Source of the DNA: Lepraria neglecta
Lineage: Eukaryota > Ascomycota > Lecanoromycetes > Lecanorales > Stereocaulaceae
Length of the DNA stretch: 64,000 bases
Assembly: GCA_033220425.1 (NCBI GenBank)
Contig: CM065651.1
Location: forward strand, 2,046,001-2,110,000
Direction of reading: 5' to 3'
Positions 1 to 64,000 of this stretch are shown here, in pieces. Numbering within the stretch: the first letter of the stretch is position 1; each line of letters begins with the position of its first letter. The notes beneath the pieces were generated by a model. It saw only the letters and a list, made by a program, of their open reading frames with translations, made no database searches and was not told where the DNA came from. A program made the translations under genes and the position numbers.

Positions 1-472
1 CAAGGGAGTCGTGTACGGCTTAAAGAGACGCTCGACGCGTGATCTGAGATGAACGACGTGTAGACATGGAGAAATGCGCTTGTCATCTTGGATTGCCGTC
101 TTCTGAGTGGTTGCATTCTGAATGATGATGTCAAACAATGCCAGAATGCTTGGTAACGTGATCTTAGCGTGTCTTGGCCCAAATAAGATTGTAGATTGGC
201 TCGCGGGTCTAAGAAAAACGTGGAATGGTACTTTGCCAAGGCATAGAGCCACGAATATTGCGCTGACAGCTTAGCTTTCTACTGTAAACTTGTTGAAGGC
301 ACCGATAATTATAATGTTATCTGCAAGTGTCTTTGGTAAAGATAATTGTTTGTAGATTTACTGAGGTGTGAAGGTGTAAAAGTAATGTTCTTGCGGGCGG
401 CTAGCACCGGAAAATTGGCGGGCAATTCCACCTTTTTCTTAGACCTGCGAGATTGGCTTTTTGGCAGATGCG
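1..472. other. no gene seen
   Basis: No reading frame, RNA gene or repeat that I can support. It is probably the 3' flank of the minus-strand 2EXR-like gene that follows. Confidence 0.4.
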
Positions 473-1703
473 CTAGTGCTTAATGTAAGGAAGTGTGGCT
501 TGGCAATATCTGGATTTGAATTTTTCGGGATAGGGCGGAGCTAGTACAACACCTATGAGGTTGATCCAGCTTTCGCAGTTAGCGCCCTTCCAATCCGAAC
601 CAACTGCACGGTCCGCCTTAGTCACAGCAGTGGCCAATCGGTCTCCTATCTTCCTCGCCTTCCATCTGGCCACCTCAGTCACAGCAGTGGCCAATCGGTC
701 TCCTATCTTCCTCGCCTTCCATCTGGCCACCTCAGTCACAGCAGTGGCCAATCGGTCTCCTATCTTCCTCGCCTTCCATCTGGCCACCTCAACATCCAAT
801 GCCTCCGCCTCCTCCCTTAACTTCGCCGCTTTTCCTTCCAGTCTCTCCATTTCGTATACAATAGTCACTTCTCGCGCTAGTGGCCGGCAGTCAGAGTGTC
901 TGGCGTAGACAACATTGCAAGCATCCGTGACAGGACCCTCCGTGCTGACACCGAGAGCCGGCTCTAGAGCCGTCCTTATTTGATTGTGGATATCTGCAGC
1001 GGGTCCCCGTGAACTGAGAAAGTAGCTGTCAACGTACTCTGGCATCTTTGCACAGGATATTGGGGGCAATATATCGAGTTCAGCCAAGTTCATTGCCTTC
1101 AGAGCACGTAGACCACGTTTCTTTATCCACCACTGTTGGTCCATGTAGCATGATTGGACCTCAACGACCAGAGCTCTGAAACCCCTCAGCTCTTTGAAAC
1201 TCTGGAAAAGCGACGTTGATAAGAGCCTGGGTTGGCAGTTTAGCTGGTCGCGTTGATCAGCACCAAGGGTTGTGTGGAATTTGATGCGACAACTATTTCG
1301 GAGGACAGCATTGCCTTCGAATTGGGCGACGAGTGCACTGAGTTGTGTCTTTGTGGCCGGGTCTTGGGGTGTCAGGGTAGCGCACGTGAAGAAACCCAAC
1401 TCCAGATGCTGATGGCGAATTCGATAATTCTCATCTTGTTTGCCGTCTTTTGGTCAAGTATGGGTGTGCGATGCTCATTGCGAAAGTCCAAATTGAAACG
1501 GAAAACGCCTTAGCTATATAGTGCCTCGATCACCTCTTCGCTGATGGCTTGGGTGGGCGTAGTATAGCTAGACTCGTGACCGCTTTTGGCTTACGATTCC
1601 GGGAAGTGGCGACGTATGTTTTGCTCAACAGATGGTTGTAGATCGTGTCTCGGAGCTCGCGTGGGAACATATTGAGCGTGCCCAATGAGGTGGGATGGGC
1701 CAT
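473..1703 (-). CDS. 2EXR/F-box-like hypothetical protein with internal repeat
   Basis: The function is unknown. The first exon (1703 to 1595) begins MAHPTSLGTLNMFPRELRD and continues TIYNHLL. That is the opening seen in fungal 2EXR/F-box-like proteins (F-P-x-E-[LI]-R-x-x-I-Y/W). A GTAAGC donor lies at 1594 and an AG acceptor near 1447. The joined frame then runs to the stop at 473, giving about 360 residues. The middle (FQSFKELRGFRALVVEV) also resembles this family. Near the C terminus a charged helical segment, VARWKARKIGDRLATAVTE, is repeated three times. The family is abundant in Pezizomycotina genomes and mostly uncharacterised. The acceptor choice is my inference, because an in-frame TGA just upstream shows that some intron must end about there. 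Confidence 0.55.
622..792. repeat. 57-bp tandem repeat, three units, in frame
   Basis: Three head-to-tail 57-bp units (622-678, 679-735, 736-792) are identical except for the last base or so. Because 57 is 19 codons, each unit adds the same 19-residue charged segment to the 2EXR-like protein without breaking the frame. The near-perfect identity implies recent expansion or homogenisation. Confidence 0.95.
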
Positions 1704-3220
1704 TATGCAGGTATTGAAGTACAAAGTCGAGCAGGATGCTGAAGAGAGTGAGCACTGAGATGGTTTCGGGATATGGACGGTATCTCACCTTTGGAAAAAG
1801 GCGAGCATGTGGTATCTGGTACCTTGAACGAGGTAAATGGTGTGGCAGTCTCTTTCGATGATGGAATAAATTGAGCTGGTTGTTGATTGGTGCGACGGCG
1901 GAAATATGAACTGCTTCTGGTGTTGCTGTGTTGTTATGTTGGAGAGGGTTAGTGAAGAACGTTCAAGAAGCACGAATGCCGAGTTTCTAGCATACAATGT
2001 TTCACAGTAAAAATGTGTTTTAACGTATTAATCAAAGCTAATCTTGCATTCATACTACTTGAGTAATGTTTAAATTGGCCGAGTTTCCATCAACACGTAG
2101 ACTCTTGCGGTAAGAGTTCGCATGATACGGCTATAGTACGTGTGAGTCGAGACTGGTGCTCTCGCTAGGAAATCCATTCGGTGCTGGAAGTTGATGAAGT
2201 TTGTCAGTGAGCATCGTTCTGTAAGAAAGCGTATCACGGTTTTTGGAGGAACAATCAAGGACCAGTGTCCACGTTGCGGCCGAGACTGAGGCAGCGATGC
2301 TGCTGAAGATAGTACAAATGACCTAAGGAACACAACTGTCAGTAATTGCAATCGTTTCATGAACAGTGAGGGGTTGAAACACCAGCCCTTGGCTACACTG
2401 ATGTGCAATATATGATGGCTACAGCGTACTCATTCCTCCGCAAGACAAAGTAACAAATTGCACTCCTTCTGCTTCACAAGAGCGCATGAATGACACAAGT
2501 GTGTATCATTGGCAATGGATGAGTGTGTTCTGAGCATGAAAACCCTCCTACTTTGGCCAACTCTTTACATGATATAGTGGGGAAGTCGGCCTTGAGCCAT
2601 CTCGTACGCCAATGATCGATCTTCTGACATCCCTCTCCTTATCATCTTCGCCGCCTTCTAAAAATCTTCCCGTTTGCCCCGAAGGTATGCCTCATTGCTC
2701 TCCATTGCTTCGAGGAAGGGATTTTTGCCCGGAGAGAATTTGAATTAGTAGCGAGATTTGTCGAGAGTGTCGAAGTCGATTGTGACAGGACCTGCTGGCC
2801 CCAGGGTAGTCTCGAATGCTAGCTCCATGGCCAATTTTGCCTCGTGTATGCATAAAGTCTCCTCTTTCCCTATTTTCTCCCCTCCCGTACGATATCTCCA
2901 GTGGCTAATAACACCCGGTGCAAGTAACATTTCTACAATGACAGACCAGAAGCCTTGCAATCTTTCACGACCTGGATGATCCAGCTCCCTTCTATCCAAG
3001 ACAACTTCGGGACCCAGTCGAGGCTTATGGTGAACGAGTTTCTCAGGTTTTCGGTACCGCGGAATTTTGTATTTCGGCCACGCAGATTCGATCTCTATTT
3101 TTAGGGGACCAATTCGGCGAAAGACAACTGTACACTCGGAATTCTATGTTGTGCTTGAACACATGACTGAGTGAATCTTGACTTCCAACTTCCACCTGTC
3201 CTGAGACTTCCTTAAGTGCC
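1704..3220. other. no supported gene
   Basis: Several open frames of 60-110 codons occur on both strands, for example 2745-2999 on the minus strand. None matches a family I know or links to neighbours through convincing splice sites. I treat the stretch as non-coding or as remnants. Confidence 0.35.
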
Positions 3221-3775
3221 TTATTGATGGGATTGAATGCAATCGATGGCAGCCTGAACTGCACATTCCATTAGCTAGACATCTCTAATATTGCTGAGGC
3301 CTTACCAGTCGTGATGTTCTTTGTCTCTTCGCCCAGGTTAGCCACTTCAGACTCCTAAATACGGATCAGTTATGTACTCCTGGCATTATTCTGTCCAGTG
3401 CCAAGAGGAGTTCCGTAACGCCCGCTTGATCTGCCCCAAGATCTTTGGTAAAGCTGGCCGGGTTGACCACCTAATAAGCGTCACCAAAGCATGGACAGAG
3501 CGGCTTTATCGAAGCCTGTATTGGCGCATGGTAGATTAGGAAAATCACCTTTGCTGGTGCAACGCCAAGCTGCTGAACTATGATGTTCTTGACGCGGTCA
3601 TCGGTTATGCTCATTCGGCGACTCATTACAGTGAGCGACTTTGCTCCACCCTGCTGCTGTATGTACTGAAATGGATATTTTTGAGGCCCAAGATTGGGCG
3701 GATAGAAACCTGATGACCAACTGCAAAGAATGGTTTTGCTAGACACACTGATCGTACTAGCAAGGCTTTGAACAT
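3221..3775 (-). CDS. acyl carrier protein-like, lacking the pantetheine serine
   Basis: A five-exon model gives one uninterrupted 110-residue protein: 3775-3710, 3665-3549, 3470-3378, 3324-3306 and 3258-3221, all with GT-AG introns. The N terminus (MFKALLVRSVCLAKPFF) looks like a mitochondrial presequence. The rest follows bacterial/mitochondrial acyl carrier protein closely: DRVKNIIVQQLGV, then NPASFTKDLGAD, ELLLALDRI, and a C-terminal NITTVQAAIDCIQSHQ. In acyl carrier proteins the 4'-phosphopantetheine is attached to the serine of the G-A-D-S-L motif. Here that motif reads GADQAG, with Gln at residue 76, so the protein cannot carry acyl chains in the usual way. The loop before helix III is also about six residues short, because intron 3 (3377-3325) replaces it. 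It could be a structural paralogue, as in complex I or iron-sulphur assembly, or an early relic. The family call is firm and the role is not. Confidence 0.8.
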
Positions 3776-4163
3776 GGTGGTGGGCAATGCTACCGCTTTG
3801 CTACTGCCTTGAAAGGTAAGAAAATTGGCGAAGGTAGGATACGCGACGGACATTCATTCTTGTAAGCTATGCATGCAGACAGAGTTCCTCGGACGAGGAA
3901 TTTTTGCACCATGCACCCAGAGCGTCTGGGCCCGCTGGAACCCTACCACACCTAGAAAAGCTCGGCTCACAACCTGACAGTCACGTTAGTACGGCACGTT
4001 ATCGGGATTTTAAGGCTGAGATACACTTCTAGATGTTTCTTCGGATAATCCTCGCCGCTCAAGCAAGTCGGCTTCCATTTTCATTGTTTTGACCCTCCCC
4101 GCCCCCGGTTTCCCCATGCCTCCAAAGAGAGAGATGGTATCAAATTAAATCATATTCGCAGGG

Positions 4164-5823
4164 CTAAACAGCCTCAAGTTTGGATGACACCGAACTATTT
4201 GACATGTTCAGGGAAAGTGGTATTGAGGACCCATCTTGTAGGTTCCAGATCATATTTGGTTCCCCTCGCCCTAGTCTTGACCAGCTCGCCGTGTTCTGGA
4301 GAAAGTTGTTGAAGTTTTCGGCTGTTCTTCCTCCACCAACAGCAAACGGCGGATTAGGAAATCCCAGAAAATACGCCGCCAAGCCAGCCACCATCCCTAC
4401 GGATATAGAGGTGCCAGACTTTACCCCTGTTTGGCCAAACTGGGCACACTCAACGCCAACGCCGGGAGCGTAAGCCTTGACATAGAAAGATTCCTGGCTG
4501 AAGTAGGCCTCGAGGCCAGTATTATCGACGGCTCCGACCAGAGTCAGAGGCAGTTGTCCCGTTCCTGAGTTAGTGAATAGACCGGGGTACTGGTCGACCC
4601 ATCGTCGCTCAGCGCCGTTCTTTGCGTTGCCTGAAGACACCACAATCACAGCGTCAGCGATGATCGCTTCGCCCATGAGGACTTGCAGCCGTCTCCAAGG
4701 TTGTGGGATCCAGGCCCAAGAGGGATTGGCTTGATATGTAGAACCAAACGCCAACATGACAACAGCTCTCCTATTGGGATGCGCAGCTATTTCATCGAGA
4801 ATCGCTTGGAAAGCCCAGATAATGTCGGAGACAACCAACGCAGATTTGACAATGATGAGTGGAGTCCTTTTAGATACTCCAATCTTCTCCCCAACGGCTC
4901 TCGATGTAACACAACTCCCGTGCTCATCCACGTCATCGTCGGTCGGAATTGGTACGACGCTGGGAGCGTAAAGCCAACTCATCGGATGGTCGTCAAATTC
5001 CTAGGACAAAATCAGTGACAATGAACTGTGCTAGCGCATCATTTTCAAGAAATTAGTCTAGGGACCGGCTTGAGCGCAGAGCACGTACAGGATTCTGAGG
5101 GTCAATCCCATTCTCCACAACATAAATGACCGAGTTTTGCCCTCCATTCTTGTCGTAAGTGTAATACTTGAGGTCAATTAGACTGCTTACTCTTGGCCAG
5201 GAGACGACCTTTAGATCTGGAGGCGCATCCATTTGGTAGACAAGGTCTGACGGTTTACCGAGTTTTGAGTTATCACTGTCAGAAACATTGGAAGGGAAGA
5301 CATCCAGGTTGGAGGCTTTGAAATTGAGTCTCTGTGCAACAACAATGTTTTCGTACACCTCAGCCTTGATATGGAATTAGTCAACTTATGAACTTACGCC
5401 TTGCGCCAACGTCTCGATACGTGTTCGCGCTTGGTCATTGAGAGCTTCGGGCAGAAATGATAGTGTACTCACACCTGGACTGTTCGTCATAACTCTTCCA
5501 ACCTGATAGTCGTTCATCTTCACAAGCCAGAATTGCGGCCCTGAGTACCGTCCGCCATATTCAGCAACATTGTGAGCACCTAAGACGTGTTGAAGATTGT
5601 ATCTAAGATTTTGAGTCTGTTTCGTCGTATTTCCAGAGAATACGACGTATTCTCTTGCAACCGATGCTGAAGACGTATCACTCCCAGACCATGGGAGAGC
5701 AGTGAAATTGTCGGTGGCTGGAGAATTGTCCATTTGACCACCCCCGATAGATACAATCAAGAGAAGTATGAAAGCTAAATAACGGAGATGTTGTAGCCCT
5801 GCGAGCATCCTCCTGGCGTGCAT
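4164..5823 (-). CDS. secreted subtilisin-like serine peptidase (S8 family)
   Basis: Three exons (5823-5398, 5364-5089, 5000-4164) join in phase to 512 residues. The start was chosen because a hydrophobic leader (LAFILLLIVSIGGG) follows directly; the ATG at 5808 is an alternative. A propeptide-like segment precedes the catalytic domain. The catalytic His lies in DEHGSCVTSRAVG (His261), the oxyanion Asn in VSSGNAKN (Asn359) and the nucleophile in SGTSISVGMVAGLAAY (Ser432). The first triad position, normally Asp in V-x-V-I-D-T-G, reads IYVVENGID, so it is Glu226. The protein therefore looks like an extracellular protease whose activity may be reduced or altered. The intron at 5365-5397 is only 33 nt, so that junction needs RNA support, although both sides read in frame through it. 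Confidence 0.8.
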
Positions 5824-6626
5824 GTCTCCTAACGGGCATCGTAGTTGAGGCACAAGATTAACACTGCCCGTGTCAGTCTAGCTGCAGTATCAGGACCAGG
5901 TCAGGTTTCAACCCCAAATAGTTATGTCGTCACAAGGTCTCATGATTGGTCATCGTCTCCTTAGTTTAAATATCCATTAAACAATTTGCCCTCGGCGAAA
6001 TAGCGCAAGTTTGAAACCGTAGATATAGCAAACGCATATCAATGAACCCATCCCGCCCTGTCGCGTGGACGCACATCTTCGAGATTTTTGCGATCTCTAT
6101 TGCCGACTATTGCCTCGTGACTGCAGCGCTCAATCAGTCGATGCGGGTATCGCAGCGGCTCAACTTTAGGACTTGTTCATAATTCACAAACGTACTCAAG
6201 CTCATAATTTCAGGATTGCCATGGTTTCGGAAGTGTCATTAATTGGCTCAAACCAGCATCCAAAGGAAGCCAACTCAGATGCTATTCATGAGCTGCGTCG
6301 AACCACGCAAGTGATAAGACATGAGAGAAGCAACAGATTGACCGAGTACATGGTCATGGAATGAAGGTTTCTGGGTTGTTTATTTGCTGAAGTTAGAGCT
6401 ATAGAAGAAGCATGTCTAGAGGATCAGAGACCCGAATGTTTTCTTCATGACTAACACTCTGATGGAATCCGCAATGAGACATAAGAGTGGAATGCACGTT
6501 TGGGGAAGGTGCACAGGAGAGGAGAAATGCCAAGAAGATAGAAATCTGCCCCGATCTCATCTTGAATATTGGTTGCTGTGGACGCCTGAACCATGATAAG
6601 CTCGCGAGAGGCGCAGCGAAATAATC
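5824..6626. other. intergenic, no gene seen
   Basis: This is upstream sequence of the subtilase and of the HET relic. Open frames are short and show no recognisable domain. Confidence 0.4.
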
Positions 6627-7705
6627 ATGGTACCTTTACGTTTTCACTCCCTGATCCTACCGACATTCATGATGCGCATCTATTCGCTGCGGCTCCTCCT
6701 CCGCAGAATGCGGCCTGATTCAGAACGTAGACCGGTTCATACAGACTCCATTCTCTGCACGACATGCAGAAGCGCACTTGAATTCTTTGCTTATATCATG
6801 GAGGAATCCAGGTCCAACCGGTCACAAGCTTCCGTTGTTGCTCACCATCGTAACTTGTATTCATTGAGGGATTCGGTACATTCGAACTGCCACTTCTGTG
6901 TCTTTCTTGCATCCCAATTCGATGGCATAAGGATTAGAGAGAGTTTGTTTGATAGTTTCCATTCAAATCATCAGATTGAGCTGTGTTGGGCCTTTGAACC
7001 TGGTGCGATCGATGATCAGCGCTTTCCAGGACATGCACGCATCAACCTTGCTTTGACAAATTCAACAATAGAAAGAACAAGTCGAAGCTATCCCAACTTC
7101 ATCAGACTACAACTTTGACCAACTAATGATTTCAGCTATTTGTTTAACCTAACTCCTGAGATAGGGTCCTCTCGACATGAGTTGAGCATTGCGGATGATG
7201 ATGGCAGTATTATATGGATGACAGAAGACAATACATGCTCTCCTATTTCTCGAGAGCTGGTTATTCAATGGCTATCTCGCTGTCAGAAGAATGAAGATAG
7301 GAGACACGCCGGGTGCAACAGAACCGTGGGCACTTGGCTGCCAACGCGGCTTCTCGACGTTGGGCACGCATTGGAAAATTCCTGCTTGCGGCTTGTGCCG
7401 CCGAGATAGACTCCAGATACTTTCTCTACTGATAACAAATATGCTAAACTGAGTCATTGCTGGGGAGAATGGGGTCCGAAAGGAATTCCCGTATTGAAAT
7501 CTGAAAACGAGGAAGAGAGATTTCGAGAGGGCGTTTGCATAGACGCAATACCTCCAACCTTTCACGATGCCATTAGGATTGCTGAATGGTTTCAAGATCG
7601 GATCATTGAGGGGAGGGGCATTCCTGAAGCTTCTAACACTCTGTAATAGTCCGATGGCTCTGGATAGATTTGCTATGCATCATTCAGGACAGTGATGTCG
7701 ACTAG
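6627..7705 (+). pseudogene. HET-domain (heterokaryon incompatibility) relic
   Basis: The sequence reads as a classic HET protein in one frame. It has an N-terminal region with CTTCRSALEFF and NCHFCVFL, then a segment CNRTVGTWLPTRLLDVG. The HET core follows, with KYAKLSHCWGEWGP near 7440 and WIDLLCIIQDSDVD near 7655-7705. These match the family hallmarks Y-x-x-L-S-H-C-W-G and L-W-I-D-x-L-C-I-I-Q-D. HET proteins trigger cell death when unlike fungal individuals fuse. The frame is interrupted several times and the protein stops soon after the core, so this is a dead or truncated copy. It sits 2 kb from the split NLR, the kind of neighbour expected in an allorecognition region. Confidence 0.8.
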
Positions 7706-7943
7706 CGGCGTGAAGCCTCACTTATGCACCAGGTGTATAAGCGTGCACTTCTCAATGTAGTTATATTGCCAGCATTTCGTTTCCCTGATGCAGTCTATGA
7801 TATCCAAGTGGGCCGATAAGCGAGAGATGATTTTATTTTCACATTTTCCTCTGGCTCTCCCACCGCTCTGCCCCCAGCCCCAGCTCCTCCAACACGACTT
7901 ACTAGTCCTCTTCAATCCTCCGGCTCCAAAGCTCATCTACCAA

Positions 7944-8529
7944 TTAAAGTACAGGCGCTACGCAATGATTCAAAAAGTCCCCTCGATTTCCCAAAAACGC
8001 AATAGTGGAACCTTGGCAGTACGCGCCAACGTCAAACCTCGCGGAGTAAACACTCAGCGGTATCTGGACCTGCTGTGTCGAGCTAGAAGATGTGCTATTG
8101 CCTGAGGTCATCTGGATGTCGGTGAAAGAGCCTGTGCAAGACAATTTCCCAGTAATGATTGGTTGCGGGTTAGCCGCAGCGACGGCGCTCGGGTTTGAAG
8201 TGCTAGTGCCAGTGTTTTCGCATGCATACGGGGAGCAGGTCTCGTCGTAAGGGGAGCGGCCCCCATTCCACAAGGCCGTTCTGGTCGCAGAAAGGCAGCG
8301 AGGGGTTCCGTTGGAGGCCTGAGCAGTGTGTGGTCAGGCCGGTGTCACCGCAGTTGAGAGTCTGGAGGCTGTTATCAGCTTTGGGATTTACTAGAGGTAT
8401 GGAAATGGTGGGGTTGGTACCAGTAATACGCTTCTCGAAGGTTTGGGTTCCGAGAGCAGTTGCGGTTGCTGAGAGGAAGAGGGTTGTGAGAGCGAAGCTG
8501 GAGAGGACACCCGTGCTGGAGAAATACAT
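7944..8529 (-). CDS. small secreted cysteine-containing protein, effector-like
   Basis: Two exons, 8529-8392 and 8318-7944, join in phase across a 73-nt intron with a GTAAAT donor, a CCTGACC branch site and a CTCAG acceptor. The product is 170 residues. It starts with a clear signal peptide (MYFSSTGVLSSFALTTLFLS, then ATATALG). The mature part has six cysteines (in PRCL, DETC, YACE, LSCT, AYCQ and NHCV), which suggests three disulphides, and a Ser/Thr-rich loop. I do not recognise a family. Size, secretion signal and even cysteine count are typical of fungal secreted effector candidates, but that is inference only. Confidence 0.65.
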
Positions 8530-9779
8530 TGTGGTGGTGAAGGTTGGGATAATCGACCTCTTTGTGGTAGATGGACAAAAGGATTTTGATGGAGGATTTG
8601 AACGGGATGAGAATCAAGCAAATGTAGGACTCGTAAATCTTATAGAAAATCGGGTGGAGTGGTTGCTCCCTTCTATTATAAGGGTTTTTGCTCAACACCA
8701 TGATGATCTCTTAAAACTTTGTGCCATAAAGATGTGAAAGCTCAGTTAAGGAGCTTCCTAAGCCCTGCACCATCAGCCAAAACGCGATGATAATCCGAGA
8801 AAACCCCACGGGTCGCGTACGGGTTTTAGGCACGACGTCAGGTACGAGCTCTAATAGCTAGGGCCTGAGGGTCTTGCGTAAGTATACTAGTAGGCTAGTA
8901 GCTACGAAAACCACGGACCTTTGATTTTAATAACTGTGAGGCTCGAAACAAGACTATCGTCTCAGATGGCGCTAGTGGTCGCATAATTAGAGTTTGCGGC
9001 TGTCGCGTGTTGGAGGCCGAGTCGGAAGATCTGGCCAACTTCGACTCTAGCAAGCTTCCAATCTGCCTGGGAACCGGAAATTCAGAACGATTCAGGATGA
9101 GGCTGCTGATGATGGCACTAATTCGGACCGAGAGAATGAACTTGCCATAAATCTTGGCACAGAAGCAGAGATCTGGATAGTCATACCAAGTCTGCCTCAA
9201 GGATGGAAGCAGAGCACAGTACTCAAGAAGTCGCAGCCATCATCTTTCGGGGCCACTCTTCCCGTAGGTATATCTCGCAGCTTACACAGCGCGTCATTCG
9301 TGAACAGGCTCCTCCCTCCCTTCAGGGGGTCCTCCTGCACACACTCGCTCTCTCCGCTGTTTCTGTGCTCTGGACCTTAACGAAGCTTGACCTCCGGGAG
9401 AAATACGATTGACGTTATAGGATGAACTTCGGACCCACACTGAGATCTGAGATCAGCTTGCAGTTTCATTGGCCAATTGGATGATGCGTGAAGCCCAAAC
9501 TCTCGAATTGGGGTTGGGGGGAGATACATGGGAAGTTATGGGTTTATATGTAAGGAGTAGGGATGCATACGTATCCATCCCATATCCAACGCTCCCGGCT
9601 GCTCTGTCTGTCCGTCATAGTCAGGTAAGTACATATGCAGTCATAGTCATCATGACCGCACCGTACATGAAGTCCCTGCATATGGCACCACCATCAGTCT
9701 TGCAGCCTATAACCTCATGTCTCAAAACTCCCCGAATTGCTGGCAATGACACTCATTATGAACACGTTCCAATCCAAGG
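8530..9779. other. intergenic with possible transposon-derived debris
   Basis: Around 8800-8900 the sequence is rich in TAG-containing words (ctagtagctacg and similar), and around 8950-9400 there are short open frames on both strands. This looks like debris of a mobile sequence, but no transposase motif is readable. Confidence 0.25.
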
Positions 9780-10456
9780 ATGTCAGTCATAGAACCCCCT
9801 ATCGCTCTCGGCCTAGCCAGCAACGTCGTCCAGTTCTTCGATTTCGGAAGCAAGCTCTGTGCGCGAATCAAGGAGTTCTCCTCAACTGCAGGCAAAGCCC
9901 CAGGGGAGATTGGGGAGCTTGCCGACCGACTGTCCCTCACCTTGAGTACTCTGGAAACCCTCGATCAAGAAGGCTTCAAGGCAGTGGAAAGCAACCAAAA
10001 GACGCTCGAGGCGTGCACAAACCATGTGGAAGAGCTGCATAATATGCTAGCGAAACTCACTGTGACACAGACCAAGGAAAGGATATCGCAATGGCAAAAG
10101 GGGGCTAAGAAGGTGGAGAGGTCGTGGAAGGCTTTCAAATCCCCTTCGCGCGGACGACAAGATCGAAGACTTTCAAAAGAACTTGGATAGGCTTCTCAGT
10201 CTGGTCTCGTTACAGCTACAGGCTCGGACTGATAGCAAGAATGAAGAGATCCTTCGTCAATTGAGGATTCTTCGCCTTGAGGCTATTTCTAAACCAAATC
10301 TTGAGCGAGGTCCAGACGTACCAATCTCCACCCTTCCGTTCACTCGCAATTGGGGCTTGATTGGGAGGGAGCATATACTCGATGACATTGATCGATAATT
10401 TAGCTCGGGGCAGCGTAGTGTTGCTTTGTGTGGACTTGGAGGTGTTGGGTGAGATC
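9780..10456 (+). pseudogene. N-terminal half of a STAND/NLR receptor, ends in the P-loop
   Basis: The opening PPIALGLASNVVQFFDFGSK is the start of the SesA-like/NACHT-N domain found at the front of many fungal NLR proteins. The helical domain runs to about 10190. The next frame continues with a linker, NWGLIGREHILDDID, then SGQRSVALCGLGGVG at 10408-10452. That is the first strand and P-loop of an NB-ARC NTPase. The reading frame is interrupted before the P-loop, and homology stops at once after GGVG. The missing continuation (the rest of NB-ARC and the TPR region) lies on the opposite strand, beginning near 13712. See the separate finding on an inversion. Confidence 0.75.
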
Positions 10457-10614
10457 GAAACGTCATTCCCGTCGACTCCTGGCACTTGAATAAATCCATT
10501 TGCAAACCTCTTTTATGTGATTCGAATTTTATGGTCTTCCCTAGGCTGATCTTGGCGGGAAAAGAAGACAGAATTAGAATCAGCACCCCGTCCGGGTAAG
10601 TACGCTCATCCTAC

Positions 10615-10964
10615 AGTCAACCTTGGCTATAACGGTTCTAGATGTAAAGATATCTTGTTTGTTACAATTTGAAGTCATGGATTCAAGGATTTTCGGTGAT
10701 AATTAACGATAACCTGTGTATTCCGATATCGTCACGATTCTGCCAGAAATTTTGCGGGCGATCGTTATAAATCAATTGTATTTTTGGTATTCTACCAGGT
10801 GCTTCTGCCTGTAGGGCTGATTTTCCAAGAATTTTGGTAATTTATCTCTGATAACCCGGTTTCTACGTATTTTTCGGGCTTAGCGTAGTCTTAGTATACC
10901 TCTATCCTGGTCTTAACGATACAATCTTATGCATTATTGAATTCGTTATAGCCAAGATTGACTG
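10615..10964. mobile_element. MITE with terminal inverted repeats (Tc1/mariner-like)
   Basis: The left end CAGTCAACCTTGGCTATAAC (10615) and the reverse complement of the right end, CAGTCAATCTTGGCTATAAC (ending 10964), match at 19 of 20 bases. The 350-bp interior is AT-rich and has no coding frame, as in a miniature inverted-repeat element. The base pair before the left end is TA and the one after the right end is CA, so a decayed TA target-site duplication is possible. TA duplication and CAGT ends point to the Tc1/mariner/Fot1 superfamily. It lies between a GTAAGT donor (10597) and the decayed F-box coding sequence, so it may sit in a former intron. Confidence 0.8.
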
Positions 10965-10980
10965 CACATCCTTCCACTCA

Positions 10981-12294
10981 GCCTCCAACCCGGACAAGAG
11001 TGAAAGCATCCTGGATCTAATCCCAAAACCTAACAAGAGCGCCACAGCTTCTACGGTTGAATCTCATCAAGACGAAAAGTTCCTAGACGAGAAAACTGAA
11101 TTCCCTACCAAAAAAGATGAGAGCGCTCCCTCAAGCATCTCGCAACCACAACCAGTCCTCCTTGCCCCCGCTCCTGGCATCCCCCACCTCCCACTGGAAA
11201 TCATCCAACAGATCCTCGACAATTTCTCTTTACACAAGATCCTCCAGCTCGCATCAAGCAATAAGGATTCGACATATTTCAACCAATGCCTCCTTGGGCA
11301 TCCGCGATACCAAATCCTGTTTCCTTCCCTCGGACATTTCTCAAGTATCCGGAATATGTTCATCTTGTACTACGGACTCTGCACAGCCTTACATCGCGAT
11401 GGGGCCCCTGCAGATCCGAGTTTGAGTTGCAAGCTCTTCTCTTCGGTTTGGGAACTAGAAATTACATATAGAGACGTGCATCTGATTTTGCGTAAAAAAA
11501 TCACGGGAATGGTGAGCTCCATAAAGCAAGACTCGAAAATATGCCGGAAGTTTCTCGGAGAAAGAGAATCGCTCGATTGGCACGACAGGTCCAACAATTC
11601 TATGAACGGGACTTGACAACTTATCCGAATAGGTATGCGATTACACAGCGATGAGAAAATAGTGCGGCTTTACAAGATGGCCGACATTATTGAAACGTGG
11701 CTTGGGAAAATTAAAAAAGCCTCAGATCTGTCGCAGCAGCCTCGGGCTAACATTAAGCATATCTCATCCTTGTTTCGCACGTATGCAATGAATATGCGTA
11801 GAAACCCAGACTATGTGTACAGGAAGACATATCTGTTCAGATACCATTTCTTTGTGCTCGTCCCTTTCGATTGTAGCTTGAGGTTGTTTGTGAAGACTTT
11901 GCAGCCTTGGCCTCGGTCTGTGTTGAACCACACGCTTCAGAAGTGCGGTGCGGTATAAGTGGCGAGATTGGAGGACGCCATTGATTTAGAAGCATTTCAG
12001 CAACTCAGTCTGGACGGGGTCCCAATGAACTATCCAGAAAATATCATTCAAGATATCAACACCGCCATTGCCGACATAGCATATGTTTATATCATGCCCG
12101 ATAGAGACTTGAACGATAAAGCTCCCAAGGTTCTCCGAACGAAGTTCACTCCTTGGTCGGCGGCGCCTTTCAATAGACCATTCCCTGGGATTTCTGACAC
12201 CGACTGTGATCCAGAATTTCCATACCATGAAACTTATGACAGAAACCATGGCTTCCTCGTGAGTGTTGTCGAAGTGTTTGTAGAGACCGTCTAA
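10981..12294 (+). pseudogene. F-box protein gene, decayed
   Basis: The sequence reads ILDLIPKPNKSATAS, then an F-box: GIPHLPLEIIQQILDNFSLH at about 11178, followed by KILQLASSNKDSTYFNQCLL. F-box proteins recruit substrates to SCF ubiquitin ligases. Conserved coding continues in pieces: RQVQQFYERDLTTYPNRYA near 11585, then SDEKIVRLYKMADIIETWL, and finally GVPMNYPENIIQDINTAIAD to about 12260. These pieces lie in different frames with stops between, and no good introns bridge them. Homology ends at DRNHGFL, where antisense NLR sequence begins. The gene is thus both internally broken and truncated at its 3' end by the rearrangement. Confidence 0.65.
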
Positions 12295-13712
12295 TGCCTG
12301 CCGCAAAAGCGCCACAGCCTCATAATCCTCTACGCCCCACGCCTCCACCAATCTAAACCCTTGCGGGAATAGATAAAAGCCGCGAGAATTCCGCGTACAA
12401 TAAGCTATCATTGCCATAGGAAAACAAGTATCTAGGTCGCCTCGGCCTAGAATCTCTGTCCGAATCTCAAGCGATTTAGCAGCGTGGGCTCTTGCTGACA
12501 CGTTGTCAGTGTAAAAGAAGCCATGTGCAGATTCAATGTGCAGGGTAGCTTGGGTCAATCTGGTCTCCTTGGCTGGATCCCGCAATGGAAGCGCTAGCAG
12601 TGCTTTTCAGTGCGGTTCATTCAAGTCTAGTAGAGCGGAGAGTAGGTTCTTGTCCTCAGTCAGGAAAGTCGAAGGCATCCGCGGTAGCCGGGACCGGGGC
12701 TTCTGGGATATCAATTGCATTGCTTGCAGTGCAAATGCGTCCTCTCCGTTAGATTCGGTTTCCCTTGGCCATGCACGAGTCGCCAAGTGGACTAAAAGAT
12801 GCATGCTATAAGAACTACTTAAACTGCCGAGTGACCGAGAAGCAAACTTCTCGTCCTCGGGAGAGTCTTCTGTCACGAAGGAGAAGGCAACAAGCAGCCC
12901 TATGGAGCCCTCGAAATCCAAGATATCGGTATCGTTGCCAGGTAAACATAATCCAAAAATTTGTTGACGATCAAAGAAACTCATGATGGACAGCAAATCA
13001 GTAGCGTCCGGATATTCTGTCTTAAGGTATTCGAAGGACACAATGAAAGTCGTTGCCAGGGACTCCCTTGGTCTCGCCTCCCTTCCATTGTCACTAAATT
13101 CAAGTTTGATCAGGCGCACTTTGTGAGAGTCACTTTGCCTGAAAATTTCCAGATATTGTCGAATAGACTTGCGTCTTTTGGTCATGTATGCGACGGCCTG
13201 ATTGATGGCAAGAGGCATACAGTCCAATTCTTCAAGCAAATCCCGGCGATCTTCATCAGTACTGCTGCTGATCAGAACTTTTCCTAGCAAGTGTCGAGCT
13301 TGTCCTGAACTCATCGACGGGATCGCTATGGGATCACGATCTTGCGTAAGGTCTCCCGATTCCTTGACGTATATAGCACAGAACCCTTTGTACTATCCGG
13401 AACGTATTCGGCCGACAGCTTGCCATGAACCTTTTCCTTGAAGAAAGCCTCAGTACTGCCAACATTGTCAATGATCATGAGCTATTCGAGCGAGTAGTTG
13501 TTCTCTAGCCAATCTTTGATAAGCTGCATCGAGTTTTTCTCCGTATTCTCATGTCCTAGTCTCCTACAGCCTGCGGCAATCTTTGCGTAAGCCTGTTCAA
13601 AAGTGATGCCAGCGCTCGTATAGACCCAGAACACTAAAGCTTGGGGATCTCTTCTTTGAAGCGGAAAGATTGTTCGAGTGCAATTTGCAATTCCCTAATG
13701 CCAAGATCCTCC
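12250..13712 (-). pseudogene. central and C-terminal part of an NLR (NB-ARC to TPR)
   Basis: Reading from 13712 downwards: ELQIALEQSFRFKE (just after a P-loop), DPQALVFWVYTS, then LMIIDNVGSTEAFF (Walker B). VPDSTKGSVLYTSRNRETL follows, then CMPLAINQAVAYMTKR (the GLPLA-type motif), a winged-helix region, and TPR-like ARAHAAKSLEIRTEILG up to about 12250. This is the order of a fungal NB-ARC-TPR receptor. The frame is broken more than once in the NB-ARC part, so it is not functional. It begins exactly where the + strand fragment at 9780-10456 ends. No N-terminal domain is present upstream on this strand. Confidence 0.75.
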
Positions 13713-13873
13713 TCAGATCACGCTAGCAGGGGTCCTCAGCCTTATGGAGCTTCACGTCGCCTTCGACTGCCTGAGCTCCTCAAGCTACACCAGAAGCATT
13801 TGCTGTCAACGCCGACGACTCCGCAGGCTTTCACTTCCTCTACAACAACTGCTGATGCAGTAAGCTCTCCAAC

Positions 13874-14793
13874 ATGTTTCGAAATAACTATGACAACGAC
13901 TCGGTGACCTTGTACGGATCCCAGTTCTGTCCTACAAGCTGTCAAAAGCTAAACATGTCTACAGCTCGCCGCAAGGTCGCATATTCCAAGTCGAATATGC
14001 ATCAGAAGCAGTTAAGCAAGGCTCTGTGGTCGTTGGGATTGTAAGCAAAACACACACCGTGTTAGTAGCATTAAAGGTACAACCTCAAACATCGCAACCA
14101 CGCAACCTCACACATTATCAACATGCTGACCACTCTACGCTCCCACAGCGAAACGCAGAAGAACTCTCCTCCTACCAAAAAAAAGTAATAGGCATAGACG
14201 AACACTTCGGCATCGCGCTCGCTGGTCTAGCCTCCGACGCCCGCGTCCTCTCAAATTTCATGAAACAACAAGCCCTCGCCTCAAAAATGACGTACGGCCG
14301 CCCTATCCCCCTCGAACGAATCGTCACTCAGATTGGCGACCGTGCCCAGACATCTACGCAGGTGTATGGGAAGAGACCTTATGGTGTTGGACTTCTTATT
14401 GCGGGCGTGGATGAGACAGGACCGCATCTTTTTGAGTTCCAGCCATCAGGGATGACGCAGGAGATGATTGCTTGTGCGATTGGTGCGAGGAGTCAGATGG
14501 CGAGGACGTATTTGGAGAGGCATTTGGATGAGTTTGCGGATGCGAGTAGGGATGAGTTGATTAAGCATGGGTTGTTGGCCTTGAAGGAGAGCTTGAGTCA
14601 GGATAAAGAGCTGACGGTTGATAATGCGAGTGTGGGTGTGACGGGGATTGCAAAGGATGGGAAGAGGAAGGTGGAGACTTTCAAGCTGTATGATGGGAGT
14701 GAGGTGGGGCCTTTATTGGAGGCTGCGCTGGAGAGTGCGGAGCTGGCTGGTGGGGAGGCGAGGGAGGGGGAGAGCATGGAGGTTGATTCGTGA
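13874..14793 (+). CDS. PRE5: 20S proteasome subunit alpha type-1 (yeast alpha-6)
   Basis: Three exons (13874-13911, 13965-14076, 14149-14793) give 264 residues. The N terminus MFRNNYDNDSVTFSPQGRIF followed by QVEYASEAVKQGSV is the proteasome alpha signature. Motifs characteristic of this subunit follow, such as RNAEELSSYQKK and GRPIPLERIV, and the tail is acidic. The protein is one of the seven alpha-ring subunits that gate the 20S proteasome and is essential in yeast. The second intron is 72 nt with no in-frame stop, so an unspliced transcript would carry a 24-residue insertion. The start codon lies only about 160 bp from the NLR rearrangement breakpoint, so the inversion stopped just short of this essential gene. 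Confidence 0.95.
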
Positions 14794-14924
14794 TCGAGCA
14801 TGCATAGCTCGCTGTATTTTTAGCAGATAGACTTCAAACTGGTCAGATTCTATGAGTCTATGGGTATATGCCCTGCGCCTCGCTATGTAATGCCATTCGT
14901 GACATCGTCATGCCTCTTACGGCC

Positions 14925-15706
14925 TTACTTCTGACTCCAATCCAATTTAAACCTCCCCTCCGACACCTTATACTCCTTCAACTGCCCAACAACCTCCTCC
15001 GCATCCAACGCCTCAACAAGTATCCCCCCATTCCCCGGCGATATAAACCCCGCACTAACAGCTGACTGCACCCATTGTATCAACCCATCATAATACCCAT
15101 CAACATTGAACACAATAATCCCCTTCCTGTGAATCCCCAACTGATTCCAAGTCGTCATCTCAAATAACTCCTCCAACGTCCCATACCCCCCACTCAACGC
15201 CACGAACCCACTCCCTGGCCCGCCTTCCATAACGTCTTTTGCCATCAATTGCTTTCGCGTATGCATGTCTGGTACTGTCGTTGTACGGCCGTAAATCTCC
15301 TCGCTGATTTTTGGGGGTTGGGGGTTTGAGGGACTGGCTGTGCCTGGGCGTCCTTCTTGTTCGAAGGCTTTTAGTGCTTCGGGTATTATGCCGTGCACTG
15401 AGTCGGGGCCTGAGAGGGAGACGAGAGTTCGTGCTATTTCGCCCATGAGACCTACGGTTCCGCCGCCGTAGACGAGCTTTATGTTGTGGGCTGCGAAGGC
15501 GATGCCGAGGGCACGGGCGGCGGCCATGTGCACTGGGGAGGATCCGGGGGAGGAGCCGCAGCTAGAGACTGTTAGCGATATCATGAGATGTGGAGGATGG
15601 GTGCGTACAAGACGCAGACGACGGGGCCTTTAGACGCATTTGCTGAGGTCGAAGGACGAGAGATTTCAGATGTGTGTACAGGGTTATCTAGAGATTCTGA
15701 ACCCAT
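14925..15706 (-). CDS. LOG family protein (lysine decarboxylase-like phosphoribohydrolase)
   Basis: Exon 1 (15706-15609) ends in GPVVCVF and joins across a 47-nt intron to exon 2 (15561-14925, CGSSPGSSP), giving 244 residues. The LOG fold hallmarks are visible: CGSSPG near residue 35, the glycine-rich KLVYGGGTVGLMGEIA, MHTRKQLM, and the catalytic SGGYGTLEELFE motif (family consensus P-G-G-x-G-T-x-x-E). LOG enzymes release free cytokinin bases from nucleoside monophosphates. In fungi, members may make cytokinins or act in nucleotide housekeeping. The gene is convergent with PRE5 (131 bp apart) and divergent from the CLPTM1 homologue, sharing an upstream region of about 600 bp. Confidence 0.9.
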
Positions 15707-16300
15707 GCTTGGAGGTTACGAAAGCGATTGAGAATTAATTGAAAGATGAGAGAATTCGCCCTGGACTTTATGAACGAGAGAATGAGTCGATGTCCCGAGG
15801 GATGGGAAGTGTACACGAATGCAAGGGATGAGTGACGTGGGCAGAGAGTGTTTCAACGCATCATCGCCGAACAACAACGAAATATCATGAGTCTATCTAC
15901 GTCAATGAGAGTGTGCCTAAAGCCCGAAGAAGTCCGTAGGAAATAAGAAGTTCTGTGGTCTTGACTAGACAAGACTGATATTGCGGATGTCCTTGACGTA
16001 TCATATCAGGGTGACGGGACGATCAGGGTCCAAGCTGGCGGACTTTCTCGATGGCGACGTGCCAGAAGATTATCCTCAGCAAGGCATACACTTCACACAG
16101 GCGAGACAGGCACAACAGTGGGCTACATACCGGAGAAGTTGGCGCTTACCATGCTCCAGCAGAGTGTATAGAGACTACAACTCCGCTCTTCGAGGTGCTG
16201 TTCCTCCGAACTTGGGATTTCCTACCACAGCGACTCCCACCTATTCCGACGGCTTGCCTGCTCTCCGGTTCGGGCTACAAGTCAACCAGGACCTTTCAAG
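15707..16300. promoter_or_regulatory. shared upstream region of LOG-like gene and CLPTM1 homologue
   Basis: This 594-bp stretch lies between two divergent starts. It contains short upstream ATG frames on the + strand (for example from 15981) that overlap the CLPTM1 leader. No specific binding site stands out. Confidence 0.4.
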
Positions 16301-18352
16301 ATGCCTTCTCAAGGGGTCCAACCCGCGGGTGATGGAGGAGACCAGGGTGGCATAAGTGTGAGAGCTGGTCATTACTGGGACTTTACCTAAGTCCTGCGTC
16401 AAAGCTGACTAAATCACAGTCCACGACCCGAAACATCATCCAAAGCATAGCTATTTTCATATTTGTGCAATTCGCCGTCTCGCAATTCATGGGTAACAAG
16501 ACAGCTCCAAATACCGCCACCACTCCTGGTGTACCGTCTGCCAAAGGCCCCATTCCTGCATTCAACGATAGACCCGACACGATCCTTGGCGACTACAACC
16601 CTATCCCGCAGAACATTGCACCAATATGGCCAATGAATAGCAGCCTGGACATCTCCATCTATATTGCTCCTTCGATAGTCATGCCTGCATTGACCAAGGT
16701 GGATCCAGAGACCTTGGTATTACAGGAACAGGATTTCACACTCGGAAATTGGAAAGATAGCCGTGAGATTGATACGACGTTCAAAGTGCCCAAAGAAGTA
16801 CAGAACAATGGCACGCTATGGGCACACTTCTACATTGCCTTGCACGGGTCTTCTTTGGATCCAACTGTTGGAAGCTATGATGCAGCGAAGGCGTACCACT
16901 ACGTTCGTCCTTTGAACCAAGTCTTACCGAAAAAGAAGATCAAGAAGACGAAGAACCTGCTAGCTGGCTCCAATGAAACGGAGGTGGTGGAAGAGGACAA
17001 AACGCCCAAGTTCGGCTCCTACTATCATCCAAACTTCACCATGGCTTTCATCCCAGACTCTGGCACTCAACCCTACACGACAATGCACCCGGCCATTCGG
17101 CAGCATGTGCAGCTTGAATCTACTAGTGCAAGAGACATTTCTGGACAAAATGGCTGGTATTATCCGATTCTTTTCGTGAATACCTTCTGGCAGCTTAGAG
17201 ATCACATGACGGAGCTGAATTATACTGTCAAAGAGCTACCTCTGCACATTAGCCTGATGAACATGAACAACTGGAAGATGGCCATCTACGCAAGCATTGA
17301 CGAGGGTATGAAGCAGAATCAGAGACAAGCAGCTGGCGGCGGTCCAATGCCCGCGGGCGGAGACGGTAGCGAATTTGAGGAGTTCAAACGAGTGCTTGTT
17401 GACACGAACATCTACTTGCTATCGACCACGGCCATCGTCAGCGTACTCCACATGATTTTCGAGATGCTTGCCTTCAAAAGCGACATCTCCCACTGGCGCA
17501 ATAAGAAAGACAACGTCGGCATCTCAGTCAGGACTATCCTTGCTAATGTATTCATGCAGACTGTCATCTTCTTGTACCTCATGGACAACAGCGATGGCAC
17601 TTCTTGGATGATTCTTCTCGGCCAAGGAATGGGCATCCTACTCGAGGCATGGAAGATTACCAAGACTGTGGATGTTCGAATCCGTGAGGCAGAGCCAGGA
17701 TCTTTCATACCCTACAAGATCACATTCGAAGATAAACACAAACTGTCTGAAACTGAGGAGAAGACCAAGGAGTATGATGAGATTGCCTTCCGCTACCTCT
17801 ACTTGGTCGCTATACCGCTGCTGGGAGCGTATGCGGTGTATAGCTTGGTCTATGATACACACAAGAGCTGGTACAGCTTCGTAATCACTACGCTCGTGGG
17901 TAGTGTCTATGCTTATGGGTTCTTGATGATGGTGCCGAGTTTGTATATCAACTACCGCCTGAAGGTAAGAAAGCCTGTCGTGTATCCTTGTTCCAACTGC
18001 TCATGCTAACAAAAATACTCAGAGCGTTGCCCACATGCCCGGCAGAACGATGATGTACAAGACCCTCAACACGTTCATCGATGATCTCTTCGCCTTTACC
18101 ATCAAGATGCCTACGCTACATAGGCTTGCTACCCTTCGAGACGACGTCATCTTCTTCATTTACTTATACCAAAGCTACGCTTACAAGGTTGACTACTCAC
18201 GCGTCAACGAATTTGGCCAAGGGGGCGATGACGAGCCGGTGGAGGAGAAGATTGCTAACAAGCCATTGGCTGCGCCGCCCGCAGCAGCAAATGGGCCAAT
18301 GGCCAGCAAGGTCACTGGATCTGAAAAGGGCTCAGCTAAGAAGCGGAGATAG
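16301..18352 (+). CDS. CLPTM1 family transmembrane protein
   Basis: Three exons (16301-16357, 16420-17964, 18023-18352) join in phase to 643 residues. The protein shows a membrane segment near the N terminus (IIQSIAIFIFVQFAV). A long lumenal domain follows, with family features such as WPMNSSLDISIYIA and WYYPILFVNTFWQLRD. The C-terminal half holds the conserved helices and the block SVAHMPGRTMMYKTLNTFID through LHRLATLRDDVIFFIYLYQ. CLPTM1/CLPTM1L proteins are multi-pass ER membrane proteins. In animals they affect receptor assembly and lipid handling; the fungal role is not established here. A Gly-rich loop (AAGGGPMPAGG) and an Ala/Lys-rich tail flank the core. The frame is intact, and the last two introns have TRAY-type branch sites. 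Confidence 0.93.
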
Positions 18353-19120
18353 ACTAAGATTGCTCTCTAATCAAGCAAACAACAAATAAAACGATACATC
18401 AAGCTTCCTTCCTATATAAAATTTCTGTTTATCTGCTTATCCAGTGACAATGTATGCGTTCCTGGGCTTCATTCCTTCCAATATAGTATATATGTGTGCC
18501 CTGATTCACAAACCTCTTCGTGTTGAGGGCTCTAACTCCGTGACTCATGATCACGTGGTCAACACCGAGGAGCTGTGATGGCCAAATTTCTGACAGTAGA
18601 AAAGCTGGCTGGGGTGAGCTTCTCACTTCCAACAAGCAGAACAACACCCAAATCTACCAGTGAGTAAGTCAAGAACCAGGCAAACCGTGCTCTTTGATGC
18701 CGAACACTGCCAGCAAGTATGTATACTCTATCTAAGTAGCGAGCAGTACACTCTCTGCTTTACAAGACTGTAAAGCGACCGATATTCAACTCCGCGTTCC
18801 CAGCGAACAGCTCGCTCAACATTCTGCGGGACTGCATAAAGACCGATATTCGGCTCCTTTTGCCCTGCAAACCGCGCACTCCCTGCTCACCCAACGTCAA
18901 GAACTGCCCTAAATCAAGGCTTTCTGAAGCACTGAACCTCGCAACCTACGGTTGACCTAAGTGGGCAATCATCCAATATCGACTGCTCCGAAGTAGAGAA
19001 CGTGGGTATTCTACACTCTTCCAGCTTCTAATACCGTCCTATTATCAAGGATTTTGAAGCCTAAAACGTATCAGCTTACCTTCACCCGACCTCGAGAATC
19101 GTTCGCTTTCGACTCCAACT
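18353..19120. other. intergenic with short duplicated motif
   Basis: No gene seen. The phrase gaccgatattc recurs at about 18779 and 18841 in similar surroundings, a small local duplication. Confidence 0.35.
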
Positions 19121-19813
19121 TGAGCTATAGAAGCTACAGTCCCAGCTCTCTCAGCCTACGAACATGCAATTGCTCTGCTCGATCAAGCTGCCGAACTGGT
19201 CAGAAACTGGAAGGACCGCAATGAAAATGCTAACCAGGAGCTCAAATTGCACTTAGAAGGGTTCGAACAAGCGATCGACCTCCTTAAAAACACTACAATC
19301 CAGGCTCGCGAGGACCTTAAAAGAGGTCGAAGCCAAGCTCAAACGAGCTAATAAACGTCGTACTCAAGACAAAAAGGAGGCCGCGATGAGCCAAACCGAC
19401 TATCGAACGCACCTTCAACACATCAAAAAGCTTGCCAGCCGAGTTTTGAATATGAAGAGAGAAGACTACGAGAAGGTCAAGCTGTCCAAAGACCGTCAAT
19501 TTGAGTGAATGTACGCAGCAACTCAGCTCAACTCAAATCAGCGGACGAGGTGATCTGGAAGCGAATAGCACTGGAGGACCGCGTCACAAGAGCAGGTGTG
19601 AAGTATGGTGAGCTATATGAGAAGCATTTGACGAGTAATAAGGAACATAATGAGCCGGTTGAGAAGATTGTTGAGTTTGAGAATAGTCTTCCGGAGGAAT
19701 TTAGAGTGGTGGAACGAGGTGTTCTAGGAGGTGTGGAGCTGCCAAGCAGCATAAGAGAAGGCTACTGGGAGCATCGTTGGGTTGATAGATGGGCAGATGA
19801 GAGCCAGCAGTGA
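19120..19813 (+). pseudogene. decayed coiled-coil protein gene
   Basis: Three successive pieces read as one charged helical protein but in different frames. The first is ALSAYEHAIALLDQAAELVR from about 19150, the second EVEAKLKRANKRRTQDKKEA from about 19322, and the third LKSADEVIWKRIALEDRV from about 19535, ending in WEHRWVDRWADESQQ. Heptad-like spacing suggests a coiled coil. I cannot find introns that join the pieces, and no start codon fits the first. I do not recognise the family. Confidence 0.4.
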
Positions 19814-19904
19814 GATCTTCGCATGCGTTCAGCTGTTCTACTGCTTCAGTCATGGCTTTGCAAACAGTGAAATTGATACCTTACCAGCTTCTAATTCTAA
19901 ACTC

Positions 19905-21428
19905 TCATACGCCACAGCTCCCATCGTCATTTCGTTTCGCCAATTGTTCTTGGACCTCATTGATAGTCTCCAAGTTCAGCACTGCGCACATTTCGGAGTC
20001 AGTATTACTCTCTGCGGATAGGAACAAGAGTTGTGAGATGTGTTTAGGGAGCAAAATGCAAGTCATCGCTCCCTCGATATATCTTATATTTATACAGTGG
20101 TCCGAATTGGGGAAAAAAGGCTCCGAAATATACGTACCGGGATCCTTCATCTCCCCCACCGCAGTCGCCGCCTCCGCAGCCCCCACGTTATCAAGACACG
20201 CCTCTAAATCCTCCACCGTCCCCGGATCTTGGGTACCCGCACTTTCCCCGCCCAAACTACTCCTCCCCCCACCAGGATACTCCACACTCGTCCTCGTCGA
20301 TCCGCCAGGGATCGAAACACCCGCCTCGCTCAAGGCCTCCTCCATGGCCTCCTGTCGCTCTTCCAGCGCTTCTTGCTGCTGCTTCATTCTCAGCATTGCG
20401 CGCCTGATCCAGCCGAGCCAGACTTGCTGGACCACCACCTCCCGACCGGCGGGTACCAATTGGCGGACGTTTTGGGGAACTAGTTCGCGCGCTCCTGCGG
20501 CTGCTGCTTGAGCGATTGGTTGGGCGTTGTCTAGATGCCCGACTTCGTGCATGCGATTTAGAATCCCTGCTATGATGATTGTCACTGCGACTACGGTGCC
20601 CGTTTGGATGGTATTCTGCGCGGTCACGTTGCCTTTGAATCTGTAATCGAGGCCGGCTGCTATTCCCGCTCCAGCAGCGGCACCGGTGCCTGCGCTGAGG
20701 ACTACGGATGCCCAGTAACTGTACGGGTTTGCGAGGAGATGTCGAAGTTCGTCGTGTATGATTTCGTCCGTTGGTTGGAGAGCAGTAGTAACTACGCTCG
20801 AAGTGCTGTTTTTGCAAATGAGGCCGTTATTTAGCACGGCGTTGGCTTCGTCCATGGCTAGCTGGGCGACCATTGCTGTGTGGTTTGCGAATCTCGTGTT
20901 GAGAGTTTTGGTCGAGTGCCTCAGCGTCCACAAATCGGCTACCATATCTTTGAGCGTGGTCTCATTGCTTGTTGTACCGTTGGTGAAGGTGTAAACGCCT
21001 ACGTCGGTGGAGTAACGAAGGCCTGTGCTACAGTTTGAGAAATCGACGCTGATGTTGTATGCGATGTTTGCCGTATCATTGGCCCATGTTGACTCATGAA
21101 GCCCGTATTCTTCCTCGTAGTCTCTCTTTCGCCTCTTTGCCGCTGGCTCTGATGCAGCGGCGGCATTTCTTGTGATATTTAGATAGGAAAAACTAGACCC
21201 GAGGGTATCGGACATGTTGTATGATGTGCTGTTTGTATCGACGAAGAGTTGGTCTATCCATTGACCAGCTGGTTCTCCAGGATTTGGTGGAGGAGGCGCA
21301 GTGGCCATGTCAGAAGATGTCGGGACCAACAAAGAAGCATTTGTAGGTGCCGGGATTGCTGCAAAAGAAGGTGGGGTCGCCTCGGTGAAAGCGAAGTACG
21401 TCGCGGTAATAAGGATGAGGTTCTTCAT
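19905..21428 (-). CDS. glycosylated type I-like membrane protein, unknown function
   Basis: The protein starts with a signal peptide (MKNLILITATYFAFTEATPP) and then has an ectodomain rich in N-glycosylation sequons (NTSNN-type sites such as NITR, NDT, NCS, NGT and NET). Two hydrophobic stretches follow: WASVVLSAGTGAAAGAGIAA and TGTVVAVTIIIAGIL. The next part is a charged, probably cytosolic, coiled-coil region (MLRMKQQQEALEERQEAM), then a Gly/Ser-rich linker. A GTACGT donor at 20137 and a CGCAG acceptor at 20012 define a 126-nt intron. Spliced, the product is 465 residues; retained, it is 507. I know no family for it. The arrangement resembles a fungal surface or secretory-pathway membrane protein. 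Confidence 0.65.
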   Translation of the reverse strand: MKNLILITATYFAFTEATPPSFAAIPAPTNASLLVPTSSDMATAPPPPNPGEPAGQWIDQLFVDTNSTSYNMSDTLGSSFSYLNITRNAAAASEPAAKRRKRDYEEEYGLHESTWANDTANIAYNISVDFSNCSTGLRYSTDVGVYTFTNGTTSNETTLKDMVADLWTLRHSTKTLNTRFANHTAMVAQLAMDEANAVLNNGLICKNSTSSVVTTALQPTDEIIHDELRHLLANPYSYWASVVLSAGTGAAAGAGIAAGLDYRFKGNVTAQNTIQTGTVVAVTIIIAGILNRMHEVGHLDNAQPIAQAAAAGARELVPQNVRQLVPAGREVVVQQVWLGWIRRAMLRMKQQQEALEERQEAMEEALSEAGVSIPGGSTRTSVEYPGGGRSSLGGESAGTQDPGTVEDLEACLDNVGAAEAATAVGEMKDPGTYISEPFFPNSDHCINIRYIEGAMTCILLPKHISQLLFLSAESNTDSEMCAVLNLETINEVQEQLAKRNDDGSCGV

Positions 21429-22534
21429 ATTAAGTACAGCCTTGTGTCTCGATCAAGGAGTGAAGCAATTGAAATGTGTTGAGTGCTCCAGCAACGGCAT
21501 GTCCTTGGTGGACTCAATGGATTACTTGCCTCCTTTCTATATTCTTCGCCGCCGTATAATATGCACCGTATGCGCATAACATTGATGACATTGCATACTA
21601 TGTCAATTGACGCGCATTTTCAACATGACACACCATTCGACTGTACCGGTTCTTTGGATTCCGGAAACACGGCACCATGAAGAGTGTCTAGCTAGATTCA
21701 TCAGGCTGCCAAGTAGCCATTAAAGAGAATTGATGTCCTAATTAAAACCTTCTTGGACCCTGGATCAACTTGGCCGCGTGTTTCTTACGCTTTGAAACTA
21801 CGGATCAGTAGATCACTGGCGCAGAAATGGGCGGATAATTTCTTCCTCGTGCCACAGGCGCATAATATCCCGTGGGGAACGCCTCGATTACCGACACAGC
21901 CTCGAAGCAAACTCAGGGTTCCGTGGGGGTCAACCATTGGATGGGGTGTATTGACATCATGCGCTCTTGGAAGAATCTTGGGACGGCAAGATGGTTGAAA
22001 ACACACCGCCAGACACCACTTCTCAGTCCGAGAAACATGAAACATCTTCGTATTGTTAGAACCTTCAAATCCGGGGCAACCGGTTGCAACCTTGGTGTGC
22101 CAATCGGGCTAGTATGCACAGACTGAGAGCCTCAACGAGCAATTTAATGCAGCCAGATCGTTGTTAAGATCCGCCAAGCTTAGCCGCTTGGAATTTTCCA
22201 GTCATTCATCAAAGGGATCCATCGATATCAGGCGACTCGTGGCGAATGATAACAATTTGGAGCATGGCTAAAATAACAATCTTGCACCGCACCGTGGGGT
22301 GGCCTAGTTGCTGAAGTTGACTCAGACGACGGGATGTAGCTATTCCCCAGATATCATCCAGACAAGAGATCGTCATCGTCCCCATATTCTTCCCCCTATG
22401 TATCAGAAGCGAAGCGAGCATATCAAAGACGCGGGAAGCGATGAAGTTTAAATAAACCCCATCCCGGCGTCGTGAAACACCCCGCGTGATGAAATTTGGT
22501 CGAGGTACTTCGACTTTCAAGCCTCCACCTACAG
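21429..22534. other. intergenic, no gene seen
   Basis: Several sub-100-codon frames lie on both strands without family resemblance or splice support. This is the outer flank of the inverted repeat bordering the NACHT-WD40 gene. Confidence 0.35.
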
Positions 22535-22935
22535 TACTGAAGTATGACTAGGTAATCTTGAGGCATTTCTCCTCATGAATACCATTGATGTTGAAAATTA
22601 CACCGGGCATGGTATATTTTACGCTCGATCACTTTGAATCTATATATACATGCTATTTCAGAATTTGCTCACATACAAGACCAGATGTGGTCCGGCGCGT
22701 AATCTGAGACCTGAATCTTGTAATGGACGTGTATATAGCTTGCCTCTATCACTGGGATATAGTCCATAAGGATCTGTACGATGGATAAAGCTAGTTTAGT
22801 GATCTTGAAGGCCATACAGAGGCACATCCAAAAGTCCGAGTATTAACCGAAATACCTTGGCATAAGGTTTAAATATATATTACGTTACAGTACCGTTAAA
22901 TTCTTTTGCTATTCTATTTCCCCCACAGCTACAGC
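22535..22935. repeat. left arm of ~400-bp inverted repeat flanking the NLR gene
   Basis: The reverse complement of 28170-28578 aligns along most of this arm. Matching landmarks are gttgaaaattaca (22589), ctatatatac (22640), tgtaatggacg (22720), aagctagtttagtgatctt (22788-22806), ccttggcataa (22856) and tatttcccccacagcta (22915-22931). Identity looks near 75-80 percent by eye with a few gaps. Many differences are C/T or G/A transitions, as repeat-induced point mutation would leave. The arm is AT-rich and non-coding. Confidence 0.8.
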
Positions 22936-23257
22936 GGGATTACCCGTAATAGGACTCACAAAGCGTAAAGCTGGCTTCAGAACCCAGCAGATCCACATTG
23001 TAGCGCTGTGCTCACTGCATACCATCACGAAAAGACCAGATCTTGCCCCTATGCGACTTCTCCAACCAGTAACCCATTGACAATTGCCGTCGGCTCTTTA
23101 CCTTTGCTTTTCTCCCAACCAACCTGCCGTATGCAAAAGCCCCGCTTCTTCGGTCCCGTCGTGAGCGAGGAAGAACTAGCACGCCAGCCTCCCTGAACAA
23201 CTGTCACTACCTTTACCACTAACGCTATTCATTCAGTCATATGTGATCCTAAGAAGC

Positions 23258-26200
23258 ATGCCATCGTTCTTTTCGCAATTGAAGTTTCACCGCTCAAGTC
23301 GTGGCACGGAAGACTCAAAGAGATTGCGAAAGCACCAGGATGCCAATCCAGAGGAGAGGACGGCCGGCTCGTCCGATATATCAATTACGGCTCCAGGAAC
23401 CCCTGCAGATAGATATTTGAACAGCGATGTCTCTCATTCTGCTCGTTTTTCTGTGAGAAAAGTCAGGCTTGGGGTTTTGTAGGACAAAGGGAGAACTAAC
23501 ATCTCTTCAGCCACCAGCAACCCCACTACTTGCAGTTCATTCCCCTGCTACTGCCTCGGCTTCCTTCGTTCCCTCTTCTCCTACCGTCTCGCCAACTCCG
23601 GCTGGAAATTTCACTGAACATGCTCCCTCTGATGTTCCATCCTCTCCCTCGACGCTGTCAGAACAACTTTGGAACAAAGCATACGACGACCTTAAACAGA
23701 GAGAATTAAAAATGGTAGACGCGTACGAGAGAATTTTGTCTCGAGAACTCAAAGAAGATTGTTCAGGACACGACCCATCGCGCATCGAAAATACGATAGA
23801 GCAGGTAGATACAGCCAAGAGATGGTCGCAGATGGAACGGCTCGTCCAAGCCAGATTAGAGAAGACAGAAAGAGAAGATAGAGTTAAGGGAGCTGCTGGT
23901 GAGGTGATGCAAGGCATTCTCTCGGTGAAGGATGCTATAAGCTCGGGGCTACAGGCGGTACCGCAAGCTGCTATTGCATGGACCAGTATCTGTTTCGCCT
24001 TACAGGTAGATTCGCTCTTTACTACCATCTTAAGGCCTGTGCTGATATCTGAAGATGTTTGTAAATCCTACGACTGAGAGTAAATTGAACCGCGATGGAA
24101 CCGTCCACGTTATCGCCAGAATGGAGTGGTATTGTGAACTCTCGAGCATCCTTCTCAAAAAGGATACTGATAATAATGTCTCGTTTGCCGGAATACAAGC
24201 GGAACTGGAAAAGCGAGTTATCGATCTCTATCGAGAGCTCCTCTTCTACCTGGTGAGAAGCGTCTATTCATGTTACAGAAACCGGGGTGTTGCCTTCCTA
24301 CGCGATATGATCAAGCTTGACGACTGGGATGGCAATCTCAAAAGGGTTGAGGACGCAGAGAGCGCTGTTCGACAGGACTCCGACGTATACAATACCCACG
24401 AAATCAAGTCTAATCTTGAGAAGCTTGTCGACATTGCGAAGAAGCAAGAGAAAACCATTCTTCAAGACAAAAAGGACGAAAAATGCTTTCAACACTTATG
24501 TCTGACTGATCCACGTCTCGACAAGATACGTATCGAAGACACTCAGGGTGGTCTGCTACAAGACTCGTACTGCTGGATCCTTGAAGACGCCGACTTCCGA
24601 CGATGGCGTGAAGACCAGCAGAGCCGACTGCTCTGGATCAAGGGCGATCCCGGTAAGGGCAAGACAATGCTGCTCTGTGGTATCATCGATGAGCTGAAGA
24701 AGCCTGCTGCTCATACGTACCTCCTGTCATTCTTCTTCTGCCAGGCCACCGATTCCCGAATCAATAGCGCCGCAGCTGTTCTGCGCGGCTTGATCTACTT
24801 GCTTGTCGACCAACAACCCTCGCTCATCTCGCATGTACGTAGAAAGTACGATCATGCTGGTCGAACACTCTTCGAAGATACGAATGCCTGGGTCGCTCTG
24901 TCCGAGATTTTTACGGATATTTTGCAAGACCCGAACTTGAAGGGTACTTACTTGATCATCGACGCTCTTGACGAATGTGTGACAGACTTGCCGAAAATTC
25001 TCGACTTTATTATCCAGAAATCGTCAGTGTCATCTAGTATTAAGTGGATTGTCTCAAGTCGTAATTGGCCAGAAATCGAGGAGGTATTGGAAACAGCAGG
25101 CCAGAAAATAAGGATGTGTCTCGAGCTCAATGCAGAATCCATTTCTACTGCTGTCCGCAGTTATATTGAACATAAAGTAATTCATTTGGCGCAGCGAAAG
25201 AAGTACGACGACAAACTTAAAAACGCCGTTCGAGATTATCTATCCTCAAATGCAAATGACACATTTCTTTGGGCGGCTTTGGTTTGTCAAAATCTTGAGA
25301 ATTTCTGGAGCTGGGAAGTTCTAGCAGTGTTGGGGACATTTCCACCTACCCTTGACAAACTCTACAATGGAATGATGCAACGGATATGTACTGCGAATAG
25401 CAGTAATCTCTTCAAGCAGATACTGGCCTTAGTCACAGTTGTACGCCGGCCTATCACGCTGAAAGAACTGACGTCTTTTATTAAGACGCTAGAAGGTATT
25501 ACCGATGATCTCGAATCACTACGAAAAATTATCGAGCTATGCGGCTCTTTCCTAACTCTTCAAGGAGATACTGTATACTTCGTACATCAATCAGCAAAGG
25601 ACTTCATGCTTCAAAAAGCGTCAACTCAAATTTTTCCTTCTGGAGAAGCGGAAGTACACCATGCGATCTTTTTGAGATCGCTCGAGGTCATGTCTCGAAC
25701 CCTGCATCGCGACATGTACAGCTTATGTACTCCAGGATTTTCCATCGATCAGGTTCAACCGCGTGATCCAGACCCATTAGCTGCGGTACGGTATTCTTGC
25801 GTCTTTTGGGTTGAACATCTCAAGGAATGGGATCCCAGTAACACCGCGAAGGACAGGAATGACCTTGGAAATGGCGGCGCGGTCGATAAATTCCTGAGAC
25901 AAAAATATCTGTACTGGCTCGAGGCTCTCAGCCTTCTTGGAGGCATGTCGGAGGGAGTGCTTTCAATTATCATGCTGGAGAGTATACTACAGGTTAGATA
26001 TAGATTATTGATACCTTCTTACTCTTTGGGAGACATTCTAAGATCACTTTAGGGGAAACCAGATGCATCACAGTTGACCAACCTAGTCAGAGATGTACGC
26101 CGATTCATTTTATACCACAAATGGGCAATAGAAAATAATCCTCTCCAAGTTTATGCGTCAGCACTCATATTTAGTCCGAGCAATAGCGTAGTAAGAGAAA

Positions 26201-27864
26201 TTTTCAAGCAGGAGGAGCCCAGCTGGATTAAGACCATTCCGGGTATGGAAAGTGACTGGAATGCCTGCCTCCAGACACTCGAAGGCCATAGCGATTTGGT
26301 CAACTCGGTCGTCTTCTCGCATGACAGTAAACATCTTGCATCAGCATCAGATGACAAAACCCTCAAGATCTGGGATGCAAGCAACGGCAAATGCCTCCAG
26401 ACACTCGAAGGCCATAGCCATTTGGTCAACTCGGTCGTCTTCTCGCATGACAGTAAACATCTTGCATCAGCATCAGATGACAAAACCCTCAAGATCTGGG
26501 ATGCAAGCAACGGCAAATGCCTCCAGACACTCGAAGGCCATAGCCATTTGGTCAACTCGGTCGTCTTCTCGCATGACAGTAAACATCTTGCATCAGCATC
26601 ACATGACAAAACCCTCAAGATCTGGGATGCAAGCAACGGCAAATGCCTCCAGACACTCGAAGGCCATAGCGATTGGGTCAACTCGGTCGTCTTCTCGCAT
26701 GACAGTAAACATCTTGTATCAGCATCACATGACAAAACCCTCAAGATCTGGGATGCAAGCAACGGCAAATGCCTCCAGACACTCGAAGGCCATAGCCATT
26801 TGGTCAACTCGGTCGTCTTCTCGCATGACAGTAAACATCTTGCATCAGCATCACGGGACAAAACCCTCAAGATCTGGGATGCAAGCAACGGCAAATGCCT
26901 CCAGACACTCGAAGGCCATAGCGATTGGGTCAACTCGGTCGTCTTCTCGCATGACAGTAAACATCTTGTATCTGCATCAGATGACAAAACCCTCAAGATC
27001 TGGGATGCAAGCAACGGCAAATGCCTCCAGACACTCGAAGGCCATAGCGATTGGGTCAGCTCGGTCGTCTTCTCGCATGACAGTAAACATCTTGCATCAG
27101 CATCATGGGACGAAACCCTCAAGATCTGGGATGCAAGCAACGGCAAATGCCTCCAGACACTCGAAGGCCATAGCCATTTGGTCAACTCGGTCGTCTTCTC
27201 GCATGACAGTAAACATCTTGCATCAGCATCAGATGACAAAACCCTCAAGATCTGGGATGCAAGCAACGGCAAATGCCTCCAGACACTCGAAGGCCATAGC
27301 CATTTGGTCAACTCGGTCGTCTTCTCGCATGACAGTAAACATCTTGCATCAGCATCACATGACAAAACCCTCAAGATTTGGGATGCAAGCAACGGCAAAT
27401 GTCTCCAGACACTCGAAGGCCATAGCCATTTGGTCAACTCGGTCGTCTTCTCGCATGACAGTAAACATCTTGCATCAGCATCAGGTGACGAAACCCTCAA
27501 GATCTGGGATGTAAGTAACGGCAAATGCCTCCAGACACTCGAGGTTGGCAAGTGCCTCTCGAATATATCGTTCGATATTACTAGCTCATTTCTCCACACT
27601 GAAATAGGAACTTTTATTCTCGATCTTCCGTCAGCCTCCGTGACTACGCGGAATATAGCTGATCGTAAAAGGCCGTATCGACACGGCTATGGTTTGAGCT
27701 CTGATAACATATGGATTAAAAAAGATTCAGAGAACTTATTGTGGCTACCCTCTGAGTATCGATCATCATGCTCGGTCGTGACAGCTTCGATGGTAGCCAT
27801 TGGCTGTCCGTCAGGACGGGTGCTAATATTTCAATTTATCGACGACTCCAATCAGTTTTCTTAG
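23258..27864 (+). CDS. NACHT-WD40 STAND receptor (NWD/HNWD type)
   Basis: Four exons join in phase (23258-23452, 23511-24005, 24055-25992, 26053-27864) to about 1479 residues. Residues 1-100 are a Ser/Pro-rich lead. An N-terminal NACHT-associated helical domain (NWD type) follows, with MEWYCELSSILL and LYRELLFYLVRSVY. The NACHT NTPase has Walker A GDPGKGKT (residues 427-434) and Walker B YLIIDALDEC (around Asp533). A helical region comes next, then ten 42-residue WD40 repeats (residues 948-1367) and a C-terminal tail. Related Podospora proteins (HET-D, HET-E, HNWD) sense non-self through the WD40 propeller and then switch on cell death; other family members are viewed as immune receptors. The frame is open throughout and every splice site is canonical. 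The gene lies alone between inverted repeats. Confidence 0.93.
26266..27525 (+). repeat. ten tandem 126-bp WD40-coding repeats
   Basis: There are ten units of exactly 126 bp with no gaps. Each begins CLQTLEGHS and ends WDASNGK, and an eleventh copy breaks off after CLQTLE. DNA identity between units is very high. Amino-acid changes are confined to a few positions: residue 10 (D/H), 11 (L/W), 13 (N/S), 25 (A/V), 29 (D/H/R/W/G) and 31 (K/E), plus one A-to-V in the last unit. This is the high-internal-conservation pattern of repeats kept alike by unequal exchange while the binding surface varies. Confidence 0.97.
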
Positions 27865-28169
27865 GCAATTAGGGATTCAAAAAGCTCAGACGAAAATAGC
27901 AAAGATAGGAATAATAAATGATATGCATCTCGTATATTACATCTTCGGTTCCACACTCTACGATTTCGATTCATTGTCGTTCTCTTTGCAGATATCTAGC
28001 GATTTTTCCGTTTTTACTATCTTGCCCATCACCTTATCACACAGGTAAAACTCACACTCATTATTTGCAGCGATCGGCATAGCGGGTCAATTAAAATCTA
28101 GGTCATATCGTCTTAGGTACGCAGAGGTGCCCGGGCGCTGTAGGTGCATTAGACTCCAGATGTAAGTTT
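27865..28169. other. AT-rich 3' flank of the NLR gene
   Basis: No gene seen. This is sequence between the stop codon and the right inverted-repeat arm. Confidence 0.4.
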
Positions 28170-28578
28170 AGCTGTGGGGGAAATAGAATAGCGTGGAATG
28201 CAAAAGAACTTAACAGTATTGTAACGCGAAATATGTTTATAGCGTTATGCCAAGGTGTTTCGGCTAGTACTCGGAGTTTCGGATTTACTGTAAAGGTTCC
28301 TTTACCTGCTCTTTAAGATCACTAAACTAGCTTCATCCGTTACACAGATCCCTATCGATCAGGTTTCGCTCATAGAGGCAAGATATATATACGTCCGTTA
28401 CAAGGGTCCGGTATCAGATTGCACAGCAGATAACATCTGTATATATAGATCAGAAGTGATTCTGCGTAAAATCAACCACGCCCTCTGTAATTTTCAACAA
28501 TAATATTGTCTATGGCTGGAAAAATGCCAGAAAAGTATCGGGACCGCCTGTGCAATAATACATACTCAGTGAAATCTG
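28170..28578. repeat. right arm of the inverted repeat flanking the NLR gene
   Basis: This is the reverse-complement partner of 22535-22935, in inverted orientation 3' of the NACHT-WD40 gene. Landmarks read outward: tagctgtgggggaaata (28170), ttatgccaaggtgtttcgg (28246), aagatcactaaactagctt (28315), cgtccgttacaag (28396), gtatatatag (28439), gtaattttcaac (28486), and catactcagtg at the outer edge (28562). Confidence 0.8.
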
Positions 28579-28932
28579 ACGCTTGCCTTCATTGCTCAAT
28601 CTAAATACCAAACGCGGATATCATGCTAGACTGCTTGACCGTATCCCATTGATCCTGACTAAGAAGCCTAGAATGAAAATGTAACGCAAGGAAAAGAGGA
28701 AGAGCAGAGCATCAGAGGCATGAATGGAAACAAGCCAATGAGGTTGGTACTATTGATGATGTAGATTGATGTTTCGATAGCGGACCCATCTCCGGCAGCT
28801 TGGCGCCGATCATCCACTTCGTCCTCGTCCACCTCCCAACACCCAATTGCAATCGTACCTAAAGATGGGTAAAGCACGCTCCGCCCTCTGCCGCTCAAGT
28901 CCATCACTCAACTTTCCCGCTGATCCCCAACA

Positions 28933-30184
28933 ATGACAGCCCCCAAGTCCCCGCACCCAAACTTCCCCATCCACCACATCCCCCGCACCTGGCTCATCAC
29001 AGCCGCTACATCACCAATCGGCCTATTCGTCGCACGCGCAGCCCTCGCACACGGGGACTCCGTGATTGCAGGCGTCAAAAATGGGGAAATGGACGCGGAT
29101 GACGAGAGGGGAGAGGATTTTAGGGAGTTTTATACGCAGAAATGTGTGAGGGAGGGGGTGGAGGGAGAGGATTAGGGGGTGGAATTGGACGGGAGGTGTG
29201 AGGGTCCCGGAAATACCGAGGCGATGGGGACAACCAGCTGATACGAGTTTGGGTATAGGATTATGGGACAGTGCCAGGCCGCTGTTGCAGAGGCTGTGGA
29301 GGCTTTTGGGAAACTGGATATACTCTTATGCTGCTCGAGTGAAGGTATGAAGAACTATGGGTTGTGGATTTAGGATGATGATACTAATTGGTTTTATGGA
29401 CAGCACTCGTTGGCACGGTTGAAGAGCTCGCAGCTTCCCCACGAACTCAGACACTGGTCAGGGAACAATTCGAGACGAATTTCTTCGGACCAGTGAATAT
29501 CATCAAAGCCGCGATACCTTGTATGAGGAAAAAGGGTTCAGGACATATAATGATCTTGACAGGGATAAGTCAGTGTCAACGTTCTCCGACGATGGGCTTC
29601 TGCTAAGCTATGGTGCAGCTGGCCACCTCGGCACCCCTGGATTGGGAATGCACTGCGCATCCTGGTGGGCGCTGGAAGGCTTCTGCGACAGTCTTGCCTA
29701 TGAGATTGCCCCATTCAACATCAAAATGACCATCGTCCAACCAACGATTGAAATAGGTGTGCTAACCAACAAGATCGTATCCGCTCCATTACTACCCCAA
29801 TACGCCCGTGAGAATAACCCTGCGCCTTTGTTCAGGGACATTATTACAGGTCTCCTTGACCGTATCCAGAGTGCCCATCAAAATGGTAACCACGACGGCT
29901 CAACGCTCGCACCCAACGAGATCTCGGCTCTGTACCCTAAGCTTCCAGCCAAGATGAAGACCGCACTCCTTGCCGAGACGATAAATGCTATCACTGCGAT
30001 TGGCGGGCATGAGAATCCACCCGCGAGACACATCGTGGGGTACGAAGGTGTGGCTAGTGTGAAGGAGAAGTTGAAGACCGTCAGTGAGGAGTTGGAAGAC
30101 TTCGTGGAGGTGAGCTGTGCCGTCGATATTGATGAGGCTGAGGGCACAGAGGATTCGAACACTGGTGCAGATGGGGTGACATGA
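28933..30184 (+). CDS. short-chain dehydrogenase/reductase, probably inactive
   Basis: Four exons (28933-29195, 29259-29344, 29404-29568, 29619-30184) restore one protein of the SDR family. It shows a Rossmann segment WLITAATSPIGLFVARAAL, then KLDILLCCSSEA, FETNFFGPVNIIKAAIP, HIMILTGI and GHLGTPGLG. The catalytic Tyr-x-x-x-Lys motif, expected as Y-C-A-S-x, reads HCASW: Tyr is His and Lys is Trp. Exon 1 also holds an in-frame TAG (29173) between two G-runs, with homologous sequence resuming in frame after it, as if small G-run length changes had occurred. Either the gene is newly dead or the G-runs are misread. The substrate is unknown. Confidence 0.65.
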
Positions 30185-30495
30185 TCAGGATATTTCGAGT
30201 TTTTGGTGCAATAGTCAACGGAGGCAACTACGTGTGGAAGGTTGGAAACCTATTTGGCCGAGGAAATATAGCAGTGTAACCTGCCCGCTTGTCAGCTCTG
30301 AGGAGCAAGACAACTCTTGCCAGGGCTACTTACCAGCATTCTGGAGATGCGCACGAACTGAATGCCAGATATGACCTTTTGAGATGGAGCCTCCGCACCG
30401 TAGAGATTCGAGGTTTGAGTTCATCGTCGTTTTTATCTTGGGCTTTCGATCTTCGTTTAGGAATGCCGTATGCTAAGAAATGGCTTCAACATGAC

Positions 30496-31672
30496 TCATG
30501 CTGCTGGCGTCGTAGGCTTTGGTGTCGAGAGCTTTGACGTAAATGTATCCCCAACACCAGCAGCCTTACTCTTCCTTCTCGCCTTCTTCTCCTTCATCCC
30601 ACCAGGTGTAGTCGGACTCTTCTCCCCACCTTTGCTCAGCTTCTTCACCGGTGCAGGCAGATCAACAGTCTTCAGCTGCGGCGCCGGAACAGTCTTTGCT
30701 GGTGTTGGCGCTTTCACTGAGTCAAAGCTTGTCTTGTTCGTAGACGCAAATGATGCCAACGCAGGATCCTTAGACTTCGCTAGCTTGAAATTTCCAGGCT
30801 CGCCCACTATAGGGTTCTCGTCCATGTGCTCGTTGCCGTAAAGGCGTAAGAGGTTGTAAGATTCAGCTTGCATTTGTAGGCCTTGGTAGTCTGTATCTGA
30901 AGCCGTCTTCGGAGCTGCAAGACCTTTTGTGCTCACAGTATCCTGTGTTGCGGGCATAGGCGTGGCAACTGGCATCGGCGAACTCTCTTTGCTCGTTTGG
31001 GTTGCATGGAAGCTCGTGCCAGGTGTGGGGTTCTTAGATTGCGGAGGTAGGTAGGTGTGGCCTGTCGCTGGTGTGAATGATGGGAGGGTAGATGCTGTTG
31101 AGAGTAGCTTCGTTAGAGACGTGACGGCGGACAGCTGCGATAAGGAGTTAGCAAGACCATCTCACCTAGCGTTTAATCAACGCACCATCCTACTCCCAAT
31201 AATACTGCCCACTGAAGGAGCCATATACACATTCTCATTAACAACATAGTAGCTGCTAATTGGCGTAATCTCATCCTGCATACCCTGCCTCTTCCTCCTA
31301 TTCTGCTTGCTGATAACCCAAACACCACTATTCTCAACCTTAGTCCCATTCTCCGACGGATCATGCGTGACCATGAACTCCAACCCTTGCATTGTTCTCA
31401 GCCTACCCTCGAAGGCTTCTCGAGTTTGAATATAGTGGAACATATTAGGGTTGTTGAAGGCTTGTGTCGTCAGGGTAGCGTTATTGGACATGGCGTCGAA
31501 GAAGGGAGATTCAGAGAAATATGGGAGCACTGTAGTGGGAGTCAGCAAGCAGTAGTACTTGGGACAGCAAAGCAGTGTTACCGGTGTTTGTTTGGATGCC
31601 GCCCATCTGTTGAGCGATGGCAGGTGCGGTCCATTGGACCTCGTCGAGAGGCGGCTGCTGCCCGTTGGCCAT
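30496..31672 (-). CDS. MED6: Mediator complex subunit 6
   Basis: Three exons (31672-31582, 31529-31186, 31134-30496) join in phase to 357 residues. The N-terminal part carries the MED6 core. It contains GGIQTNTVLPYFSESPFFD, the conserved NNATLTTQ, and FEGRLRTMQGLEFMVTHDP. GVWVISKQNRRKR and YYVVNENVYMAPSVGSIIG follow. MED6 sits in the Mediator head and links activators to RNA polymerase II. The fungal-type C-terminal tail is Lys/Pro/Ala-rich and low in complexity. The frame is intact, which fits an essential gene. The final intron has a perfect CTAAC branch point. Confidence 0.95.
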
Positions 31673-32095
31673 TTCGACCACAGAAGGTAGTCCCCGCAGA
31701 TTAGGCGGAGGTAGCAGATGTATTTAATAAATGATTTTGGTGGTGTAGGAATGCGGAACGAACTAGGAGGGAAAATCTCCAATTTTGCTACCCGGCTATC
31801 ACCAGGCCAAGGTTCTGGACGTAGCTAGGTACTGGGCTATCAGGCTCTGATATGTTGACTTTTACGAATTTACTGTATATGCGTAGCTTTTATGGTATTT
31901 GGTCTGTGAACATGATTCTCCTTTGTCTTGTGATTATGATTCCCGACATCTACTACACAAGATCCAGCACAGCAACTGCTACGTAGACAATGTTATTCAT
32001 AAGCAGTAACCTATGTTCGTATGGCTACCTACACCAGCAAATAACGCCACGGTCCTCTATCATAAGCATTTTTCGTCGTCCCCTTCATAAAATAC

Positions 32096-32600
32096 TTAAT
32101 AAGCCTCTGTAACATTCCCACCTCCCAGCCCACTCAACAGCCCACCCCCTGACAGTCTACTCACACTAACCTTCCCCACCCCCACAACCCCCCAAACATC
32201 ATCATTAACCTCAAAAAAAACTCCAAAGAATCTCCCCTCCCTATACAAATAATTCCAAAGCCCCTGCAACAAATTCGCCACCATACCGCAAGTAAGATGA
32301 TCATAATCATGCGGATACATTTTAACGCCAAAGAAACACCCGGACAGATCATCCGGGCTTTCGAAAGGATCGTCTAGGCGATGGAGGGACATGTTGGAGG
32401 CGTCGTGTAGTTCTATAAAGCTTCGGATCTCGAGTTGGGTTTGCAGGATTGTGCGGCCTAGGTTTTCTTTGGCGATGGTCTCGGTGGAGTGTACCATGTG
32501 GATGACGGTTGAGGTGCCGGGGACGCGGTAGAAGGTTCCTGGTGCGGTTTCTTTGGTGGTGTTGCTAGAGTGTGATGTGAGTTGCGGGGCGCTTGAGTTG
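32096..32600 (-). pseudogene. 5'-truncated tandem paralogue of the gene at 32644-33403
   Basis: The protein piece shares the neighbour's order: FYRVPGTSTVIH, NLGRTILQTQLEIRSFIE, LDDPFESPDDLSGCFFGVK, LQGLWNYLYREGRFFGVFFE, then VNDDVWGVVGVGKVSVSR. Upstream of about 32600 there is no leader exon, because the space is taken by the 3' end of the other copy. The domain is thus present without its secretion signal. It may be a truncated duplicate or may use a short alternative start near 32497. I do not recognise the family. Confidence 0.5.
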
Positions 32601-32643
32601 GGGCAGTGTCAATTGGAAATCTTGAATAGAAAATTGTGAGAGC

Positions 32644-33403
32644 TTACCTTGCTCTATCTAAGAGAGTAGCCTCCTTGATACTCCCATTCCCCGACCCACT
32701 CATTACTGGGAGCGCCAATGGCGCAGGCCGGTTCACACTGATCTTTCCTACCCCCACTACCCCCCACGTATCATCATTGACCTCAAAGATAGCCCCAACA
32801 AGCCTATAGCCACGATACATATAATTCCATATGCCCTGCAACGAGTCTGCTATCATCCCGTAGGTGAGGTGGAGATCCTGATCCATCGGGTACGACTTGA
32901 CGCCGAAGAAGCAACCCGTCCATTCCTCCGAGCTCTCAAATGGATCTTCCAACGGGTTTAATAGCATGTCGTAAGCGCGATACGCCTTTATGAAGTCCCG
33001 CAGCTGTTTTTGGCTCTGAAGGATTGTTCGACCGAGGTCTGCTTTGACGATGGGCTCGTCGGAGATTGCGAGACGGAGGAAGGTGTGTGTGCCTGGGACG
33101 CGGTAGGTGTCGCTGGCTAATGGGTTTGGTGGGGTGGTGTTGGTAACGAAGGGGGTGAGTTGTAGGTCACTGGAGGTGAGATGTGTGAGAAAGGATTTCC
33201 AAAGTAGATTGCCAATGTACATGCCTTTCTGCATAAGATAAATTCGCTGAGGTACTCTCGTTCAATTGAGCCGTGTTCAAAAGGGCTGGGGTTGGGGAAG
33301 CTGCTACTGCTGGCACTGCTCGCACTAAGGTAACAGGAAAAAGCAAAGGTAGGAAGCATACGAACAATAGCATCTTGAGTATCCAGCATCTTGATGAGGG
33401 CAT
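32644..33403 (-). CDS. probable secreted protein of unknown family
   Basis: A hydrophobic leader (MLLFVCFLPLLFPVTLVRAV, just after an upstream ATG at 33403) is followed by a Ser/Ala/Pro-rich stretch with an NES sequon. The main domain reads DTYRVPGTHTFLRLAI, DLGRTILQSQKQLRDFI, LEDPFESSEEWTGCFFGVK, LQGIWNYMYRGYRLVGAIFE and VNDDTWGVVGVGKISVNR, ending at 32644. The leader and main domain lie in different frames. An intron near 33216-33166 probably joins them, but I could not fix its ends. Strong conservation with the adjacent truncated copy shows that the domain is real. Function is unknown. Confidence 0.5.
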
Positions 33404-33799
33404 TCAGCCAGCAACATGTGTAGAAAGGCAGTGAAAGATTTCGCGCTCCATCTCGTTGCGACATACGCCCCACGCTCCGATGGATCTATCATTTGTGGGG
33501 GCGATAACCGACACGCGATGATAGTAATAACGTGAAACATGAGAGGTTTATCATGACAAGGGACAAACTTCAGAGCCTTGTCCCGCAAAAGCAGAATTCA
33601 TCTCTGGGAAATCAAGTTCACGAGATTCAGTGGCTGCATATCGAAATTCTGTTCATTTGGGGTTGGAGACCTAAGCCCCGGAATGTGTATAGCAAGCGTC
33701 ATTTCGTCCCTACCTACGCTTGCCTTAAGAATACTCATGCCTGCTTCGCTCTGTGGGGTATCTCTCAAACGCCGCGCTATGTAGCCAACCAACTGACCG

Positions 33800-35214
33800 T
33801 CACTGTCGTAATCCATAAGCACCGCTTCCCGGCGCCTTTGGAATTTTTGAATGCTTCCACACGTAGAATTCTTCACGCATCTCAAACAAAGTCCCTAAGT
33901 CTTGGTTGCTTCGCTTCCCGCGAAATGCCTTCCAGGCGTTGATGGAGGGTCGAACTTCCTTAAGATTCGGACGGCCATCGATTTCGAGAATCCTAATCTC
34001 TAGACTCGAAAGAATGCCTGTTTCGTGAAGGATCACGTCATCCCGGGCTACACCTCCTTTAGACTTATCTGGTTGCGGGTCCTCCTCCATGTCCTTGTCG
34101 TCCGCTGCGGACTCTTCGATTTCGGTCTTCTGCCCTGGCTGGGTGATATCCCCGTCCACGTCGACTAATGGCGATGCTACATCAACTTCTGACTTGTCCT
34201 TGTTGAGCTCCTGCTCTTCGACCTTTCTGTCAGTGTGTTCCTGCCCTTCCATCTTGATATCAGATGCAGCTTCTTCCCCCACATTGCCGTTAGTCGCACC
34301 CGGTATATGTTCGTCTTTCTCCAATACTTTGTCCTCTCCTATTGTAGTATCAGGAGCTGCCTCTTCTGTTCTATTGGCGATTAGCAAAGCCCCTTCTCCA
34401 TCGGGCTTCGCGTCTGCCTGGATTTTGAGATCGTGAGGAAGACGAGCATATTTCAGCTGGCCTGGTGGGATGGCGAATGTAAGCGTATCAGCCCCAACGG
34501 CAACGATCTGTGACCTATCAGTAAACAAGGTTCCTGCCTAGAGGTACAATGTAAAGACAATCGTACCTCGCATTCCTTCTCAACCAGAAGCTTGCCGTTG
34601 ACCGTTCTCATCGCTCTAGAGTAGCTTAGAAAGTCCCCCGCCTGGAATATCCTACTCTGAATCATTACATCCAACTTGAGCTTCGCAGATTCGCCAGCAA
34701 CCGCATGCCGGTCCAGCTTCTGCTTCTGGCCCCAGAACTCCTCGAACTGATTTTCTTTGTGTGCATCAAAGTCTCCACGTGCTCGCTCCTCCATAGCTTC
34801 AGCTGCTGCTGCCTGCCATCCCGGGTCCAGACGTCCTGTTGACAAGTCCTCTTGAAATTCACGAACACCGCGGCGGAAGTCTGCATCGTACTTGAAGAAG
34901 TCGATAGGGATAGAGTAGCCGTCTGAACTTAGAGGAACATTTGGTGGAAGACACTCGCGAAGATCGTCCCAATCTGACTTGGTAAAGTTTTCGTAGGTCT
35001 TAGGATCAGAAAGCTCTGTGTAGAGGTCTTCGTTTGCTAGAGGAGAATTTTCATTGGTGGTCAACCAGAACGGATCCTGCCGGTTTACCTTGGCTCCCCG
35101 TGGCGCAGACTGGCGCTTGTTGGGTGTTGCAGATGAGGCTTTGAGACGTTTGGGGGAGGGTTCGGAGGTCTCGTCCGAGGCTTTGGAGGTTGGCTTGCGC
35201 TTTCTAGGCGCCAT
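33800..35214 (-). CDS. ASXH-domain (Asx homology/DEUBAD) nuclear protein
   Basis: Two exons (35214-34567 and 34507-33800) give 451 residues. The N terminus is basic (MAPRKRKPTSKA, PSPKRLKASS), a likely nuclear signal. Residues 48-170 match the fungal Asx homology domain: DPFWLTTNENSPLANEDLY, YENFTKSDWDDLRECLPP, YSIPIDFFKYDADFRRGVRE and LDPGWQAAAAEAMEER. Related domains in animals (ASXL, INO80G) bind and activate chromatin deubiquitinases. The second half is acidic and low in complexity, then ends in a conserved-looking segment (INAWKAFRGKRSNQDLGTLF). It is divergent from SEC22 with a 350-bp shared upstream region. Confidence 0.8.
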
Positions 35215-35564
35215 TTCGTTGGCTTAGCGATCACATGAAGCTTTGCAAAATCATACTCCAGGATTAATGTCTCATATGAGTGACACCGTAGTCAGTAGGA
35301 CCGGAAGTGAAGAAGAAAATGACACGGAAAGACAAACGGCTCCGAACTTTAATGTCGCGCGTATTTATTTTAGACGCGTTAGCCGCGTGGAGCTCCATGA
35401 GAACAGCTGCTTTTAGCAGTTGCTTTCCAGCCTCTGCAACTGCTATTTGACTTACCTGAAGCTGAGTTGACTGTCTTGAAAGCCCAAAACCTCATCACAT
35501 ACGCTACCCTCCCACCGATAGCCCTTTAAATCCACAAAAGACCGAAGCCAGGTCCCTATTCAAG
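35215..35564. promoter_or_regulatory. divergent promoter, ASXH gene / SEC22
   Basis: The interval is 350 bp. It contains the palindrome ACGCGT at 35374-35379, identical to the core bound by MBF-type G1/S regulators in fungi, next to a GC-rich patch (tagccgcgtgg). Functional use is unproven. Confidence 0.4.
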
Positions 35565-36383
35565 ATGGTCAAGTCCACGCAGATAGCGAGGATAGATGGT
35601 AAGTACTGGGAAAACATTCCTACGAGTATCAGCAGCTGACCACTCTTCAGGCTTAATGCTGGCAGCATCGGTCGATGATGAGCAAGTACAAACCCCTGGT
35701 GCATTCGAGCTCCCGGGATAAACCCTGACCACCTGTTCATGGCAGGCAGAAGCAGAGCTCTCAGAACCCAAATCAAATGCGAAGATGATCATACGGCGGC
35801 TCAATCGAAACTCAGAACCTCAAGCTAGCATAGAAGCTGGCAAATATACCCTACAGTATACCCACTTTCTATGCTCCCGCTCAACGTTCCACTCTAACCA
35901 CTCTTTTCCGTCAGCTACCTAATACAAGACCAACTCTGCTTCCTCACCATCTGCGACAAATCTTACCCCCGAAAACTAGCCTTCACCTACCTCTCCGACC
36001 TCGCAACCGAATTCACAACCACCTACTCCTCCCAGCAATACCTCTCCCCGAGTTGCCGTCCTTACGCCTTTGTCGAATTCGACACCTTCATGCAAAGAAC
36101 AAAGAAGACATACCAAGATAGTCGCGCTTCGCAAAATCTGGATAAGCTGAATGATGAGCTAAGGGATGTGACGAAGGTGATGACGAAGAACATTGAGGAT
36201 CTGCTCTACAGAGGGGACAGTTTGGAAAGGATGGGCGATATGAGTCAGCGATTAAGGGAGGATAGTAGGAAGTACAAGAGGGCGGCAGTGAGGATAAATT
36301 GGGAGCTGCTACTGAAGCAGTATGGGCCCTTTGCAGGGGTGGGCTTTGTGATGATTGTACTTATATGGTGGAGGTTCTTTTGA
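35565..36383 (+). CDS. SEC22: R-SNARE Sec22
   Basis: Four exons (35565-35598, 35651-35685, 35746-35855, 35915-36383) give 215 residues, the usual Sec22 size. The longin domain comes first, with LMLAASVDDEQ, HYLIQDQLCFLTICDKSYPR and KLAFTYLSDLATEF. The SNARE helix follows, with LNDELRDVTKVMTKNIEDLL and the zero-layer Arg in YRGDSLERM. A C-terminal membrane anchor (FAGVGFVMIVLIWWRFF) ends it. Sec22 drives fusion of ER-to-Golgi and retrograde vesicles. Small exons at the 5' end are typical for this gene in filamentous fungi. The gene is convergent with the alpha/beta hydrolase downstream. Confidence 0.95.
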
Positions 36384-36787
36384 TAAGGGCTTTGGAGCAG
36401 TGACAGAGTGCATAAGCACGCGGTAGGGCGTCGCTGGCAAATCAATAATTTTATGTGTATGTCCCTCGCACCTTTCCTGCTCTTCATACCGCCGCGCTTC
36501 CTTGTTCGACGCTCTGATCATGCTGACCATTTTGCAGCTCCATTTCCCCATCTCAATAACCTCCAAGAGGCTTTTATCCTCTGATATTGATTGATTTGGC
36601 TCTCTAGCCTGCCCAAATTAACGTTCTTACTCACGCAGCCAAACCCTGGCCACCCCCTTTCTTTTATTCCCGCATCCCGCATTTCCACCATTTCCTTCGC
36701 TAGTTTTTCCATCAATTGCATGATTCTCTGCTCCAACCACCACAGCCATTGGCGGATTGAGCGTTTCGATCAGGTCGTTCTCAGTCA

Positions 36788-38171
36788 TTACAAAACCGTC
36801 GCAATCCACTTCTCCAACAGCTCAATGATGTCCAAGTTGTTGAGTTCGAGAAACTGCATATGTCCGTTTCCATGGATTCCTTCATCAGCGAGCTTCAAAT
36901 GCATCACATTCACGCCCGCCTGCCGTAGGAAGATCACGGTAAACTCGTCATAAGCCGCATGATAGCTTGCTTCCCCCGTCTCTAGCAGCACCGGGATTTT
37001 GGAGAGATTAACAAGCTTACGGGCAGGTTCTTGCTGCAGGATAATCCTTCTGCCATCGGCAGCCGGGTGTTCTTGGGTTTTCAGCGGTGTTTTATCATCA
37101 ATTGCGTTGTCTGTTGGTGGATCATAGCTTAGTGGGACGTTAGTGATTCCGTAGGGCTTGACGATGAGGGAGCCTTTGACAAGCACACTTTGGAATGGAG
37201 GACCACTAGGTTCAATAGCCACGATAGCTCTAACAAGCTCAGGACGAGCATCAGCCCACAGCCAGCCATGAGTACCGCCCTGAGAGTGGGTAATCAGAAT
37301 AGCTGGCCCAATACGATCAAGGAGACTAGCGCCAGCAGCCTGCATAAGAGTTTCTTCTGCGGCGTAGTCCTTCAGGGAGGGAACGGTACTGGCGTAGAAA
37401 GCGTTAAAGATCGGGTCACCCATACGGCCTGAGCCAGGCCATTGCGTATGGAGAGCTGCCTCTGGCCATTCGCCCAAGTCACGACAGGCAGTCCAACACT
37501 TTTCGGCCAATTCTGCTGAATAGGTGGTTGTTGGGCCGTTGGAGTGGTGGTAAGAAGAGCGGCCCCGGCTTGTTTGGTCGAGGAGGCAGATGGTGTAGCC
37601 ATGGTCTAGAAGCCAGGTCGCCCAACCCTTGCGGCCATCAGGGGTGTTGAGGAAGTTCTAGTGGCAAGGGAGGTCAGCGCGAGGATCTCAATTATTATAG
37701 ACGGGTTACTGTATGTGTGAACCGTGGAACATGGAAAAAATGCCTGATAGGGATAAAGTGAAGATCATGCCCTTAGGAACGGCAACCCATTCATGGTTTT
37801 TGAGTATCTGCTCTCTTCTACGATCGCACGCGCTTCTTCCCCAAGGAGATGGAAGAGGATCCCATGTTAATGCGTGCTTGCCCGCTTTTTTCAAATGATC
37901 GAACTGCACATGGTAGAAAACGGCTAGAGTTTACCGTTCCCGACTGACCTGCTCCCTGAATAAAGACGAGAGGCCATGCGTGCTTCGCACCGCCGATTGG
38001 CGTCAATTGCTCCACATACATCTGGTCCGTAAACACATGCTCGCCGTTGCCATTCTCGTCGGCTCTATACTGGCCGCCTACATAGAAATAGCATCGATGG
38101 TATGGCGATTCTGCTGTGGCCGGGGTGAATTTAGAAGTCGAGAATCTTTCCGCTGCAGAAGGTATGAGCAT
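36788..38171 (-). CDS. alpha/beta hydrolase (esterase-like)
   Basis: Two exons (38171-37935 and 37657-36788) give about 368 residues. Family landmarks are SPYHRCYFYVGGQY, PLVFIQGAGQSGT joining to NFLNTPDGRKGW across the intron, HTQWPGSGRMGDPIFNAFY, the nucleophile elbow ITHSQGGTHGWL, and the catalytic His in GIHGNGHMQFLE. This is a widespread fungal group of putative esterases, often secreted. The start at 38171 lacks an obvious signal peptide. A short leader exon further upstream is possible, since a CTGCAG acceptor-like site precedes AERFSTSKFTPA. The substrate is unknown. Confidence 0.8.
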
Positions 38172-38572
38172 TGTTCAATCAAGTTATTCTAGGGTATTTG
38201 CACCATTTAAAGCCATGCTCTGCGTGGTGGATGTCCCGCAATGTTTGACGTTAAGTTGACGGAAATCGATGATGATGTGCTTTTTCGAGGTCAGCAGCGT
38301 TGCGACTGAAGCTGCATAAGCGAGGAGGTTGAAGGCGGCCTATCCTCATCACGACCAAGCCTTCTTTTCGGTCATCCTCTCGCTCTACTATCTAGCCTTT
38401 TGCTGTTTCTATTGGTACTAACCCCTTTCTTTGGCTTGTATTTTGCTCTTGCAGATTTTACAAGCTATCCATGTTAGCCTCCACTGATATTGTTTGAGTT
38501 TTAGTCGTCCTGATTTAAATTCGGAGCTGGTAGTATATACGTTTGTTTTCACGTTGTGGGAACTTTTTAATC
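38172..38572. other. intergenic, no gene seen
   Basis: Pyrimidine-rich sequence with no reading frame of note. It may include the promoter of the hydrolase. Confidence 0.35.
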
Positions 38573-39640
38573 CTCGTTTATGATCGAGCTGTCATTCCAG
38601 AGGTCAATGACTGCTGCTGTGGTGCCTGGCACCTTGAATTTCACGTTGGAGACTTCCCCACTTTTTCGTGCTGCGATAGGGCAACACGGAACCCTCAATT
38701 CACTTCATAGTCTTCTAGCCTTTTCGGCTTCATAGCAAGCACCCATTATTAAGCCCCGCATGTCTGAGGCAGACGAGATTGGTGACCTCGACGACATCCA
38801 AAAAGGCTGCCCGTCATGGACCCCCGGTCTCCCTTTTGCATCATACCAGGCCTTTGGCAAGACCTTTTTCAAATGCAGACATTGCACGCACTATTGAACG
38901 AAGACTCCCTGACAACCTCCCTCCTCAAATACTAAGATAGCGCCGTCACCAATCAAAAAACAACTGCTCATGCTACTAGGGAATTGGATGTACGGGCAAG
39001 GAATCATTGGCCAAGATGCTTTACCACAGATTTCATGGGTCTTCAAGGCCGTCCATTTGTCAAACGCTTTGAGCAGGAAGATAGATGCATGTTTGTTGAT
39101 GGAATGGATTGCCCTAGACCCATATTGGCATGTTCCGTGGAGTCTACAGCTAGGGACTGCGGTGGCGCTGCCGGATTGTGCTGATCCTGTTTCGTACCAA
39201 CAGATCGAGGATACAAAACAGGACAACCGGAGGAGCAAAATGCATGGTAAGGGTCATTATTGTAAGTCTTGTACGGGCTTGTCTAGGAGATTTATGGTAC
39301 TAAGGACAGTGAAATAGATATCAGAACCTTAGACTTCCCCTTCACGCCTCGAGGCTTCCTTGCTGTAACTGATATGATGGCTTATTGGGACAACTTCGAT
39401 ATTAACAGCGACATCTTTGTATATGCGAAGCTGGAGCACCAGTTCTTGTATCGAAATTTGGGCTGGGAGGATCTTGGCGACTGTCCTTTTCCGTTGCCTA
39501 CCCCAGGGACGGATGTTCCTTATAGCCTGCACACTTTCGTACGCCGTGGCATCATCCATATGGCCAGTGCGGTGGCTGCAGTACTAAGTAGCGAAGCCGC
39601 AGTGGATCTGTCCGGTGATAAATATTGGGTAGTTGACTGA
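38573..39640 (+). pseudogene. unrecognised gene, probably broken
   Basis: The last part (from about 39316 to 39640) reads convincingly as protein: LDFPFTPRGFLAVTDMMAYW, then YAKLEHQFLYRNLGWEDLG and FVRRGIIHMASAVAAVLSSE, ending WVVD. Upstream pieces also look coding (SWTPGLPFASYQAFGKTFFK near 38815, and DALPQISWVFKAVHLSNALS near 39018). They lie in different frames, and I cannot connect them all with introns. Either several introns are missed or the gene is decaying. I do not know the family. Confidence 0.35.
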
Positions 39641-40075
39641 TGGGTAAAGACCTCTCAATGAAATGATAATGTTGATCACCTACCAGGGTAGCTAGACCGT
39701 TGTATTGGGTAAAAATCATGTGCATATAGTACCCTTTTCGATATTGAGTTCTTACGCGTTACCGCTAGTTGAAACTTTCACTAGCGCCGTAAAAATTCTG
39801 TTGTCGTCATCTTGCACAATTTCTATCCTCTGCATACTCCGGTCTGATACCATAAAGATTTGATACATTACCAAATCATTCCTGTAGCGTAAACTCATGA
39901 CCTACTACCTGTGTATGAACAATAGAGCGGGGTTTGCCCTCATTCAGATACTTACTTCAACCGTATTTTCTATATATCTGCATTTCATCATGTGATATAT
40001 TGGGTTTCGCTACGATACCACACATCTGCTTCTAATGTTCTAGTATCTTTCAGCATACAACCGAAACGAAGGACC
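39641..40075. other. intergenic, upstream of aminodeoxychorismate synthase
   Basis: AT-rich promoter-like stretch. An open frame continues upstream of the chosen start to 39992, but no ATG lies in it. Confidence 0.4.
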
Positions 40076-42805
40076 ATGCCACATGCGTTCCCTGCCCGCA
40101 TTTTGTTCATCGATGCTTACGATTCTTTCACAAACAACATCATCTCCTTATTGGAAACTCGACTCCATGTCGAAGTTACAGTCATCAAGATTGATGATCA
40201 CATCGACGACTTCGCAACATTCCTGAAGCCATTCGCAGCAGTCGCCGCGGGGCCTGGCCCAGGAGACCCGAGAAACTTAAAAGATGTGGGCTTATTTCGA
40301 GAGCTATGGCAGCTCGATGAACATGATGTGCTTCCTGTGCTGGGGATTTGCCTTGGCTTCCAAAGCCTAGTGCACGCTTTTGGAGGAACAATCCAGCGCC
40401 TGCCGGAGCCTAGGCATGGAGTTCTTAGAAACGTCGCTTCTCATGGTGAATCCATCTTCGACGGTGTTCATCAGGTGGAAACAGTCCAGTACCACTCTCT
40501 TCATGCCTGTCTGGGGTATGATCGCAATGCAGAACATGAGGATCTGTGGAAGCCGTCTTCAGCATGCCCTGATCTGATGCCTTTGGCTTGGGATTTTGAT
40601 TTCGATAATATTCAAGTTGGAGATGTTACATCTGAGACGTCGTTTGGAACTCCGGGGCGAGTTCTGATGGCTGTACAGCATGTCTCGAAACCATTCTATG
40701 GCCTACAGTTCCACGCCGAATCTATTTGCTCCGAAGAGAATGCGCAGAAGATCATTGATACCTGGTGGGCGACTGCTCGGAGGTGGAAGAAAGGTTCAAA
40801 TAACGTTCATCCTGCCCCTAATTTCAAACATCTAGAGACATTCGAGAAAGCATGCTTGCCGGACGAGAATCCTAAGGCGGCTGCGCAATCAAGGCTTTTG
40901 GAACAAAGAACAATACATGATGACCTACGAATGGCGTTGCAGCCAACCAACAGAAGGATGGATGGAAGAAGACTGGAATCTAACTGTCGAAAAGACTTTG
41001 CGAAAGGTCACAACCCTATCAACAATGCTTCATGTATTCACCGAAAGCATATAATCGAAGTCAGTACAAGAGTAGTAGGTAGCCGGGGTTGGACCATTCC
41101 CCGTATTTGCGAGGTCTTGGGCTTGACCAAAGGGAATTCAATCATCCTAGACTCCGAGAACCACATAAAAGAAGATGTTGGTGCACACAGTATCATTGGA
41201 ATCATAAGACCAGAATCGCTACGATTTGAATACAACGTTGGCACCTTCACGGCTCGAACGAGCTGCAATAGACAGACATCGAATGTGGATCTTGCTCAAT
41301 ACGAGGGTGGTATCTTTGCATACCTCAAAAGCTTCATGAGACAGTATCAGGTCAGTTGCTCGCACACGGAAATACCGTTCTGGGGCGGGCTGATGGGCTA
41401 TATCAGCTACGAGGCTTGTCTGGAGACTATTGGTATTGAGGCAGAGCGCAATATTGGGCCCAGAAACGCATTTCAAAGACCAGATCTAGGCTTCGTCTTC
41501 GTCGAGCGAAGTATCGTGCTGGAACATCTCCACGGGACGATGTACATCCAAACCATCAGACCCAACGACGATGATTGGCTTGAAAAAACAGCGTCACTGT
41601 TGTCGAAACGCGCTTGGGATCTTCTGCCGCGTGCTTCGTATGAACATCCCTACTGTTCATCCTCACCTACACCTATACCTGCTCAAATATCCTTGCCTGA
41701 TGAGACAACCTACAAATCACAAGTCCGCGCATGTCAGGACTCTATCAGGGCGGGTGATTCCTACGAGCTTTGCCTCACAACTCAAGCAACCATCAAGACC
41801 GCATCCAGACAAGAATCATGGTCCCTCTACTGCCGGCTGCGAGAGTTGAATCCATCACCCTTCTCCGCATACGTCTGCCTCGGCCAATTGACACTCCTGT
41901 CAAGTTCACCCGAACGCTTCCTCAGCTGGTCTCGTCCCAAAAGAACAAAAGCAAATAGCACCTGGCATAACGGTGAATGGAGTGACAAAGCTTCGACATG
42001 TCAGTTTCGTCCTATCAAAGGCACGGTGAAGAAGCGGACTTCACCGGACCAGCTGTCTCTCACAGTGGCAGAAGCGACGAAGTTACTCTCCACTACGAAG
42101 GAACGCGCAGAGAATCTGATGATTGTCGATCTGATACGACATGACCTACACGGCGTGGTGGGCTCTGGGAATGTGACTGTGCCGAAGTTGATGGTTGTGG
42201 AGGAGTATGCTACGCTTTTCCAGCTCGTTAGCGTCATCGAAGGAAACCTGGTCATTGACGATAGCGATGACGAGGAGGACGTTGAAGACGATGCATTTGT
42301 CTCCGAGACAGCTAGTGACCATTCTGCTGGCAGCTCTTCCTCCACTACAGATTCCGCTTCTCCAGAACACGATGCAGAGCCAACAACTAGTGGAAAACGT
42401 TACAGCAAAACAGGCATTGACGTCCTCGCATCCTCCCTTCCCCCGGGCAGCATGACCGGCGCTCCTAAAATCCGCTCCTGCCAGCTCCTGCGGCAACTCG
42501 AAAACCGGCAACGGGGTATCTACTCCGGCGTAGTAGGCTACATGGACGTATGCGGTGGTGGAGATTTCAGCGTTGTTATTAGGAGTGTTGTGCGGTGGGA
42601 TAGAGAGAATGCGGATGATGGTGGCGCTCTTGAGAAGGGTAGGGGAGTTGGAGGACAAGGAAATGGGGAGGGAGAGGGAGATGAGTGGACTATTGGTGCC
42701 GGCGGCGCGGTAACGAGTTTGAGCACTGAGGATGGGGAATGGGAGGAGATGCAGGTGAAGTTGAGGAGTACGTTGCGTTTGTTCCAAACGGAGGAAGGGA
42801 AGTAG
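40076..42805 (+). CDS. aminodeoxychorismate synthase (PabA-PabB fusion)
   Basis: A single exon encodes about 910 residues. The N-terminal glutamine amidotransferase shows FIDAYDSFTNNI, AGPGPGDPRN, the Cys nucleophile in GICLGFQS, and the His-Glu pair in GLQFHAESICS. The C-terminal chorismate-binding part shows GDSYELCLTTQ, SPERFLSW, FRPIKGTVKKR (with the PIKGT lysine typical of PabB rather than anthranilate synthase), ERAENLMIVDLIRHDL, LPPGSMTGAPKIRS and YSGVVGYMD. The enzyme converts chorismate and glutamine to 4-amino-4-deoxychorismate for p-aminobenzoate and folate. An acidic/Ser-rich insert of about 55 residues (from DDSDDEEDVEDD) interrupts the PabB domain, and a second Gly-rich one lies near the end. 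The first ATG in frame was used. Confidence 0.93.
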   Translation: MPHAFPARILFIDAYDSFTNNIISLLETRLHVEVTVIKIDDHIDDFATFLKPFAAVAAGPGPGDPRNLKDVGLFRELWQLDEHDVLPVLGICLGFQSLVHAFGGTIQRLPEPRHGVLRNVASHGESIFDGVHQVETVQYHSLHACLGYDRNAEHEDLWKPSSACPDLMPLAWDFDFDNIQVGDVTSETSFGTPGRVLMAVQHVSKPFYGLQFHAESICSEENAQKIIDTWWATARRWKKGSNNVHPAPNFKHLETFEKACLPDENPKAAAQSRLLEQRTIHDDLRMALQPTNRRMDGRRLESNCRKDFAKGHNPINNASCIHRKHIIEVSTRVVGSRGWTIPRICEVLGLTKGNSIILDSENHIKEDVGAHSIIGIIRPESLRFEYNVGTFTARTSCNRQTSNVDLAQYEGGIFAYLKSFMRQYQVSCSHTEIPFWGGLMGYISYEACLETIGIEAERNIGPRNAFQRPDLGFVFVERSIVLEHLHGTMYIQTIRPNDDDWLEKTASLLSKRAWDLLPRASYEHPYCSSSPTPIPAQISLPDETTYKSQVRACQDSIRAGDSYELCLTTQATIKTASRQESWSLYCRLRELNPSPFSAYVCLGQLTLLSSSPERFLSWSRPKRTKANSTWHNGEWSDKASTCQFRPIKGTVKKRTSPDQLSLTVAEATKLLSTTKERAENLMIVDLIRHDLHGVVGSGNVTVPKLMVVEEYATLFQLVSVIEGNLVIDDSDDEEDVEDDAFVSETASDHSAGSSSSTTDSASPEHDAEPTTSGKRYSKTGIDVLASSLPPGSMTGAPKIRSCQLLRQLENRQRGIYSGVVGYMDVCGGGDFSVVIRSVVRWDRENADDGGALEKGRGVGGQGNGEGEGDEWTIGAGGAVTSLSTEDGEWEEMQVKLRSTLRLFQTEEGK

Positions 42806-43639
42806 CACCTAGCTACGGATGGGTATTTTATGTGTGATTAACTTTTTGCATGTGGGAGGACATCAACTCATAGTTGGTCTGAGGGTTGGGTTCAACATCT
42901 CAATTTCAACACCTCGATTGGATAGAAATAAATATAGAAAACGGCATCAACCAGCCAAATCAATGACATAGACTCAGCACATGCAGTGCTTCGTCCAAAT
43001 ATGGCACCAAGCCAATCACTGAGGCTTCTTGAAGGAACGAATCTGCATGAAAACGCACTACTGTTCCCCAGTTACATCATGCTGGTGAAAAAACTTCATT
43101 CGATAATTGCTGTGGGCAGTATCCCTGCGATCCGACATTCGCGAAGCGGCGGAGCCATTTATTAGATTCGAGCAATAAGACCACGCTCCTGGAAGGAGCG
43201 CATCACTCGTGCGAGGAATTTCAATGACCCATTCTCCATGATCCTAGTTGCTGACGTCAGCCGGGCGCTTCATCTGTTCTTACCGTCAGCTGATTTTATC
43301 CATAGATGTAGGCATGAGACACGAACGTTATCGTTGGGCAACGAGCTGAAAGGTGCTGAAGTGGGACATTTCATCATACTCACTTCCTAGCAGCAATTGA
43401 TAGGATTGGTCAATCTGTGGTCGGCCTGGTTTAGTCACTCGCTTCCCATGGGCCTTGATTGAGCCTATCATCAGCTGCTGCTGGTCAATGGAAGCTAACG
43501 CCCGTCTCAAGACGCAACGACATCATTCTGTGCATGAGTAGCAGCTTGCTATTGGTGGAGCTGGTGGTCCAGACACAATTTAGTAGGCGTGCAACTCTTA
43601 ATCGCGCAGGATGTTGTATTCAAAAGCTATCATTGCTTG
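42806..43639. other. intergenic, no gene seen
   Basis: 3' flank of two convergent genes. Only short frames without family resemblance. Confidence 0.4.
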
Positions 43640-45168
43640 TCACCTCGTTTTGGCGGTAGGTGGGCTCCAAAAACTCCCCGGTATGAGTGAAGAAGATACA
43701 ACGGTGGGCTTGTCGAAGGCAGCAAGGGATTCGCCATTGGTCGTACCAAAAGGCACCAGACCGCCATCTTGCAATCCAGTTGTCGTTAATGGATCAGAAC
43801 AGAAGATGGTCAAGAACTTGTCAACAACATCCCGCATGAGTTCCTGGCTGATAATCTGAGCACCGAAATGCCTTCGGAAAGTGAACGTTGCAGCTTTGAA
43901 AGTCTGGTGGTATACGAGCTTGTATTCGTCTTCGGCCTCACTAAAAGGCGCAGGATCTCCTGCTGAAGTTGCAGTGTTCGGCCGCTCATCCAAGGTCGGC
44001 CGTTTGCCTAGCTTCTTCCGTTGTTGCAGGCCATGTAGACGCATACCAGCCATGACAACCTTGGTCAGCGCAGCCTTGTTCTGTAGGGCAAACCCGCCTT
44101 CCGTATCAGAGAGGGTGGGACTATCCCGCGGCGAGATTGCACTTTCGACGCGATGAAGAGATGAGCGCTTGCCATTAGCCAATGGTCCCGAGCGTGAAGC
44201 TGCCCGGGGGTAATCTGAGCTTGCGATAGACATGATGGTAGACGCTCTTGTGAGGCTTCTCCGCCCGGCAGGGCCTTTCTGTGGCAGGGATGGCGTCTCC
44301 AGCTCTTCACGCTCAATGTTTTGTGGCAAGCCATGTTGGGAAAGCGGGCGATCAATTCCAGCCATTGCTTTGGAGATACTTTCTCCACCTCGCCCTTTGA
44401 GTTTCCTTCTTTTCTGTGTGGCATCTTCAAATAGCAATGAGAGACTTTGGCGCTTCTGATGTGCCGTCTTTTCGTCATGAGGTTGACCAAGTCCATGTGG
44501 CAGGAAGCAAGCCTCTCTCGGAGTTGTGCACTCCTCTGGAGGCGGCGATGACAGCCCGGCTGCTCGCTCTGCACGACCAAAGATCTTCGAGCACAATGGC
44601 AGAGCGTAGACCTTGATATTCGGAAGGCTTCCAGGGAGTGACTCTAAAAGGTGCTCGTCGGGTGGAGCTGGCAAGGAATATGCTGGCGGAGTAGGCAGGG
44701 TGGTCACATTCGTCTCCATTGCGGCGTAGAGCAGCACTTCTGTTATAGAATTATCTCGACCCTGCCCATTCTCTCCACTTTCGACTCGTAATAGTATGCC
44801 GTGGTCCGACTGGCCCCCAAGGCGAGACCACCACGGTTCGATGGGAATGTCATCCTGATACGGAGAATCTTCCTGAGCTAGTACTATCCCTCTAAGCCAT
44901 CCTAATGTAGCTTCGTTGTCGGAGGATACTTCCAGAGAAGGTCCTGCGGCGAGATACAGTGGGATTCCTGGCACGTGTACGAGGGAAAGATAACATAGCT
45001 TCGCATCTTGAGGGAAAAGGCCGCGCGCGTGTTGGTTGAAAGTCCAGAGGTGGATACCTGTCAATGGATAATCAGCATTTATGCACTCTCTACTGAGACA
45101 TACGTACCTTCAATCCTTACTGCTGGATCATCAGTCGTGATTGTTCCACTCCATACTTCCATAATCAT
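43640..45168 (-). CDS. SLD7-like DNA replication protein
   Basis: A short first exon (45168-45108, MIMEVWSGTITTDDP) joins in phase to 45057-43640 (GIHLWTFNQHARG), giving 492 residues. The C-terminal block (EYKLVYHQTFKAATFTFRR, then the helix ELMRDVVDKFLTIFCSDPL) resembles the C-terminal domain of Sld7. In yeast, Sld7 binds Sld3 and helps load Cdc45 at replication origins. Between the two ends lies a long Ser/Pro/Arg-rich region with likely phosphorylation and nuclear signals (TQKRRKLKGRGG). The assignment rests mainly on the C-terminal block and overall layout, so it is a moderate-confidence family call. Confidence 0.6.
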
Positions 45169-46080
45169 TGCGGCATTGCCCTTGTGAGCGCTCTCTAATT
45201 GGGCGCCAATTGCTTGAGCATCGTGGTGGGGCTATCGAAGAAGACGATGACTAGCTACACCTCTCGAACCAAACGAGAACAACCCAATGCACTGCAAAGT
45301 GGATAACAAACGCGTGGGGAGAATTGACGGCAAGGTTTCGCCATATGCCAAGATAATAACCCTAGCCCTAATCTGCTGTGGAGTGTGGGCAACTTCTAAG
45401 TAGGACCTCATCCATCTAGATTTCAAAATTTACGAGCTTGGACCCGTACCATAGACTCCGACTGCTGCTCTCTAGACGGATCGCTTGGGCGGATAACTCG
45501 CATGTATCAAGAATTAACACAGCCCCAACAGCCATCTATTCTGACAGGCTGCCACTGCAGACAAAAACAAATGCTACCTCAGATATAATGATACAAATTG
45601 TCCCAAATCCGCTTCTAACTCCCAAAATGAGCAGATCCATGCTGGCCCATCGGTAACCAAGCTCAATATTGAACGATCAAGTACAATCATTTGCTACGAG
45701 TCATTGGCTACGTCCCATAAGCAGCCCCGATTGACCTCGACTGCATGAGTCAATGCTGTCAGCTCTTATCAGCGTGAGACTAGCCTTACAACTTGAACAA
45801 GACATCGTCAATATATTAGCTGCAACAGAGATGATGCTGCAAGATCCTGAAATAACTGTCCTGCTGACGGTCTCGCCGGGCAGCGTACGCCAGAGCTCAG
45901 CTTTGGCAAACTTCAATGTTTGCATGCACAGCTGAAAAACATTTCCAGTAATCTCGCATTCAACAGCTAAGTTCTTGACATGGTCTACATAAGATTACAG
46001 TTTCATCTTCGTTTTCCTTGACATGGAAAAGCAACATTCCCTTTGTCCAACGAGCCCCTCCGCATACATATACCTACATT
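45169..46080. other. intergenic, no gene seen
   Basis: Between two start sites facing apart. No domain-bearing frame found on either strand. Confidence 0.4.
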
Positions 46081-46828
46081 ATGTATATCATCGTCATCTG
46101 CAGGAGAGTCTTCGTCCTCTTAGCCTTTCTTCTCGCCTTCTCATTAGCTGCGCCGCCACTATCACAACTCTCTATCCAAGAAACATGCTTAGGGACCACT
46201 TGCGGCGAGGCATACTAGTCATGTTGCAGCTCAGTCGAAACATGTACAATGAACACACTGAATCAGGCGGAGTGTGCCAGTTCCAGCACCTCAAGTACCA
46301 CGTCTGCTGCAGTACCGACCTACCATAACCACGACTTTTATCGAGCCCATCCTTACTACTGTGACCACGACCTTTGTTGACGTAACCTTTACTACCGCTG
46401 CCTCAACATTTGTCCAAGAACCAACACCCGCCTGTGATTCCTCACTTGGTGAATCACCATGCGGCTCGATCTGCTGCGCCGTGGGCCAATACTGCGCATC
46501 TCTTGGCTTCTGTGCCGCCGTAGGCTCGACGACTTTGACGGCGATCACCTTCACTGGCTTCGCTACAACAACGGTACCCTCTCAACGGCCAACTAGTAAT
46601 GTGGCAACAACTGTACCACCGTCAGCTACAGCATCGACTTCCGCCACGACAATATCAAGTCCCAGCCAGACGCCCTCACCCCCATCCTCAAAGCTTCACC
46701 TCACTGCTAGCATGGCATTGGAAATAGAAGCGTCTGGTTTCAAGTCGTGGACTACGGGCAAGGTCGTCGTTCTTCTGCTCCTCTGCGCCTGCGCTGGGGG
46801 CATAGTGAGGTTAGCTATGGGTCGGTGA
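46081..46828 (+). pseudogene. Cys-rich, Ser/Thr-rich surface protein gene, apparently broken
   Basis: A strong signal peptide (MYIIVICRRVFVLLAFLLAF, then SLAAPP) leads to a cysteine module CLGTTCG...SCCSSVETC...AEC. A Thr-rich stalk follows (TTTFIEPILTTVTTTFVDV), then a second module CDSSLGESPCGSICCAVGQY and CASLGFC. A Ser/Thr/Pro-rich linker and a C-terminal hydrophobic tail (KVVVLLLLCACAGGIVRLA) complete it. The order is that of fungal cell-surface proteins. A TAG lies in frame between the first two cysteine pairs (near 46216), and one frame change near 46320 separates the module from the stalk. No plausible introns bridge these points. It could still be active if unusual splicing occurs. 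Confidence 0.55.
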
Positions 46829-47314
46829 AGTCGACGAAGGGAGCGAGGAGATGTCTATCTAGAGAAGGAAAAGTAATGGTACTGATTTATCGTGCTGTAG
46901 GGTGGTGTTAGGTTGGTGGACGCATGTAATTGGGCGTGGTGACGAGTGAGGAGCGTGGAGAGATTGACGGTATGTTCTGGGAGGCGGGAAGGGCAAAATT
47001 CTGGGCTAGTCCAATATGACTAAGAGGCCAAGAGAATGCCATTAGCAGGTAGTGGTGCTTGTCCAGGTAAAAGTCCGCCAGGCTGGCAAGGCGAGAACAG
47101 GCATGCCATTCGATTTGTCTACTGCAGGAACTGTGGTCAATCGAAAGGCAATGCAATAGCAAGCAGTATATTCTTGGACGTGTCCAAACACCTCGCGTGA
47201 CAATACATTGTCTCAGGCTCATAAGTTCTTTCAAAGTTGTAGCTGCAGACCAGATCATTTCCTTCCACCAATATGCAACGCCTCGCCTTGTATTCGTACA
47301 TGCCAAATTGTAGT
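46829..47314. other. intergenic, no gene seen
   Basis: Short minus-strand frames only; treated as the 3' flank of VPS55. Confidence 0.4.
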
Positions 47315-47864
47315 CTAGAAGTCTTGCTCCTCCTGGAAGAACATCGTAAAGCTTATAATCGTTCCGTATATCAACAGTCCTCCAATTATTGACATAACCA
47401 TGGCCGGGACTTGGATGAGACCGCAGTGAGCTAGCGAGGCTGGCAGAGCTGTAAAAGAATTACATGTCAGCACGACTCCCCTAATCATCTAAAGCCCCAA
47501 ACGGCTTCAAATTTTTAAAGCAAGACCAATGACATGCTCAGACTGGGAAGGGAATGCGTACCGACTCCCATCACGACCAAGAACCCAGTGCAGAACCTCC
47601 CAAAATCCACCACCGCACTGCCCGCGCTCTCCATAAAGTCATCTGGGTTCGCACATCTCCCGCAGATCCAATTTGGTAATGGAGCAATGCAATATGTAGC
47701 TACAACGAGGAGAGTGAGGTAGCTCTGGAAGAGAGCGGAGGAGAGTATGACGAGGAGGAAGCCGATGGCGAGGACCTAGGATTGGATCAGTAAAGGCATG
47801 ATTTGTGATAGACTCGGAAGCATACGAAGGAGAGAGCGATGATAGTCTTTAGGCCTGCTGCCAT
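47315..47864 (-). CDS. VPS55: Vps55-like endosomal membrane protein
   Basis: Three short exons (47864-47826, 47775-47562, 47448-47315) join in phase to 128 residues and are easy to miss because no exon is long. The protein has four hydrophobic stretches: IIALSFVLAIGFLLVILSS, LLVVATYCIAPLP, TGFLVVMGVALPASLAHCGL and AMVMSIIGGLLIYGTIIS. These hold the family motifs CIAPLPNWICGR and PASLAHCGLI and end FFQEEQDF. Vps55 works with Vps68 in late-endosome-to-vacuole transport; its animal relative is OB-RGRP/LEPROT. It is divergent from TDP1, sharing a 537-bp upstream region. Confidence 0.9.
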
Positions 47865-48401
47865 GCTGAAGGATTGTCGTGTGCGCTTGAGGCTAGGATT
47901 AGGCTCCGCTGGCAGGCATGCGCGAGATCTTGGAAATGGTCTTTTAGATCCTGATATCGGGGAAGTAGCTTCGGATGTCAGTACAGCTTGAGTTCGAGGT
48001 TCGACACGGTTTGGCTCAAAAGTCGAAGAAGAGGACCGTTGGAAAACAGGTTGTTGAAGCAGTTGTGGTCAATGATGGAGGCTGGAGCTGGGCGCTTTCG
48101 GCGCTTGCAGGGATGTCAGCTTCAGCCCTATCAAGTAACACTCAAACGTGTCGGTGAGCTCTCTTCATTGCACAATGACGGTGGCCTTGGAACACGCCCA
48201 AAGAGGCGGAAAGGGTGTTGGCAGCTCCAATCGGTGGCCGCCGTGACTTGTCACAGGAATGGGTAGCTACTGCCTCATCTATACAACTTCTTCAACACAA
48301 CCTTCCCAGGTCCTCGAGCCGTTCTCACAGGTTCCATAGCTAGTGCCTTTTGGATATCATTGGAGCACCTTTACTTTCTGCCTTAATTGTTGCAGCCCGG
48401 C
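47865..48401. promoter_or_regulatory. divergent promoter, VPS55 / TDP1
   Basis: Non-coding stretch between two starts facing apart. Open frames here (for example 47975-48266) show no family resemblance. Confidence 0.4.
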
Positions 48402-50377
48402 ATGGCTCCTTCGGACGATGATGAAGATATAAAGCGTGCAATAGCGCTTTCTCTGCAGGATGAAGCAACCACTAGCCGGGAGTCAAGATCAGCGGGACAA
48501 TCGTTCAGGGACGCGATCGCTCTCGACAGCGAAACTGAAGATGAAGATGAGCCTCCGGAAGTTTCTAAAATGGCTCAAGAAGACGCAGTCAGAAAGGATA
48601 AAAACAGTTTACGTACAAGCCTCCACCACGATGCTGGGACTTCAGTTGGGAAGAGTGTCGAAAGTGAACCTTCTGTGTCGACATCAAGCCTGAGCTTCTT
48701 GGGCATTGACCGCAAGAAGATGGAGCAAGAACGGCTTGCTCGCAAGAGAAAGGTCTCGACATCCCCTCCACCACCTCGCAAAGCCCCGAGGGTCTCTCCC
48801 AATGTCCCTGTCGAGTCACGGACCCTGTTTTCGCAGTCAGCAACGAATAGTACGTCCCAAGTTACTGTTGAACCCAAGCCTACATCCGAAGGGAACAGCT
48901 CGGTTAAAATACGGTTTCCACGAGGCACTGTGAAGAAGACATGGGCGTTCGGACACTCACGGACAGGCGATGACATTAAGCTTGAAGAAGTCCTACAGAA
49001 GAACGATCTAAATTCTGCAGTCTTGAGCTCATTTCAGTGGGATGTGGGCTGGCTTCTTGCGAATATAAATACAAGAAGTATGGCTATGCTCCCCTCTGTT
49101 GTTGGGGTGTTGCCGTGAGTTGGTACTAATCGCCAGACAGGCACCCAGATCACGCTGGTCATGCAAGCCAAAGATGAGGCGACCAAGCAGCAATACAGAC
49201 GCGAGACAGCCTCCATGTCGAACCTACGCCTTTGCTTCCCGTCAATGGAGGGACAAGTCAATTGCATGCATTCCAAACTCATGCTGCTTTCCTACCCTAA
49301 ACATCTACGCGTTGCCGTGCCTACAGCCAATTTGGTTCCCTACGACTGGGGCGAATCAGGAGACATGGAGAACATGGTGTTTCTTATCGATCTCCCTCGA
49401 TTACCTGATGGCAGACGTACCGCACCAGAAGATTTGACCTTCTTTGGGCGAGAGCTAATCTACTTCCTTGAAGCCATGGGCCTTGAACGAAGCATCATCA
49501 ACAGCATCTATAACTTCGACTTTGCCGCTACTAAAGATCTCGCCTTTGTTCACACGATCGGTGGCGCTCATGCTGGAGAAGATGACCCATGGAGACGGAC
49601 TGGCTACTGTGGGCTTGGTCGTGCAGTTCGAGAGCTTGGGCTCGCGGCAGAAAAAGTGCTCAAGATTGACTTTGTCACGTCGTCAGTAGGGTCTCTCAAC
49701 ATTGATTTCCTGGCAATGTTGTATCTAGCTGCCCAAGGTGATGATGGTAGTACCGAGTACCAGTGGCGAAATCCGGTAGCGGCGAAGGGCAAGGGCAAGG
49801 GCAAACAATCGAAGGCTGCGCCGAATGGAGCTGAGACTGCCCAGGAGAAGTTGAAAGATCACATTCGCGAGAACTTCCATATTTACTTTCCCACTCACGA
49901 GACAGTGAAGAGCTCAACAGCAGGAGGTGCTGGTACCATCTGCTTTCAATCGAAATGGTACAACTCTCCGATCTTTCCTCGACAGGCCATGCGGGATTGT
50001 AAGAGTACGAGAATTGGCTTGTTGATGCATAATAAGGTAAAACGTAAAACACGTCTATCCTTTCTTGCGCTCACTATTCACTGCAGATTATCTATGTACG
50101 CCGCAAAGGCGAAGGAGACTCAACATCGTGGGCGTACATCGGTTCGGCTAATTGCTCAGAAAGCGCTTGGGGGAAGCTATTCAAAGACCGCGCATCCAAG
50201 TCACCGAAGCTCAACTGCCGCAATTGGGAATGCGGGGTACTTTTTCCAGTTCGCAGAGATGGAAGAGGGCATGAAAATTCAGATCTGAGAGCATTCGAGG
50301 GTACCATTCCAGTCCCAATGCAACATCCGGGGCAACCGTACGGCAGCCGGAAGCCATGGTACTACTCCGAGCAATAG
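48402..50377 (+). CDS. TDP1: tyrosyl-DNA phosphodiesterase 1
   Basis: Three exons (48402-49077, 49141-50036, 50087-50377) join in phase to 620 residues. The N terminus carries a ubiquitin-interacting-type motif (DEDIKRAIALSLQDE) and a disordered, Lys/Ser-rich region. The catalytic domain starts at FQWDVGWLL. It has both HKD motifs: CMHSKLMLLSYPKH (His269, Lys271) and MHNKIIYVRRKG (His522, Lys524), with SANCSESAWG after the second. Tdp1 hydrolyses the phosphotyrosyl bond left by trapped topoisomerase I and cleans other blocked 3' ends. The last intron falls right after the lysine of the second HKD motif, so the catalytic site is complete only in spliced RNA. Confidence 0.95.
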
Positions 50378-50872
50378 AAAGGGTGGTTCTGGGCAGTGTT
50401 TGGAAAGTGTCCTTGGGGATTTGGGCTAGATTTTTATTGTATTAGATCATGGTGATGACGGTTGTATGGTCACTACGGGTTGAAGTCGCCAGCTCAGTCT
50501 CCATTGCATAGATCTTTGAGGTTGGATCCAAACCATACTTGACGGAAAATTCAAGTTCCATTGAAATGCTTCATGATTACAGTCAGTGAAAGACCCTTCA
50601 ATGTTAAAGTGAATTAAGTTGTTTTCTTTGCAGCGCTAAGATGGATCTCGCTTGTGAGCCACTCTTTCTGTCAACACAATCTCACTTCGCTCTTTCTTGT
50701 CGGTCGAAATCGATAAAGAATCTTGTGAGGGCTACTGGTATTGTCCCCAACATTCATCGACGACAAGGTATAGCAGCACTAGTGTCTCAGTCAAACAGAC
50801 AGCATCCTTAGAAATACCACGTTTAGTCACGCATATTACAACCTACTACTCAAGCAAGAAGTACCTGCCGAT
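50378..50872. other. intergenic, no gene seen
   Basis: 3' flank of TDP1 and 5' flank of the F-box-like gene. A pyrimidine-rich patch lies at about 50670-50700. Confidence 0.4.
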
Positions 50873-52228
50873 ATGCCCCACCTTCTCACCCTCGCCCACG
50901 AGATCTTCTACTTGATTATCGAAGTCATCAGTCCCGATGACATCGAAAATTTCTGGCTCAGCTGCCACGCGCTCCACACACTTGCGGGCCCAACGCTCAT
51001 AGTACATCGCCAGCTGCGACAGGCTTATCGCACAGTAGAATTTGGTGAGGGCAACTGGGGCGACGATTGGGGAGACCTTCAAAACACTCATCCCATCTAC
51101 CTCTTGCGTGATGTTCTCAAGGACTTCAGAATCCGTCACTATCCAACTTTTCTACGAATTTGTGAATACATCGAGGACTGGGCCCTCACGGATGGCTACG
51201 ATGAAAAGAGGATCGAAGAACGAGAGCATGAGTTTGCGAACGCTCAAGAGGCTGCGAGTGACTGTTTACCTTTGATTATCAAAGAGGTTGTGGGATGTCC
51301 GTTCGTCCGTGCAGCGAAGCAGGGAGGGTGGACTCGCAGAATATTAGAAGGTCAGAGGGACGAGGTATTCGCCATGCTACTTATACTCCTACCAAACTTA
51401 GCTACGATTGAGATTCAGGGCTCTTTCCATAGTGCATTTCGCATTATGCTGAAGAAGATAGCCCACGCCTACCACGATCCCGAGAAAAAGTACACACTAG
51501 TTCTAACTCGACTCACCAACGCTCTCGTTGCTCCTAACAACGAAACCGATTCAGACGGTCCATGGGAGTCTTCCGCGGCTCTGGGGCCTTTTGCCGCTTT
51601 ACCATCTATACGATCTCTCTCTGGATCCTTTCTGGTCTCCGGAGGACCGGACGAGGAAGATGCGTTTGAATGGTCCTACACATCACGCATCTCCGAGCTC
51701 ACAGAGCTTACCATCAAATACAGCAACGTCTATGGGAGCAGTGGTCCAAGCTTTCTGAGCGGAGATTCACGTACTCGCGTGGGGGGTTCCTGGACGACTG
51801 GCGTAATTCTGAGCCCCGTCGGATCATCGCGGCACTCAAGCGTTACGCATCGCATAGTCTGGAACATCTCTACATCTCAGGCGCCTGTATCAACGTAGAC
51901 GCTGACTTGGACGACAAACAAGATTGCAGTCTCCGGGTCTTCGAAAAATTGACACCTACATGTGGAGCACTATTTATTTTGTAGCGTTGCTGACAAGCTC
52001 GATAAGCTTGACCATGAGCTCAGCGATTCGCGTACGCCTCAACATCTATTAGACATACTGCCAGCCTCCGTTGAGACGTTGGAGATCGAAGGGGACATAT
52101 CCGCGGACCACGAGAAAGCCGTATTCGCTGGGTTCAAAGAATTGAAGGAGGAGTGGCTGCCAAAACTCACTGCGTTAGAACTACAAGGTCCTGCGTTCAC
52201 GAAAGACTCCATTGTTGATGTGTGCTAA
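50873..52228 (+). pseudogene. F-box-like hypothetical protein, copy 1
   Basis: The start HLLTLAHEIFYLIIEVISPD, followed by DIENFWLSCHALHTLA, is a degenerate F-box. A helical repeat-type body follows (LLILLPNLATIEIQG, LRSLSGSFLV-like segments, RFTYSRGGFLDDW, LPASVETLEIEGD), ending ALELQGPAFTKDSIVDVC. The conserved text changes frame near 51730 and again near 51950, without introns long enough to explain it. This copy therefore appears to be drifting into a pseudogene. The same layout recurs in copy 2 at 52746, 520 bp downstream on the same strand, so the pair is an old tandem duplication. The substrate is unknown. Confidence 0.55.
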
Positions 52229-52745
52229 AAATTTGGGGTCAAGCCGACCATATGGGAGGAGATGTCCCGTTGGTTTGGATGAAACCCCATCGAAGAAAGG
52301 TTTGCCTCCACGGGTTTGAGGAAGAGCGACCAACGTGACACAGAGCCCTATAGTTTTAGGGTGCTACAGACTAATTGCCACAGCGAATCTATTGTCATGC
52401 GTGCTGCTCTCTGGCAGCAATACTAGCAAACAAAACGAAAACCTTGTTGTCCTGCCCCAGCACTCCAGTACATAACCATCTAGAATCCAATTCAAGCGGT
52501 TCTACATCCCAAACAGGGCACCTTGAACAATATTCACTTGACATAGGCAAATACATCCCAAGCCGCTTTTGCCATTCTCTTAGCTCTGCAATCCCAGTGA
52601 AGCAACACATTGACCCTTGACCGGTGCCAAGCACAGTAGTGAATAAATATACAACAGCGCCCCGCACCTGTCTTCCTTTATAAAGTCCGGCTCCCTCCAC
52701 CTGTCACACACTACATCAGCATCAAAGCCGGCAGCACCGTCCAAC

Positions 52746-54162
52746 ATGCGGACTCTACTCAAGTTACCTACTGAGACACTGCTCCAGATCGTTGAGAATG
52801 TGACCCCGGACGACATAGTCACCTTCGCCATATCCTGCAAGTACATCAACACATTGGCCAAAAACTACCTTAAGGTACACCAACAACGCATCAAGACCTA
52901 CCACAACATCGTTCTATGGGGCTGTTACCGCCACCCCGATGAGAAACACCCACTTGTACTTGTCCAGGATATCTTGCAAGACTGGAAAATTGCCTACTAT
53001 GCCAAATCCATAGAGGTCAAGTACTGTGGCTATGACTCGGTGGTGGAGAATTGGCAGCGATGGGCGGACCGGGATCAGAGGCCGCAGGTGGAAGTCGAGA
53101 CTGCCATCGTCCAAAGCTTGCTGAATGGGATCACCACGGAGCTTCGTAAGAAACTCATCACGCTATTCCACCTCGCGGATGATGAGGCGGACGACAATGT
53201 CCACTTGGTCAAAGAGTGTAGTAGAGCGATGGTGTTAAGCCTGCTTTCCTTCCTCCTCCCCAACCTGGAATCTATCTCCTCCAACGAATATGGTTGTTAC
53301 GATTACAGCTGGCCCGAGGCTTTGGCTCTTATCATGATGTCCCAATCGCCTTGGATTAAACCCGGACTAAATGCTCTTACCAAGCTCTCCGAAGTCAGGG
53401 TAAGTGGATGGACGGAAGGCAATCTCGACCGTGGCTTTGGCAATGAGTGCTCGGCCTTCGCCCCATTTATGCAATTACCCTCAATTGGGAGTCTCATCGG
53501 GACCTCGGTTCGTGACAACGAGTTCACTAAGCTGGAGGATCCCCTCAATCCATGGTGTATCCTAAGTCACCGATAGAAAATTTCACAACAGCTCAATCAA
53601 TGCTAGCAGCTTCTTCGAGCTCCTCGAGGGGATCGGAGCCTCGAAAAGGTTCACCTACGAGCGCAATGACCAGTTCGAAGACGATGACCTAGGAGCGGAG
53701 TCTAGCGAGTTTATTGACGGTCTTCTTGCACATGCGAGCTCCAGTCTCGAGTATCTGGCACTCATAGGAGCTACCGGCTCGCAATTTCAGAAGGGTAAGG
53801 GGGAGAACAAAGGATACCTGAAGGGCTTTAAAGTCCTCAAAGAAGTCCGCCTTCATGTCAATCTCCACTTAGGGACCCAGGACGAGTACGATGGAGCGGA
53901 CACCGACCTGGATATCGACGAATGGAAGAAACGAGGCCCATATCTGGCTCCTATCTTGCCAGCGTCCATCGAGAGAATCGAGTCCGACGGGCCTGTAACC
54001 ATGAAAGAGGTGGATTGCTTGCTAACCGGCCTTGATATTCGCAAGTCGAGGTGTGTCCCTAAGCTGAGAAAGATCATCTTCCACGATGCAACAGCCGAAA
54101 ACAAGACAATACAGCTAATCGCAAACTCCTGGAAGAAAGGTTGCAGGAGTGTGCGTGCATAA
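52746..54162 (+). pseudogene. F-box-like hypothetical protein, copy 2
   Basis: It opens TLLKLPTETLLQIVENVTPD, then DIVTFAISCKYINTLAKNYL, an F-box-like start close to that of copy 1. The body continues to about 53560, and after one single-base change of frame runs on as NSSINASSFFELLEGIGASK, SSLEYLALIGA and LPASIERIESDG to the stop at 54162. Shared order with copy 1 (a pair of FTYxR and LPAS[VI]E motifs) shows common descent. If the one frame change at 53555-53585 were a splice or sequence artefact, this copy would be whole at about 470 residues. Confidence 0.55.
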
Positions 54163-55173
54163 ATCACCTCTCAGCCCTACTCAGCCCTACTGCCTAGTAC
54201 GCATAAATACCAAGCATCTCCCATAGAGAATCAATCAAGTTGTCTTCAATATGCTAAAGGTGTGGGTGTGAGTTTGCGGCTCGGAGACGGTATTGGGAAA
54301 GGTTATTGTCCGTTTTGAAGTGGGACACAGCGGTCAGATAAGATAGTACTTGAATGGTCATGCTGTGGACAGAATTGCAAATAGCAGATACCTCACTCAA
54401 TGCATGCAATAATCAACGTCGAAGTTTGACCCAGTTTCCCTCTATTGATGAGTGCATTTGAGCGCTGAACCTGCCATCCCTCGCTTCAAAGTCCGAGGAT
54501 ATGGCTGGTTCAGGCTCAAAAGGGCAACCTTTTGCCAGTTACTACTGAAGCACAAAGAGCGGATGGTGACTAGATACGGATGATTTGAGAGTTGCGGATG
54601 CGCCACCAATGTTCGAGAGGCTCGATAAGGAGTCATTTCAAAGGCTCTAACCTCATTTGACGATTGTTAACGAGATATTGATCTGCGCAGGGATTCATGC
54701 ATCTAAGACCGTAGCCCCATCGCGACTTCCAGCCCACAATTCCTTCAACCAACGAGTTTCACAAATGGCAACAAGCTTACAGCATGGGTTATAGTGCCTC
54801 TGGGCGAGCTCTACACACTCGATCGGGCATTGCTCCCTCTGGCAATCGACCTCCAGCCTTGGGAGGGATGTCAAGAAGGGATGGACTTTCTGGGAGCCCA
54901 GCAAAAGCGGCGGGGCTGGAGCTTTGTGATACGAACCGCATGAAGCTAACGCTCACAGCTCATGCAGGTCGAGATCTGGACCGCTTGATAGGCTCCAATT
55001 TCGCTTCCGTGGACGTTCCTTCAGCTAGAGCCAAGCTGGGGCTGAGGCCATTAGATGAAAGACGCCGATACGGAGATGAGGGGCTCTACAACATCTTTTC
55101 CTCCCTCACTCTCCTGGGCTGTCATCAATAAGTCCAGGCGGTTGCCATTGGAGAGCGGAAAAATACAGCCAAC
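54163..55173. other. intergenic, no supported gene
   Basis: A 116-codon + strand frame (54784) and a Cys-containing minus frame (54695-54904) overlap. Neither has a recognisable domain or secretion signal. Confidence 0.35.
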
Positions 55174-56715
55174 ATGACTTTCACAATGGCAGCATTCCTC
55201 TACGTGTCGATACTCTTTCGTCTTTCCACAGCAATGCCCGGCGCGATGCCATGGGTCGGCCCAATGCCTACACCTCTGGGTCTAAGGGCTACAGCGGGCA
55301 TGTCGCCTCGTCCAACCGAAGCTCCAGGCCTGAATGGCATACCGCAAGAGCTGCGCCGGAGACAGAATGTGCAATACCCTCCACCAGCGAATTGGTGCGG
55401 TTTTGTCAACGGCCTTTATGGCAAGCGTCTAGCTCTCCTTGCATGACTCAAAGCTGACAGCCAAACTAGAGTACCCTCTCTCATGCAATACTGGCTTGAC
55501 GTGCGTCAACTCTGAGGCAGCTCTCGGCTGCTGTACAGCGACCACAGGGATCTGCACTGACCTTTACACTACATGTGCCAACTACCTCGACATTTGCGAT
55601 GCCGCATGTCAGGCGGATCCTGCAATCCTGAAGTGGTATGCAAAACCCAACCCAAACATTCTCTAGTATATGTGCTAATACACCTATCCTTTAGCGACCT
55701 AATAGAACAATACTGCGGCACCTACATCTTCCCTGGCGCAACCTACCTTTACAATTGCGGATCAATCTCCCCCGTCATTGAAACCGTCGAGTTCCTAAAC
55801 GACTACTACATCACCGAAATCGGCAGCACTCTCGCCTCCGAACCCATTACAAACCCCTTTGGCTTCACAGCTTCTGTAGCTTTACCTTCATTCACCGGCG
55901 CAGCTACGAGCACCACTCCTCTCCCCTTTCCCGCCAGCTCCAGCTCTTCCGCCAGCTTCAGCTCTTCCACCAGCTCTTCCACCAGCTCCAGCTCTTCCAG
56001 CGGTCTTTCCAGACTCGCAATAGATGGGATTATCATCGGTGCCGCTCTTCTGGGCACGATAGTGTTCGCTGTCATTGTACTTGTCTGCATAATCAAGCGG
56101 AGGCGAAGAGACAAGAAGGCAGCTACACGGCCGAGCACATACGTTCCACCGCCAATGCAGCAACCAGTGCAGCAGCCTCCGCCTAAAGCGTTTGGTGATT
56201 ACCAATCTGTCCCGCAACAAGAACAGCCCCCGCAAGTCACCAAAGTACCCATCCAGCCTCAACCGACCGCCTCCACCTACGCTCCTAGCTCCATCTCCGC
56301 CCTCTCCCCTCAACCAGGCAGTCCAGACGCTCGCTTCAGTTCAGCAAACACCACCATCCTCACCCCCCAGCCAAGCGTATCAGACCCGCGCCAAAGCTAT
56401 TACAAGCCACCAGCCTCGCCCACAGTGATGGAGGTTGATGCTACAATGGGGAATCCTGGAATTCCAAGCAACGCTCCACATGGAGTGCCTGCAGAGGTGG
56501 ATGCTACACTGGGTAATCCGGGCGCTCCTGTTGGCGGCGACTATATTGTCAACCAGACGATGCCTGGAGGAAGTCCAAGTGCTACGGATGTTCAGGGGAC
56601 GATGAATTGGGCTGGTGGTGGTGCACATGTTCCAAGTGGGGCGCAGGATGGGACTATGGGAGCGGGATCCTGGCAGCAGGGGCCGATTGAGATGGATAAT
56701 CATTCGCGAGAATAG
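55174..56715 (+). CDS. mucin-like single-pass membrane protein with Cys-rich ectodomain
   Basis: Three exons (55174-55420, 55470-55635, 55695-56715) join in phase to 477 residues. A signal peptide (MTFTMAAFLYVSILFRLSTA) leads to a Cys-rich domain: NWCGFVNG, LSCNTGLTC, ALGCCTATTGIC, TTCANYLDICDAAC and QYCGTYIFPG. A Ser-rich stalk follows, then one membrane helix (IIIGAALLGTIVFAVIVLVC) with a basic stop-transfer IIKRRRRDKK. The long cytosolic tail is Pro/Gln-rich and contains a twice-repeated EVDATxGNPG motif. The plan resembles fungal wall-stress sensors (Mid2/Wsc-like), although the family is uncharacterised. The first intron starts with GC rather than GT (GGCAAGC at 55420) and ends ACTAG, a GC-AG intron. 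Confidence 0.8.
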
Positions 56716-57374
56716 GCGTTGGCTTGGCGTCTGTATTAGTATTATTGGAGTCATAGGCCATGTGAGCTTGCTTGTCGGGGGTAATTCTGGAGGATATAAG
56801 CCGAAGCGATTGGAGGCATCCTATACGACGTAAAAGTAGCTAATAGACATTTCGATGTTGTTTGACATGACTTTGATGCATGACTGATTAAGGTATGCAA
56901 ACGACTGGGTCTCTGTGCTTGAGTAAAAATATAGGCTACCTTAGACCGTATCATGGAAAGACTTTAGGCCAGAATCGTCGCTCGCTGATCAAGTGGCAAT
57001 AGAGTACTCTTGGTTGATATGCCTTTGAAATATGGATGGTTACACTTACAACGACCATTGCACCAATCCCAAACTCAAACTCGTCGCCAAAATTTGACCT
57101 CAATTATTCTAAAACCCTTTGAGTATCTGGACAAGTTCTAGCCTTGCAGGAACTCGTTCCCCCCCTTTCCAAACACAAACGCTAAGCATTTCAATCAATG
57201 CTGATGACAGCCTAAACTTTGTGACTTCACACATACAAAGCTCCCATTTCCGTCGATAGAATGCCGCCAAGTCTTTATGAAAACTTCAAGAATTCTTCGG
57301 CCATATGAGTTTCTACTTTCTCACCTGAGAATCGTACGTCTGTGTATTTGAAGAGACAGAACGTGGAAGCCAGC
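56716..57374. other. intergenic, no gene seen
   Basis: Upstream region of ELP5. No domain-bearing frame. Confidence 0.4.
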
Positions 57375-58463
57375 ATGGCGGATCGAGCACTGCAGCATCG
57401 AAGAGTGCATAACCTGCTCTTGATCCAAAAGCTGCTGGGTTTGCGAGGGGACTCGTCACCGTTTACGTTGGTCCTTGATACTGTTGAGCAGTCGGCAAAG
57501 CCGTTGATCAGACATTACATAAACAATGCGAAGGTAGAGCTGTTCCTTGTAGCGAGTTCTTTTGTAAGACGGCTTTTGAATGTTTTCACAGATATCAAAG
57601 ACGGACGTAGTCTATATCTCCTTCGAAACATTCAAACCACCACTTGGAATTGCAGCTTTTATCAAGACACGGCGAAAAGATGCAGCAACGATTCAAAAGG
57701 AGATCTCATCAGTTGTGTCTACGACCAAACGTGAGTCCCTTGGCAATATCTAGAAAAAAGTGTCAATCGAGCTGAATATGCTCAAGGTGCCTTACTCATG
57801 TTCGACACACTCTACCCACTCGCCTGCAACACAAATCTCGACCTCCCATCCTTCCTCTCTTCCTTAGTAACTCCCACCACCTCACTCCTCGCAATCTACC
57901 ACATGGACATCCCCCTTCCACCACCACCAAATCCCTACGCCCCCTCACCATTAACCTCCCTCGAATTTCTCGCCACCACGATATTCACAACCCACAGCCT
58001 CGAACAAGTCCTATCCCGTAAACGAGCAGCTGACAAAAGTCTTGCCGAACCAGTCTTTGGCCTTGAAGAAAAGAGGGAGGGTGTTATTATTGGGCTGGGA
58101 TCTAATGATCCTAAAGGCCTAGTGCTAGAAATGAACCACAGACGCAAAAGCGGAAGAAATATAGAGGAGGTTTTCTTCCTCCTGCCACTCACCTCAAAGG
58201 AAAAACCACTCCTCTTAGACGACCACCCTCTCTACCGCCGCCCTGACCTCGGAGATGCGAAATCTGCGGCTGATGAAGTTGCGGCGGAGCTGTCGTCGAC
58301 GTTTGATTTGGGAATTACGGCTAAGCAGAGACGGGATAGGGAGGGGGTTGTGTTGCCTTATTTCGATGCGCAGAAGGATGGGTTTGGGGGTGGGGAAGGG
58401 GGGAGGATTCTTTATGATATGGGTGTCGAGGATGATTTTGATGAGGAGGAGGATGAGATTTGA
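57375..58463 (+). CDS. ELP5: Elongator complex protein 5
   Basis: Three exons (57375-57533, 57592-57730, 57787-58463) join in phase to 324 residues. Family landmarks are HNLLLIQKLLGLRGD, SPFTLVLDTVEQSAKPLI, KTDVVYISFETFKPP, then ALLMFDTLYPLA and LLAIYHMDIPLP. A conserved C terminus ends in LGITAKQRRDREGVVLPYF, followed by an acidic tail. Elp5 forms the hexameric RecA-like Elp456 ring that supports wobble-uridine modification of tRNA by Elongator. The ATG chosen is the first in frame. The stop lies 69 bp from the stop of the convergent SNRNP27 gene. Confidence 0.92.
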
Positions 58464-58532
58464 AGGAGAGGGTTAATGACTGGTATTGTAGATATCTAAA
58501 CGTTCAAAATGCCCGTAATTCCCCTTGTCATG

Positions 58533-59423
58533 CTATCGGCTCGGGCTCAGCGGCCTATTGAACCCTCCAACACGGTTCATGTACTGCCTGTACTCCGTCT
58601 TCTTCTCCTTTCTCACGCCGTAGACATTGTTCCCCTTCACCTTCGTATTCTTAGTCGACTTAAACCCCGTGAAGCCCATTGCCCTTCTCATTTCGGCCAC
58701 TTCGGGGTCCGAGTCCACGTCCATGTCGTCTGCGGGGGCCTTGGCTTCGTCGCCATTTGTAGGTTTAGAGGTGCCATTGGTGGAGGGAGGAAGCGGTGGT
58801 TTGGATGTTGGAGGAGCTTTTTGAGAGGCGCGAGGGCCCGTTGGCAGGGCGCCGGGGCGCGTGCTGGGTTTTGGGGGAGGGCTTATGGACCTTGGAGGTT
58901 TGGAAGGTCGTGGGGGCGTGCGTGTTCTGGTTCGTGTGGCGGTAGAATCTTTTCGAGGGGAGGCTGAACGATTCCTTGGGCGTTTTGATGGGGGTTCATC
59001 TGTCTCTGTTGTTAGCTGCCTTGCCTTGCTGAAGTCGAGTTGTATGCACCAACCTCGCCGTGGCCGATGCCTTTCCTTACTCCGACTCATCCCCCTATCC
59101 CTCCTATCCTTTCCACCATTTCTTTCACCATCTCGATGCCGCCGATTGTCCCTTTCTCTAGAGTAGCTTCTATCCCTCCTCTTCTCTACTCTGTCCCTTG
59201 ACCGGCTTCTCTCCCTTCGCCTGTCCCTGGACCTGGATCTATATTTCTTATCATCTCGCCCGTGATGTCTCTCTCGATTGTCTCGTCTGTCCCTGTCCCT
59301 GATATCGGTGTTGCCGTTCGTAGGTCGTGCCAGTCGAGGTGAAGCTGAGCGCCGCGACGTGTTGCGCTCCCACATTGCCGAGCTGTCGGTACGCTTTGCG
59401 CGCTTTGCTGGGGGTTCTGCCAT
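58533..59423 (-). CDS. SNRNP27: U4/U6.U5 tri-snRNP 27 kDa protein
   Basis: Two exons (59423-59054 and 58999-58533) give 278 residues. The N-terminal half is dominated by Arg-Ser/Arg-Asp/Arg-Glu dipeptides (RSRSRDRRRERSRSRDR), as in splicing factors. The C terminus holds the diagnostic domain: MRRAMGFTGFKSTKNTKVKG, then NNVYGVRKEKKTEYRQYMNR and VGGFNRPLSP. The human counterpart joins the tri-snRNP and affects 5' splice-site choice. The 54-nt intron (59053-59000) has no in-frame stop and a multiple-of-three length, so retention would add 18 residues instead of ending the protein. Confidence 0.93.
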   Translation of the reverse strand: MAEPPAKRAKRTDSSAMWERNTSRRSASPRLARPTNGNTDIRDRDRRDNRERHHGRDDKKYRSRSRDRRRERSRSRDRVEKRRDRSYSRERDNRRHRDGERNGGKDRRDRGMSRSKERHRPRRGWCIQLDFSKARQLTTETDEPPSKRPRNRSASPRKDSTATRTRTRTPPRPSKPPRSISPPPKPSTRPGALPTGPRASQKAPPTSKPPLPPSTNGTSKPTNGDEAKAPADDMDVDSDPEVAEMRRAMGFTGFKSTKNTKVKGNNVYGVRKEKKTEYRQYMNRVGGFNRPLSPSR

Positions 59424-59961
59424 CCTGTGTGTCGTATTTGGTGCTAGGCTGTTGAGAAAATGCCGTTAATGACTGTTCAACAAGCCGTTACTCGAGCCTT
59501 GAGCAAAGCTTTTTCTTGAGGCAACGGCTTTGATATCTCGGATATTTCCGAGGCTTGGCGTGGTCCTATCCGAAATTCACTCTTAGGCCCGCGACTTTGT
59601 GTTTCAACATGAGATCATGTTGTATTAGACACGGCACGACTGGAAGCAATCAGGCTCTGTCTGCGCTGACTGCTTTGAATGATCTTTCCAAATGCATTCG
59701 AGTGTTTCATGGCTAAAGAAACGAACCGACGAAACATTGTTTCACGTTGCGATGCTTCTTCTTTGCGAAAGTTTGTGTATTATGGTGTTTTGATGACTAC
59801 ATCCTCTATATCCTTATATCCTATATATTCGAGCATTTCACGCTTCAAAGGAACGTGAAACATGTGGCCGTCGAGCGTTGTCTTATACAAGGGTACAGTG
59901 TTTCGCAAAGCCTCCCACTGCCGCACTATATGTTCTCTCCCACATTGTCGCCAGCACAAAT
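59424..59961. other. intergenic, no gene seen
   Basis: Promoter side of SNRNP27. Short frames only. Confidence 0.4.
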
Positions 59962-60204
59962 TCACCTCCTCCCAGCCTTCGTCGCCTTGTTTCTCACCTT
60001 CTTCTCGCACTTATCACAAAGCTTGCTACTCTCATGATCTTTCATGCCAGCTATTCTTGTAGTCTCGAACCCACACCTTGGACAAGCTTCAAGCGTCCAA
60101 CGATGATGGCGTTGGACTCGGTTGCGCTTCATCCACTTGGCGTATTCTTCAACTTGGTATTGGCCATCGTGCGCTTCTCGCGCAACTGACACGCAGCCAC
60201 CCAT
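59962..60204 (-). CDS. small putative zinc-ribbon protein
   Basis: The 80-residue frame holds ACPRCGFETTRIAGMKDHE followed by LCDKCEKKVRNK. The two C-x2-C pairs about 25 residues apart could bind one zinc ion. The rest is basic. Size and motif suggest a small nucleic-acid-associated protein, but I know no family. The start may lie elsewhere, because an upstream frame overlaps it. Confidence 0.35.
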   Translation of the reverse strand: MGGCVSVAREAHDGQYQVEEYAKWMKRNRVQRHHRWTLEACPRCGFETTRIAGMKDHESSKLCDKCEKKVRNKATKAGRR

Positions 60205-61673
60205 GGTTGTGCTTTGTGGGTTGCTTCTTGGAGACTATAAGGCTCTTGGGTTGGTGTTATCCGGATCTGGGAATGTGATGAAGCGATATAGTACGCCGAG
60301 GGGTGTAATGGAGCTCTTGAATTGGGTTCCAAAGCTGACAATGGACAATGGGAGTCACGAGTGATCAGAGAAGAAAACACAATGGAGTTTGTGGCACAAA
60401 GCCGTGACAAAGAAACGTGCGTGGAGGCTCACAAACACAATGACATTACTCAAGGCGAAGCTTCCCGCAAAGCTTCGGAAGCAAACGAAATATGCTAATT
60501 TGTTTTCAAGACGCCACTCTCACCGTTGTCCCATGCGAAAAATTCAAGCATAATTTGTGGTTAATGGGCGTAAGAACACCTGGATTGCTCAAACCCAGAT
60601 GGCAAGTGATGACGAGTAATTATCGGATACTCTCTCTAGTTCCGAAGTACTACAGCTGCTTACGGCCGAGAAGAAGAATTATGACTTCAGTCCCTTGAGT
60701 GTGTATCGAATGAAAATCAAAATCGATTGAGTGCCTTGTCATACACTCCATCGCTACGGTTCATCTCATTAATCTTACGGCCGAGTATCATCGATCAATA
60801 CCATTAGGTACGAAGAGATTGGAAGGAAGATAAAACATGGTTCCCGCTATGAGAAGAAACATATGTGCCACAAGATCATGTCGAATGAACTCGACCGCCC
60901 ACTCGCACGGGTCATGAGCTCAAAGACGAAAAATATCGATCTTCGTCAAAGCCATCACACTCTTTCTACCCACTTGCGTTGCTCCCAATCCGCGGACCTA
61001 TGTTGAACGAAGTCTACTGCCCACTCGATCAAGCCGGAGGCGTGAGAGCTGGAGTAATTACTTTTCGTGAAAGCTACCTTTACCAGTGCAACACCTTGTG
61101 CCCAACCGCAACTCTTATTCATAGACCTTGAAGCCATAATTACCAGCGATCCTTCTGATCCCAGCCCCCAAACACTGTGTATGATCACAGAGAGGAGGTG
61201 ATGATCAATGTCTCGGCGGGAAGCAGCTGTTATTATGGCGTTGGTATTCACAATATTTGCACACTACATTGTTGCGCTGGTTTGGATTGCAACGGCACCA
61301 TTTTCAGGACCGCGTGGGGCTATTAGTGGGCGCCTCGAGCGTGTTTTGGAAACCATGTCCAGTATTAGAATGCTACTCTGGACGTCTTGGAGGAGTAAAA
61401 GCTGAAGGGAGCAAAATTTGCATTTGAAATAGCAACAGTCTGTCACCATCTATCACTCCTTCACATTGTACACATGTGCAAGCAAAAAGCAACGGTCTAT
61501 CCCACAAGAAGTGATCCTAAGCATGCAAAATAGCAACAATCTATCACCAACCACCTCTCCGTCAGCCATAACCCGTTTACATGCCGAAAACCAATAACCC
61601 ATCACTGTCTGCCATTCCGCTAAACCAAAACGCCCAACGCCATGCCTGATGTGAGAACTAGGAGAGCAGTCGT
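60205..61673. other. gene-poor stretch, no supported gene
   Basis: A minus frame at 60955-61251 contains GLIEWAVDFVQHRSADWEQR, and a similar phrase (EWAVEFIRHDL) can be read on the minus strand near 60880-60910. This hints at a duplicated, decayed segment. Around 61427 and 61505 the phrase aatagcaaca[ag]tct[ag]tcacca recurs. No intact gene is visible. Confidence 0.3.
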
Positions 61674-61971
61674 TCAATAAGGGTACGTCGGGTTGCAATT
61701 ACCGCAGCGGCGATGTCCGCAACTGCAAGTATGGGTCAACCTCCGGCTACCCACACGTGGCATCCGCAGCATTGGTAGAAATCGGTGGGAATTTGGAGAA
61801 TACCTGACATGACATGTTATTAGCCGTCTGATGCTTGACGGCTGGATGGATTGCAGACTTGGTGTCAGATCTGCTAAGGGCTTTCCTACCATTATTGCCG
61901 TCGCCGCTGATAGAACCATTACGCTCGTTATCGGGTGTTGGAGTTGTTGGGTGATTCTCGAAGTCCGCCAT
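61674..61971 (-). pseudogene. small cysteine-rich protein, copy A
   Basis: Exon 1 (61971-61890, MADFENHPTTPTPDNERNGS) joins across an intron with a CGGCTAATAACATG branch region to exon 2 at 61803. Exon 2 gives FYQCCGCHVWVAG and, one frame over, THTCSCGHRRCGNCN, ending at 61674. The C-C-x-C, C-x-C and C-x2-C spacing looks like a small zinc-binding module. The change of frame inside exon 2 suggests the copy is damaged. It is related to copies B and C to the right. Confidence 0.5.
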
Positions 61972-62348
61972 TGTTGAGTTGGAGACTGTTCATCTGTATT
62001 AGCACTTTGCTGGTTGCTATGAGGGGATAGAGGGGACTTGCAAGTCGTGAATGGTATGTGAGGGTTGCGTTTGAGAGTGGTCGGGAAAGTCGAAGTGGAT
62101 GTGTGGTAGAATTGAGTACATAACTGGCGCCAGGGATGCTCATACCTTCTTTCCGAGGAGAAGTGCCAATGTTTATGATACAATGTCCAGGGTGTCGGCT
62201 GCTCAATTTACCCAGGGAGTATGGGTACTAATTGGCTGATGGGACTAGGCATACCTTTGACGGCGACGAAAATTGCTTGCCTAAGAAAGGCCTCGTGTTC
62301 ATACTGTTCAACCATTGCCCATCATGAAGGAATGATAGCGAACGGCAC

Positions 62349-62630
62349 TCAACTTGTCGTGCAAGTCCATCTAGAACAACTGGATCCACCACACCACAGG
62401 TTGCATTGGCAGCATTTGAAGAAAAGTCTTCCGTGACCGATGATCGGGGCTTGGAAGTTACCTGACATGGTCCAGGATTAGTAAAATGATGCTTGATGGT
62501 GGGATTGGGTTGTGTGTCTAAAGTATGTTATGTTGGGGCTCTTACCGAGGTTGGCCCCATCATCATCAGCCGAAGCGTCGGGGTGGCTATGAGTGGCCTC
62601 GTAGTCAATAGGAAGCTTGGAGTCCGACAT
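62349..62630 (-). CDS. small cysteine-rich protein, copy B
   Basis: Two exons (62630-62546 and 62461-62349) join in phase to 65 residues. The start is MSDSKLPIDYEATHSHPDAS and the exon 2 text is GRLFFKCCQCNLWCGGSSCS, ending WTCTTS. The intron has a GTAAGA donor, a TTTACTAATCC branch site and the same ATGTCAG acceptor as copy A. The product keeps the C-C-x-C core but lacks the C-terminal CxxC pairs that the other copies show, so it may be cut short. Function unknown. Confidence 0.5.
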
Positions 62631-63826
62631 TGTAGAAGACAGTATAGCCACATGGGTCAGTATTGTTATCGGAGAATATGCAAAGGGAGAAAATATACAG
62701 ACTTGCAAGTGCTCTTTGGTATGGAGTCTGTTTGGTATGGAGTTGAGTGATTGTGAATGAAGAGAAGGAGTTGAAGTTGACTTGTATTGATTGAGGTTTG
62801 GGCTTTGGGTTGTGGTTTCTTGGTGGATGTGATATGGAAGGAAGATGAGTTTACCGAGGAAACAAAATTCCTTTTATAGACGATGAGATATGTTGTGTAG
62901 CTGACTCTCGCCAATGCCAGCAGACTCACATTACGACGCTCGTTACGTAATTGATCAGGATATCAATTCCATCGACGAGGTACGAAAGAGTCATTACGAG
63001 TGCACTGGGGAAAGGAGAGCTTTTATTGGACGCCTGGGGATATCAGGAAGCTGAATGTCACAGTGTCGTCACCGCACTGTGGAACTTTGAGGCCGTAATT
63101 GATCATACGATCGGCAGACAAGATCATGAATCTATGTATACCGAAGGAGGGAACATTCGGGAAGCCACTGAGAGACAGCGGACAATGTCGCTGATTTTGG
63201 GTCCTCTTGTCTGACTTTGAAGGCGTTCCTGACCGCGGAATCAATACTAGGGACGAAGCACAAGAGAACCAATATGCCGTATTGAGGATATCACGACGTA
63301 ACACTGAATAAAATAGGTAGCAACTTGATGATAGGATTTCATGGAGATTATTATCGATGTCTCTGTCTGATTGCTGGCATTTCTGCATATCAGAAAGTGG
63401 AGAAAGCAATCAATACGAAAATGAAATTGCGCTGTGCAATCTGCTTGCTACAAGGCGAAAACAAAGATTGAAGAAGCGCTGAGGGTGGTTGTGTAGCTGA
63501 AAGCCGCGGAGAAAAGTCGGCATATTGTCCGAATCGGATAACGCAATCAACCACGGGAATAGTACTAGGGAGGAAGTATAGGAACGTAGAGACCCGATAC
63601 CGGAGCAATAACATTCCGCGCCTAGGATATGCTTCTGGAGTAACTAGAAAAAGATTTGGCAGTAGACTCCATGAGAGGAATAGCGCAAGACACATCCACC
63701 TCGACATTGACAAGAATATTTATGCACGCAAAAGGAAAACCGAAAACTCATCCACGTCTCTCACAGGAAGAACATAAGTCAATGGCATAGAAATCAAATA
63801 ACCTAGCTCTAGCCTTGCAAAAGCTA
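62631..63826. other. spacer between cysteine-rich copies, no gene seen
   Basis: The phrase actaggga[cg]gaag recurs at about 63247 and 63566 in similar surroundings (ggaat...tactaggga). Duplicated flanks are therefore possible, but no gene is visible. Confidence 0.3.
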
Positions 63827-64000
63827 TCACGATGGTTTAACAGCAGTTGTGCAACCACCGCAGATGACATGATAGCAGTCCCAACAAGTGATGTTCCACT
63901 TCGCCTTCTCTATCCACATCTTGCAATAGCAACAATGCTACCATTTGTGGCTCACGGGAATGAATGGAGGCGTCTCAGAGATACCTGACGTGGTTCCAAA
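63827..64000 (-). pseudogene. small cysteine-rich protein, copy C (runs off the window)
   Basis: An exon begins after the CGTCAG acceptor near 63984 and reads GISETPPFIPVSHKW, then HCCYCKMWIEKAKWNITCWD and CYHVICGGCTTAVKPS to the stop at 63827. This is the fullest version of the module: C-C-x2-C, C-x2-C, C-x2-C. A TAG lies in frame right before the first cysteine pair. The first exon lies beyond the window end. Confidence 0.5.

Follow-up and report, generated by a model that had tools for sequence, protein, structure and literature searches.

An open NLR gene between the inverted ends of a probable relic Tc1/mariner-type element in the lichen fungus Lepraria neglecta

The window, a 64,000-nt stretch of the Lepraria neglecta genome (GenBank assembly GCA_033220425.1, contig CM065651.1, positions 2,046,001 to 2,110,000), contains an open NLR gene between two inverted arms. 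This unit (locus E3) is probably a relic non-autonomous element of Tc1/mariner (pogo/Fot1) type, with inverted ends of about 0.5-0.65 kb and the host NLR as its cargo. The arm family presumably belongs to the pogo/Fot1 group, with TA as its target, and we infer that the E3 unit has moved. A sister locus, E1, encloses a different NLR, and this points to small transposons as possible vehicles of such genes within the genome.

The NLR repertoires of fungi change rapidly. In the available portions of the literature, the giant Starship is the transposon route described for this (PMC12134995, PMC9815663, PMC9594970). A family of TIR elements of a few kb, enclosing at least two unrelated NLRs, would allow single receptors to move by simple cut-and-paste, and the birth and loss of NLRs could then be tested through empty TA sites between strains. 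A lichen fungus is offered here as a case of transposon-enclosed NLRs.

Arms and gene of the E3 unit

The sequence-only reading had described two inverted arms bracketing a single open NLR gene, which holds, and had placed them at 22535-22935 and 28170-28578, which alignment and the terminus pattern correct. The left arm, with an L-type end, occupies 22455..22966 on the plus strand: BLAST and the terminus pattern put its true start further out than 22535, with AACCCCATCCCGG.. at 22455 and TA before it. It runs from the terminus AACCCCATCCCGGCGTCGTGAAAC... to an inner tail, TTACCCGTAATAGGACTCACAAAGCGT, which ends near 22966 and is common to the left arms of E1 and E4 (E1L, E4L) and to the E5 arm. 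BLAST matches to the left arm were obtained in L009, L010/L011, L012/L013, L014/L015, L016 and L017. The right arm, on the minus strand, is the reverse complement of the left one and shares the lineage of the E1 right arm; its actual extent by BLAST is 28070..28538, reaching further inward than 28170. It is without its outer ~119 nt, relative to its sister arm in L009 (BLAST), and its inner edge would, on our reading, coincide with the sequence opening the transposase frame in E1. On the contig, the E3 unit occupies C6:2068453-2074538.

The TA dinucleotide at 22453..22454 abuts the left terminus and may be one half of a TA target-site duplication whose right-hand counterpart is lost; a TA adjoining a terminus is weak evidence taken alone. 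At E1 and at another locus, E2, TA flanks both ends with matching termini; E3 keeps the left end only. With its right ~119 bp and the terminus gone, the E3 unit is probably immobile today. The two arms share five ungapped blocks of 24-144 nt each, 74-100% complementary, and their gapped alignment covers 402 columns at 67% (E 1.6e-48), with an identity of 76.7% over 361 ungapped columns. The earlier remark that they differ mainly by transitions is mildly true only (51 transitions vs 33 transversions).

The enclosed gene had been read as an intact NLR, and this is borne out by domain profile matches and by an open four-exon model. Located at 23258..27864 on the plus strand, it has a NACHT_N - NACHT - WD40 arrangement and GT-AG introns at 23453-23510, 24006-24054 and 25993-26052. 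The model, one among several splice choices that stay open, encodes 1479 aa with no inner stops; introns 2 and 3 agree with the public protein P0001, and our model is the sole source of intron 1 and of the start codon. The public model also places a putative intron across the right arm. Another public protein, P0079, is 79% identical to the 665-aa exon of the gene. Matches to PF17100, PF24883, PF05729, PF22939 and PF00400 are all above cut-off. A retroposed origin was ruled out, since the introns are retained. The NACHT NTPase domain (24625..25173, plus strand) scores 71.2 bits, the top NACHT score among the genome matches listed. The WD40 array (26266..27573, plus strand) has a 126-nt period: between 26266 and 27447, 300-nt windows taken in 126-nt steps match the reference window at 96-100% identity, and the final one (27274-27573) does so at 89%.

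With a NACHT domain joined to WD40 repeats of high internal similarity, the E3 gene fits the NWD/HNWD type of fungal NLR. The NACHT-WD40 genes of the het-d/het-e family in Podospora anserina likewise have WD repeats that closely resemble one another. In the available part of that account, a transposon relic lies immediately before one HNWD/NWD pseudogene, and a TIR element bracketing an intact gene, unlike at E3, is not described (PMC1805685).

Within the 5' flank of the E3 gene (22967..23126, plus strand), positions 23009-23126 have 75% identity with a segment internal to the E5 arm (L010 7575-7461); the E3 left arm and E5 have these 118 nt in common as well, further inside. This identity marks the segment as element-derived or as shared cargo.

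Arms as element ends across the genome

Thirteen arms were found in the genome, at eight loci (E1-E8, E3 being the one in the window), and the family is rare and decayed. Its terminus can be written AAACYMYATCCCGGCRTBGTGAAAC. Ten arms form five close pairs, all of them inverted, and three are solo, so the mostly solo arms in random orientation that the sequence-only reading had named as contrary evidence were not what the genome held. With up to three mismatches, the terminus pattern gave nine hits in 42 Mb, against none when read backwards, which argues that the arms are not a chance finding. Termini were thus located for 9/13 arms, every one at the outer arm end, and the arms accordingly look like element ends rather than paired MITEs. 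Two MITEs in opposite orientation were rejected, as no inner-edge terminus occurs among these nine hits, from a search that would miss more diverged termini. Two unrelated insertions of one repeat, the simpler alternative raised earlier, are disfavoured by the inverted pairing of 10/13 arms, the outer position of all nine termini and a simulation in which 13 independently placed arms gave a pair within 7 kb in only 2.6% of runs. With the E1 arms as queries, no partner arms of E4, E5 or E6 were found in L010-L015, L056, L057 and L058.

The earlier proposal of a DNA transposon family with TIRs, of which the arms are the ends, is supported by E1 (contig C1, 5348878-5355780), which has both termini with TA, inverted arms, a DDE_1 remnant and a SesA-NB-ARC-TPR NLR inside. 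A six-frame genome search matched its transposase to PF03184 (DDE_1) at C1:5354229-5354669 (77.3 bits, above cut-off, five stops), so that the sister element holds a transposase of the DDE_1 type (Tc1/mariner, pogo/Fot1 group); unlike this search, the transposase fragments with stops written as X gave no Pfam match. No close full-length copy is shown among the six candidates scored. The E1 transposase itself is defunct; other families in the genome have DDE_1 genes with long open frames, and these could act in trans. E2 has both termini and a transposase fragment, the arm pairs other than E1 and E3 enclose an SDR gene or unassigned ORFs, and the solo arms E4 and E5 adjoin further NLRs.

This arrangement bears on whether the E3 gene moved at all. 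By local hopping, two ends or truncated copies of one family could have come to flank a resident NLR that never moved, a reading that we regard as unlikely. The five inverted pairs and the outward-facing termini found are arranged as in one element, solo arms are a minority (3/13), and E1, with both termini kept, shows an identical plan. When 13 arms were placed independently in a simulation, at least one pair fell within 7 kb in 2.6% of runs, which again speaks against local hopping, though positions there were random and local hopping lay outside the model. In its favour, the two E3 arms are not mutual closest relatives, NLR-DDE_1 proximity is fairly common anyway (13/97 within 5 kb), and genome searches found no second copy of the E3 arm-NLR-arm unit.

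The E3 unit can also be compared with Pack-TYPE and Pack-Mariner elements of plants, described in the available part of the source as non-autonomous TIR elements, with TA duplications in the Mariner ones (PMC8903248). As in these, an intron-bearing host gene lies between the arms, and a BLAST search of the window gave no match to the E1 transposase. No donor copy of the cargo was found elsewhere in the genome: the best other match to the E3 NLR reaches 61% (protein) over residues 136-654 of a 665-aa exon, and is not an arm locus. An old capture, or cut-and-paste movement, would also leave E3 without a donor copy.

Arm relationships and cargo gain

The E3 right arm is sister to the E1 right arm (100/99) and not to its own left arm, and grouping the two E3 arms was rejected (p-AU 0.0016). 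In two trees the left arm falls with E5 (87/88 and 85/86, under the starred threshold). The arms of E1, E3, E4 and E5 lie on the opposite side of a branch from E2R, E6R, E7L and E8R (97/97). The L-type inner tail is present in E1L, E3L, E4L and E5 and absent from E1R. A clade of these L-type arms was not rejected (p-AU 0.14), and one of E3L, E1L and E4L alone was weakly rejected (p-AU 0.028), so that descent from one two-ended ancestor requires the E5 arm to be counted as a left end. The two E3 arms have the look of a left and a right end belonging to one element type.

The affinities of the E3 arms, left with E5 and right with E1R, would also suit a composite origin, in which two opposite copies moved the segment jointly and the arms would be what remains of both. 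For the gain of DNA by Pack-TYPE elements, the published model, as given in the available part of that source, is that neighbouring insertions fuse (PMC8903248). Such an origin is possible, if somewhat unlikely, as the terminus search (up to three mismatches) found no inner termini and the arms resemble the left and right end of one element type. It overlaps the relic-element explanation and differs from it only in the mode of cargo gain.

As a relic pogo-type element, E3 would descend from an ancestor whose transposase read inward from the right end, with the left end repeating that region inverted, as seen in E1. The transposase may have treated a pair of neighbouring copies, or a copy plus a stray end, as a single element, and the DNA between them may have been taken up with its introns, by analogy with the plant Pack-TYPE proposal, the host NLR replacing the element interior as cargo. 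Judging by composition, RIP-like decay would have affected the arms at both E1 and E3 as well as the E1 transposase, sparing the NLRs there, and loss of the right terminus would probably have fixed the E3 copy in place.

The E1 NLR is different from, and unrelated to, that of E3, and the two interiors have no DNA similarity at E 0.01. Inheritance of the NLR along the element tree was rejected: the E1 and E4 NLRs match loci elsewhere (at C5, 64%, and at C3, 39%, respectively) better than each other, which indicates that cargo was not passed down along the arm tree.

Neighbouring receptors and known systems

With a list of 136 NLR loci, biased toward E4 and E1 by the inclusion of matches from E4- and E1-derived queries (through which alone the E4 NLR enters), an NLR lies within 5 kb of 4/8 arm loci vs 13/97 other DDE_1 loci. 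This enrichment is suggestive. An earlier count on an incomplete list of 104 NLR loci gave 2/8 arm loci at both 2 kb and 5 kb, and 3/8 at 8 kb; at 5 kb, the random mean was 0.24 (P 488/20000) and the DDE_1 control 8/97. This control uses 98 of 102 rows, merged to 97, after exclusion of E1's own match and of three second halves of neighbouring matches. From an NLR search with 59 rows, 21 entered, the others overlapping loci already listed; the last two rows of a 66-row search, adjoining listed loci, were omitted from the 136-locus count.

All four loci of the E1/E3/E4/E5 branch have an NLR inside or within 5 kb, vs none of E2, E6, E7 and E8, a split noticed after the fact. The four branch NLRs differ (NACHT-WD40, SesA-NB-ARC-TPR, NB-ARC-TPR with a weak patatin match, and NB-ARC-TPR). 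That one branch of a pogo-type family is a repeat carrier of immune receptors is a doubtful reading. If true, small cut-and-paste transposons would be a second, short-range route of NLR spreading and reshuffling beside Starships, and a portion of the receptor's 5' flank (window 23009-23126) would come from an element end.

Starships resemble E3 in being mobile DNA with fungal NLR or HET genes, and differ, according to the available parts of these sources, in being giant and moved by a DUF3435 tyrosine recombinase (PMC12134995, PMC9815663, PMC9594970). That E3 is the cargo of a decayed Starship instead of a pogo-type element is highly improbable. NLRs are known Starship cargo, in the available part of that report (PMC12134995), and the genome has 36 DUF3435 matches (35 above cut-off), one of which, at C8:441004, is ~2.3 kb away from the E5 arm. 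Nevertheless, E3 is only ~6 kb long, its ends are TIRs and its sister copy has a DDE_1 transposase. Among the 36 matches listed, none is at the E3 border, the nearest being ~0.54 Mb from E3 on C6 and ~0.7 Mb from E1 on C1. Starship cargo was rejected for E3, with no listed match within 0.5 Mb, and could still apply at E5.

Other cases of captured genes are known from TIR transposons, and the comparisons here extend to the available parts of each source. In Pyrenophora tritici-repentis, the TIRs of a fungal Tc1/Mariner element also enclose an additional ORF next to the element's own coding region, and transduplication of this ORF, with an osmosensory transporter coiled-coil domain, led to 46 members; unlike this single multiplied ORF, the Lepraria elements are low-copy, their contents differ, and two unrelated NLRs are involved (PMC3538342). 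Plant Pack-TYPE elements are proposed to take up host DNA between neighbouring insertions, which may also be how E3 gained its gene; the examples detailed are elements of hundreds of bp with gene fragments, whereas E3 is ~6 kb, in a fungus, with a whole intron-containing gene (PMC8903248). The capture of histone H3 by hAT elements in Dothideomycetes likewise concerns a fungal DNA transposon that encloses a host gene and shows RIP damage. There, a spliced transcript was captured and hundreds of copies were inactivated, whereas the Lepraria elements are pogo-type single copies with introns kept, and the window NLR is open (PMC6710886).

The TpA/ApT ratio is 0.90-1.17 in the E1 transposase and in the arms of both E1 and E3; the NLR genes of these two loci have 0.59, and the window as a whole 0.69. 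Not all family loci have such a RIP-like composition: the ratio is 0.77 in the E4 arm, 0.75 in the E5 arm and 0.50 in the E2 transposase fragment, and reaches 1.01 in the E4 NLR.

The receptor gene and its inverted arms

Lepraria neglecta is a lichen-forming ascomycete of the Stereocaulaceae, with a genome of 42.0 Mb in 11 contigs (numbered here C1, C2, etc.), the window being C6:2046001-2110000. A sequence-only reading had placed an intact NLR between inverted repeats of about 400 bp. The inverted arms are borne out by five ungapped blocks (24-144 nt, 74-100% complementary) and by a gapped alignment of 402 columns (67%, E 1.6e-48). The pair is real, but its exact ends had to be corrected. The left arm runs from 22455, where the terminus AACCCCATCCCGGCGTCGTGAAAC directly follows a TA, to about 22966, near which the shared inner tail stops; the right arm (28070-28538) lacks the outer ~119 nt of its relative at E1, the sister copy of this unit (E3). 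The left terminus of E3 is thus present and the right one lost, and because one terminus is gone, the unit is probably now unable to move.

By domain search, the enclosed gene is an open NACHT_N-NACHT-WD40 NLR. A GT-AG model with introns at 23453-23510, 24006-24054, and 25993-26052 gives 1479 aa, this being one splice choice among others that also keep the frame open. Introns 2 and 3 agree with a public L. neglecta protein (P0001, OEA41_009071), 100% identical across the aligned part, and a stop at 27864 closes the NLR in the present model. P0001 departs from the NLR within the last WD40 unit and resumes in a fragment matching near 28945 (window 27543-29180), so that its model spans the whole right arm with an intron, which is probably an annotation artefact.

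Two other NLR sequences were observed. An ENA protein (P0079) is 79% identical overall, with the last ~50 exon residues and the read-through of intron 3 (25993-26052) nearly identical by eye, a pattern suggesting recombination between NLR copies. The other NLR (C6:1993519-1995507) lies ~75 kb upstream on the opposite strand and is 42% identical to the window gene's exon.

A small arm family and its pairing

The genome was searched with three arm queries and a terminus pattern (up to 3 mismatches), yielding at least eight loci and at least 13 arms; the true totals may be higher, as the DNA search ignores common words and gives scores to its best candidates only. Five loci are inverted pairs: E1 (C1:5348878-5355780), E2 (C2:578437-581348), E3, E7 (C2:1905672-1910022), and E8 (C6:742412-744979). 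E4 (C8:1169941-1170811), E5 (C8:438091-438720), and E6 (C3:4720053-4720567) are solo arms, with no partner in the surrounding DNA fetched; for these, the suffixes L and R (left, right) denote genome orientation only. The right arm of E7 (102 columns, 71%) and the left arm of E8 (209 columns, 71%, without its outer half) are weak or partial. The pattern matched nine times, at both ends of E1 and E2, E3 left, E4, E6, E7 left, and E8 right, and never when read backwards; no terminus within 3 mismatches was found at E5, at the right arms of E3 and E7, or at the left arm of E8.

The left end of E2, counted once, appears to consist of two tandem partial copies (L016 3437-3735 and 3732-4118), as would result from the insertion of one element end into another or from their fusion. 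The E4 arm is broken by a ~175-nt insert (L013 1848-2022).

Independent placement of 13 arms produced one or more pairs within 7 kb in 2.6% of 20000 trials and never more than two, against the five observed. This pairing is a firmer result than the NLR enrichment at the arms, which is suggestive only. With 136 merged NLR NTPase loci, a list including matches seeded from E1 and E4, an NLR lies within 2 kb of 3/8 arm loci (random mean 0.21, P 0.0008) and within 5 kb of 4/8 (0.36, P 0.00035), but a shorter list without the seeded matches leaves 2/8 (P 0.024). Among 97 other DDE_1 loci, taken as a control, 6 and 13 have an NLR at these distances (one-sided Fisher 0.020 and 0.023).

E1 encloses a SesA-NB-ARC-TPR NLR (two long ORFs, no stops) and a DDE_1 transposase remnant with five stops, to which the E3 interior has no match. 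E2 holds a transposase fragment and a two-part ORF with no Pfam match above cut-off, the E7 ORFs have no Pfam match, and E8 contains an SDR gene. Beside the solo arms, an NB-ARC-TPR ORF ends ~160 nt from the inner edge of E4; its NB-ARC match scores 19.5 bits against a Pfam cut-off of 23.5, and a patatin match upstream scores 26.8 against 27.7, both below threshold. E5 has NB-ARC and TPR ORFs ~1.5 kb off, and E6 is accompanied by an SDR ORF and a HET-domain ORF, the latter ~2.5 kb away. The receptor 3' end faces an arm in E1, E3, E4, and E5.

Also by the E5 arm, the region coding for the NB-ARC of a TPR-type NLR is duplicated in inverted orientation over 822 nt, the copies being 91% complementary (L010 47-868 and 3187-4008; C8:430.5-434.5 kb). 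With a degraded DUF3435 match ~2.3 kb past the arm (C8:441004-441537), this region is possibly a decayed Starship.

Arm history and composition

A tree of eight arms, leaving out the partial E2L and E7L and not including E7R and E8, groups E1R with E3R (100/99), E1L with E4L (100/100), and E3L with E5 (87/88). A tree extended by E7L and E8R separates all six E1, E3, E4, and E5 arms from E2R, E6R, E7L, and E8R (97/97). An inner tail is common to the four L-type arms (pairwise z 5 to 25), while E1R, the transposase-side arm, is without it (z -0.9 to 0.2); the E3R tail gives mixed z values, 3.6 to E1L, 2.9 to E4L, 0.2 to E5, and -0.1 to E3L. E3L and E5 have an additional 118 nt in common (75%). 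From the tree, the tails, and this stretch, the window unit therefore appears to combine a left-type end with an end kin to the E1 transposase-side end, in correct inverted order.

Among forced groupings, E3L with E3R was rejected (p-AU 0.0016), as was E1L with E1R; a clade of E3L, E1L, and E4L was weakly rejected (p 0.028), and adding E5 gave a clade that was not (p 0.14).

The TpA/ApT ratio is 0.90-1.17 in the E1 and E3 arms and the E1 transposase, and 0.59 in the E1 and E3 NLR genes, so the former look RIP-altered but the latter do not. Such RIP-like alteration is not general across loci (E4 arm 0.77, E5 arm 0.75, E2 transposase fragment 0.50, E4 NLR 1.01).

Precedents and a possible route

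Published work describes a Tc1/Mariner element of P. tritici-repentis with an additional ORF (PMC3538342), histone H3 within hAT as cargo of a fungal TIR transposon (PMC6710886), and TET/JBP genes carried by DNA transposons of several lineages, Tc1/mariner not being among those listed in the abstract (PMC12730594); Starship cargo is described as including NLRs (PMC12134995, PMC9815663, PMC9594970). Cargo in fungal TIR transposons and NLRs in Starships are already known; searches of the open-licence PMC literature found no report of an NLR within a Tc1/mariner or pogo-type element.

Genomic DNA between neighbouring ends may have been captured, by analogy with what PMC8903248 proposes for Pack-TYPE elements, and the window unit probably moved in the past, taking the NLR along as cargo. 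The transposase of E1 is dead, and its remaining DNA matches cover it in part (66% over ~630 nt, 65% over ~550 nt, plus shorter pieces). Outside the left terminus of E7 is a stretch that resembles the first part of this transposase (L017 3292-3589) and may belong to another decayed copy.
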